From Candidatus Jordarchaeia archaeon (GTDB lineage: Archaea > Asgardarchaeota > Jordiarchaeia > Jordiarchaeales > Jordiarchaeaceae): a stretch of 33,977 bases of DNA. The notes under the pieces were generated by a model. It was not told the DNA's origin. It worked only from the letters and a program-made list of their open reading frames with translations, and searched no databases. The stretch covers positions 1 to 33,977 of the forward strand of contig JAHAWU010000027.1 in assembly GCA_018383815.1 (NCBI GenBank). Direction: 5' to 3'. This document shows positions 1 to 33,977 of this stretch, one piece after another. The position numbers and the translations under genes were made by a program. Within the stretch, counting starts at the first letter, position 1, and each line of letters begins with the position of its first letter.

Positions 1-861
1 GAATCCCGCAGCGTGTCCGGTGACCAAGAGTCCGGGAGCATATGTTTTCTCAATGATTTTTTCGGGGTCGGTTCGGATTCCCCAGGATTTTATTTTCCCC
101 CCCTTGATTTTCTCTTTGACTATGGGCTCATTTAGAAATTCGAGGGCTTGCTGTCGGATGTTGAGGTCGGGGGTCATGTATCCTCCTCCCACCCCCATAC
201 TTACCCCGTCCTTCAGGGGAAATATCCAGTTGAAACAGTATTTGGAGCCTCCAATTGTAAGGTACCACTCACACAATTGGTTGAATCTTTCCTCGACAAC
301 CTTTTCTGGAAGTTGGACAAAAGCGGTGGCGTAAAGCACATTGTCGGTACCCGCTCTTCTCCCCAAGAGTCCAGCCTTACGGGCAACTATGGAGTGAGCT
401 CCTCCAGCGTCAATAGTTACTCCTGCACAAATTTTTTCTCCCTTATCTGTTATAACTCCAACGACTCGGTCATTCTCCTTGATGATGTCCATTATTGTTG
501 TGGCGGTTCTAAGCTTGGAGCCAGCATTACATGCTTGTTGAGCGTGCCAGGGGTCAAATTTTGTTCTGTGAATGGTGTACATTCCATAGCCGCCCATGCC
601 GGTTTCAAACATGCAGTATTTACCGTTTCTCTGAATGTAGTAAACACGGCTGCCTGGAACCTTAACCTCAATGGGTCCCTCCAAGACGTATGGAGCATAG
701 ACTGTGCCTGTGGCTGTGATGGCGCTGCCACAAGCATTCTTGGCTCCCGGATTCTCTGCCTTCTCGAATTGAACCACCTTTAATCCAAGTTCAGCACATC
801 TTTTAGCGGCGGCCGAGCCAGCCATTCCGCCACCAACCACGATTACGTCATATTTCTTCAT
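1..861 (-). CDS. FixC-like FAD-dependent oxidoreductase (3' part cut by window start)
   Basis: The first 287 residues are visible and the C-terminus lies outside the window. The protein opens with a Rossmann FAD-binding motif (VIVVGGGMAG) and then FEKAENPGAKN, as in FixC and ETF:quinone oxidoreductase. Mid-protein it has the FixC-like LPEKVVEERF. These enzymes pass electrons between electron-transfer flavoprotein and quinone or a related acceptor; the geranylgeranyl reductases are a related alternative. The second flavin motif near the visible end reads VTGHAAGF, where families usually have GDAAG, so an Asp is replaced by His. The ATG at 861 is preceded by a GGGAGG-type SD. The gene is divergent from the PF06050 reductase at 1252. 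Its electron partner cannot be seen. Confidence 0.82.
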   Translation of the reverse strand, partial: MKKYDVIVVGGGMAGSAAAKRCAELGLKVVQFEKAENPGAKNACGSAITATGTVYAPYVLEGPIEVKVPGSRVYYIQRNGKYCMFETGMGGYGMYTIHRTKFDPWHAQQACNAGSKLRTATTIMDIIKENDRVVGVITDKGEKICAGVTIDAGGAHSIVARKAGLLGRRAGTDNVLYATAFVQLPEKVVEERFNQLCEWYLTIGGSKYCFNWIFPLKDGVSMGVGGGYMTPDLNIRQQALEFLNEPIVKEKIKGGKIKSWGIRTDPEKIIEKTYAPGLLVTGHAAGF

Positions 862-1251
862 AGAATCCCTCCCGCACCCTTCACTGTTTGAACTATAAAA
901 AATTAATTTTCACCCTGTTGGTAAACTTCGCAGATTTTAGAAGTATGACACTAAAATTCGTAAAAAAGATTCAAGGTTATTTTTAATGCGACTGGACTGA
1001 ATTATCCATTTTTGCGAATCGTAAGAGGCTTGCATAGCTTAGTGGAAGGGGCTATAAGAAATGTATCGATTTTGGGAAGTGTTGTCTGGTTTTCTTTTTT
1101 TCTCTGGTTTTGTTGTTTGAGGGGGGTTGCTTATTTTCTTGGCGTGTTTGTGGTGTAAATTTTGACAAAAAATTTATATAAAATTTGTTTATAGCTATTA
1201 TCAATAAATTTAATATATACAGGAGTTGAGAAATTAGAAGAGGTAATATTT
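862..1251. promoter_or_regulatory. Divergent intergenic region with promoter for the PF06050 reductase operon
   Basis: No gene is seen in this AT-rich 390-base stretch. On the plus strand an A-rich BRE-like run (1167-1172) leads into TTTATATA at 1173-1180. That places a start of transcription near 1205 and a leader of roughly 45 nt before the ATG at 1252. On the minus strand a TATA-like sequence at about 896-905 would serve the FixC-like gene with a very short leader. The TTTGACAAAAAA run just before the plus TATA recurs downstream at 3361. Confidence 0.5.
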
Positions 1252-2535
1252 ATGGCCACGGATTATAGGAAAATGTGGGAAGACCTAGGCATAAGCATGA
1301 AAAAACACGACCAGCTATTAGCAGTTCTACCATTAGTTTATCAGGATGTATACCTCTCCCAGAAGAATAGACCCCAAGCCATGGAGTACTACGACTTTGT
1401 AATCTCCGGAGTGCATGGAATAAGGGTAAAGGAGCTTTTAGACGCCAAAGAGGGCGGTAAAAAGGTGGTGGCCTATTTCTGCCTCTATGTTCCCGAAGAG
1501 CTAGTTATTGCTTCCAATGCAGTTTTGGTGGGACTCTGTGGCGGTTCAAATTTTGTAGACCAAGAAGCAGAGGAAGTTCTGCCCAGAAACATTTGTCCCC
1601 TGATTAAGGCTTCCTATGGTTTTAAGACTGCTAGGATTTGTCCCTATTTCCAGGCTGCGGACATTTGTGTTGGAGAAACAACCTGCGATGGAAAAAAGAA
1701 AATGTATGAACTACTAAATGAGCTTTGCCCCACCTACACTGTTGAGGTGCCCCAGAAGCCAGACACAGAACAGGCCAGAGAACTCTTCTACAAGGAAATT
1801 ATGGCTCTGAAATCCAAACTGGAAGAACTCACGGGCCACAAAATAACTGTCCAAGATTTGAAGAAATCAATTGAAATTGTTAATGCCAAGAGAGCGGTTC
1901 TTGACCAGCTTATCAGTACCAGGAAGGCTGTGCCTCCACCCATTAGCGGTAAGGATTCCCTGCTTGTTTCCCAAATAGCCTTCTACGATGATCCCCAAAG
2001 ATTCACCCAAAAGACCAAAGAGCTTGTGGAGGAGCTTCAGGAACGGATTAAAAATAAGGTGGGCGTAGTGGATGCAAGCGCTCCAAGGATTATGGTTTCA
2101 GGGTGTCCCATGGCTATTCCCAACTGGAAACTCCACCACATAGTTGAGAGCAGCGGTGCAGTCATAGTGGTGGAAGAGTCCTGCGTGGGAACAAGATACA
2201 CAAGCATGGGCCAAATAGATAATTCCGCCAACACTGTTGAGGGCCTCTTGAAGGCAATCTCCAACGCTTACTTGAACATCCACTGCTCCTGCTTCACACC
2301 CAACACTGGAAGAATAGAAGACAATGTTAGACTGGCTAAGGAGTTCAAGGTTGACGGCGTCATCCATTATACCCTGCAGACCTGCCACGGCTACAACATC
2401 GAAGCAGCCAAAATAGAAAAAGCCCTCAAAGAAATAAATGTACCAATGCTAAAAATAGAAACCGACTACAGCAACGAGGACGCGGGTCAGATAACCACCA
2501 GAGTAGAAGCATTCCTAGAAATGATCAAAAAATAA
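1252..2535 (+). CDS. PF06050 (HgdB/BcrB-family) reductase, double-cubane-cluster-protein-like
   Basis: 427 aa. The protein belongs to the 2-hydroxyacyl-CoA dehydratase D-component/benzoyl-CoA reductase family (VVAYFCLYVPEEL, then GLCGGS). It has 12 cysteines: C77, C96, C115, C130, C139, C145, C159 in the N-terminal half and C285, C311, C345, C347, C378 in the C-terminal half. Dehydratases and benzoyl-CoA reductases use two different subunits of this fold. Here there is one subunit followed 11 bases later by an activase, the arrangement of E. coli YjiM/YjiL and of the Carboxydothermus double-cubane cluster protein (DCCP). That protein carries an [8Fe-9S] cluster and reduces small molecules in an ATP-dependent manner. 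The high Cys count supports a DCCP-like role, but the physiological substrate is unknown. A dehydratase acting alone is the alternative. Confidence 0.82.
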   Translation: MATDYRKMWEDLGISMKKHDQLLAVLPLVYQDVYLSQKNRPQAMEYYDFVISGVHGIRVKELLDAKEGGKKVVAYFCLYVPEELVIASNAVLVGLCGGSNFVDQEAEEVLPRNICPLIKASYGFKTARICPYFQAADICVGETTCDGKKKMYELLNELCPTYTVEVPQKPDTEQARELFYKEIMALKSKLEELTGHKITVQDLKKSIEIVNAKRAVLDQLISTRKAVPPPISGKDSLLVSQIAFYDDPQRFTQKTKELVEELQERIKNKVGVVDASAPRIMVSGCPMAIPNWKLHHIVESSGAVIVVEESCVGTRYTSMGQIDNSANTVEGLLKAISNAYLNIHCSCFTPNTGRIEDNVRLAKEFKVDGVIHYTLQTCHGYNIEAAKIEKALKEINVPMLKIETDYSNEDAGQITTRVEAFLEMIKK

Positions 2536-2546
2536 AATTTTTTCCA

Positions 2547-3350
2547 GTGATGACAATGGGTGCCGTGGTCGTAGGGCTTGACATGGGTTCAGTGTCAACT
2601 AAGGCTGCGGTTCTCCAAGATTCTCGAATGGTGGGGTATGCAATACTCCCCACTGGATTTAATCCTCAAGATTCCGGCAGAAGAGCAATTAATGAAGCTT
2701 GCGAGAAGGCAGGAATCAATCCCAAAGACGTCGTTTATATTGTGGCTACTGGCTACGGCAGAATAAACGCTCCCTTTGCAAATTCTCGAGTAACAGAAAT
2801 AACCTGTCACGGTAAAGGAGCCTTCTTTGCGAATAATTGCGCTCGCACTGTGATTGATGTGGGAGGACAGGACAGCAAAGTCATATCAATTAATGAGCAG
2901 GGCCGAGTAGTAGACTTCCAAATGAATGATAGGTGCGCCGCAGGAACTGGAAGATTCCTAGAAGTCATGATGAAAACACTCGACATGAACTACGAAGAAA
3001 TGTCCCAAGCCGCGATCAACTCGGAAAACCCCTCAAAAATTTCCAACATGTGTACTGTCTTTGCAGAATCCGAAGTAATAACCCTGCTGGCGAAGGGTGA
3101 GAGAAGGGAAAACATTGCGGCGGGACTATGCCAATCCATCGCGGAACGAATAGCAACCATGGTCAAAAGAATAGGATTAAGGGAGGAAGTAGTAATGACT
3201 GGAGGCGTCGCAAAAAACAGAGGCGTAGTCAAACTCTTGGAAAACAAACTAAACACAAAAATATCAGTGCCCGAAGAACCCCAAATAATAGGCGCACTGG
3301 GAGCAGCCCTAGAAGCGAGGGAAGCCATACTCGAAATTAAGCAAAAATAA
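2547..3350 (+). CDS. ATP-dependent activase/reductase (BadF/BadG/BcrA/HgdC family)
   Basis: 267 aa, the usual length for HgdC-type activases. The ASKHA ATPase fold is shown by VVGLDMGSVSTKAAV at the N-terminus, DVGGQDSKV near residue 105 and TGGVAKN near the C-terminus. C130 (NDRCAAGTG) and C169 (NMCTVFAESE) are the two cysteines by which each monomer holds half of a bridging [4Fe-4S] cluster; the spacing matches HgdC. Such proteins couple ATP hydrolysis to electron injection into the partner encoded immediately upstream. GTG 2547, ATG 2550 and ATG 2556 are all in frame and no clear SD chooses between them. Translation is probably coupled to the upstream gene. Confidence 0.9.
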   Translation: MMTMGAVVVGLDMGSVSTKAAVLQDSRMVGYAILPTGFNPQDSGRRAINEACEKAGINPKDVVYIVATGYGRINAPFANSRVTEITCHGKGAFFANNCARTVIDVGGQDSKVISINEQGRVVDFQMNDRCAAGTGRFLEVMMKTLDMNYEEMSQAAINSENPSKISNMCTVFAESEVITLLAKGERRENIAAGLCQSIAERIATMVKRIGLREEVVMTGGVAKNRGVVKLLENKLNTKISVPEEPQIIGALGAALEAREAILEIKQK

Positions 3351-3460
3351 TTCATTAATTTTTGACAAAAAAATTTGCCAGAACCAAAAAATAAATTATG
3401 TTTCTAGGTCATTACTAATTACTAGAACCTATTTTTTGGATTTTAGGGGAGTTTATTAGT

Positions 3461-3988
3461 ATGGGTTTACTTGACCATAGTGAATATCTTGTGGAAGAAA
3501 AATTATTGACACCCCGATACGCCCTTATAATAAAGGATGAGAAGGGCGAAGAACTGGGAAGAGCAATAAGTAAATTTCTCTCTTTTAGGGGAAAAATTGA
3601 ATTCACCGACAACCAGGGCCAAAAAGTGGGCTCCATTGAGGGAAAACTGTCTGCTAGGCCCACCTTCAAAATAGTGGACCAGAACCAGGAACACATTGCC
3701 ACAATTAAGGAGAGATTTCTAACTATTCACGACGACTGGTGGGTGGAGAACCCGGAGGGAGAAAAAATCCTATCTGTGAAAGGCGACATATGGGGTCTAG
3801 AGTATAAAATCGAGGACAAATCAGGTTTAGTAGTGGCGGAGGTTTCAAAAAAGTTTTGGTCCATTCGCGACCATTTCGGAGTCAAAATAAAATACGATTT
3901 CAGCCCCTTCCTAGTACTCTCCATCGTGGTGGCGATAGGCTTCCAAAAACAAAAAGAACATGGTGCTGCTGCCGCTTCCGCCTCCTGA
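3461..3988 (+). CDS. LURP-one-related (Tubby-C-like) protein, copy 1
   Basis: 175 aa. The protein consists of repeated short beta strands (YLVEEKLL, YALIIKDEKGEELG, KVGSIEGKL, DDWWVENPEG, LEYKIED) and ends with a hydrophobic helix (LVLSIVVAIGF). This is the layout of the LURP-one-related/YxjI beta-barrel family, related to Tubby and phospholipid scramblases. The biochemical role in prokaryotes is unknown. The C-terminus adds a low-complexity Ala/Ser tail absent from copy 2. The ATG at 3461 follows an AGGGGAG SD. The paralogue at 4711 aligns along the whole length, including the DDWWVE motif. Confidence 0.75.
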   Translation: MGLLDHSEYLVEEKLLTPRYALIIKDEKGEELGRAISKFLSFRGKIEFTDNQGQKVGSIEGKLSARPTFKIVDQNQEHIATIKERFLTIHDDWWVENPEGEKILSVKGDIWGLEYKIEDKSGLVVAEVSKKFWSIRDHFGVKIKYDFSPFLVLSIVVAIGFQKQKEHGAAAASAS

Positions 3989-4110
3989 AATAGCTGAAAA
4001 AAATTTGTCGGCTTGGCAATTGGGTGTTTGTGGGTGTCATACTTCTTGTAGTGTTTTTTAAGTATTACCCAAAGCACATATAGGAATAAAAACTCCAAAT
4101 TCTCCCCTGT

Positions 4111-4135
4111 TCACTAGACAAACCAGCACTAGTGA
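4111..4135. promoter_or_regulatory. Perfect 7-bp inverted repeat upstream of the roadblock-like gene
   Basis: TCACTAG (4111-4117) and CTAGTGA (4129-4135) form perfect arms around an 11-base spacer. A TATA-like ACATATAG at about 4075-4082 would start transcription near 4106. The dyad would then lie just downstream of the start, where a repressor operator or a 5'-leader hairpin could sit. Function is inferred from position only. Confidence 0.35.
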
Positions 4136-4172
4136 GGGCGTTATACACCATTAGATTTTAGGGCTGATTCTT

Positions 4173-4571
4173 ATGGATAAAAAAGTTGACGAGTTGATGG
4201 GGAAAATTAAATCTGCAATCCCCGGGAAAAGTTATCTGGCTCTGATGGACGAAGAAGGAAAAATTCTGTATAACAATTTTCACAGCGGATTGAACGGTAA
4301 CATCAAAAACTTTGCACCCGCCATTAAAACAATGGATGTGGGAGACTACCAGATTAAAAACTACCCTAAGAGTTGTTTAATAATCTACAAGGTCAGTGAC
4401 CGACTAGCCTTAATTATAGAAAGCTATGTTAAGGAAGGTTTACTCATTTTCACACTAAAAAACATAGCACAAAACTTCAGAGAACAATTCTTCGAGCTAG
4501 ATCTCATGCAAATGTTTTCGGATATGTTAGAGGAAGAAGGGGAGGTCAAAATAACAGAGCAAGTATTCTAA
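4173..4571 (+). CDS. Small roadblock/LC7-like domain protein (tentative)
   Basis: 132 aa, no signal peptide or membrane segment. The order is an N-terminal helix, YLALMDEEGKILYNN, a loop, SCLIIYKVSDRLALIIES and a long C-terminal helix (about residues 85-120). This resembles the profilin-like roadblock/LC7 fold that senses or scaffolds small GTPases in archaea. I recognise the fold pattern, not a named family. The gene sits alone between two LURP-one-related paralogues with its own promoter region. Confidence 0.5.
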   Translation: MDKKVDELMGKIKSAIPGKSYLALMDEEGKILYNNFHSGLNGNIKNFAPAIKTMDVGDYQIKNYPKSCLIIYKVSDRLALIIESYVKEGLLIFTLKNIAQNFREQFFELDLMQMFSDMLEEEGEVKITEQVF

Positions 4572-4710
4572 AAGTTTCTTGTCTCATTCTGTTCTCTAAC
4601 TCCACAACCTTCAAACGGTGGAAACTCTGCAAAACTGATGCTTCTTTTTTTAGATATACATAAAAAATATTAGGTTTTTTATTGATAATTCTACTTGAGA
4701 GGTTTTAAAT

Positions 4711-5223
4711 TTGAGCATGTTTGACTATAAAACTTATCTTATTGATGAAAAAATGTTGTCGATGCGCAACACCCTAGTAATTAAGGATGAGAAAAACCGG
4801 GAATTGGGCAAAGCCGTAAAAAAGTTTTTGGCACTGCAGGAAGAAGTAGAGTTCATTGATAGCCAGGGGAAAAAGGTTGGAGCAGTTAAGAGGAAAATGG
4901 TTGCCGCCACACCTGCCTTTGAAGTCTATGACCAAAGCAAGAAACGTGTAGCAAACATCAAAAAGAAAATTATTGCCATCGGTGATGACTGGTGGGTGGA
5001 GGACTCCAAGGGCAAAAAGGTACTAAACGTTGATGGGAACATTCTAGATTTGGAGTACAAAATAAAAGATAAGCTTGGTCGAGAAGTTGCCATGGTGTCA
5101 AGAAAACTTTTTCCCATACGCGACCACTACGGTGTCAAAATAGTTGGGGATGCTGATCCCCTACTGGTTCTGGCCACAGTTGTCTCCATAAATATGGAAA
5201 AGGAGAGGAAGGAGAAAACCTGA
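4711..5223 (+). CDS. LURP-one-related (Tubby-C-like) protein, copy 2
   Basis: 170 aa paralogue of the protein at 3461. It shares YL-x-EK-L, LVIKDEKNRELG, VEFIDSQGKKVG, DDWWVEDSKG, LEYKIKDK and IRDHYGVKI, and ends with a hydrophobic stretch (LLVLATVVSI). The start is TTG at 4711: GAGAGG at 4697-4702 lies 8 bases upstream, whereas the ATG at 4717 is 14 bases away. The TTG also makes the N-terminus exactly the same length as copy 1. Function is unknown; a membrane-lipid or scaffold role is only an analogy to scramblase-like relatives. Confidence 0.75.
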   Translation: MSMFDYKTYLIDEKMLSMRNTLVIKDEKNRELGKAVKKFLALQEEVEFIDSQGKKVGAVKRKMVAATPAFEVYDQSKKRVANIKKKIIAIGDDWWVEDSKGKKVLNVDGNILDLEYKIKDKLGREVAMVSRKLFPIRDHYGVKIVGDADPLLVLATVVSINMEKERKEKT

Positions 5224-5248
5224 ATCCAAAAGTGTTGTGTTTCCTGTT

Positions 5249-6469
5249 TTACATTGATTTTGCTGTGAGGTCTATGGCTCTTTGGATCTCTTTTTCTAGG
5301 AATTCTGGTAGGCCGAAGACTCTTATGTCCATGAAGCCCCTCACTATTAGGGCGGATGCCTCCTTTTCTGAGAAGCCTCTTGACATGAGGTATAGTATTT
5401 GTTCCTCGGCGATTTTTCCCACTGCGGCTTCGTGGGAGAGTTCCGCCCCGCTTTTGCTGCCGATTAGTTCGGGTATGGCGTGGATGGTGGCATTGTCTGA
5501 GAGTAGGAGACCGTTGCATTCAAGGTGTGCCCGACTCTTTGAATTATTGCCTACCAGCATTCCCCTAGTGTAGACGTGGGCTTTATCAGTGGCGATTACT
5601 CTGGAGCTTACTTCGGCTCGGGTTTCGTCTCCGTCCAGAATAACTTTTGATCCCAGGTCGATTTGGGAGGAGCCGCTGGCGTAGATGACGGAGTTGAAAA
5701 TTGCTGTGGACTTGTTTCCCTTGCAGTAGGCTGTGGGGTAGCTTTGAATGCTTCTTACTGGTTTGAGGAGCACATAGTTGTTTATGTAGGTTGCCCCGTC
5801 TTCCAGCAAGATTCCAGTTCTGGGGCGGACATCCACTTCCTGCTTCCAGTTGTGAACCATGGTGAAGGTCAGCTTGGAACCCTTTTTCAGGTAAAATTCG
5901 GAGATTCCCACGTGGAGACCTCTGCGCAGGTTTGGGTGGACAGTGCAGCCTGTTATCAGTTGGGCTTCTGAGTCTGGCTCCAGTACTACAATGTTGTGAA
6001 CGTTTTGGTCAATGTTTTCACCTGCCAGATAGAGGCAGGATTGCAAAGGGAGGGTGATTTTTACTCCTTCAAAGACGTGGATGAAGTATCCTTGGTCCCA
6101 TTCTAATTCGGCTAGGGCGGTGTATTTGTCGGTGTCTACTGGGACGAGGTTCCACCAGTAATCTTTGAGCCAGTTGTATTTTTCGAGTGCCTGTTTGGTG
6201 CTCATTATTTCCGCTTTGTCTTTGAATGTGGTGTCTATGGCGCAGGAAACGACTGAGTGGTCTATTTGGAAGAATGTTCCTGCTCTTTCTTTGGTTTTGG
6301 GTGTGACTCCGCAACTCATGGCTCCTTCCACGATTGGTTCTGGGAGTTCTGATATGCCGGTTTCATCCCAATTAGTGGGGTTTCTTGAATATTCTTCTAG
6401 GTTGAGGTCTACTCCATAGGCTGCGGGTTTATTTATTGCTTCTAGGGCTCTTTTCCTATACTCCGACAT
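5249..6469 (-). CDS. sufB: SufB/SufD-family Fe-S cluster assembly scaffold
   Basis: 406 aa. The protein has the central parallel beta-helix region of SufB/SufD and the diagnostic C-terminus: AHLECNGLLLSDNATIHAIP, then ELSHEAAVGKIAEEQ, YLMSRGFSEKEA and IVRGFMD. It works with SufC to build and transfer Fe-S clusters in the cytoplasm. Only one SufB/D gene is present, as in many archaea whose minimal system is SufBC. C289-type scaffold residues cannot be assigned without an alignment, so B versus D is a judgement from context. The start overlaps the 3' end of sufC by 28 bases, so the pair is translationally coupled. The gene converges on the LURP-one gene, leaving 25 bases between them. Confidence 0.9.
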   Translation of the reverse strand: MSEYRKRALEAINKPAAYGVDLNLEEYSRNPTNWDETGISELPEPIVEGAMSCGVTPKTKERAGTFFQIDHSVVSCAIDTTFKDKAEIMSTKQALEKYNWLKDYWWNLVPVDTDKYTALAELEWDQGYFIHVFEGVKITLPLQSCLYLAGENIDQNVHNIVVLEPDSEAQLITGCTVHPNLRRGLHVGISEFYLKKGSKLTFTMVHNWKQEVDVRPRTGILLEDGATYINNYVLLKPVRSIQSYPTAYCKGNKSTAIFNSVIYASGSSQIDLGSKVILDGDETRAEVSSRVIATDKAHVYTRGMLVGNNSKSRAHLECNGLLLSDNATIHAIPELIGSKSGAELSHEAAVGKIAEEQILYLMSRGFSEKEASALIVRGFMDIRVFGLPEFLEKEIQRAIDLTAKSM

Positions 6470-7206
6470 CTTTCACACCACCAGTATCCTTCTCTGAGAA
6501 TGTGGTCAAGTGTTTCTAGGGGTGCTCCCGAGCAGGCTATGCAGCCCTCAATTATTACGTGGGCCCTGTTTGTTCTAACATAGCGTAGAATGTATCCTTG
6601 GTGGGTTATGAGGATTCCCGACCTTTCCTCTAGGAGTTCATTTATGACTTTCCCAATTAACTCCAAGTTTTCAACGTCGACGCCCGAGTCTGGCTCATCA
6701 AGCATGATGAATTCTGGTCTCTGGGCCAGTATTTGGAGGACTTCGGAGCGTTTTACTTCTCCTCCGGAGAAGCCGTAGTTCAGGTCTCTGTCTAGGAATG
6801 ATGCTGGAAAATTAACCTTCTTGGCTAGGCTCTTTTCCCTCCCAGCTAGGTTGTGGTTTTTTTCGCTTATCTTATTTACAATGTCTCCCAACTTTACGCC
6901 TCTTATGGCTGGTGGGTGCTGGAATGTGACTCCCATTCCCATTTTTATCCGTTCGTCGGTGGGCAGATTTGTTATGTCCCTGCCTTTGAAATAGATTTTC
7001 CCAGATATTACTCTATATTTTGGGAAGCCCAATAGTGTGAAGATGAGGGAGGTTTTCCCGCTTCCATTGGGCCCAAATATCACGTGAACCTCTCCTTCCG
7101 GTATCTCGAGGTTGAGATTCTGGAGAACCTTTTTACCATCCACAGTCACGTTGAGATCATGGATTTCTAATATGTTCAACTTCCTCGCCTCTGAAAACAT
7201 TCTCAT
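6442..7206 (-). CDS. sufC: SufC ABC-type ATPase with C-terminal Cys extension
   Basis: 254 aa from ATG 7206. Walker A is GPNGSGKTS, the ABC signature is FSGGEVKRSE and Walker B is FIMLDEPDSGVD with the SufC-type SGVD. It drives conformational change in the SufB/D scaffold. After residue 220 the protein carries C222-x2-C225 and C244-x2-C247, a four-Cys set that could bind zinc or an Fe-S cluster. I recall similar tails in methanogen SufC. An in-frame TTG at 7179 preceded by GAGGCGAGG is an attractive alternative start, giving MNILEIHDL, the usual SufC N-terminus. The gene is first in a sufC-sufB operon. Confidence 0.93.
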   Translation of the reverse strand: MRMFSEARKLNILEIHDLNVTVDGKKVLQNLNLEIPEGEVHVIFGPNGSGKTSLIFTLLGFPKYRVISGKIYFKGRDITNLPTDERIKMGMGVTFQHPPAIRGVKLGDIVNKISEKNHNLAGREKSLAKKVNFPASFLDRDLNYGFSGGEVKRSEVLQILAQRPEFIMLDEPDSGVDVENLELIGKVINELLEERSGILITHQGYILRYVRTNRAHVIIEGCIACSGAPLETLDHILREGYWWCERCRSIGKEP

Positions 7207-7486
7207 TTAATTTAGGAACATGTGGGCGGGTAACGCCTTAAATTCTACTTATGCGTTATCGAGGCGGAATTAATATATATTGCTCTCACGCAGCCAGCCT
7301 AGATGTTACTTTTTTAAATATTTTCGAGTTGTTCGTTTCCCTTTTTTAGAGTTTTTTTGGGAAGAGTCTAAAAATGCGTTTTTCTTATTTGTGCCGAATT
7401 TTTGGTCGAAAAGGTTTGGTGAGCGTTTATCATCTTGTTTTGTGAAATTGGGTTGTCCCGTCTTCTCGATTGTTTGTGTTTCATTT

Positions 7487-8650
7487 CTAGAGATCGTTTT
7501 GGCTCAGAATGTTTAGGAAGTGGTCTAGGCCGTTGCCCATTTTTTGAAGCTCATTACTTCTGTACAGGGGTTCATCTAACAGGTTTAGCACATCTTTTTC
7601 CAGGTTTTCTGCGATTTTGCCGTAGCCATATTTCTGAACCATTAGAGCGTTTTTCCTCTTTTCCATGTGCCCCTTAGGGCAGAATAGTAGTAGGGGCACT
7701 CCGTACATTATAGCTTCCGAAACGGTTCCGAATCCGCTTCGCGCAATAACTAGGTTTGAAGCGTTAATATAGTTTTGAATGTCTGGAAGGAAACCGTTGA
7801 ATTTCAAGTTTTCTTGTTCCAATTCTTTGAAAATTCCTGGTGGGGTGACTACATAGAAGTGTATGTCTGGGTGTTCCAGTGCAATCTTTTTGTAAATGTA
7901 GAAATCATGATTTTCCATTAAAAAATTTTTTTGGTAGGGTCTTCCCATCACTAGAACCAATGGTTCGTTTTTGCCTAACCCTAACTCTTCCCTCACCTTT
8001 GCTTTGGTTCTGGTTACATCTCTTACTATGGGGGGGTAGACTTTTTCGCAGTCCACAATTTCTGGCCTAATATCCATTGCGAAATTCTCGGAAAGGCCGA
8101 AAAATGAACGTACACGCTCCCCCCAAACTATGGGCCTCTCAACTAGATAAGAGTAAAAATTCATCCTGAACTCTCTCCAACCGTATTTAAAGGGTTGGTA
8201 GTGCGTGATGTTAATGGTCCTCATTCCCGGTATGCACGTAAGGTGGGGGTTGTAATCGTTGACTAGGACACGGTACTTCAAGCCCATAATTAGGGTTCTC
8301 AGAAAATCTATGGGGAAATATAGGCTGCCAAAAATTAATCTCAAAACCGTGGGGAAAACATTGAGGTCCCCATTATTTCTATAAATATATTTTATTCCAT
8401 GAAGCTTATTATTGCATCTCATACTTGTCTGGGAGAGAAATTTTATTCTTTCCTCATCGCTGAAAACAAGGTACTCTATATTATTCATTTTTAGCCTTGA
8501 GGCTATGGCGCTAACTCTCTGTGCATGGCCGTATCCTTCTGTGGTGGGGCACAGAACCACTTTGAAACTTGAATAACGATTTTTGCAAATTGGTTTTTCC
8601 AACAAAGGTTTATTTAACTCAGCGGTTACCAATCCTTTTTCTTCCTTCAA
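7487..8650 (-). CDS. GT-B glycosyltransferase (MurG/GT28-like)
   Basis: 387 aa from TTG 8650. The N-terminal domain begins VVLCPTTEGYGHAQR, the Gly-rich acceptor-side loop of MurG-like enzymes. The C-terminal domain has VLVMGRPYQKN and then ASNLVIARSGFGTVSEAI with GVPLLLF, the nucleotide-sugar-binding signature of GT28/GT1 enzymes. It likely transfers a sugar from a nucleotide donor to a lipid or surface acceptor, but no substrate can be named. The first about 25 residues are not conserved-looking, and a downstream TTG start (codon 7, behind GAAGGA) is possible. It is a lone gene with its own regulatory region. Confidence 0.78.
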   Translation of the reverse strand: MKEEKGLVTAELNKPLLEKPICKNRYSSFKVVLCPTTEGYGHAQRVSAIASRLKMNNIEYLVFSDEERIKFLSQTSMRCNNKLHGIKYIYRNNGDLNVFPTVLRLIFGSLYFPIDFLRTLIMGLKYRVLVNDYNPHLTCIPGMRTINITHYQPFKYGWREFRMNFYSYLVERPIVWGERVRSFFGLSENFAMDIRPEIVDCEKVYPPIVRDVTRTKAKVREELGLGKNEPLVLVMGRPYQKNFLMENHDFYIYKKIALEHPDIHFYVVTPPGIFKELEQENLKFNGFLPDIQNYINASNLVIARSGFGTVSEAIMYGVPLLLFCPKGHMEKRKNALMVQKYGYGKIAENLEKDVLNLLDEPLYRSNELQKMGNGLDHFLNILSQNDL

Positions 8651-9187
8651 AACTTTCTAGCTGAGTTCATAGTCCTCTCCTTGCTAAATTATCTGGATTC
8701 TGAAGGATTTAGCGTTCAACTATTTCTTGAATAGTTTAGTTCATAAAAATTGGTTATCTCCTAAAGCTTTTGGTACGATAACCGACTTTCCCATATTTTA
8801 AACAGCACTCCAGATAAATGGTTATTGTTATACTATTAGGTTTTTGTTTTTCCCTTTTTAAAAGGATTGTTAGCGAGATAAGTCCCTCCCACTCATTTAG
8901 TCCAGTCGAGGGGAGCGTGTCAACCAAAGCTTATTTTATTTCCCGTATGGGGAAGGCAGTGTGTTCAAATGGCACTCTCCTTTGTGGGGACACTTTTTTG
9001 TGACTGAGTTTTTGGGGGAAAATTTCCACCAATTTTTAACGCCATTATGTAAAACAAGGAGGGTACCGAAGGGTTGCGTCAGCAGATCAAGAGAGGTTCA
9101 AACCAATTTGCTGCACATTTCAAGATTTGCCGCATTAAAAAGCTTATTAAATATTAGGCTCCTGTAATTGGATTAAGAATCAGGGGT
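8651..9187. promoter_or_regulatory. Intergenic region with two dyads and a TATA-like box for the glycosyltransferase
   Basis: No convincing gene is present; two short open frames here lack SD sequences and family resemblance. Dyad 1 is AACTATT/AATAGTT (8718-8724, 8730-8736). Dyad 2 is GGTTATC/GATAACC (8752-8758, 8777-8783) and encloses AAAGCTTT. Between them, a minus-strand TATA-like TTTTTATGAA (about 8741-8750) would start transcription near 8720, inside dyad 1. The part from 8784 to 9130 holds nothing I can name. A plus-strand TATA-like TTATTAAATA near 9143-9152 probably serves the gene at 9194. Confidence 0.4.
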
Positions 9188-9193
9188 ATGCGA

Positions 9194-11278
9194 ATGAGGC
9201 AAAAGACAAGAGAAGCCATAATAATTTGCTCTCTCTTATTGCTCCCCTTGGCAGGATTAATTATGGGTGGTGCGCTTAATTCAAGCGGTAACTCTCAGTT
9301 TCTATTATGCTTTTCGACCAGTGAATTGGCTTGCGGGTCTAGTCTTTCAGTAAAGGATACCCACATGATTTCCTTCAATTCTGACACGGCGCATGATTTG
9401 ACTATTTATCGTCCCCCAGCCTGGTCTATATCCTCAATAAACATCACCCTCTCAAACATTACCACACCAACCTATAATATGGTGGTCGAGGACTACGCAG
9501 AAATGGGTATCCCCCTATTTGTACCAGGTTCCTCAATAAATGACTCGATATATCTTGTGTGTTTGATGAGCTTTAATGTAACAGATGTACAGCGGGTTTA
9601 CTTCAACAAGTTGGGGGCGCTTCTTATAAACACGGAATTCAATACTAGTGCCTATGTTGATGTCGCAATTCTTAACGCCACATACAACTATGATTTTGGT
9701 ATTCTCCTTCCAAACGAAACACTCAAAGTAATGCACAATATATCACTCGCGAATTCCGGCGGACCACTGGAGTTTAAGACCTTAAATCTCACATCCAATC
9801 CAGACGAGTACCTCTATCTCGACACTGCTATAAACCAAACAGACTATAACACCTACTTCATCGCGATAGCCCAAAATGTAACCGCCATCACAGACCCCAT
9901 AATCTACTGGTTCTACGCTACAGACTCACATAATGGAGATCAGGGCGACGCATGGTGGGCAGCCTTCTGGTACGGTGAAGAAACTCCCTTTGCTTTTAGC
10001 AATAGGGATTTCACCTACAATGATACTTTCGACTTCTGCCTAAAGCTTTACTTGAATCCAAGCGACCCCTCTCAAGGTAATCCCTGGCCGAGTGATTTAG
10101 GTCTGAGAATTAACGGCGTAAACGTTAATAGCACTGGTCCAGGGAGCGGATGGTGGAGCACTACTGAAAACTTGTCACTAAATCCTTTGTTCTTTGATTT
10201 TTCTTCAAATTGGTCAACTTGGTCAGGAGGCACGTGTCCTGTAAGTTTTACAGCAGAAGTCTGGTTCACCTACCAGGAAGCCCCAAATATCCTTCTGGCT
10301 TCTTTGACACAAGTCTTCCTAACAATGACTTATTTTGAAGACCAAAGAGAGTTTAAAAATTACCTATTCCTAGTTGCTTTAGGCTCCATCGTTGTTGCTG
10401 GCGCGGCTGGCTACAAATTGGATAAGAGAAGAAAGATTCCCAGAAATGCTTTGCAAAGTCTTGAACACATAATAGTTGATCACAATAATACTGGCGTTCT
10501 TCTGTGGGCCTTTGACTTCGTTTCTATGGAGCAGGATATAGCTCTAATCTCGGGATTTATGTCGGCAATCAAATCATTTTTAGAGGAAATGAAAGTGGGA
10601 GGATTGAAAAGGCTGGGAACCGAGTTTGGAACCTTCATTAGGGAAGAAAGCGAGCTATTGACTGCAACCTGCATCACCAGCGACATAGGAATCGACGAAG
10701 AACTCTGGATTAGAGGCAAACTGCATAAGTTCCTAACCCAGATAGAGCAGCAGCACCGAAGGCAGCTTGAAGAGTGGAAGGGCGATGTAGGCCAGTTTAA
10801 AGAGACGTTTCCAATGGTTCTAGGCTCAGTAATAGATCTAGATAGGGTGCATAAACTTCACAAGCAGAAATTCTCCAGACTAAGCAAGAAAAAACAAAAG
10901 CTGCAGAGAGAAGTCAACAAGTATGGAGCCAAGCTTGAAGAATTAAAATCCAAATATGATTCTGGTGAACTAGACTATGAGGAATACACCGCTAAAAGGC
11001 TCAAAACCGAGTACAAGTATGACAAAGTCCAAAAAGACTACATATACGCCAGCCTATTTCTCTCAAAAGTCCCCCTCGAAACTGTAACCTCACAAAAACA
11101 GTTAGAAAACCTACAGGAAATACAGAAACGTTTCGTGGAAATAAGAATGCAGATTGAAGAGCTCCGAAGAAAACAGAGCGAAGGAACATTCAACGAAAAT
11201 GACAGAAAGCGAAAAGAAAAACTGCAAAAAGAACTAATAAAACTAGTGGAGAAACTAGACAGATACCAAAAGGGATGA
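9194..11278 (+). CDS. Membrane-anchored sequon-rich protein with longin-like sensor and coiled-coil tail
   Basis: About 694 aa. An N-terminal hydrophobic segment (about residues 8-30) is a signal or anchor. The next about 360 residues contain 16 N-x-S/T sequons, so this is probably a glycosylated ectodomain. A second membrane helix lies near residue 390-410 (LFLVALGSIVVAGAAGY), followed by KLDKRRK, which places the rest in the cytoplasm. Residues about 425-545 (GVLLWAFDFV, ALISGFMSAIKSF, LEEWKGDVGQF) resemble the longin/roadblock-like sensor domain common in archaeal proteins. The tail after about residue 550 is a charged coiled coil. ATG 9194 is preferred because AGGGGT (9182-9187) sits 6 bases upstream; ATG 9188 abuts it. 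I do not recognise the ectodomain. Confidence 0.7.
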   Translation: MRQKTREAIIICSLLLLPLAGLIMGGALNSSGNSQFLLCFSTSELACGSSLSVKDTHMISFNSDTAHDLTIYRPPAWSISSINITLSNITTPTYNMVVEDYAEMGIPLFVPGSSINDSIYLVCLMSFNVTDVQRVYFNKLGALLINTEFNTSAYVDVAILNATYNYDFGILLPNETLKVMHNISLANSGGPLEFKTLNLTSNPDEYLYLDTAINQTDYNTYFIAIAQNVTAITDPIIYWFYATDSHNGDQGDAWWAAFWYGEETPFAFSNRDFTYNDTFDFCLKLYLNPSDPSQGNPWPSDLGLRINGVNVNSTGPGSGWWSTTENLSLNPLFFDFSSNWSTWSGGTCPVSFTAEVWFTYQEAPNILLASLTQVFLTMTYFEDQREFKNYLFLVALGSIVVAGAAGYKLDKRRKIPRNALQSLEHIIVDHNNTGVLLWAFDFVSMEQDIALISGFMSAIKSFLEEMKVGGLKRLGTEFGTFIREESELLTATCITSDIGIDEELWIRGKLHKFLTQIEQQHRRQLEEWKGDVGQFKETFPMVLGSVIDLDRVHKLHKQKFSRLSKKKQKLQREVNKYGAKLEELKSKYDSGELDYEEYTAKRLKTEYKYDKVQKDYIYASLFLSKVPLETVTSQKQLENLQEIQKRFVEIRMQIEELRRKQSEGTFNENDRKRKEKLQKELIKLVEKLDRYQKG

Positions 11279-11476
11279 AAAATTCCTCAAGGGAACCAAA
11301 ACCACACCCCACTTTTTAATTCTAAACTCACTAGCCATAGAAACACATTTCCATAATCCATCTTTGATACTCCACGCGAAGTCGGGAGCTTGTCTCTCTA
11401 AAGATTCCTTTAACAAGCATGTGAACCTTTTAAAAAAAGAAAATTCTTCGCGAACACTATGCTTGACCGCTTTATT

Positions 11477-12844
11477 TCATGCTAGTAGTCCGGTTAGCTG
11501 GTTTATGTCCTCTACTTTCTCCAAATTTTCAATTGTGGAGATTATTTCTCCAATTTCCCGTTTGGTTTTTACTCCTTCCGCCATACTGTACAGTTTTTTC
11601 TTAACGTCGAAGCCCTCCTCGGGTTGGAAGAAGGCGTCATACTTGGAGAACTGGGTGTAGCTGGTTCCGTCCTTCATGGTTATGGTTACTTCAGCCGATG
11701 ATCCTATCGCTGGGTCTCCTTTGAGTTTAATTTTCTTTATTACTTCGTGCACCTTGGGGTCTAATATTTTCTCCATTTTTAATTGTCTAGGCGTATACTC
11801 CCTGTCAACCAAGGATATAGCCATAGGGTAGTATCCATCTATTAATAGTGCTTGGTAGGTCCAGTCCCGACGATTCTTGATTCTCTCATAGAAATCCGGG
11901 TAGCGTAGAGAGTAGAACCCCGCAGTCAACATCATAATAAACGGGCACCTTATACTTATTTCCCTCACATTTTCTGGCTCAACTTTATTGCTGTTTACAA
12001 TTTTGAGAATGGCATCAATTGGAGCATTGTAGTAGGCCACCACTGGGAAGGGTTTATTCACCAGTTTTAGTGTTCTCCACTCCACTCCCAAATCCTTCGT
12101 GATTATCTCCAGTCTGGACAAGTCCGGTATATTGGAAGCCATGTTGCAGTATCCCAGAGAGTGTTCCAGTATCTCGTGGCTTCCACTCAAACCCGCCTGA
12201 GCCAAACATGCTGAAGTAACTCCTACATAGGCAGGTATTCCGGTAAGCATACCCTTACAATCCGCGGCCCAGTTAATCATAGTGTTTCCCTGCACATGGG
12301 TGCATGCTATACCCATAGCGTCCATTAACTGTTCCACATCTAGACCCATCAATTTGCCCGCCACCAGTGGAACGTCAATCGCGTGATTCGGTGAAGCGTG
12401 TCCCACATGAACAGGATCCACCAGCACTTCCCCCGTCCTTCCTCCAACCTCGTTTCCAATAACTAGGGCGGTGATTATCTCCTTACCATTGGAACCGTAA
12501 CTTTCACCCACAGCCAAAGCTGTTGGAACACCTACATCTCCCACGTGTGATTCTGGTAAGTAGTCTTCAAACTCCAAAATGCATGCAAGGTAAGAGTTCA
12601 CCATGGCGGCGTTTCTCATGGAGGTTTTGTAGCCACCACTAATCACTGTAGACTCCGGCTTGTCACCCCAATTTTTAACCGCTTTAATTATCCGTTGCCC
12701 AGGCTCCATCATTGAACCAGCATATATTGTGGCTATCATATTTATCAACTGGTTCTTTACACAAGCCACGACTTCCTTTGGAATGTTTTCATACCTCAGG
12801 TTGTAGGCCCACTCCGCAACTTTTTTTGTGATGCCTTGCCTCAT
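11477..12844 (-). CDS. MmgE/PrpD family protein
   Basis: 455 aa from ATG 12844. It shows the family's all-helical N-terminal domain (KKVAEWAYNLRYENIP, LEFEDYLPESHVGD, VIGNEVGGRTGE, HVGHASPNHA, NWAADCKGM) and a C-terminal alpha/beta domain ending ENLEKVEDINQLTGLL. Members include 2-methylcitrate dehydratase, cis-aconitate decarboxylase and iminodisuccinate epimerase; the specific reaction cannot be read from sequence. There are two in-frame GTG codons at 12853 and 12850, but they form part of the GAGGTGG SD, so the ATG is chosen. It is last in a minus-strand set with an SCP2-like and an M24-fold gene, 17 bases after the SCP2-like stop. Confidence 0.88.
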   Translation of the reverse strand: MRQGITKKVAEWAYNLRYENIPKEVVACVKNQLINMIATIYAGSMMEPGQRIIKAVKNWGDKPESTVISGGYKTSMRNAAMVNSYLACILEFEDYLPESHVGDVGVPTALAVGESYGSNGKEIITALVIGNEVGGRTGEVLVDPVHVGHASPNHAIDVPLVAGKLMGLDVEQLMDAMGIACTHVQGNTMINWAADCKGMLTGIPAYVGVTSACLAQAGLSGSHEILEHSLGYCNMASNIPDLSRLEIITKDLGVEWRTLKLVNKPFPVVAYYNAPIDAILKIVNSNKVEPENVREISIRCPFIMMLTAGFYSLRYPDFYERIKNRRDWTYQALLIDGYYPMAISLVDREYTPRQLKMEKILDPKVHEVIKKIKLKGDPAIGSSAEVTITMKDGTSYTQFSKYDAFFQPEEGFDVKKKLYSMAEGVKTKREIGEIISTIENLEKVEDINQLTGLLA

Positions 12845-12861
12845 TTCCACCACCTCTTTTC

Positions 12862-13221
12862 CTACTTTAATAGTGATAGTAGCTGCATGACCATTCCCAG
12901 TGCGAGAGCTGTGTTTTGCGCATCCTTGTTCACCACAAGTCTATCCGCGGCGGCCACGCTTGCCAAGTTCGCCTCACCGCGAAAAACCGATTTCCAATCT
13001 TCTTCGTCCATCTCCACCGTTGCGGCCACCCATTCACTCTCCCCCTCCTCAAAATGGGCGGTTTCCGGCTCCACAGTTAAAACATAGCTCTTCTTACCCT
13101 TCACCCTCAAGTTATACATTTTGTTCTTGATATAATTATAGTACTGAGTGCCGCTAACCACTCGCCAGAGATATTCATACGCCTTGCAAAAATGGTTCAA
13201 GCCTTCCTCTACTTCACTCAT
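12862..13221 (-). CDS. SCP2-like (sterol-carrier fold) small protein
   Basis: 119 aa, soluble. The second half (YVLTVEPETAHF, VAATVEMDEEDWKSVFRGE, then RLVVNKDAQNTAL and a hydrophobic C-terminus) follows the SCP2 pattern: a beta strand, a short helix with an acidic DEEDW-type motif, a Gly turn, and a strand before the last helix. SCP2 domains bind lipids or acyl-CoA. The usual N-terminal segment is weak, so the fold call is moderate. It lies between the M24-fold gene (17 bases) and the MmgE/PrpD gene, suggesting one transcript and a shared hydrophobic or acyl substrate. Confidence 0.55.
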   Translation of the reverse strand: MSEVEEGLNHFCKAYEYLWRVVSGTQYYNYIKNKMYNLRVKGKKSYVLTVEPETAHFEEGESEWVAATVEMDEEDWKSVFRGEANLASVAAADRLVVNKDAQNTALALGMVMQLLSLLK

Positions 13222-13238
13222 ACAGACACCCCGAAAAT

Positions 13239-14405
13239 TTATACTTTTATCAAGGGTTCTACAGGAGTCTTGGTGAGCTTCTCAGCTCCCTTCTTGGTGA
13301 TAAGTATGGGTACTTCTAGTCTCAGGCCGCCCACTCCCGGATGGTTCAACTGTATAAAGAGTTCTTCCACCATGTTCTCTTTGAACTCCATACTCGCCCA
13401 AGGCTCAAAACTGCTAATGGGGGGATACCACTCATGGCCCACTATTCCCAGTCCGTGTCCAAAAACTGGTGGAACGTGTGGCAGATACTCGGTCTGGAAG
13501 AGCCTCTTGGAAACCTCGTTGGCGATTTCTCCAATCTTCATTCCCGGCTGTATATTGTCAAGCATATAGTGCACTATTTCATTGTAGGTGTCTATAAGTT
13601 TCTGCTGCTTGGGTGTAGGCTTACCCATAACCACATTGTATGCGAGGTCTGAGTAGTAGAGTTCATAGGTGCAGTGGAGATCTATGCACACCACCTCTCC
13701 CCTCCTTACTTTTTTGTTGCTGGGCGGTGTACAGGCACACTTACTCAAGGCCCCACGTTCTCCGGAATAGATTTCGTCTCCCCCAGTTACTGGCCAGTTC
13801 CACATGGAACCCAGCTCCCGCATTCTTTTCTCTCCCGCCCCCACTATAGCAGTTTCAGTAACCCCCACATCCAAAACTTCCAAAGCCGCCTTCTGACCCT
13901 CATCTGCAATCTGAGCCGCCTTCCTGAGCAATTTTATTTCCTCCGGCTCCTTTATGACTGCCACCTCATTTATCACATCTGAGCCATCAACAATCTCTGC
14001 CTCTGGTAGACACTCTTTTAAAGTCTGGTACTCGGAATGGGTGATTAGCCCCTCCACAAGCCTTGGGGAAAGGCTCATCTCTATTCCAATTGTGGCATCT
14101 TGGAGCTTATTCTCTTTGACTCTATTGGCAATTTGTTCCATCCAAGTTATACCCTTAATGGGCCCCCACTCGTACACGTCTTTTATCCAGGTTTCGGTTT
14201 TCACCCTCGAAGCCTCAATTACTGAGGGATAGACTGCCACTTCGCCCTCAAGGGGCACGTACACTGCGGCTCTGTAGGGGATAAAGGTCCCCGAAACGTA
14301 GCATACACTGGAAAGTCTTGTTCCCACCAGAACATCTATGCCTTTCTTCTCCATATTGGCCCTTATTCTCTCCATTCTCTTCTCAAAATCAAACTTCGGC
14401 TTCAA
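13239..14405 (-). CDS. M24 (aminopeptidase P/creatinase-fold) protein with altered metal site
   Basis: About 388 aa. An N-terminal creatinase-type domain (to about residue 145) precedes the pita-bread domain. Metal-ligand positions seen are Asp in CIDLH, Asp in YYSDLAY, His in FGHGLGIVGHEW and the last Glu in LRLEVPI. The fourth ligand, Glu in the usual TIEPG motif, is absent: the stretch reads ENMVEELFIQLNHPG, with Phe at that place by my alignment. The family includes Xaa-Pro peptidases but also creatinase and DMSP lyase DddP, so a non-peptidase role is plausible. GTG 14414 overlaps the GAAGGGGTG SD, so TTG 14405, 6 bases beyond it, is the likely start. It heads the operon with the SCP2-like and MmgE/PrpD genes. 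Confidence 0.8.
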   Translation of the reverse strand: MKPKFDFEKRMERIRANMEKKGIDVLVGTRLSSVCYVSGTFIPYRAAVYVPLEGEVAVYPSVIEASRVKTETWIKDVYEWGPIKGITWMEQIANRVKENKLQDATIGIEMSLSPRLVEGLITHSEYQTLKECLPEAEIVDGSDVINEVAVIKEPEEIKLLRKAAQIADEGQKAALEVLDVGVTETAIVGAGEKRMRELGSMWNWPVTGGDEIYSGERGALSKCACTPPSNKKVRRGEVVCIDLHCTYELYYSDLAYNVVMGKPTPKQQKLIDTYNEIVHYMLDNIQPGMKIGEIANEVSKRLFQTEYLPHVPPVFGHGLGIVGHEWYPPISSFEPWASMEFKENMVEELFIQLNHPGVGGLRLEVPILITKKGAEKLTKTPVEPLIKV

Positions 14406-14530
14406 AACAAGCACCCCTTCAAAAATTTTCTCAAAAAGTAATCTAGACTCTCTACTGATAAGGGGTTAAAAGCCTTTTTAAAAATTTGCAACGCCAGCAA
14501 TAAAGAGGAGTTTTTCAGGAGGAGGGACTC

Positions 14531-15034
14531 TTATTTTAGTTTTTCTCCGCAGTACTTGCAGAATCTGGAGTCCCAGTCGATTTCCATGCCGCAGAAGGGA
14601 CAGAAACTCGCCTTTGATCTGGGTATGGGGGTGAATCCTCTAGAGAATAGGGTGTGAATCATTGTGCACAGGTTTTTCCAGGAATCTTTTATTTTGGCCT
14701 TCTCGCTCTCGAAGGCCTCTTTGTTAATTTCTCCATTTTGGTAATATGGTGTTATTTCGTAACTTATAGTGATGGAGACATGTTTCTTGTCCTTCTTGAA
14801 GGTGAGGGACCCCACCGAGTGGGCGTAGCACAATTTTTGGCTAATTAGGATTCGGCCCTCCTCCCAATCCTTTTTAACCACTATGAATCCCAAATTGCTG
14901 ATAACTTCCTCTATGAGGTCTAAAAACTCTTCCTCAGACAAATCCACATCATCAAATTCACCCAACCAGCGGAGCTCCGACAACTCACACACCAGCAAAA
15001 ACCATTTGGTGAAGCGAAGCCTGCCAAACAACAT
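14531..15034 (-). CDS. Zinc-ribbon protein, unknown function
   Basis: 167 aa. The C-terminus is a double-CxxC zinc ribbon (FCPFCGMEIDWDSRFCKYCG), about residues 144-164. The N-terminal about 130 residues form an unrecognised alpha/beta region (EEEFLDLIEEVISNLGF, VSITISYEITPYY) with no membrane segment. The transcript is likely leaderless: minus-strand TTTTTATATA lies at 15061-15070, about 30 bases upstream of the ATG, and no SD is seen. It is a lone gene next to a 10-bp inverted repeat at 15143. Confidence 0.65.
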   Translation of the reverse strand: MLFGRLRFTKWFLLVCELSELRWLGEFDDVDLSEEEFLDLIEEVISNLGFIVVKKDWEEGRILISQKLCYAHSVGSLTFKKDKKHVSITISYEITPYYQNGEINKEAFESEKAKIKDSWKNLCTMIHTLFSRGFTPIPRSKASFCPFCGMEIDWDSRFCKYCGEKLK

Positions 15035-15060
15035 TCATTATTCGAAACTCATAGATCACA

Positions 15061-15070
15061 TATATAAAAA
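15061..15070 (-). promoter_or_regulatory. TATA box for the zinc-ribbon gene (leaderless)
   Basis: Read on the minus strand the sequence is TTTTTATATA, an archaeal TATA box centred about 31 bases before the ATG at 15034. Archaeal transcription starts about 25 bases downstream of TATA, so the RNA should begin at or next to the start codon. Confidence 0.5.
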
Positions 15071-15142
15071 TTTTGAAATAGAAGGCTTGACAAAATTCAT
15101 GTTCCCCGACGTATATCATCCGTGATGCAATGATAGAGTATT

Positions 15143-15180
15143 GTTTTTCGTCACAGATACGACCTCTAGCGACGAAAAAC
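15143..15180. repeat. Perfect 10-bp inverted repeat between divergent genes
   Basis: GTTTTTCGTC (15143-15152) and GACGAAAAAC (15171-15180) are perfect reverse complements with an 18-base spacer. The repeat lies between the minus-strand zinc-ribbon gene and the plus-strand Fe-S protein gene. It is more than 100 bases from either predicted transcription start. It could be an operator with two half-sites on adjacent helical faces (28 bases centre to centre) or an RNA hairpin. The rest of 15035-15338 holds only the two promoters (plus-strand TATA-like TCTTATAC near 15281). Confidence 0.45.
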
Positions 15181-15338
15181 GCTGAGAAGAAAAAGCCAAA
15201 ATCAATTTTGTCCCAAAGCCGAACTAGAATCCGATGCTCCTCCCCTAGGTTGTTTTATGCCTTTTTGATTTTCGAAAAGGTCTTATACTGAAGAATGCAT
15301 AAATAAAGGAAAATGATTGTTAAAAAGGAGAGGTTTTG

Positions 15339-16421
15339 ATGAGTAGTGAGGATGTTTATCGGGAGTTGCAGAAGCACCTTGACAGGATGCCTGTGGGTTT
15401 TCCAGCCACAAAGTCCGGTGTGGAACTAAAAATATTGAAGTACCTTTTTACACCCGAGGAGGCGAGGATAGCGACAAAACTGAGCTGGGAATTTGAGCCT
15501 CTTGAAACCATTTATAGCCGCTTTGACCAGTCACAAATCTCAACGGAAGAGTTGAAAAACAAATTGGACAACATGGCCAAGAAGGGCATTGTTCACTACA
15601 AAATTGTGAAAGGTGAGAGGTACTACGCAAATCCACCACTTGTCGTAGGCATGTACGAGTTTCAGGTTAACAGACTCACCAAAGAGTTCCAAGAAGACAT
15701 TGACAAATACATTTCGGAAGCATTTGCCCTAGAATTTTTGCGCACCGGAATAAACCAGCTTAGAGTCATACCTATAGAGGAAAGTATAACCAGCGAGGGC
15801 TTCGTGGCAACCTACGACGACCTGAGGGAAATTATTAAAAACGAGGAGGGACCCTTCTGCGTGTCTGAATGCATATGCCGTAAAGCCGCAGAACTGAAGG
15901 GAAACCCCTGCAGTAAGACCTCCCTGCGTGAAACCTGCATATCCCTTGGAGACACAGCCCAACTATACATAGATAGCGGATGGGGCCGCCCCGTAACTAA
16001 GGAAGAACTTCTCGAGATACTAAGAAAAAATGAGCAAGAAGGTCTAATTCTAGAACCAAACAACTCCCAGAGACCAGAATACATATGCAGTTGCTGCACG
16101 TGTTGCTGCGGAATCCTATCCAGACTAAAAGTCTTTCCCCGCCCCACGGAAATTATCAGCTCAAACTACTTCGCCCAAATAGACCCCGATTTATGCACCG
16201 GCTGCGAAACATGCCTTCAGCGATGCCAAATGGAAGCACTAAAAGTAGTGGACGAAATTTGCACAGTAGACACAGGCAGATGCATAGGCTGCGGAAACTG
16301 CGTACCCACATGTCCCACCAAAGCAATCACCCTGCGGAAAAAAGAAAAGCAATGGGTGCCGCCCAAAACCCTAGAGGATCTCTTCAGGAAAATAAAGAGT
16401 GTAAAAGGCCAAACGACCTAA
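15339..16421 (+). CDS. Multi-Fe-S protein with C-terminal dicluster ferredoxin domain
   Basis: 360 aa. The N-terminal about 100 residues look like a winged-helix/partner-binding region (LKILKYLFTPEEARIA, KLDNMAKKGIVHYK). The middle carries FCVSECICRKAAEL, then two further cysteines, and YICSCCTCCCGIL. The C-terminal domain has two [4Fe-4S] motifs, CTGCETCLQRCQ and CIGCGNCVPTCP, each of the CxxCxxCxxxC type. It is probably a cytoplasmic electron carrier or redox sensor with three or more clusters. ATG 15339 is chosen because AAGGAGAGG at 15325-15333 precedes it; an adjacent TTG at 15336 is too close. The gene at 27764 has the same layout without the winged-helix part. Confidence 0.82.
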   Translation: MSSEDVYRELQKHLDRMPVGFPATKSGVELKILKYLFTPEEARIATKLSWEFEPLETIYSRFDQSQISTEELKNKLDNMAKKGIVHYKIVKGERYYANPPLVVGMYEFQVNRLTKEFQEDIDKYISEAFALEFLRTGINQLRVIPIEESITSEGFVATYDDLREIIKNEEGPFCVSECICRKAAELKGNPCSKTSLRETCISLGDTAQLYIDSGWGRPVTKEELLEILRKNEQEGLILEPNNSQRPEYICSCCTCCCGILSRLKVFPRPTEIISSNYFAQIDPDLCTGCETCLQRCQMEALKVVDEICTVDTGRCIGCGNCVPTCPTKAITLRKKEKQWVPPKTLEDLFRKIKSVKGQTT

Positions 16422-16562
16422 AAATGTATTTCAATCTGCTTCGTTTTTCTGCCTACCTCAACCAATTAAATCATTATCGAAGGGAAATAGGTAAATTCTA
16501 ATGGAATCCTAAACTTTTTTTCAGGATATAAAAAAGGGAGGGGGAAGAGTTTTTTGATTGGT

Positions 16563-17357
16563 TTATGCGCCTTTGAATTTAGGTTCTCTTTTTTCGAGGA
16601 AGGCCATCACGCCTTCTCTGGCGTCTTCGCTGGCTGTTGCAATACTTGCCAATGCTCCCTCAAATATTAGGCCAGCATCCACAGGTCCCTGGGATCCAAA
16701 GTTCAGCGCATATTTTGCTACTCTCTGGGCCACTGGCGGTCCTTTCGCCAGTTTTAGGGCGTACTGTCTCACTTCTTCCTCAAAGTTTTCGAATGAGAAC
16801 ACCTTGTTTACCAGACCGATTCTGTAGGCTTCTTCCTCGTTTATTGGCTCGCCTGAGAGTATAAGCTCCTTAGCTTTGGCAAGTCCGATTAGTCTGGGCA
16901 GTCTTATTGTGCCACCCCAGCCCGGAATTATTCCTCGGTCCACTTCTGGTTGTCCGATCTGTGAACCCTTAGCAGCTACTCTGAAGTCGCAGGCACAGGC
17001 TAATTCGCATCCTCCCCCAAGGGCAAAGCCCCTAATTGCGGCTATCACAATTTTGGGAAACTTTTCAATTTTGGTAGTTAACTTGGCCATGAGGAGGGCG
17101 GTGTCCATCTGTGCTACGGCCATGGGAACCCCAAGGGTTAGTGTCGGCGGCTCCTTGAGATCAGCTCCCGCAGAGAAGAACCTATCACCGGCACCCATCA
17201 AAATGACCACATGGATGTCTTGCTGGAACCACAGGTCGTCAAATGCCTTATCAAGTGCATTAATTAGTGCTACGTTCAAGGCGTTGGCCTTCGGCCTATT
17301 CATAATAACCCACGCCAAAGGAGGCTCCTTCTTAACAATAACAATGTTTTCCGACAA
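16563..17357 (-). CDS. Enoyl-CoA hydratase/isomerase (crotonase) family
   Basis: 264 aa from TTG 17357. The oxyanion-hole segments are SAGADLKE and GFALGGGCELA. Both catalytic glutamates of enoyl-CoA hydratase are present: Glu in GGGCE and Glu in GQPE, followed by GIIPGWGGTIRLPRLIG. The active site is therefore consistent with hydration of 2-enoyl-CoA, although the chain-length preference is unknown. An upstream in-frame TTG at 17405 would add 16 residues (beginning NYLIVQFW) not usual in the family, so the start giving MSENIVIVKK is preferred. It is a lone gene converging on the Fe-S protein; no other beta-oxidation gene is adjacent. Confidence 0.9.
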   Translation of the reverse strand: MSENIVIVKKEPPLAWVIMNRPKANALNVALINALDKAFDDLWFQQDIHVVILMGAGDRFFSAGADLKEPPTLTLGVPMAVAQMDTALLMAKLTTKIEKFPKIVIAAIRGFALGGGCELACACDFRVAAKGSQIGQPEVDRGIIPGWGGTIRLPRLIGLAKAKELILSGEPINEEEAYRIGLVNKVFSFENFEEEVRQYALKLAKGPPVAQRVAKYALNFGSQGPVDAGLIFEGALASIATASEDAREGVMAFLEKREPKFKGA

Positions 17358-17703
17358 TTCTCTTACACCCCAAATTTTCCAAAACTGAACAATTAAATAA
17401 TTCAAATTGTAAATGAACGCTTTTCAGCCCTTTATAAAAATCTTCCGCAAAAATAGTAAAAAACCATTAAATAGCACAGGCATAAATACCCTAATTTCTT
17501 AAAGCACCAAAAAGGCTGAGAAATTGAAAAAACAAAACAAGATTCCTCATATCTCTAAGTTTTGGCAATTAACTCCAGAATATCCTTTTGGATTATGTGT
17601 TTTCTCTAGAATCTTAATTTAACTCCAGTCCAGATATCAAGGAATCTAAATTCTAATAAATAAAAAAAGGCAGTTGATTTGTTTCTTTGTCCCTTTTTGG
17701 GGG
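17358..17703. promoter_or_regulatory. Intergenic region with crotonase promoter
   Basis: Read on the minus strand, TTTTTATAAAG near 17433-17443 is a TATA box that would start transcription around 17410, giving a leader of about 50 nt for the TTG at 17357. TTAACTCCAG occurs twice as a direct repeat, at 17569-17578 and 17619-17628, of unknown meaning. Nothing else is seen. Confidence 0.4.
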
Positions 17704-18177
17704 CTATTTTGGTTCCATTTTCACTGTGAGTTGGCATACTGTTTCATTGTTGTCCACATTGACGCCCATAACTTGAACAATATTTGTGGCCTCAATGGCA
17801 CCCATCAGCATAACAGATGTGGCGCACAGGGGGCAGGCTTTGTATCCTATAGATTTCCCATATTTGCACATTTCCAGCCAGGGGCATTGAACAAGTTTCA
17901 TACTAAGATTGTTTCCCGAGTAGCTCAATTGGAACTCTTTGCCGAATACGAAATTTTTGCCCACAATTTCTAAATCCTTCATGAATTCTTCTATAGTTTT
18001 AGGCGGAGCCATACCTAAAAATTGTTGGGCTAGATTTTCAAGCATGGGACCTAATATTTTTGATGATTGGCGTCCGAGTAGTGTGGGATTTATTCCCATC
18101 TTGTCCGCGGCACTAAGTATGGTGCCAAAAACGAATCCATAAAAAAGGTTTACTGTATCCGACACGAATGGCTTCAC
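17704..18177 (-). CDS. Small Cys-rich protein, V4R/ATC-hydrolase-like pattern, function unknown
   Basis: 157 aa from GTG 18177; a GTG at 18165 preceded by AAGGTG is an alternative. The N-terminal helical part (FYGFVFGTILSAADKMG) precedes a Cys-rich C-terminal domain: VQCPWLEMCKYG, KACPLCATS and ETVCQLTV. This order of CP-W, C, C-x2-C and a last C before a final strand recalls V4R small-molecule-binding domains. It also recalls the ATC-hydrolase-like protein at 22349 (WCPHQ, FDC, DTCRF). I cannot assign a family with confidence. Ligand sensing or Fe-S/thiol chemistry are possibilities. It is a lone gene. Confidence 0.5.
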   Translation of the reverse strand: MKPFVSDTVNLFYGFVFGTILSAADKMGINPTLLGRQSSKILGPMLENLAQQFLGMAPPKTIEEFMKDLEIVGKNFVFGKEFQLSYSGNNLSMKLVQCPWLEMCKYGKSIGYKACPLCATSVMLMGAIEATNIVQVMGVNVDNNETVCQLTVKMEPK

Positions 18178-18524
18178 CTTATCAAGAGTTTTAAACGATT
18201 AGAACTTGCTAAGGGTTAGAAATCCTGTTTTTTAAGCTTGTTTCAATTAGTTTCGCTTTCCCTTTTTCACTGCTTTCAAACACTACATGTTATATAACAT
18301 ATTCAATATGTAGTAAATATACATAATGAATATTTAAATGTACTGATTCCTCTATAAAATAATATTGTTGGGAGTCGCTATAATAGGTCAAGGGATTAAA
18401 TTAATTTGAGAGAAAATATGAAAAAAATTTTCGCTATTACGCGGATTAATAAAAGTGTTTGGATGAGTTCAGCTCACTTATTTAAATCCCATCGTTGGGC
18501 CGAATCGTTCACCTTATTTACCAG
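18178..18524. promoter_or_regulatory. Intergenic region with 14-bp perfect palindrome
   Basis: ATGTTATATAACAT at 18287-18300 is a perfect 14-bp palindrome. It is followed by an AT-rich stretch with an imperfect inverted repeat: a TATTCAATATG half near 18300 and its partner CATAATGAATA near 18333. This lies about 110 bases upstream of the GTG of the Cys-rich gene, whose TATA-like CTTAAAAAAC sits near 18222-18232. An open frame starting at 18406 overlaps the cupin gene antisense and has no family resemblance, so no gene is called here. Confidence 0.35.
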
Positions 18525-18878
18525 TCAAGACCGTATCATTATCAGAAGCATTTTGAATTTACTCAATGCTCTCAGGGCGTGGGGCTGGTTGGCTGGCATT
18601 ATTACCATTTCGCCCTCTCTCACCCGCAGAGATTTGCCAGAGATGGTGATTTCCGCCTCGCCTTCCAGAATGTGCACTAAAGCATCAAATGGTGCAGTGT
18701 GCTCACTTAGACCCTGTCCCTCGTCAAAAGAGAATAATGTAACTGTTCCGGCTTTTTTGTCAATTATTGTTCTGCTCACCACAGCCTCGCCCTGATAATC
18801 AATTAAATCCTTCAACCTCACTGCTTGCGCTTCCAATCTCTTCACATCAATTCCCTTCTTATCATGTTCCACCGCCAT
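18525..18878 (-). CDS. Small single-domain cupin
   Basis: 117 aa. The cupin core runs from EHTAPFDALVHILEG to ITISGKSLRVREGEMVIMPA and NQPHAL. Motif 1 retains one His (SEHTAP) and the Gly after the strand, but not the HxH pair; motif 2 retains PxxxPH. It may therefore bind metal with fewer His ligands, or a ligand without metal. It lies downstream of the CooS gene on the same strand with a 109-base gap, its ATG preceded by GAGGTG. A functional link to CooS is possible but unproven. Confidence 0.8.
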   Translation of the reverse strand: MAVEHDKKGIDVKRLEAQAVRLKDLIDYQGEAVVSRTIIDKKAGTVTLFSFDEGQGLSEHTAPFDALVHILEGEAEITISGKSLRVREGEMVIMPANQPHALRALSKFKMLLIMIRS

Positions 18879-18987
18879 TCACACCTCTAAAATATTTCCA
18901 ATCCGTTATAGTCACTCATTCTCCCAACCTATACGAGAGAAAAAAAGAGAAAAGGAGGGAGTACTTGTCATACTTTTTGGTTTTGTT

Positions 18988-20892
18988 CTAGATGCCAAGC
19001 TTCTTCCTTTTCGCCTCTATATGGGTTAATATGGCCTCTGCTGCCTTTACTGGGTCTTTTTCCAAGTTGAGTTGGGCGCCTGTGATCTGTTTTAAGTCCT
19101 GTGTTAATAGCTTGACTAGGTTCGGCCCTCCGGTTACTGTGGGCACTGGGTTGACGTAGGTGAATAGTCCTAGAGCTAAAGCGAATATTGCATCGATGGT
19201 TGCTTTTTGCTCCATGTATTCTGGGGCCACTGCTGCAACCGGTAGGTCTGGTATGGGTACTCCTCCCAGCGCATTTGAAATCGCAGCAAGTAGGTCGGCC
19301 AGACGCCCAGTATCGGTGCAGGTACCGTAGCTCAGAACTGGGGGAATTTTCAACTTTTCGCAAATGCTCTTCAGTCCCGGCCCCGCAAACTTTTTAGCGT
19401 CTAAAGTGCAGAGACCAGCTACCTGCATAGCGGCGTTCCCACACCCCATAGATAGAACCAGAACATCACGTTTAATCAGCTCCTTAGCCACATTTACACT
19501 GTGCACGTCCTGACCATAATCCCTGAGAGTGGTGCATGAAACAAGTCCCGCGACCCCTCTTAAGGTTCCATCCTTTATTGCACCTAGAAGTGGGTCAAGG
19601 GTTCCTCCCAGGGCTTCCAGAATGCTTTCAGTGGAAAATCCCACCAGCACTTCTTTCATGGGTAGATTGGTTACTGGCTCTATGGTGGCTCTGCGTTCCT
19701 TGAAGTTATCTATGGCCATTTGTAGTAGCTGGGCGGCCTGTTGCTCAGCTTTCTCAGGAACATAGTTTACTCGTTCCCTTACCCCTTCAAAGGCCACCAG
19801 TTCACTTACGGGCACCAGTTTAAACTTGTACTTTTGCGCGTAAATGGGGTCGATTTGCATGGAGCAGTTCATATCGCAGGCGAAGAGGTCTACGCACCCA
19901 CTAGCCAGAACTGCCTCCTGAGAAATCCAGTTTCCAGTAAAACCGTAGAAGGCGTGGTCCATGTTCCATCTCTGAATCATTTCTTGACCCGTTTCAATGC
20001 TTGCAATTACTCGCAGGCCTTTGGCACCCACGGCTTTAGCCTTCTCCTGCCACTCCGGTTTCCGAGCCAGTTGAACCATAGCAAAGCCGAGGAAGGGTTC
20101 GTGACCATTTGGCAAGACGTTGACGTAGTCTGGGTCCAAAACGCCTAAATCGACACGCATAGTGTGCGGCCTTGGAATGCCGTAAAGGATGTCTTGGCAG
20201 TACTCGTTTACTATTTGGCTCTGATAAGCCATAGCTAAACCTAGACGCATAGCCTTGAAGGCCAAACTGGCGTAGTAACCGTCAACATTTGTGAGACAGG
20301 AACTTGTAGCAAGCATCATTTCACCATAAATTCCACCCGGAAACATCCCCAGCTTCTTCCAAACCTCTTTACGCTCCGGGGGAGCTAAGGCTTCAACTAT
20401 TTTGCTTGGCTCATAGTACTTTCTGTTGAAGTCTTCCTCCACAAAGTCGCACAAGCGAATGGCTACTTCCTCCACGGTTCCAGAGGTGTCTATTCCCAGT
20501 CTCTTAGAGAAGGTCTTCAACTTTTCAGGCTCTTTAATCTCAAACGGGGTCTTGCCCATTGCTGTGGCTCTAAGAGTCTTTACTGTTTGGTCTGTGTGGT
20601 AATGATAGGTTGAGGCTCCCAAAACATTTCTGAGTAGCATCATACGCATAGCCATGCCGTCAGCAGTTATGCCGCAAACTCCCCTCTTGTCCTTCTCTGC
20701 ATCTGCTCTGCATGGTCCGTTTGAGCATAGGTCGCATCGAACTCCCGCCTGGCAGAAGGGGCATCTCCTGTCGGGGTCTCCGCCCATTCCCTGGGCCTCG
20801 TACCGATCCCAAATGTTGGTCATGTTGTCTCTTTTTATTTTTTCATACATTTTCCGGACTGACTCATGATAAGATATTCTATCTTCCTTCAT
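18988..20892 (-). CDS. cooS: CooS-type carbon monoxide dehydrogenase homologue with altered C-cluster site
   Basis: 634 aa from ATG 20892, which has GGAGGG 6 bases upstream; TTG 20910 is a weaker alternative. D-cluster cysteines are C44-x2-C47, and B-cluster cysteines are C53, C56, C61 and C73 (CDLCSNGPCR, VCG). C-cluster positions relative to Carboxydothermus CODH-II are H264 (NGHEP), C343, C453 (VSCTTL), C484 (MGCGNA), C525 (GTCTDT) and K563 (EQKATI). The Cys295 equivalent is E300 (ASIETGQEM instead of ICCTGNEV). Of the proton-relay His at 93, 96, 99 and 102, only the second (H99 here) remains. This matches deviant CooS proteins such as CooS-V, which lacks a canonical cysteine and CO activity. 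No CooC, CooF or acetyl-CoA synthase gene is adjacent. Confidence 0.92.
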   Translation of the reverse strand: MKEDRISYHESVRKMYEKIKRDNMTNIWDRYEAQGMGGDPDRRCPFCQAGVRCDLCSNGPCRADAEKDKRGVCGITADGMAMRMMLLRNVLGASTYHYHTDQTVKTLRATAMGKTPFEIKEPEKLKTFSKRLGIDTSGTVEEVAIRLCDFVEEDFNRKYYEPSKIVEALAPPERKEVWKKLGMFPGGIYGEMMLATSSCLTNVDGYYASLAFKAMRLGLAMAYQSQIVNEYCQDILYGIPRPHTMRVDLGVLDPDYVNVLPNGHEPFLGFAMVQLARKPEWQEKAKAVGAKGLRVIASIETGQEMIQRWNMDHAFYGFTGNWISQEAVLASGCVDLFACDMNCSMQIDPIYAQKYKFKLVPVSELVAFEGVRERVNYVPEKAEQQAAQLLQMAIDNFKERRATIEPVTNLPMKEVLVGFSTESILEALGGTLDPLLGAIKDGTLRGVAGLVSCTTLRDYGQDVHSVNVAKELIKRDVLVLSMGCGNAAMQVAGLCTLDAKKFAGPGLKSICEKLKIPPVLSYGTCTDTGRLADLLAAISNALGGVPIPDLPVAAVAPEYMEQKATIDAIFALALGLFTYVNPVPTVTGGPNLVKLLTQDLKQITGAQLNLEKDPVKAAEAILTHIEAKRKKLGI

Positions 20893-21099
20893 TACAAGCC
20901 CTCCACTCAAACAATTTCCAAAAAATAGGAGTTGTAATGGACGCTCAAATAGAAATAAATAATTGTTTTTAACATTGGAGCAATATTTTATAAATTTAAT
21001 TATTATATCTCATTATGTTTTCTAATTTTTATTCTATAAGTTATTAAAACGAGATACGTGGCAAAAATAAAAAAATGGAAGTAGTTGGTAGGACTGCTA
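20893..21099 (-). promoter_or_regulatory. CooS upstream region
   Basis: An AT-rich stretch of 207 bases. Read on the minus strand, ATTTATAAAATA near 20986-20998 is a good TATA candidate and would give a leader of about 75 nt. A second TATA-like TTATTTATTT lies closer, near 20955. The choice cannot be made from sequence alone. Confidence 0.35.
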
Positions 21100-22167
21100 C
21101 TAGAATAGTTTTTGGATAAACTCGCCTATTTTGGCTATTGCCTCCTTTGCTTCAGGCAGGTCGTACAGTCCGAAGGATTGAAACACGTGAGGCATATCAT
21201 TCCACGTTTGCAGTGTGGCGTTCACACCCGCCTTCTTGGCCTTCTCCACCAAGCGCTTGCAGCCTCCAAAAAGCATTTCAGAAGTACTGGCTTGAATCAG
21301 CAGGGGAGGCAAACCCTTTAAATTCCCATAGATTGGAGAAATCAAGGGGTCGCTGGGGTCTGCCCCTCCCAGGAAGGCGGGAATCCACCAGAAGAGCCCC
21401 ACATCTGCCAGAACTGGGTCAGTCTTAGCATTTTCAAAAAACGATTCGTCAGAACCAGTCCAGTCCGTTGCAGGCGAAAGACAGACCGCCCCGGCTGGTA
21501 AAGGTATCCCTTCATCCCTCAGTTTTAAGAGTGTGGTAAGCGTCAAGTTACCTCCCGCCGAGTCTCCGGCGATTACTATATTTTTAGGTTTGATGCCCTT
21601 TGATAGAAGCCACTTGTACGCCTTAGTGCAGTCCTCTAGCTGGGCGGGGTGGGGATGTTCGGGTGCAAGGCGGTAGTCTACACTCAGCACGCGCATCTTT
21701 GTCAGCTGTCCCAGTGTAACAGTTAATATTCTGTGGGTGTTTGGGGAGCCCAGGACCATGCCTCCCCCATGGAAGTATAGGAGGACTCGGTCTTTTTTTG
21801 CGTCTGGGACGGTTTGCCACTCTGCGGGAACTCCGTCGGCGTCAACTTTTTCTATTTTTACCTCTTTGGGAATGGGGTGTCTTTTCTGATCCATGTCTGC
21901 TGCGTAGTTGAAGGAGTATCGGAAAAGCCTGGTTAAGAATAGCATTTCGTCTTTTGTTAACCAATTGTACAGGTCTTCTATGGTTCCCTCTCTCCTGAAG
22001 AACCGCTCATTTCCCTCCATCAGTTTTTGCCACAATGCTGGAAAGTTGACTCCCTGGTTCTCTTTGGCTTTGAGGAATTCTAAAACACCGTTGGTTTGCT
22101 CCTTTAAAAGTTCATCCATAAGTTTAAGCACATCAGGGCGGATTCTTGACCTATCTAAAATTGGCAT
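21100..22167 (-). CDS. Alpha/beta hydrolase, HSL-type esterase
   Basis: 355 aa. The oxyanion HGGG motif is in LYFHGGGMVLGSP, and the nucleophile Ser is in VIAGDSAGGNL. The catalytic His is in DMPHVFQSF near the C-terminus. The acid, usually Asp in a D-x-L motif, falls in QASTSEMLFGG, where Glu occupies the expected site by my alignment. The N-terminal about 95 residues form the cap region. It is a cytoplasmic carboxylesterase of the hormone-sensitive-lipase family, with an unknown short acyl or aryl ester as substrate. It has its own promoter at 22214. Confidence 0.9.
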   Translation of the reverse strand: MPILDRSRIRPDVLKLMDELLKEQTNGVLEFLKAKENQGVNFPALWQKLMEGNERFFRREGTIEDLYNWLTKDEMLFLTRLFRYSFNYAADMDQKRHPIPKEVKIEKVDADGVPAEWQTVPDAKKDRVLLYFHGGGMVLGSPNTHRILTVTLGQLTKMRVLSVDYRLAPEHPHPAQLEDCTKAYKWLLSKGIKPKNIVIAGDSAGGNLTLTTLLKLRDEGIPLPAGAVCLSPATDWTGSDESFFENAKTDPVLADVGLFWWIPAFLGGADPSDPLISPIYGNLKGLPPLLIQASTSEMLFGGCKRLVEKAKKAGVNATLQTWNDMPHVFQSFGLYDLPEAKEAIAKIGEFIQKLF

Positions 22168-22213
22168 CTACTCTTTTAACCCCCAAGAATTTACAGTTAC
22201 TTTTTGTTGGAAG

Positions 22214-22224
22214 TTTTATAAAAA
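22214..22224 (-). promoter_or_regulatory. TATA box of the HSL-type esterase gene
   Basis: Read on the minus strand the sequence is TTTTTATAAAA with an upstream purine-rich stretch. It is about 50 bases before the ATG at 22167, implying a leader of roughly 20-25 nt. Confidence 0.45.
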
Positions 22225-22348
22225 TGTTCCGCGGAGCCTAAAGGGCTTCAGTAACCACCACTACAAAAATAATCTAGTGTACTTCGGCGATATAATTTAT
22301 TGTACCTTTAAAAAATATGTAGAGGTAAGGGTTTTGTAGTAGTATTTT

Positions 22349-23041
22349 TTATTTTTGGGCCTTTTTTGCTTTCCACCTTTTTAGTGCTCGTTCTTCGAGT
22401 ATTTTTGAGTATTTTTCCCATTGGTCTTCTTCTTTGCCTTCCTTTTTTCTCCATAGTCTGAAGCGGCATGTGTCTGCTCCTGCGGGTATTATCCACTTGA
22501 ATTCTACATCAAAGTTGATTTCCCCCTTTTCTTTGAAGTATCTTCTTATGCCTTCCACTAAATAGCGTTGCACCCGGCAGTCAAAAGGCTTGTAAACGTC
22601 TTGGTGGGGGCACCATAAAATATCGAATATGCACTCATCTTCGTTTAGGATTTCGGGTTTCTCAATAGAGGTCCAGAGAACGGTGTTAATCCATGTTCCC
22701 ACGAAACTGGTTTTCTCTATATCAGTTGTGCCCTCGGGGAATTTTGCGTTTTCAAAACTCTGCCTTGCAACATCGTATCCCACTTTTCTCAGAGCTTCAC
22801 TAACCACCCGCTGACCTTCTGGGCCAAAGTTTTCCTCCACATCCTCCATGATTTGCAGAACACTCATACCCATCATAGTTCCCCAGATGAGCAGGGTGGC
22901 GGGGTCAAAATCAGGTCTACTCATAACTTCCTTGCGGAATCTTTCCACCGCTTTTTTGTAGGGTTCCTCAAACTTGGTTCCCTTCCAATTCTTTTCCTTA
23001 CGTTCACCCTTAACACATATTCCATCAGTAATCACGGGCAA
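22349..23041 (-). CDS. L-2-amino-thiazoline-4-carboxylic acid hydrolase-like protein
   Basis: 230 aa from TTG 23041; the GTG two codons later is an alternative. A helical N-terminal region (about residues 1-130) is followed by a Cys-bearing alpha/beta domain: FDILWCPHQDVYKPFDC, a helix (YLVEGIRRYFKEKG), FKWIIPAGADTCRFRLW, then a basic tail. The pattern CP, C and a last C before a final strand matches the ATC-hydrolase-like family (PF14196), most members of which have no proven activity. The final about 35 residues are charged and probably helical. It is a lone minus-strand gene with no metabolic neighbour that fixes its substrate. Confidence 0.6.
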   Translation of the reverse strand: MPVITDGICVKGERKEKNWKGTKFEEPYKKAVERFRKEVMSRPDFDPATLLIWGTMMGMSVLQIMEDVEENFGPEGQRVVSEALRKVGYDVARQSFENAKFPEGTTDIEKTSFVGTWINTVLWTSIEKPEILNEDECIFDILWCPHQDVYKPFDCRVQRYLVEGIRRYFKEKGEINFDVEFKWIIPAGADTCRFRLWRKKEGKEEDQWEKYSKILEERALKRWKAKKAQK

Positions 23042-23220
23042 ATCACCACAATCCCCTAAAAGATTTAAGAAAACTTAAAAGTTTTCTCCTTATGGAGATA
23101 AATTGTGATGTACACTATTCCAACTGCACCATGAGACTGAACTATTATTTCCAGTAGATATTTGTACATTTTTCGGGTTAGTGTGGAAGATTAGTTGATT
23201 TTTGTTTTGTGTTTTTTCTC

Positions 23221-23715
23221 TTAGACTTGAACTATGTGGTTTTGGTAGTTCTCAACGAAGTATTTTTTGCCTTTCTGGATGATTTTGTGGCCTTCCTCTT
23301 CTAGTAGTTTTTTGTGTGCTTCCACTCCGCCAGGATATTTTTCATTTAGAAGCCCGTCCGCTTTCAATGTGCGCCAGTATGGGTTGGGGTTCTCTTTTCC
23401 TTCTTTTATGGTTTCTTGGGCGGCGTTGGCGGCGGTCATAATGAATATTCCTGTGGTTAGGGTGCAGCATGCTTCAACATTGTATTTTTTGGCGAGTTTC
23501 ATGCAGATTTCTCTAATGGTTATGAGTTTGCCTTTGGGCACCGTTTTCATAACTTCTTCTACTTCGCGGGGGTTGGCAAGCACACATCTGTCGCCCACCT
23601 TCGCCCCCATTTTTTGTAGGGCTCTGAAACAGGGTTTTCGACCATCCAGCTTTATTATCTTTGGAAATGCCTTCTTATCAGACATTTTCTCCTGCCACGA
23701 TTTTCTCCTACTCAT
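23221..23715 (-). CDS. MGMT/alkyltransferase-like (ATL) protein without the catalytic Cys
   Basis: 164 aa. Residues about 50-150 follow the DNA-binding domain of O6-alkylguanine-DNA alkyltransferases: a helix-turn-helix-like segment (TVPKGKLITIREICMKLA), then NPYWRTLKADGLLN and YPGGVEAHKKLLEEEGH. In active MGMT the active site is PCHRV. Here PYWR stands at that place, so the acceptor Cys is replaced, as in ATL proteins that recognise but do not repair alkylated bases. An ATG at codon 11 has a better SD (CAGGAG) than the first ATG. A TATA-like TCATATATTG about 30-35 bases before ATG 23715 suggests a very short leader. Confidence 0.72.
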   Translation of the reverse strand: MSRRKSWQEKMSDKKAFPKIIKLDGRKPCFRALQKMGAKVGDRCVLANPREVEEVMKTVPKGKLITIREICMKLAKKYNVEACCTLTTGIFIMTAANAAQETIKEGKENPNPYWRTLKADGLLNEKYPGGVEAHKKLLEEEGHKIIQKGKKYFVENYQNHIVQV

Positions 23716-24163
23716 ACCATTTTGCCACCCTAATTTAATTTAGGTACAATATATGAAATAGGTTATAGTTTCAGGATATAACTTTGGCGGAGTCACTTTT
23801 TAGCTATGGGTTTGGTGGAAGTTTTTCTAGCCGCCTTTCTAGAGTTAGTAATAATCTCTGCTAAGGGGGAATGTTTTTGTTTGAGTCATTTGGAAGTTTT
23901 TGGTCTCTAGGTTCATTTGAGCTATTTTTTGGTTTTTGAATCACTCTCCAATCTACTAGCATTCTCGTTAATCTGCTTTCTGCTTTCTGCTTTTGATGTA
24001 GGCAAGTTTTAATTAGTCGATGGGTAAAATTAATGTGTAGTGTTAGGATACTTGTCTGGAAAGTGCGAGTTTAAATGGAAAAAGGGATGAGGCTGTCTGT
24101 GAAGAATTTCTGGTTTTATTCAAGGAGAGTTGTGGAGTTAAAAAGTGTGTAGGAAGGTTGTGA
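23716..24163. promoter_or_regulatory. Divergent intergenic region with a dyad and a heptamer repeat
   Basis: No gene is seen in these 448 bases. GTTATA (23762-23767) and TATAAC (23777-23782) form a dyad just upstream of the minus-strand TATA (about 23745-23755) of the MGMT-like gene, a plausible regulator site. The plus-strand HEPN gene is read from ATG 24164 with a strong SD, AGGAAGG at 24151-24157. Confidence 0.35.
23973..23993. repeat. Three tandem copies of CTGCTTT
   Basis: A 7-base unit is repeated exactly three times at 23973-23979, 23980-23986 and 23987-23993, in non-coding DNA upstream of the HEPN-MNT pair. It is a short microsatellite-like repeat with no evident function. Confidence 0.7.
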
Positions 24164-24562
24164 ATGCCCGAAAGGAGTAGAGATTGGGAGAGGCAAGCGG
24201 ATAGGGATTTGAATGTTGCAGAAGAAATGTTAAGAGCGGGCTTTTTTGAGTGGTCTTGTTTTGTAGCTCAGCAAGCAGCAGAAAAAGCGGTTAAGGCAGT
24301 TCTCCAGAAAATGAATGCTACTGCTTGGGGTCATTCGGTACATGATTTTCTGAAGATTCTTGCAAAAAAGTTATTGGTGGGCGAGGAAATTTTAGATTGC
24401 GCCAAGACTTTGGATAAATATTATATTCCCACAAGGTATCCGAATAGTTTCGAGTCGGGAAGCCCCTACGAATATTTTACTAGGAGGGACGCGGAAAATG
24501 CCATCATTTGTTGTAGAAGAATCATTGAATTCTGTAAAGGTATTCTGGCTGGATCAGGATAA
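24164..24562 (+). CDS. HEPN-domain protein (toxin-like partner of MNT)
   Basis: 132 aa, all helical. It has the PF05168 pattern: DWERQADRDLNVAEEML, FEWSCFVAQQAAEKAVKAVL, GHSVHDFLKIL, the YYIPTRYPNSF loop and a last helix (DAENAIICCRRIIEFCKGIL). HEPN-MNT pairs act as toxin-antitoxin modules in several prokaryotes: the HEPN RNase is inactivated by AMPylation from the MNT partner. I do not see a clear R-x4-6-H RNase motif, so toxicity is uncertain. ATG 24164 has AGGAAGG 6 bases upstream. The 3' end overlaps the MNT gene. Confidence 0.85.
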   Translation: MPERSRDWERQADRDLNVAEEMLRAGFFEWSCFVAQQAAEKAVKAVLQKMNATAWGHSVHDFLKILAKKLLVGEEILDCAKTLDKYYIPTRYPNSFESGSPYEYFTRRDAENAIICCRRIIEFCKGILAGSG

Positions 24563-24875
24563 CTTAATTAAAACTATTCAGAGAATAGCCGTGAAAGTAG
24601 GGACGGAAAACGAGAATGTAGTAAAAATAGTACTTTTTGGTTCCTTAGCGGAGGGAAGGGCGGTGCCAGGAAGCGATGCGGACATACTGATAATTCTTAG
24701 GGAGGACTACAGAAAATTTATGGACAGGATTGAAGAATGGGTGGAAAAATTTCAAATAGACTTCCCAGTTGAAGTTTTCCCCTACACACTAGAGGAATTG
24801 GAGGTTCCCCTTGTTAGAGAAGCGTTAAGTAAAGGAATCACTCTATACGAAAAATGGACACAATCTAGAAGCTGA
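24498..24875 (+). CDS. MNT-type minimal nucleotidyltransferase (antitoxin-like)
   Basis: 125 aa. The nucleotidyltransferase signature FGSLAEGRAVPGSDADI supplies the Gly-Ser and the two metal-binding Asp; the next acidic strand is DFPVEVFPYTLEEL. MNT proteins pair with HEPN proteins and can AMPylate them. Starting at ATG 24498 the gene overlaps the HEPN gene by 65 bases, longer than usual. GTG 24591 would avoid the overlap but leaves only about 14 residues before the GS motif. Co-translation with HEPN is likely in either case. Confidence 0.85.
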   Translation: MPSFVVEESLNSVKVFWLDQDNLIKTIQRIAVKVGTENENVVKIVLFGSLAEGRAVPGSDADILIILREDYRKFMDRIEEWVEKFQIDFPVEVFPYTLEELEVPLVREALSKGITLYEKWTQSRS

Positions 24876-25021
24876 AAAAAATAATTTATAACGCAACAAG
24901 TAAAATTTAAACCGTAAGTAGAAAATATTCATAAAAACTGGCAACCATATACTTTTCTTGATTTTGAGAAAATTAATGTTTGTGCCTTTTACAGAAGCGC
25001 AAATTAAATTTTTGGTTTAGT

Positions 25022-26179
25022 ATGATCTATCCCGGTATGTGGAGAGTGGTGTTTGTGGTTAAGGGTACCAATGATGTTTCTTGGACTCCGGAGATGCTGG
25101 AGAAGGGTGGTTATCCCCATTTTATGCTGAAGGAAATTCATGAGCAGCCCAAGGCTTTGAGAAATGCGCTCAGTTTAAAGTCAGAGGTTTGCCAGGAGGC
25201 GGCCCGGATTCTTAATGATTCCCAACAAGTGTATATTACTGCGGCGGGTACATCGAATCATGCAGGGTTGGCTGGGCGCTACATGTTCACCAAACTTTCC
25301 CGTGTTCGAACTCAGAATATCTTGTCTTCTGAGTTTCCGGAGCTTACTGGGGAGCTCTTATGTGAGGATGATGCGGTTCTTGCCATTAGCCAGTCGGGAG
25401 AAACAGCGGACACAATAAATGCGGTTAAACATGCTAAGAGGCAGGGAGCAAAGGTGATTTCAGTGACAAACGTTGTGGGCAGCACTTTGAGTAAACTCTC
25501 CGACTATACTATTTATACCTATGCAGGGCCGGAGTACGGGCTTGCAGCCACCAAAACATTCCTGGTTCAAGTTGCATGCCTATCACTGTTATCGCTGGAT
25601 TTGTCTCTCATGAGGGGTTCTCTAAGTGACGGTGAGGTTAAAACTCTTAGAGAGGGGTTAATGAATACGCCTCATTTAGTTGATAGGACGATTAAAAGGC
25701 AGGACAGGGTGGTTAGAGATATTGCTTACCAATATGCTAATAAGCAGAGCTTCTTTTACTTGGGGCGCGGTATTAGCACCGCCACTGCCATGGAGGGCGC
25801 ACTTAAGCTTAAAGAAACTGCCTATATCCACGCAGAAGCCTATCCTGCTGGCGAGTCCAGACATGGACCCATAGCCCTAATTGAGCCGGGGTTCCCGGTG
25901 ATAATAATTGCGCCTCCCGATGAGACTTATGATAGGCTGGTTAAAAATTTGGGGGAAGTTAAGGCGCACCAGGCGAAAATAATAAGTGTGGTACAGGAGG
26001 ATGATTCTGAGGTGCGGGCATTGTCAGACCACTCAATTAGTATTCTGGAGACTACGCCGATGTTTTCTCCCATAACCTATGTGGTTCCCCTACAGTTATT
26101 CGCTTATTTTGTGGCGTTCAGGAGAGGATATAATCCGGATAAGCCCCGATACCTGGTAAAAGCAATCACGGAACCCTAA
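25022..26179 (+). CDS. GlmS-isomerase-like double-SIS protein (probable GlcN6P deaminase/isomerase)
   Basis: 385 aa from ATG 25022; a TTG at 24980 is less likely. There are two SIS domains: AISQSGETADT and GPEYGLAATKTF in the first, GRGISTATAMEGALKLKE in the second. The GlmS isomerase catalytic residues are present: Glu of KLKE, His of YIHAEAYPAGESRHGP and Lys near the C-terminus in DKPRYLVKAITEP. The N-terminal glutaminase domain of GlmS is absent. The enzyme therefore probably interconverts glucosamine-6-P and fructose-6-P with free ammonia, like the archaeal GlcN6P deaminase of Thermococcus. The ADP-dependent kinase 17 bases downstream fits this role. Confidence 0.82.
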   Translation: MIYPGMWRVVFVVKGTNDVSWTPEMLEKGGYPHFMLKEIHEQPKALRNALSLKSEVCQEAARILNDSQQVYITAAGTSNHAGLAGRYMFTKLSRVRTQNILSSEFPELTGELLCEDDAVLAISQSGETADTINAVKHAKRQGAKVISVTNVVGSTLSKLSDYTIYTYAGPEYGLAATKTFLVQVACLSLLSLDLSLMRGSLSDGEVKTLREGLMNTPHLVDRTIKRQDRVVRDIAYQYANKQSFFYLGRGISTATAMEGALKLKETAYIHAEAYPAGESRHGPIALIEPGFPVIIIAPPDETYDRLVKNLGEVKAHQAKIISVVQEDDSEVRALSDHSISILETTPMFSPITYVVPLQLFAYFVAFRRGYNPDKPRYLVKAITEP

Positions 26180-26196
26180 AGACCAGGTGGAGTTCT

Positions 26197-27681
26197 ATGC
26201 TTGCCAAAGAATGGACCAAGAAATATTTTCAGGCCCTTCAAGAGGTTAAAAGAAACATTGGGCTCTGCCGCATGTTTATCACGGGATTAAACACAAACAT
26301 TGATGGGCTGAGACACGTCAGGGGCCCAGAAATAGAAAAGATAGTAAATGAAGAAAAATTGGCAGAAGAGGTTCTCCACAAGTTGAATAATCCTCCCAGG
26401 GAAATTGTGACATTTCCCGATGTTTTGGCTGGCATACTCTACTGTGCCAAGACTGGTGATGGTGAAGAATGGTTTATTCGCGACCCCAGAATAACTGAGA
26501 TGATTAAATCCGTTTTTGGCTACGATAGGCTGCGTATGGGTGGACAGTGTGGAATAATGACTAATGTGCTGGCCCTTATGAACCTAAAAGTTATTCCGAA
26601 TGTGGTGGAGCTCCCTCCACTACAGGCGGAGCAATTCATCACGGAGGGAGGGGAAATCCTCATACCCCGCTTTGAGGGGGAAAAAATTTTTTTCAAGAAA
26701 CCCTTAGAGGCGGCTAGAGAAGGCGACAAAGTCTTTATACATTGGATATTTGAGTTCGACAACCAATTCAAAGCAAGAATCAACCGCGAAATAGTGGAGG
26801 CCCCAGTTGAAAACAGGTTCATAGCCACCTACGATGATGAAAACATTAAGCTAAAAACGGATCCCGCCTTTCGGGAAGGAACCCTAAAAGTAATTCACAA
26901 AGTGGGAAAGGTGATACTCTCCGGCTACCACATGCTTCAGAAATCTTATCCCGACGGTTCCAAGCCCGAAGACCACATAAGGGAAACATTAGACCTCATC
27001 AATTCCTGGAGGGAGAAAAACCCAGAAATTAGGATACACAGCGAGATAGGCTTCCTGGCTGATCCAGACCTGAGAAAATCGGTTCTTGACATGGTGGCTC
27101 CAAATGTGGACTCCCTTGGTTTAAACGAGGATGAACTAGCGGATAATCTACACACCTTGGGGCAGAGGGACGGTCTTGCGGAAATAAAAGCCTTGGAGGC
27201 TCCAAAAATTTACACAGGCGCAAGAAAGATTTTGGAGAAGTACCACTTATCGCGCATAATGGTGCACACCAGAGAATTCTCCCTAAGTTTGACTACCCCA
27301 AATTATGGAATCCATCCCCGAGATGAACTATACTCCATAATGTTTGGTTCGCTATTCGCAGCCACACTGGCACACACTGGAAATTTTCCCACAATCCAAG
27401 CCGCAGAAAAAACCCTCAAAAGCGGCGAACTAAAAGTGAGCATGAGGGGCATGGCGGAACACCAGAAACTTGCGGAACTACTTGAAAATGAGGAAGGCTA
27501 CCCCAAGCAAAAATTTCTAGAAGAGGGATTCGCCCACACAGAGCCCTCAGTAGCCTTCGTCCCCTCAAAGCTAACAGAGCCCAAAGCCACTGTGGGAATG
27601 GGGGACACCATAACCTCAGCCGCCATAGCCGCGGAGGAAGCATTAACGTGCAAAGCCAAAAACACCAAAACAATTAATTAA
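26197..27681 (+). CDS. ADP-dependent sugar kinase (glucokinase/phosphofructokinase family)
   Basis: 494 aa, within the family range (PF04587). Seen features are the N-terminal GLNTNIDGLRHV substrate region, RMGGQCGIMTNVLALM, SEIGFLADPDLRKSVL, SLGLNEDEL, and the catalytic GMGDTITSAA with the general-base Asp near residue 472. It uses ADP as phosphoryl donor and is found mainly in archaea. The substrate may be glucose, fructose-6-P or glucosamine; sequence alone does not decide. Next to a GlcN6P-isomerase-like gene, either GlcN phosphorylation or F6P-to-FBP conversion would complete a short pathway. ATG 26197 has AGGTGG 7 bases upstream. Confidence 0.92.
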   Translation: MLAKEWTKKYFQALQEVKRNIGLCRMFITGLNTNIDGLRHVRGPEIEKIVNEEKLAEEVLHKLNNPPREIVTFPDVLAGILYCAKTGDGEEWFIRDPRITEMIKSVFGYDRLRMGGQCGIMTNVLALMNLKVIPNVVELPPLQAEQFITEGGEILIPRFEGEKIFFKKPLEAAREGDKVFIHWIFEFDNQFKARINREIVEAPVENRFIATYDDENIKLKTDPAFREGTLKVIHKVGKVILSGYHMLQKSYPDGSKPEDHIRETLDLINSWREKNPEIRIHSEIGFLADPDLRKSVLDMVAPNVDSLGLNEDELADNLHTLGQRDGLAEIKALEAPKIYTGARKILEKYHLSRIMVHTREFSLSLTTPNYGIHPRDELYSIMFGSLFAATLAHTGNFPTIQAAEKTLKSGELKVSMRGMAEHQKLAELLENEEGYPKQKFLEEGFAHTEPSVAFVPSKLTEPKATVGMGDTITSAAIAAEEALTCKAKNTKTIN

Positions 27682-27763
27682 TAAACACCACAATAATAGA
27701 GTAACCAAAAAATCTGATTAGTTACGTGACTTAATCCCATCTTTCTTGAATGGAGGAGTTGTT

Positions 27764-28603
27764 TTGTGTCAGTATTGTGTTGAACATGGTCAGGGTACAA
27801 AATGGTACCTGAATCCTAAGAATTTGAATCTTAAGAAGGCTTGGGAAGATGCCAACGTTAGATCAGTTTTGGAGTCTCTGGCACTCGGTGGGCCCAAGGC
27901 GCTGGTTGAAACCATAGCTTCTGTGAACGCCCTGGTTGAGGAGCTACCCTACTCCAAAGATGCACTGGAAGCATTAAATAAGATGTCTGAGGGAGCTAAC
28001 GGTGGACAAGTGGTTCCACTGGAAGACACAATCCAAATTCTAAAGACTCCTCAGAAGTTCGACATGAAAATAGGGCTAACCTACTGTGCCTGCAGAAAAC
28101 AGTGGGGGGGACAAAACAAAATGGTCTGCATGCACTTCGAACCATTCTGCGACCTCCTAAAAAAGTCCCAGGGCACCCTATCCAAATATGACCGATATAT
28201 TACACCTGAGGAAGCCATAGAACTCTGCAAGGACTGCTACAGGGAGGGGCTCGTTCAGTGGGTTCAATGGTGCTCAATGCCCAACGTGATAGGAATCTGT
28301 AACTGTGAATTACCCTACTGCATAGTGTTCAAAACCAGACTGATTTCCGGCGTGAGAAACGCGGCCATAAAAGGCCACTACATTGCACAGATTGACCAGA
28401 ACAAGTGTGATGGCTGCGGAGGAAGCCCCCAATGCCTACTAGCATGCAACTTTGGAGCCATAAAATTCTCAAGACTGGAACAGTACTCAGTCGTCGACCC
28501 CACAATGTGCTTCGGCTGCGGAGTATGCAGAGAACGGTGTCCAAACAAAGCCATAAGCCTCATTGATAGGGAAAGTGTGGCAGTGGCAAAAGACCTCTGG
28601 TAG
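27764..28603 (+). CDS. Multi-Fe-S protein with C-terminal dicluster ferredoxin domain
   Basis: 279 aa from TTG 27764, chosen because GGAGGAG (27752-27758) ends 5 bases before it; TTG 27746 lies upstream of that SD. The N-terminus carries CQYC. The middle has YCACRKQWGG, CMHFEPFC, ELCKDCYREG and GICNCELPYC, many cysteines for extra clusters. The C-terminus has two ferredoxin motifs, CDGCGGSPQCLLAC (with an insertion between Cys 2 and 3) and CFGCGVCRERCP. The order of motifs matches the protein at 15339. It is likely an electron-transfer hub. A small ferredoxin gene follows after 27 bases and is probably co-transcribed. Confidence 0.82.
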   Translation: MCQYCVEHGQGTKWYLNPKNLNLKKAWEDANVRSVLESLALGGPKALVETIASVNALVEELPYSKDALEALNKMSEGANGGQVVPLEDTIQILKTPQKFDMKIGLTYCACRKQWGGQNKMVCMHFEPFCDLLKKSQGTLSKYDRYITPEEAIELCKDCYREGLVQWVQWCSMPNVIGICNCELPYCIVFKTRLISGVRNAAIKGHYIAQIDQNKCDGCGGSPQCLLACNFGAIKFSRLEQYSVVDPTMCFGCGVCRERCPNKAISLIDRESVAVAKDLW

Positions 28604-28630
28604 CCCAAAAAAGAAAAGGAGGCAGAAACT

Positions 28631-28864
28631 TTGAAAAAGTACAACATAGTTGTCGACATGGGAAAGTGCGTGGCACCCAAAAATTGCGATTTGAAATGCA
28701 TTAAGACTTGCCCCCTCAAAGTATTCGCTTACTATCCTATTGACACCTCAAGAGAGGACAGCCCAGTTATGATAACTGCTACTTTCCCCTTTTCCTGTAA
28801 TGGCTGCAACCTCTGCGTCGTAGCATGCAAGCCAAAAGCCATCACTGTTTCTCCACCAGCATAG
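28631..28864 (+). CDS. Small ferredoxin-like protein
   Basis: 77 aa from TTG 28631, with AAAGGAGG about 8 bases upstream. Two Cys groups occur: CVAPKNCDLKCIKTCP in the N-terminal part and CNGCNLCVVACKPKAI in the C-terminal part. Together they can hold two [4Fe-4S] clusters, the first with a longer than usual Cys1-Cys2 gap. It is a probable electron carrier paired with the larger Fe-S protein just upstream. Confidence 0.8.
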   Translation: MKKYNIVVDMGKCVAPKNCDLKCIKTCPLKVFAYYPIDTSREDSPVMITATFPFSCNGCNLCVVACKPKAITVSPPA

Positions 28865-28907
28865 ATGCGTCATCCCTAATTTGCCAGTAGCCTACAAATT
28901 CTATTAG

Positions 28908-29093
28908 GAGGTTTGGAGTACGAGTTCAAGGTGGAATGGTGAAAAGGGATTTTCTACTGGCGGGAAGAAGCCTACCAGAAAAAAGTTAACGCCCTGGTTC
29001 CTCGTCCTAGCAGTGATCTGTCTGTTCGCTGGACTAACCTTCTACTACCTCACACTCAAGCCTGCTTATGGGGGTAAAACTGCTTCTATTTAG
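28908..29093 (+). pseudogene. Small membrane-protein reading frame without a start codon
   Basis: The frame is open from 28908 to the TAG at 29091-29093 and encodes a basic stretch (KKPTRKKLTP), then one clear membrane helix (WFLVLAVICLFAGLTFYYL). No ATG, GTG or TTG occurs in frame. A different frame begins with ATG behind AAGGTGG (near 28936) but stops after 17 codons, so one frameshift would join a start to the membrane segment. It is probably a broken gene next to a decayed transposon. Confidence 0.4.
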
Positions 29094-29132
29094 CGTAAAG
29101 TTTATTAATTTTCGAAACTTATATACTTAGCC

Positions 29133-29497
29133 ATGGAGAAGCTCTACACCACGGGTGAAGTGGCGAGGCTGAAATACGTTAACCGTAGTGTGTACGTTGA
29201 CGCCCGAGGCACCCCCTTGTCCCTATGCCCAGAATGCGGGGTTTGAGCTAGAGAAGAAGCCTGAGAGGGTATAGGTTGATGAGGTGCCCAAAGTGTGGAA
29301 TGGAGGAGGACCGGGACATAATCGCCGTGAGAAACCTCCTCCTCAAGTACAACAATACACAGAGAGATGTGCCTGCTTCATCCGTTCTCGGGCGAACGCC
29401 TCCCCATGAAATCGAGGGAGGAAGACCCAAGGTTACGGAAGTTAACGCTGGGTCAGAACGGGCTACCTCAATTATAGGTACTTTGTGTGGTTGTTAA
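29133..29497 (+). pseudogene. IS607/IS605-type tnpA-tnpB remnant with internal deletion and frameshifts
   Basis: ATG 29133 begins MEKLYTTGEVARL, the N-terminus of IS607-family serine-recombinase TnpA. After 13 codons the frame passes directly into TnpB sequence (VYVDARGTPLSLCPECG), implying an internal deletion of most of tnpA and tnpB. Single extra bases near 29240 and 29267 break the TnpB frame. It resumes at 29276 with MRCPKCGMEEDRDIIAVRN, the second zinc-finger half and the last RuvC Asp, and ends at 29497. The element is dead. The CPxCG pairs are the TnpB zinc finger. A TATA-like CTTATATAC lies just before ATG 29133. Confidence 0.75.
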
Positions 29498-29595
29498 GAG
29501 AACGGAACATAGTTCTTTCATTGGCGGCAATCTCCTTACTTGCAGGCTTCGTAAGCTTCATTCTCTCAACTATTCGCAAGGAATACACTATTTAA
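29485..29595 (+). CDS. Short membrane peptide frame (hypothetical)
   Basis: 36 codons from GTG 29485: a basic start (LLRERN), one membrane helix (IVLSLAAISLLAGFVSFIL) and a charged end (STIRKEYTI). The frame continues upstream to about 29440 without another start and overlaps the end of the tnpB remnant. It may be the second half of a small membrane protein split by the transposon, the first half being at 28908, or a chance open frame. Confidence 0.25.
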   Translation: MWLLRERNIVLSLAAISLLAGFVSFILSTIRKEYTI

Positions 29596-30036
29596 ACCAG
29601 AACTTAAAGAAGAGTCTAAATCCATTGTTAATTTGAGTAGAGGATAGCTCCCAGAAAGGTAGGCCAGAAAAACCGATAAAGATCAATGAAGTGTTTCCCC
29701 AAAATAACCAAACAGTACATGAGGGTATTCCACATAACTTATTTGACGCTGCCCACAAATAGATTCGGGGGATTCTCACCTATGGCTTACAAGGAGATCT
29801 AGAAGCAATGAGTGCATCAAGTTAGAACTCTCCTTGTGGGGGGGCGGCTAATTTAGAATCCACTTTTTTCTTTCATAAATTTTTAGCATCCATTCAAAAA
29901 TTTTTACACTATTATTCAGAAAATTTTAATATCCACCCCATTTATATCGGTGTAACAGTTTCTTTTGCTAATTGTAGTTTTCACAGAAAAATTGGTTTAT
30001 GTCTATGTGGAATTGATTTGGTGTGGATGGATGAAT
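29596..30036. promoter_or_regulatory. Intergenic region with promoter of the tandem flavoprotein operon
   Basis: No gene is seen. TTTATATC at 29941-29948 is a plus-strand TATA box, giving a transcription start near 29973 and a leader of about 60 nt. The stretch 29596-29880 has no recognisable content. Confidence 0.4.
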
Positions 30037-31533
30037 ATGTCTGAAAAGTATGATGTGATGGTGGTTGGCGCGGGTCTTGGAGGCCTCTCCGCCGCGGCTT
30101 CGCTGGCTAAGGGTGGACAGAGGGTTCTTTTGCTGGAGAAGCATTATAGGCCTGGTGGCTATGCGGGCAGTTTTGTGCGGGGCAGATTCGAATTTGAAAT
30201 TGCTCTGCATGAACTCTCTGGTCTTAACCTGGATGCTAAACGGGGCTTCTTCTACAAGTATTTGGAAAATCTGGGAATAACAAAAAGGGTTGAATTCGTC
30301 AAGCTGGACACTGTTTACCGCTCCGTATTTTCCGATATGGAGGTAACTGTCCCTGCGGGGAGAGAAGAGGCTGAAGGAGTTTTGGTGGACACCTTTCCCA
30401 ACGAGGCTGAAGGAATAAAACGTTTCATGGCAAGAATGAGTGCCACCAACAGGGCCCTAACCCTAATACAAAGGGGAGAAAGCTTTTCAAACCCCGAAAT
30501 CAAAGAAAACTTCCTACCCTACCTGGACAAAACCCTAGCCGACGTCCTATATAAGGATGTTAAGGACCCTAAAGCCCGGGCGGTTTTGTCCCAACTAATG
30601 GGCTACTGCGGCCTGCCCCCATCAGAACTGGCATACGTAATATACGCCATTGTTTATGACACCTATATTCACTTTGGGGGAGCCCAAATAAAAGGCACAT
30701 CTCAAAGCCTAGTCAACGCCTTTGTAGATGTCATCCAAGAAGCGGGTAGCGAGGTTCGAGTCAACTGTGGAGTTAAAAAAATCCTCACTGAAGGCGACAG
30801 AGTAACAGGAGTGGTGACGGAGAATGGTGAAACCTTCCTCTCAGACCACATAATCTCAAATGTTAATCCATTGACAACCTGCGCCAAAATGATTGATGTG
30901 GACAAGGTTCCCAGTTCCTTTTTTGAAAAATTGCAAACCAAAGAAATCGCTATGGGAACCATGAACGTGTACCTGGGACTCGACGCACCCCACCAAGAAC
31001 TGGGAATAGACGAGTTCGAAATATTCTTTAACGCGGGTCACGACTTCGACGCAGCCTGGGCAAAAAGTAGAGTCAGCATAGAACCCGCAGACTTCGCCCT
31101 AGCCACCTACAACGCTGCATACCCGGAAGCCTCTCCCCCAGGAACCACAGCTGCAGTTATCACCACCCTAAGCTACGCTGAACCCTGGTACAAAGTCCCC
31201 CCATCAGAATACGTAGAAACCAAGAACAGGATGGGCGAAAAACTACTAAAAAAATTAGAAAAATTCTACCCCGGAATCAGAGAACACATAGAGGTCATTG
31301 AAGTATCCACACCCCTAACAAACATGCGCTACACTGGTAATCCCGGAGGCTCCATCCTTGGAACCCCCTACAGCCCCAACAACATATTTGGAAACCGTCT
31401 ACCCCAACAGGGACCCTTGAAGGGACTGTACTTTGCGGGAGCCTGGACTCAGATAGGGGGAGGATTCCAGACCTGCATTATGTCCGGGATGTTAGCCGCA
31501 CAAACAGTAATGGCCCAACTAGTGAAAAAGTAG
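30037..31533 (+). CDS. CrtI/RetSat-type FAD-dependent oxidoreductase, copy 1
   Basis: 498 aa from ATG 30037, the position homologous to the start of copy 2; ATG 30031 is equally usable. The N-terminal dinucleotide motif is VMVVGAGLGGLSAAASLA, followed by LLLEKHYRPGGYAGSF, typical of phytoene desaturase, carotenoid isomerase and retinol saturase relatives. The C-terminus has GLYFAGAWTQIGGGFQT and MSGMLAAQ, the second FAD segment. These enzymes add, remove or isomerise C=C bonds in isoprenoid chains; the substrate is unknown. No phytoene synthase gene is visible. It is the first gene of a tandem pair. Confidence 0.88.
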   Translation: MSEKYDVMVVGAGLGGLSAAASLAKGGQRVLLLEKHYRPGGYAGSFVRGRFEFEIALHELSGLNLDAKRGFFYKYLENLGITKRVEFVKLDTVYRSVFSDMEVTVPAGREEAEGVLVDTFPNEAEGIKRFMARMSATNRALTLIQRGESFSNPEIKENFLPYLDKTLADVLYKDVKDPKARAVLSQLMGYCGLPPSELAYVIYAIVYDTYIHFGGAQIKGTSQSLVNAFVDVIQEAGSEVRVNCGVKKILTEGDRVTGVVTENGETFLSDHIISNVNPLTTCAKMIDVDKVPSSFFEKLQTKEIAMGTMNVYLGLDAPHQELGIDEFEIFFNAGHDFDAAWAKSRVSIEPADFALATYNAAYPEASPPGTTAAVITTLSYAEPWYKVPPSEYVETKNRMGEKLLKKLEKFYPGIREHIEVIEVSTPLTNMRYTGNPGGSILGTPYSPNNIFGNRLPQQGPLKGLYFAGAWTQIGGGFQTCIMSGMLAAQTVMAQLVKK

Positions 31534-31544
31534 GGGGAAACAGT

Positions 31545-33044
31545 ATTTCCGAGAAGTATGACGCCATAGTTATTGGGGCAGGTATGGGGGGACTCTCCGC
31601 TGCCGCCACTCTCGCCACTAACGGACAAAGGGTTTTGCTGCTGGAAAAACACTGGAGACCTGGCGGTTATGCGGGCAGTTTTGTGCGGGGCAGATTCGAA
31701 TTCGAAATCGCCCTCCACGTGCTATCCGGTTTGGACCTAGAGGGAAAGCGTGGTTCACTCTACAGGAATTTTGAGAGCCTAGGAATTATGAAAAGAGTGG
31801 ACTTTGTTAGGGTGGATAATTTTTACAAAGCAGTTTATCCCGACATGGAGATTACAGTGCCCGCTAACCGGGAGGCTGCGGAAGAAGTTTTAGTGGATGC
31901 GTTTCCCCACGAGTCGGAGGGAATAAAGCGTTTCCTAGACAGAATGGCGGCTACAAATAGGGCCCTGGCACTGTTGACCCGCACGGGAGACATTTCCCAG
32001 AAGGAGGTTAAAGAAGACTTTCTTGCGTACCGAGGAAAAACCCTAGCCGACGTCCTGTATGCCGACGTTAAGGATGCTAAGGCTCGTGCCGTGTTATCCC
32101 AAATTATGGGCTATTTTGGTTTGCCACCCTCCCAGGTTTCATACATAGTGTATGCGACTGCCTATGATACCCTTCTGAGATATGGAATAGCCCAAATTAA
32201 GGGCACCTCCCAGACTCTTTCCAACGCCTTCGTAGATATTATCGAGGAAAAGAATAGCGAGGTTAGGCTCAACTGCGGAGTTAAAAAAATCCTCACCGAA
32301 GGCAACAGAGTAAAAGGAGTGCTAACCGAAAACAATGAAAAAATACTTTCAGACTACATGGTATCAAATGTTAATCCCCTAACCACGTGCGCCGCAATGA
32401 TTGGAGTGGAGAAGGTTCCCCACTCCTTCTTTGATAACCTGCAAAAACACGAGATTGCTGTGGGAACCCTAAACGTTTACATGGGACTTGACGCTCCCCG
32501 CCAAGAACTGGGAATAGACGAGTTTGAAACGTTTATCAATTTGGGCTACGACTTTGATGCCAACTGGTCAAAAAGCCGCATAAGCGTTGAACCAGCAGAT
32601 TTTGCGGTGGCCACCTATAACTGTGCCTATTCGGAAGCCTCCCCTCCAGGCACCACCATAATGGTGCTTTGCACCCTAAGCCATGCTCAGCCCTGGTACA
32701 AAATTCCCCCCTCAGAATACGTGGCCACCAAAAATAGGATGGCCGAAAAAATGCTTGAAAGAACGGAAAAAGTCTATCCAGGACTAAGGGAACACATGGA
32801 GGTAGTAGAAGTGTCAACGCCCCTAACCAACATGAGGTACACTGGCAATCCTGGCGGCTCCATCCTTGGAACACCCTACAGTCCAAACAACGTATTCCTG
32901 GACAGATTACCCCAAGAGGGCCCACTCAAGGGACTCTACTTTGCTGGAGCTTGGACACAGATAGGGGGAGGATTCCAGACCTGCATCACGTCCGGAATAA
33001 TGGCTGCACAAAAACTAATGCTTGAAAAAATGAAAAAAGGATAA
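31545..33044 (+). CDS. CrtI/RetSat-type FAD-dependent oxidoreductase, copy 2 (probable ATT start)
   Basis: 499 aa. It closely matches copy 1 along its length: VIGAGMGGLSAAATLA, LLLEKHWRPGGYAGSF and GLYFAGAWTQIGGGFQT. The first ATG in frame (31584) lies inside the GxGxxG FAD motif and cannot be the start. No ATG, GTG or TTG occurs upstream in the frame. ATT at 31545 aligns with the ATG of copy 1 (ISEKYDA versus MSEKYDV) and has AGGGGG (31532-31537) 7 bases upstream, overlapping the copy 1 stop codon. Initiation at ATT, coupled to copy 1, is the simplest reading; a start-codon mutation is the alternative. Confidence 0.85.
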   Translation: MSEKYDAIVIGAGMGGLSAAATLATNGQRVLLLEKHWRPGGYAGSFVRGRFEFEIALHVLSGLDLEGKRGSLYRNFESLGIMKRVDFVRVDNFYKAVYPDMEITVPANREAAEEVLVDAFPHESEGIKRFLDRMAATNRALALLTRTGDISQKEVKEDFLAYRGKTLADVLYADVKDAKARAVLSQIMGYFGLPPSQVSYIVYATAYDTLLRYGIAQIKGTSQTLSNAFVDIIEEKNSEVRLNCGVKKILTEGNRVKGVLTENNEKILSDYMVSNVNPLTTCAAMIGVEKVPHSFFDNLQKHEIAVGTLNVYMGLDAPRQELGIDEFETFINLGYDFDANWSKSRISVEPADFAVATYNCAYSEASPPGTTIMVLCTLSHAQPWYKIPPSEYVATKNRMAEKMLERTEKVYPGLREHMEVVEVSTPLTNMRYTGNPGGSILGTPYSPNNVFLDRLPQEGPLKGLYFAGAWTQIGGGFQTCITSGIMAAQKLMLEKMKKG

Positions 33045-33053
33045 GATTAAAAT

Positions 33054-33099
33054 TTTTCAACTGTTTAAGGCACCTGACTTTAAAAAAGGGAGTTGAAAA
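33054..33099. terminator. 9-bp inverted repeat after the flavoprotein operon
   Basis: TTTTCAACT (33054-33062) and AGTTGAAAA (33091-33099) are perfect reverse complements around a 28-base loop, between convergent genes. This may be a transcript-end hairpin. There is no strong T-run after it, so the terminator call is weak. Confidence 0.3.
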
Positions 33100-33179
33100 T
33101 CTACGCCCTGAAAATTAGCATTCACTTCATCGCCTGTAGAGTGTTAGGAGGGAAACAAAGGTAGAACCCCACACCTACT

Positions 33180-33659
33180 CTAATATTCGGTCTTATCGGG
33201 TTTCAAATTCCCGTTTTTCCGTTGGACGAAACTTGCAATGTGCTCCCTTACAAATAGCGTGTTTACACCATGGAGAAAACTAGTGAGAATTATTGAGAGT
33301 AATAGGATTGCGCTAACTTCACTATCGTACATTAATACTTTACTAAGAAGAAATGCAATTGCAAACAATAAAGCCAATGCGAAGAGTGTCCGCCCTAAGA
33401 TAATCGCAGCTCTTCCTTCAGATCCTTTACTCGCTAAGCTTCTAATAAACACCCTCACATCCTTGTACCGTTCGAACCCCTTAAAACGCCTTAGAAACCG
33501 AATAATATCCAAATCCCAGAACCAAGTGACGTATAACACGCAAGAAGCCACGAAAACAGCCACCAAAAACACCGTGAGTGGAGTAACTATAAGATGCGTC
33601 GATAAGATGAAATCATCCTGCAGATAAACGAGTCTCAGCCCGAAGGAATAGCTTAGCAA
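33180..33659 (-). CDS. Small multi-pass membrane protein, unknown
   Basis: 159 aa from TTG 33659. There are three hydrophobic segments, about residues 20-46 (LIVTPLTVFLVAVFVASCVLY), 88-108 (LGRTLFALALLFAIAFLLSK) and 113-130 (SAILLLSIILTSFL). A basic cytoplasmic-type loop lies between the first and second (RFLRRFKGFERYKDVR). No family is recognised. A minus-strand TATA-like AATATAAAC near 33683-33691 lies about 27 bases upstream, suggesting a leaderless transcript. It is immediately next to the IS110-type element. Confidence 0.55.
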   Translation of the reverse strand: MLSYSFGLRLVYLQDDFILSTHLIVTPLTVFLVAVFVASCVLYVTWFWDLDIIRFLRRFKGFERYKDVRVFIRSLASKGSEGRAAIILGRTLFALALLFAIAFLLSKVLMYDSEVSAILLLSIILTSFLHGVNTLFVREHIASFVQRKNGNLKPDKTEY

Positions 33660-33682
33660 GTAAAAATAACCACTTGACTATG

Positions 33683-33690
33683 TTTATATT
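33683..33690 (+). promoter_or_regulatory. TATA box upstream of the IS110 5' RNA
   Basis: TTTATATT on the plus strand predicts a transcription start about 25 bases on, near 33714. This coincides with the 5' edge of the first predicted hairpin (33715-33717). The same AT-rich box may also serve the minus-strand membrane-protein gene. Confidence 0.45.
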
Positions 33691-33714
33691 AGGGATTTAC
33701 CCATTTAGAGGATA

Positions 33715-33898
33715 GTGGTCGGAAAAACCCTCTATGTGGGTGTTCGGGCGCCTGCTGCTAGAGGCGACCCTCGTAACCACTTATTAAAAGAGGTAACCGC
33801 GCCACCCTCAATGAAGTCAAGTGCGCCGTTTTTTGAGGCTCAGTATAACCTTCCGGGGGCGCGGCGACCACAAAAGTGAAGGAGGAGGCGAATCCTCC
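33715..33898 (+). ncRNA. Candidate IS110 bridge RNA (5' structured region)
   Basis: There are two strong nested hairpins. Hairpin 1: GGTCG (33717-33721) pairs with CGACC (33765-33769), then after a 7-base bulge CCTCTA (33729-33734) pairs with TAGAGG (33759-33764), with GGTG/CGCC inside. Hairpin 2: GGT/ACC (33792-33794, 33867-33869), CCGCGCC/GGCGCGG (33797-33803, 33858-33864) and CCTCAA/TTGAGG (33806-33811, 33833-33838). Hairpin 2 has a 21-base terminal loop and a 2-by-19 internal loop. IS110-group elements encode a bridge RNA here, between left end and recombinase, whose loops pair with target and donor DNA. Guide assignment needs the element ends. Confidence 0.5.
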
Positions 33899-33900
33899 TT
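33879..33900 (+). promoter_or_regulatory. Hairpin sequestering the SD and start of the IS110 recombinase
   Basis: AAGGAGGA (33879-33886) pairs perfectly with TCCTCCTT (33893-33900) around a 6-base loop. The 5' arm is the recombinase SD, and the 3' arm includes the first two bases of the TTG start at 33899. When folded it should block ribosome binding, keeping recombinase expression low. Confidence 0.55.
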
Positions 33901-33977
33901 GAACTATGTAGGAGTTGATGTGAGTAAAAAGTTTTTCGATTGCTGGGATCCGCGCAGGCGGGTCACCGGAAGAGTTG
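33899..33977 (+). CDS. IS110-family recombinase (N-terminus only, cut by window end)
   Basis: 26 codons are visible, beginning TTG-AAC-TAT and reading NYVGVDVSKKFFDCW. VGVDVSKK is the hallmark first motif of the IS110 DEDD (RuvC-like) domain, and its Asp is the first catalytic residue. These recombinases work with a bridge RNA to join donor and target DNA. The start is TTG at 33899, with SD GGAGGAGG at 33881-33888. The rest, including the C-terminal Ser-containing domain, lies beyond the window. Confidence 0.75.
   Translation, partial: MNYVGVDVSKKFFDCWDPRRRVTGRV

Follow-up and report, generated by a model that had tools for sequence, protein, structure and literature searches.

The window analyzed here, the whole 33,977-bp stretch of contig JAHAWU010000027.1 from a Candidatus Jordarchaeia archaeon, codes for a protein of the Prismane/CODH family (Pfam), with an ATG start at 20892 and a stop codon at 18988-18990 on the minus strand (Table 1). 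A cupin gene lies downstream, followed by a gene for a 157-aa protein that is probably part of the same gene run, since a similar gene follows the cupin in a sister species (locus L012, 12722-13183). Elsewhere in the window, a HEPN domain gene (132 aa) overlaps a nucleotidyltransferase gene (125 aa) at 24164-24875 on the plus strand, a typical HEPN/MNT toxin-antitoxin-like pair. A 164-aa protein (23221-23715, minus strand) has a weak match to the O6-methylguanine methyltransferase DNA-binding domain (E = 1e-5, below the Pfam cutoff) and no obvious PCHR active-site motif, and is perhaps alkyltransferase-like; a 230-aa protein (22349-23041, minus strand) weakly resembles L-2-amino-thiazoline-4-carboxylate hydrolase, and a 696-aa protein (9188-11278, plus strand) matches no Pfam family above the cutoff.

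Table 1. Genes and codons of the cooS-V locus, in window positions
Feature	Position	Strand	Remarks
cooS-V (clade D, structural group D-1), 634 aa	18988..20892	-	TIGR01702 name: CODH catalytic subunit
C44-x2-C47 codons, type III D-cluster pair	20752..20763	-	Subunit-bridging [2Fe-2S] in CooS-V
B-cluster motif C53-x2-C56-x4-C61-x11-C73	20674..20736	-	[4Fe-4S]
His264 codon	20101..20103	-	= CooS-V His259, cluster ligand
Glu300 codon	19993..19995	-	= CooS-V Glu295, CODH-II Cys295 position; hybrid-cluster ligand in CooS-V
Cys343 codon	19864..19866	-	= CooS-V Cys338, cluster ligand; Asn342 (= Asn337) precedes
Cys453 codon	19534..19536	-	= CooS-V Cys449, cluster ligand
Cys484 codon	19441..19443	-	= CooS-V Cys480, cluster ligand
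Cys525 codon	19318..19320	-	= CooS-V Cys521, persulfide cysteine
Glu561-Gln-Lys563 codons	19204..19212	-	Glu561 = CooS-V Glu556 / HCP Glu494, hybrid-cluster ligand; Lys563 = retained acid-base Lys
Single-domain cupin, 117 aa	18525..18878	-	112 bp downstream of cooS-V
157-aa protein of unknown family	17704..18177	-	Similar gene after the cupin in the sister species

The 634-aa protein scores 737.9 bits against the NCBIfam model for the anaerobic CODH catalytic subunit (TIGR01702; cutoff, 478) and falls far below the cutoff of the hybrid-cluster protein (HCP) family model TIGR01703 (31.2 versus 360.8 bits). Among solved structures its best match, over the full length, is CooS-V (7b7q; 709.6 bits), and the next CODH follows at 397.6 bits. 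A sequence-only reading of this DNA had proposed a structure prediction and a tree of CooS clades, and both place the protein with CooS-V. The AlphaFold model (pLDDT, 80; pTM, 0.85) retrieves two CooS-V entries at the top of a Foldseek search of the PDB (TM, 0.92; 52% identity over 633 columns), with CODHs ranking below them at a TM of about 0.87-0.88. In a tree of 75 sequences, comprising Glu-type and Cys-type rows, one fully supported branch divides the two types and 7b7q falls among the Glu-type; all 42 Glu-type rows keep the Glu at position 300.

The active-site residues H264, E300 (in SIETGQE), N342, C343, C453, C484, C525, E561, and K563 can be read directly from the sequence, and agree with the sequence-only reading in that the His, four of the five C-cluster cysteines, and the catalytic Lys are retained and Glu occupies the Cys295 position of CODH-II. 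When aligned with Cys-type CODHs of other Asgard genomes, E300 lies opposite the second Cys of GICCT(A/S)NE; the canonical five-Cys-plus-His ligand set of the [Ni-4Fe-4S] cluster C is thus incomplete. All 86 aligned homologues have Glu at position 300, which excludes a sequencing error or a chance substitution, and E561, H264, and all of the cysteines are likewise invariant, except for one row that is gapped at C44/C47. The proton-relay positions are Y96, H99, Q102, and K105, such that the His is missing at three of the four, as had also been noticed.

Group D-1, as defined by Inoue et al., has Glu for the first C-cluster Cys, a type III D-cluster, and Tyr for the acid-base His, with the Lys retained and a further Glu two residues ahead of that Lys, as in HCP; its catalytic-site residues equal those of HCP (PMC6344411). 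All of these features are present in the window protein (E300, C44/C47, Y96, K563, E561, H264, C343, C453, C484, and C525), and it is E561 together with the C44/C47 pair, neither of which the sequence-only reading remarked on, that identifies the group. The protein is the same as 7b7q at 18 of 19 diagnostic positions, including the D-cluster pair, the exception being position 102 (Gln versus Glu), which is variable within the family. A new kind of deviant CODH is ruled out, as all diagnostic features equal those of group D-1, and by its sequence the window protein is almost certainly a CooS-V orthologue and a typical representative of structural group D-1 in CODH clade D. The hybrid-type cluster proposed earlier for this protein is very probable on the same grounds, as a property of a CooS-V orthologue rather than of a new analogue. 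Both group D-1 (2019) and the CooS-V structure (2022) are already published, and the hybrid-cluster inference is not new.

The CooS-V of Carboxydothermus hydrogenoformans differs from CODHs mainly by the Cys295-to-Glu exchange; it crystallized with an Fe/S/O hybrid cluster, [4Fe-3S-nO], without Ni, and has activity with neither CO nor CO2 but reduces hydroxylamine slowly (PMC9311411). The corresponding C295E variant of CODH-II lost Ni and CO activity and gained hydroxylamine reductase activity (PMC6344411). It is nonetheless conceivable that the window protein still works as a CO dehydrogenase, with Glu doing the job of the absent Cys and electrons from CO passing to the host; its TIGR01702 score is well above the cutoff, the acid-base Lys and four of the five C-cluster cysteines are in place, and genetic data from Methanosarcina acetivorans, as cited in PMC6344411, have been taken to suggest a role for a D-1 protein in CO oxidation. 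We regard this as most improbable, given that CooS-V has the same residues and neither Ni nor CO/CO2 activity, that the CODH-II variant is Ni-deficient and inactive, that three of the four proton-relay His are lost, and that searches with Pfam and NCBIfam reveal no CooC, CooF, or acetyl-CoA synthase (ACS) genes among the neighboring window genes. Moreover, the host has its own CdhA-CdhB-CdhC in a CODH/ACS cluster on a separate contig (C65), where CdhA is its only other Prismane-family protein. The earlier suspicion that this is not a CO dehydrogenase is accordingly very probably right, on the strength of a CooS-V orthologue with the same exchange, and we are highly confident that the gene codes for a Ni-free hybrid-cluster CooS-V that would not interconvert CO and CO2.

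The nearest relatives are in Candidatus Jordarchaeia RPF2 (97%) and Candidatus Freyarchaeota SQRJ_82 (90%). Scanning named genomes yields 374 encoding stretches, and the best 80 of these are distributed among archaea and several bacterial phyla, with about 75-83% identity outside the host genus. Identity this high between domains suggests that cooS-V genes of this subclade have spread horizontally. Among Asgard genomes 48 of 228 are matched, a few of them through canonical CODHs at 35-36%, and the gene is patchy; one 99%-complete genome of the host's own genus has no CooS-V match. In an unbiased draw of Chloroflexota, CooS-V is present in just 1 of 201 genomes, which is the starting genome and too few for an estimate. 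No HCP was found in the host genome.

The sequence-only reading described the gene as an orphan, and this holds for CooC, CooF, and ACS, but not for its other neighbors: the cupin is conserved beside CooS-V in several phyla, and FrdX is directly upstream in the sister species. Homologues of the cupin (E = 1e-36 to 1e-53) adjoin CooS-V in Freyarchaeota, Lokiarchaeota, a Dehalococcoidia genome, and unclassified bacteria, and in Methanofastidiosum and Actinomycetota this place is taken by more distantly related cupins. A cupin-centered search of 228 Asgard genomes shows that the six top-scoring cupins, from at least three genera, are all beside CooS-V, and the cupin is about 13-fold enriched in the 1.5 kb around CooS-V relative to more distant flanking DNA. 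A second recurrent neighbor is a ferredoxin-type protein of 260-320 aa that combines two [4Fe-4S] motifs with a C-terminal domain in which a MEVPCC-like motif is conserved. Of 80 CooS-V loci, 20 have a ferredoxin of this FrdX family no more than 1.5 kb away, a density about 20-fold that of the farther flanks, and in an Asgard sample FrdX or a cupin is nearby in 15 of 27 CooS-V loci. The sister species has a single run of Zn-ribbon (79 aa), FrdX ferredoxin, CooS-V, cupin, and 154-aa protein genes, of which the window species retains the CooS-V, cupin, and 157-aa protein portion. Full-length FrdX was not found in the window species, in which there are ferredoxin-domain matches only (5e-11). The FrdX structure prediction is of low confidence (pTM, 0.46) and has no significant fold match. 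We note that the window also codes, at 15336-16421 on the plus strand and thus opposite to CooS-V, for a 361-aa protein that has 4Fe-4S motifs at its C terminus and is rich in additional cysteines, and whose likeness to FrdX is confined to the ferredoxin domain.

This linkage is not universal. Of 16 Desulfobacterota CooS-V genes, none has FrdX or a cupin within 1.5 kb, and two have a Zn-ribbon/HD gene in that range with FrdX slightly farther away. The canonical CODHs of this phylum also lack both within 1.5 kb (0 of 30), a control that does not discriminate because CooS-V there is likewise at 0 of 16. The association of FrdX and cupin with CooS-V comes chiefly from the loci of archaea, WOR-3, and some Chloroflexota. 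Other frequent neighbors of CooS-V are of redox-repair types, including NADH:rubredoxin reductase, ferredoxin-thioredoxin-reductase-like, and Rrf2 proteins. Six Lokiarchaeota loci (L086, at 8440-9786, and L060, L076, L083, L084, and L087) have a divergent NADH:rubredoxin-reductase-like flavoprotein gene 150-215 bp upstream of CooS-V, and an Rrf2-family regulator (IscR/NsrR type) is near CooS-V on the same strand mainly in WOR-3 bacteria (L030, at 9500-9916, and L032, L040, L044, and L047).

The same kinds of genes accompany HCP. A profile built from the CooS-V-linked ferredoxin matches, at E values of 3e-92 to 2e-87, the gene directly downstream of a true HCP in three genomes of Desulfobacterota or Syntrophorhabdus, and by position and domain content this gene matches frdX of the hcp-frdX operon (PMC1274295). 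Most CooS-V-linked FrdX proteins belong to a subfamily apart from those linked to HCP, with additional independent cases; they are not monophyletic in the tree, which has five label changes. In several HCP runs a cupin follows FrdX, and in Methanolobus and Methanosarcina a related cupin is located approximately 75-115 bp after HCP, although the HCP-linked cupins are only distantly related to the window cupin (E = 1e-8 to 1e-9). Several HCP runs also include a Zn-ribbon/HD protein, the N-terminal domain of which is similar to the small Zn-ribbon protein whose gene precedes frdX at CooS-V loci. In Desulfobacterota the Zn-ribbon/HD gene is beside FrdX in L211 (4299-5027) and 23 other FrdX loci, in several of which it lies between hcp and frdX; its N-terminal domain alone is coded upstream of FrdX in the CooS-V loci L012, L018, L019, and L054.

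Genes of these families are implicated in the response to NO. In C. difficile, hcp and frdX are strongly induced by NO, and knockdown of either confers NO sensitivity (PMC12915319); in D. desulfuricans, a cupin gene and hcp have consecutive locus tags and both are NO induced (PMC5701242). A 2026 study of CODH genomic context describes clade D as without a clear pattern, and FrdX and cupins are absent from its text (PMC13056359). We found no report in the open-access literature of a neighborhood common to CooS-V and HCP.

From the residues, the family, and the neighbors we infer the type of cluster that this protein carries, its substrate, and the role of the cupin, and the best overall explanation, to which we assign a probability of roughly 0.6, is that this D-1 hybrid-cluster protein is a low-potential stress reductase. 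The protein would be a homodimer of the CODH fold in which Glu300 occupies the place of the Cys that binds the Ni-adjacent Fe in canonical CODHs, and a Ni-free [4Fe-3S-nO] hybrid cluster would assemble because Glu300 stands in for that Cys; the cluster would be held by His264, Glu300, Cys343, Cys453, Cys484, Cys525, and Glu561, and wired through the B cluster ([4Fe-4S]) and the subunit-bridging D cluster ([2Fe-2S]). A ferredoxin with two [4Fe-4S] clusters is predicted to feed electrons in through the D and then the B clusters. The reduced cluster would then open, so that NO, hydroxylamine, or a related N-oxide or oxygen stressor may bind at the open iron sites and be reduced, after which the ferredoxin would reset the cluster. 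In the relatives this ferredoxin is presumably the FrdX encoded adjacently, and in the window species another ferredoxin would have to take its place; the neighboring cupin probably acts as an accessory protein within the cooS-V unit.

A reductive role accords with the properties of CooS-V, in which the [4Fe-3S] cluster has an open site when reduced, hydroxylamine oxidizes it in two steps, and in the oxidized state a persulfide on the Cys525 equivalent shuts the channel; access to the cluster is thus redox gated and open only upon reduction, which suggests a reductase (PMC9311411). A decidedly unlikely alternative is that the protein senses redox state or a gas, or acts as a regulator, instead of being a catalyst; its cluster would morph with redox state, its turnover of known substrates would be negligible, and the cupin or nearby regulators would relay the signal. 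Hydroxylamine turnover by CooS-V is indeed very poor (kcat/KM, 20 per M per s; rate, 0.13 per second; PMC9311411) and its cluster rearrangement is reversible, Rrf2-type regulators adjoin CooS-V in WOR-3 bacteria, and the genomic-context study of 2026 proposes that clades C and D may function in regulation or redox sensing (PMC13056359). However, the entire active site and electron path are very strongly conserved, which, along with the recurrent ferredoxin linkage, better fits an electron-consuming enzyme, and access that opens only when the cluster is reduced is what is expected of a reductase.

For the stress reductase reading, defense is suggested because relatives of the neighboring genes also adjoin NO-detoxifying HCPs. 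A low-potential reductase acting on a substrate unconnected with nitrosative or oxidative stress, such as one of carbon, sulfur, or nitrogen metabolism, and with FrdX and the cupin as generic partners, deserves some weight but is rather unlikely. CooS-V has cluster potentials about 300 mV lower than HCP, a gap taken by the authors of the CooS-V study to indicate a different physiological role, and NO reduction by the Carboxydothermus enzyme is not above background (PMC9311411). In addition, of the best 40 FrdX loci in Desulfobacterota, 12 are near HCP, 1 is near CooS-V, and 27 are near neither, which rules out FrdX being exclusive to HCP or CooS-V. Set against this, FrdX, a related cupin, and the Zn-ribbon domain all recur with both HCP and CooS-V, and the other frequent neighbors of CooS-V are of redox-repair types. 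We see about an even chance that CooS-V is a convergent stand-in for HCP in anaerobe stress defense, reducing small nitrogen or oxygen species with ferredoxin electrons. We propose more tentatively that the Zn-ribbon, FrdX, CooS-V, and cupin genes may form a second, convergent nitrosative or redox stress module that mirrors hcp-frdX(-cupin), with CooS-V as its catalytic core; if so, Asgard archaea and other anaerobes without HCP, this host included, would gain an HCP-type activity on a CODH scaffold.

The cooS-V gene illustrates how a CODH scaffold becomes a hybrid-cluster enzyme by a small number of substitutions. Genes of this kind still carry CODH annotations, and CO metabolism may be wrongly credited to Asgard and other archaea. 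The FrdX and cupin neighbors shared with HCP provide a concrete and testable lead on the physiological role of CooS-V.

Among known systems, the window protein is most like CooS-V (7b7q and 7b9a), with which it shares the fold over the full length, the Glu at Cys295, and the second cluster Glu two residues before the Lys, as well as the type III D-cluster Cys pair, the B cluster, the Tyr at His93, and all other ligands (as in 7b7q). It differs in having Gln instead of Glu at position 102 and in belonging to a distinct and tightly conserved subclade (about 75-97% identity among members) that occurs in several bacterial phyla as well as in Asgard and other archaea, and in which a cupin or FrdX is frequently a neighbor. 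With canonical Ni,Fe-CODHs (clades E/F, e.g., CODH-II) it has in common the fold (TM, 0.88), the D/B scaffold, the His and four Cys, and Lys563, whereas Glu replaces Cys295, Glu561 replaces Ser/Thr, proton-relay His are lost, and the gene has no maturation genes nearby. HCP, a hydroxylamine/NO reductase, has FrdX, a related cupin, and the Zn-ribbon domain as common neighbors, but its dimer and N-terminal organization differ from those of the CooS-V type, and Carboxydothermus CooS-V has lower potentials and no detected NO reduction. A genomic parallel is found in the hcp-frdX (HcpR regulon) operons of Desulfobacterota and Clostridia, in which a hybrid-cluster enzyme is likewise encoded with a ferredoxin of this family, a Zn-ribbon domain protein, and in some cases a cupin; there, however, the enzyme is HCP, the Zn-ribbon is fused to an HD domain, and the FrdX linked to CooS-V is mostly of a separate subfamily.

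What the first reader, a model, noticed from the sequence alone, without database searches (positions are those of the whole stretch)
33683..33977. Archaeal IS110 element with a candidate bridge RNA upstream of the recombinase
Seen: a TATA box (33683-33690) predicts a transcript starting at the edge of two GC-rich hairpins with internal loops, ending at the VGVDVSKK recombinase start. Known: IS110-group elements carry a bridge RNA between left end and recombinase, with target- and donor-binding loops. Inference: this is such an RNA in an archaeon, where few have been characterised. Loops at 33735-33758, 33812-33832 and 33839-33857 are the places to look for guides.
Basis: partly seen in the sequence, partly recalled or inferred. 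Interest (0 to 1): 0.72.

Follow-up and report, generated by a model that had tools for sequence, protein, structure and literature searches.

The report
Archaeal bridge RNA, guides in reversed order
A jumping gene in a probably archaeal genome carries, just ahead of its recombinase gene, an RNA whose four short guide stretches match its own ends and its insertion sites, in the opposite order to the best-known bacterial relatives.

Summary
The window ends inside a multi-copy IS110-family element. Eight left ends and seven right ends of it lie in the same genome. Four insertions were joined left to right through a sister species whose sites are empty; each empty site has one AC at the junction and each insertion has AC at both ends, so the core dinucleotide is AC. 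The structured leader (33711-33873) holds four guides, each ending at the core: RTG 33732-33741, LTG 33773-33780, RDG 33815-33822, LDG 33843-33849. Scans of the whole RNA put the best right-flank complement and the best core-anchored left-flank match there (0 of 5,000 null draws reached either). One insertion pairs 10/10 with its RTG. What is new is the order: RTG-LTG-RDG-LDG, the reverse of IS621 and the target-guide order reported for IS1111 elements, yet the RNA lies upstream of the recombinase as in the IS110 group; only 22 bases, core included, follow the gene. The middle of the recombinase, RNA expression and activity are untested. One of my three pairing predictions failed.

The parts
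33183..33674 (-). Host membrane-protein gene interrupted by the insertion; its N-terminal part lies at the end of contig C150 next to a right end of the element
   Evidence: ortholog in G003:C149 with its N-terminus in place, 55% identical; N-terminal half in own genome
33664..33671 (+). Left target flank AAATAACC
   Evidence: 7 of 8 bases as in the empty site AAATAACT-AC-CGAGAGG of G003
33672..33673 (+). Core dinucleotide AC
   Evidence: single AC at the junction in four empty sites, AC at both ends of the four insertions
33674..33898 (+). Left end of the element, 225 non-coding bases up to the recombinase start
   Evidence: found whole or in part at 8 places in the own genome
33683..33690 (+). 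TATA box TTTATATT, about 25 bp before the structured RNA
   Evidence: promoter role inferred
33711..33873 (+). Predicted bridge RNA: outer stem 33715-33721 with 33865-33871, target-binding loop, donor-binding loop
   Evidence: transcript ends inferred
33732..33741 (+). RTG, CUAUGUGG-GU, pairs with core + right target top strand
   Evidence: best complement of the 7 right flanks in a scan of the whole RNA; 10/10 with AC-CCACATAG at C122
33746..33770 (+). Hairpin between RTG and LTG, tip of the target-binding loop
33773..33780 (+). LTG, GUAACC-AC, same letters as left target + core (pairs with the bottom strand)
   Evidence: best core-anchored match of the 8 left flanks (28/48, 0 of 5000 null draws); differs together with its flank in copy C163
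33815..33822 (+). RDG, AGUCAA-GU, pairs with core + left end AC-TTGACT
   Evidence: exact 8-base complement; 0.5% of 1,700 AC sites of the window do as well
33843..33849 (+). LDG, GUAUA-AC, same letters as right end + core
   Evidence: exact 7-base match to the right end on C150; 1.5% of 1,700 AC sites do as well
33879..33900 (+). Hairpin that buries the GGAGGAGG ribosome-binding sequence just before the TTG start
   Evidence: identical in the 4 other copies checked; regulatory role inferred
33899..33977 (+). Start of the DEDD recombinase gene (TTG), cut by the end of the contig
   Evidence: PF01548 in sister copy C203

Best explanation
This is the left end of an IS110-family insertion sequence whose upstream leader is a bridge RNA. 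The RNA has two loops. In each, the 5' strand pairs with the top strand to the right of the core and the 3' strand pairs with the bottom strand to the left of it, so the order along the RNA is RTG-LTG-RDG-LDG. The target loop selects sites of the kind (TAA)CC-AC-CYA..., the donor loop recognises the joined element ends GTATA-AC-TTGACT, and the recombinase exchanges strands at the AC core, leaving AC at both ends. Shown: element ends, core, empty sites, guide matches, guide order, and variation of the target guides between copies. Inferred: transcription from the TATA box, RNA binding by the recombinase, a circular intermediate, and strand exchange as in IS621.
For: Eight left ends and seven right ends identical up to GTATA-AC over the stretch each contig holds. 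Four insertions joined by gene continuity or synteny, with the empty site in G003 (window/C150; C133/C122; C159/C32 and C107/C22). Core-anchored scans of the whole RNA: 8 left flanks peak at 33779 (28 of 48; null mean 16.3, maximum 26), 7 right flanks at 33740 (35 of 56 strict; null mean 19.3, maximum 30); 0 of 5,000 draws reach either. The right junction of C122 pairs 10/10 with the RTG of its own copy C133. In C163 the LTG reads AUCCCC-AC and the flank CCCCC-AC, against GUAACC-AC in the other seven. Both donor guides are exact. RTG and LTG bracket a strong hairpin, RDG and LDG a weak one, the geometry of bridge-RNA loops. Only 22 bases, core included, follow the recombinase stop codon, leaving no room for a downstream RNA.
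Against: No RNA data, and no homologues for covariation. The unconstrained best fold pairs 13 of the 33 guide bases; freeing all four guides costs 14.6 kcal/mol, less than most random choices (3.7% of 1,000 do as well) but not free. Without anchoring on the core, the best left-flank match is the LDG region at 33845 (31 of 48), above the LTG (28 of 48), which ties with GTAACC at 33793. Three of the four joined right targets match their own RTG only 7/10 with wobble; for two of them (C150, C32) the RTG of other copies does as well or better, for C22 its own is best by one base. C22 has GT between core and CCACAC. The pairing C203-C32 that I predicted from guide variants was wrong. At C107/C22 the last 6 bases on the left and first 17 on the right were not covered by the BLAST alignment to G003 and were aligned by eye.
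Confidence: 0.85

Rival explanations
1. A bridge RNA with the ordinary IS621 order (LTG-RTG-LDG-RDG), in which I took the wrong segment for the LTG.
For: An A/C-rich stretch 5' of the RTG (33724, AAAACC) matches the left flanks 26/48 when the core is ignored.
Against: It is followed by CU, not by the core AC; with the core required the peak is 33779 by far (28 against 22 for the next). The donor guides independently show the same reversed order. C163 differs at 33773, together with its flank.
Confidence: 0.07
2. The guiding RNA is made from the other strand, so that the apparent order is an artefact of the reading direction.
For: No transcript data exist, and inverted-repeat structure can fold on either strand (not computed for the other strand).
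Against: On the sense strand all four guides end 3' at the core, as LTG and RTG do in IS621 (PMC11208158, passages); on the other strand all four would begin with it. The TATA box lies at a usual archaeal distance (recalled) on the sense strand.
Confidence: 0.04
3. A structured leader that only regulates translation of the recombinase; target choice is made by the protein and the matches are chance.
For: A hairpin hides the ribosome-binding sequence. Folding is better than shuffles.
Against: Four separate matches, all ending at the core, two of them 0 of 5,000 in null draws over the whole RNA and two exact to the element ends.
Confidence: 0.04

Closest known systems
IS621 bridge RNA (IS110 group; Durrant 2024 PMC11208160, abstract, section 12, part 1 of section 43 and passages; Hiraizumi 2024 PMC11208158, passages)
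   Same: RNA in the left end upstream of the recombinase; two loops, one for target and one for donor, target loop first; four guides that include the core dinucleotide
   Different: Core AC instead of CT; RTG and RDG lie 5' of LTG and LDG (reverse order); RTG match up to 10 bases including the core; host probably an archaeon
ISEc21 seekRNA (IS110 family; Siddiquee 2024 PMC11187229, abstract, sections 6, 12, 13 and passages)
   Same: Upstream non-coding region; both target strands matched
   Different: There the top-strand match is 3' of the bottom-strand match; here it is 5'
IS1111-type seekRNAs (ISEc11, ISPa11, ISKpn4; PMC11187229, passages)
   Different: RNA downstream of the transposase and subterminal inverted repeats of usually 11-13 bp; here RNA upstream and only a 9/11 resemblance of the ends that shuffles match 29% of the time
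ISMtsp17 (IS1111 relative with upstream NCR, named in PMC11187229, section 6)
   Same: Upstream region in an element otherwise of IS1111 kind
   Different: Its guide order is not given in the sections and passages read, so it cannot be compared

Membership tests
IS110 family (broad) | N-terminal DEDD (RuvC-like) domain, PF01548 | tested here: met
   34.2 bits over cut-off 29 in copy C203, which has stops in frame; the window holds only the first 26 codons and alone gives no hit
IS110 family (broad) | C-terminal domain PF02371 with conserved serine | not testable with these tools
   no contig found in the own genome holds the middle of the gene; the PF02371 hits over the cut-off (C177, C142) belong to another IS110 element, the remaining one (C117) is below it; only the last 32 residues are known
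IS110 family (broad) | Clean insertion with a short core shared by target and element, no long terminal repeats | tested here: met
   four empty sites, core AC
Bridge RNA / seekRNA | Two loops complementary to both strands of target and of donor | tested here: met
Bridge RNA / seekRNA | RNA expressed and bound by the recombinase | not testable with these tools
   needs RNA sequencing or purification
IS110 group | RNA in the left end, upstream of the recombinase | tested here: met
   225 non-coding bases left; 22 right, core included
IS110 group | Bottom-strand guide 5' of top-strand guide in each loop | tested here: not met
   order RTG-LTG-RDG-LDG
IS1111 group | Top-strand guide 5' of bottom-strand guide | tested here: met
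IS1111 group | RNA downstream of the transposase | tested here: not met
   22 bases after the stop codon, core included
IS1111 group | Subterminal inverted repeats of 11-13 bp | tested here: inconclusive
   TATGTTTATAT against TACGTTTAAAT, 9/11; shuffles do as well in 29% of 5,000
IS1111 group | Transposase of IS1111 kind | tested here: inconclusive
   N-terminal fragment scores 52 bits with a Rhizobium IS110-family protein, 26 bits with IS5075 (IS1111 type); one yardstick and a 140-residue fragment only

The most novel reading that the evidence does not exclude
A class of bridge RNAs in which both loops are turned round relative to the element (RTG-LTG-RDG-LDG) while the RNA stays in the left end: position of the IS110 group, guide order of the IS1111 group. 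It would show that RNA position and guide order can separate in evolution, and that an archaeal DEDD recombinase works with the loops in this orientation.
Probability: 0.7. Interest if true: 0.7.

Novelty: new variant of a known kind. Interest (0 to 1): 0.62.

Why it matters
Bridge RNAs guide recombination between two DNAs and can be reprogrammed (PMC11208160, abstract); the elements tested in the passages read are bacterial. Here is a likely archaeal one with ends, core, four empty sites and all four guides defined by comparison, and with several guide variants in one genome. Its guide order breaks the association reported between RNA position (upstream or downstream) and guide order. It gives a concrete system to ask how the recombinase tells left from right, and a possible start for recombination tools outside the IS621 type.

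Tried and rejected
Close relatives: none of the protein beyond 28-33% identity in 195 and then 227 genomes of the phylum (the second search asked for 400 and got 227); none in viral contigs (by protein, by one exact left-end pattern), phages (one hit, 28%, E 0.03), genome contigs (a second scan with a two-sequence alignment gave two hits at 27-28%), plasmids (46 records at E up to 1, best 32%). The scans of viral and genome contigs use short exact or near-exact peptide patterns, so moderately diverged relatives can be missed. No covariation analysis across species and no RNA model were possible.

Recombinase middle: not found on any contig; neither a fold prediction nor a tree was tried on the fragments.

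Subterminal repeats of IS1111 kind: not better than shuffles. Pair prediction C203-C32 from guide variants: wrong, C32 belongs to C159. Pairings of left ends C213, C24, C203 with right ends C196, C36, C29 stay open. C234 (72% right-end remnant) was left out of the right-flank count; the other 16 weaker rows (the near-palindrome on the reverse strand and short hits) were also dropped. The remnant in G001:C25 is cut before the guides and was not counted; a 22-base match in G076 was fetched and not followed.

Literature: seven searches listed no paper whose title or abstract start announces an archaeal bridge RNA or an upstream RNA with this order; most listed papers were not opened. Figures and supplements were not seen, so it may be shown in a figure, for instance among the six elements of Durrant's Extended Data Fig. 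10.

Full report
What is there. The window is contig C167 of a 3.79 Mb, 234-contig genome. Its last 306 bases are the core and left end of a repeated element. The same sequence, whole or in part, occurs at seven more places: six contigs end inside it (C203 only after some 500 bases of a broken gene copy), and C163 holds a 119-base remnant inside a contig. That is why the window stops here: the assembly breaks in the repeat (inference).

Recombinase. The frame from TTG 33899 begins NYVGVDVSKKFFDCWDP. Copy C203 continues it for about 140 codons with two stops on the way and scores 34.2 bits with PF01548 (cut-off 29) and 40 bits, below its cut-off of 140, with NCBIfam's IS110 model. In that copy two of the positions that align with acidic residues of other IS110 proteins read D for E and E for D; since the copy is broken, this may be decay. 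The last 32 residues, LLRIMYTVWKNGVDYEPSLVGTGVAAVTAQAQ, come from a right end. The middle was not found in the assembly.

Ends and core. The insertion splits a membrane-protein gene (33183-33674, minus strand). Its ortholog in sister genome G003 (55% identical) has its N-terminus in place, and the missing N-terminal half lies at the end of contig C150 in the own genome, beside the right end of the element. Searching with that right end gave seven right ends without a mismatch, one 72% remnant and 16 weaker rows. The own-genome target is AAATAACC-AC-CCAGAGG; G003 has AAATAACT-AC-CGAGAGG, the same length. Three more insertions were joined through G003: C133/C122 (CTCTCC-AC-CCAACATAATT empty), C159/C32 (CCTAAAC-AC-CTACCAAAC empty) and C107/C22 (TCTGGT-AC-GCCCACATG empty). 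In all four the empty site has one AC at the junction and the insertion has AC at each end. The first site was joined by gene continuity, the others by BLAST synteny; at C107/C22 the junction itself was aligned by eye over 21 bases.

Guides. I scanned the whole RNA against the flanks. For the seven right flanks the best complement is ATGTGG at 33734-33739, directly before GT (29 of 42 strict; maximum of 3,000 null draws 25). For the eight left flanks the best match next to AC is GTAACC-AC at 33773-33780 (28 of 48; null maximum 26 of 5,000 draws); without the core requirement the look-alike ATAACC at 33845 scores 31 and GTAACC at 33793 ties at 28. The right junction at C122, AC-CCACATAG, pairs with all ten bases of the RTG of its own copy C133; the other three joined insertions reach 7 of 10 with wobble. 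The element's own ends are matched exactly: AGTCAAGT (33815-33822) to AC-TTGACT and GTATAAC (33843-33849) to the right end GTATA-AC; 0.5% and 1.5% of 1,700 AC sites in the window would do so. I had written down the RDG before the right end was known; the LDG was recorded only after it.

Natural variation. The target guides vary between copies while the rest is nearly constant. RTG variants: CUAUGUGGGU (C167, C133), CUGUGUGGGU (C213, C107), AUAUGUGGGU (C159, C24), CUGGGUGGGU (C203, C163). In C163 the LTG is AUCCCC-AC and the left flank CCCCC-AC; the other seven copies share GUAACC-AC. From the RTG variants I predicted three partners before testing: C133-C122, and C213 or C107 with C22, were right; C203-C32 was wrong. 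Of the three imperfect sites, only C22 is matched best by its own copy's RTG; C150 is matched equally by others and C32 better by two others. This is suggestive of guide change, not proof.

Structure. RTG and LTG stand on the two sides of hairpin 33746-33770, RDG and LDG on the two sides of a short, weak tip; an outer stem (33715-33721 with 33865-33871) closes the whole. The free best fold pairs 13 of the 33 guide bases. Holding all four guides open costs 14.6 kcal/mol; 3.7% of 1,000 random sets of segments cost no more. A hairpin at 33879-33900 hides the ribosome-binding sequence of the recombinase.

Comparison. [quoted passage not shown] PMC11208158, passages). Siddiquee et al. report that IS1111 seekRNAs, made downstream of the transposase, have the top-strand complement first, whereas ISEc21 of the IS110 family, with an upstream RNA, has the reverse (PMC11187229, abstract, sections 6, 12 and 13, passages). 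That comparison concerns target guides and rests on four IS1111 and one IS110 elements. The present element has the upstream position and the IS1111 order, in both loops. Its N-terminal recombinase fragment is nearer to Rhizobium IS110-family proteins than to the single IS1111 yardstick used (52 against 26 bits). I therefore call it a bridge-RNA element of the IS110 family whose subgroup is unassigned, and a new variant in its guide order.

Limits. There are no transcript data, no close relatives, an incomplete recombinase and an unnamed host. The seven literature searches do not cover figures or closed journals.

Noticed in passing
L051 1663-1686 (contig C150), beside the right end: Near-palindrome GGTTACTGCGCCTGCGCAGTAACC (22 of 24 bases) across the recombinase stop codon, about 20 bases from the right end, present in all seven right ends; a possible terminator or structured end.
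   Followed up: partly
L036 about 3260-3325 (G001:C25:11270): Remnant of a related left end in a sister species; its left flank CCTTCAACCAC is the exact reverse complement of GTGGTTGAAGG inside the remnant, as if the outer stem of the RNA matched the flank.
   Followed up: partly
L016, L017, L018 (contigs C177, C181, C142): A second IS110-type family in the same genome (GCGVDVHKD...); on C177 the gene runs to the contig edge. Its RNA and guide order were not examined.
   Followed up: no
L008 1488-1500 and L019 538-550 (contigs C163, C213): A shared motif GGTAATGCATAGC near two copies of the element, perhaps part of a small repeat of its own.
   Followed up: no
L059 (C234:9999-10103): 72% identical right-end remnant followed by a repeated GTATAAC, so an older related element probably once moved in this genome.
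   Followed up: partly
L050 (G003:C149): Run of diverged paralogs of the interrupted membrane protein alternating with another protein family.
   Followed up: no
window 29965-33041: Two neighbouring FAD-dependent amine-oxidase-family genes just before the element.
   Followed up: no
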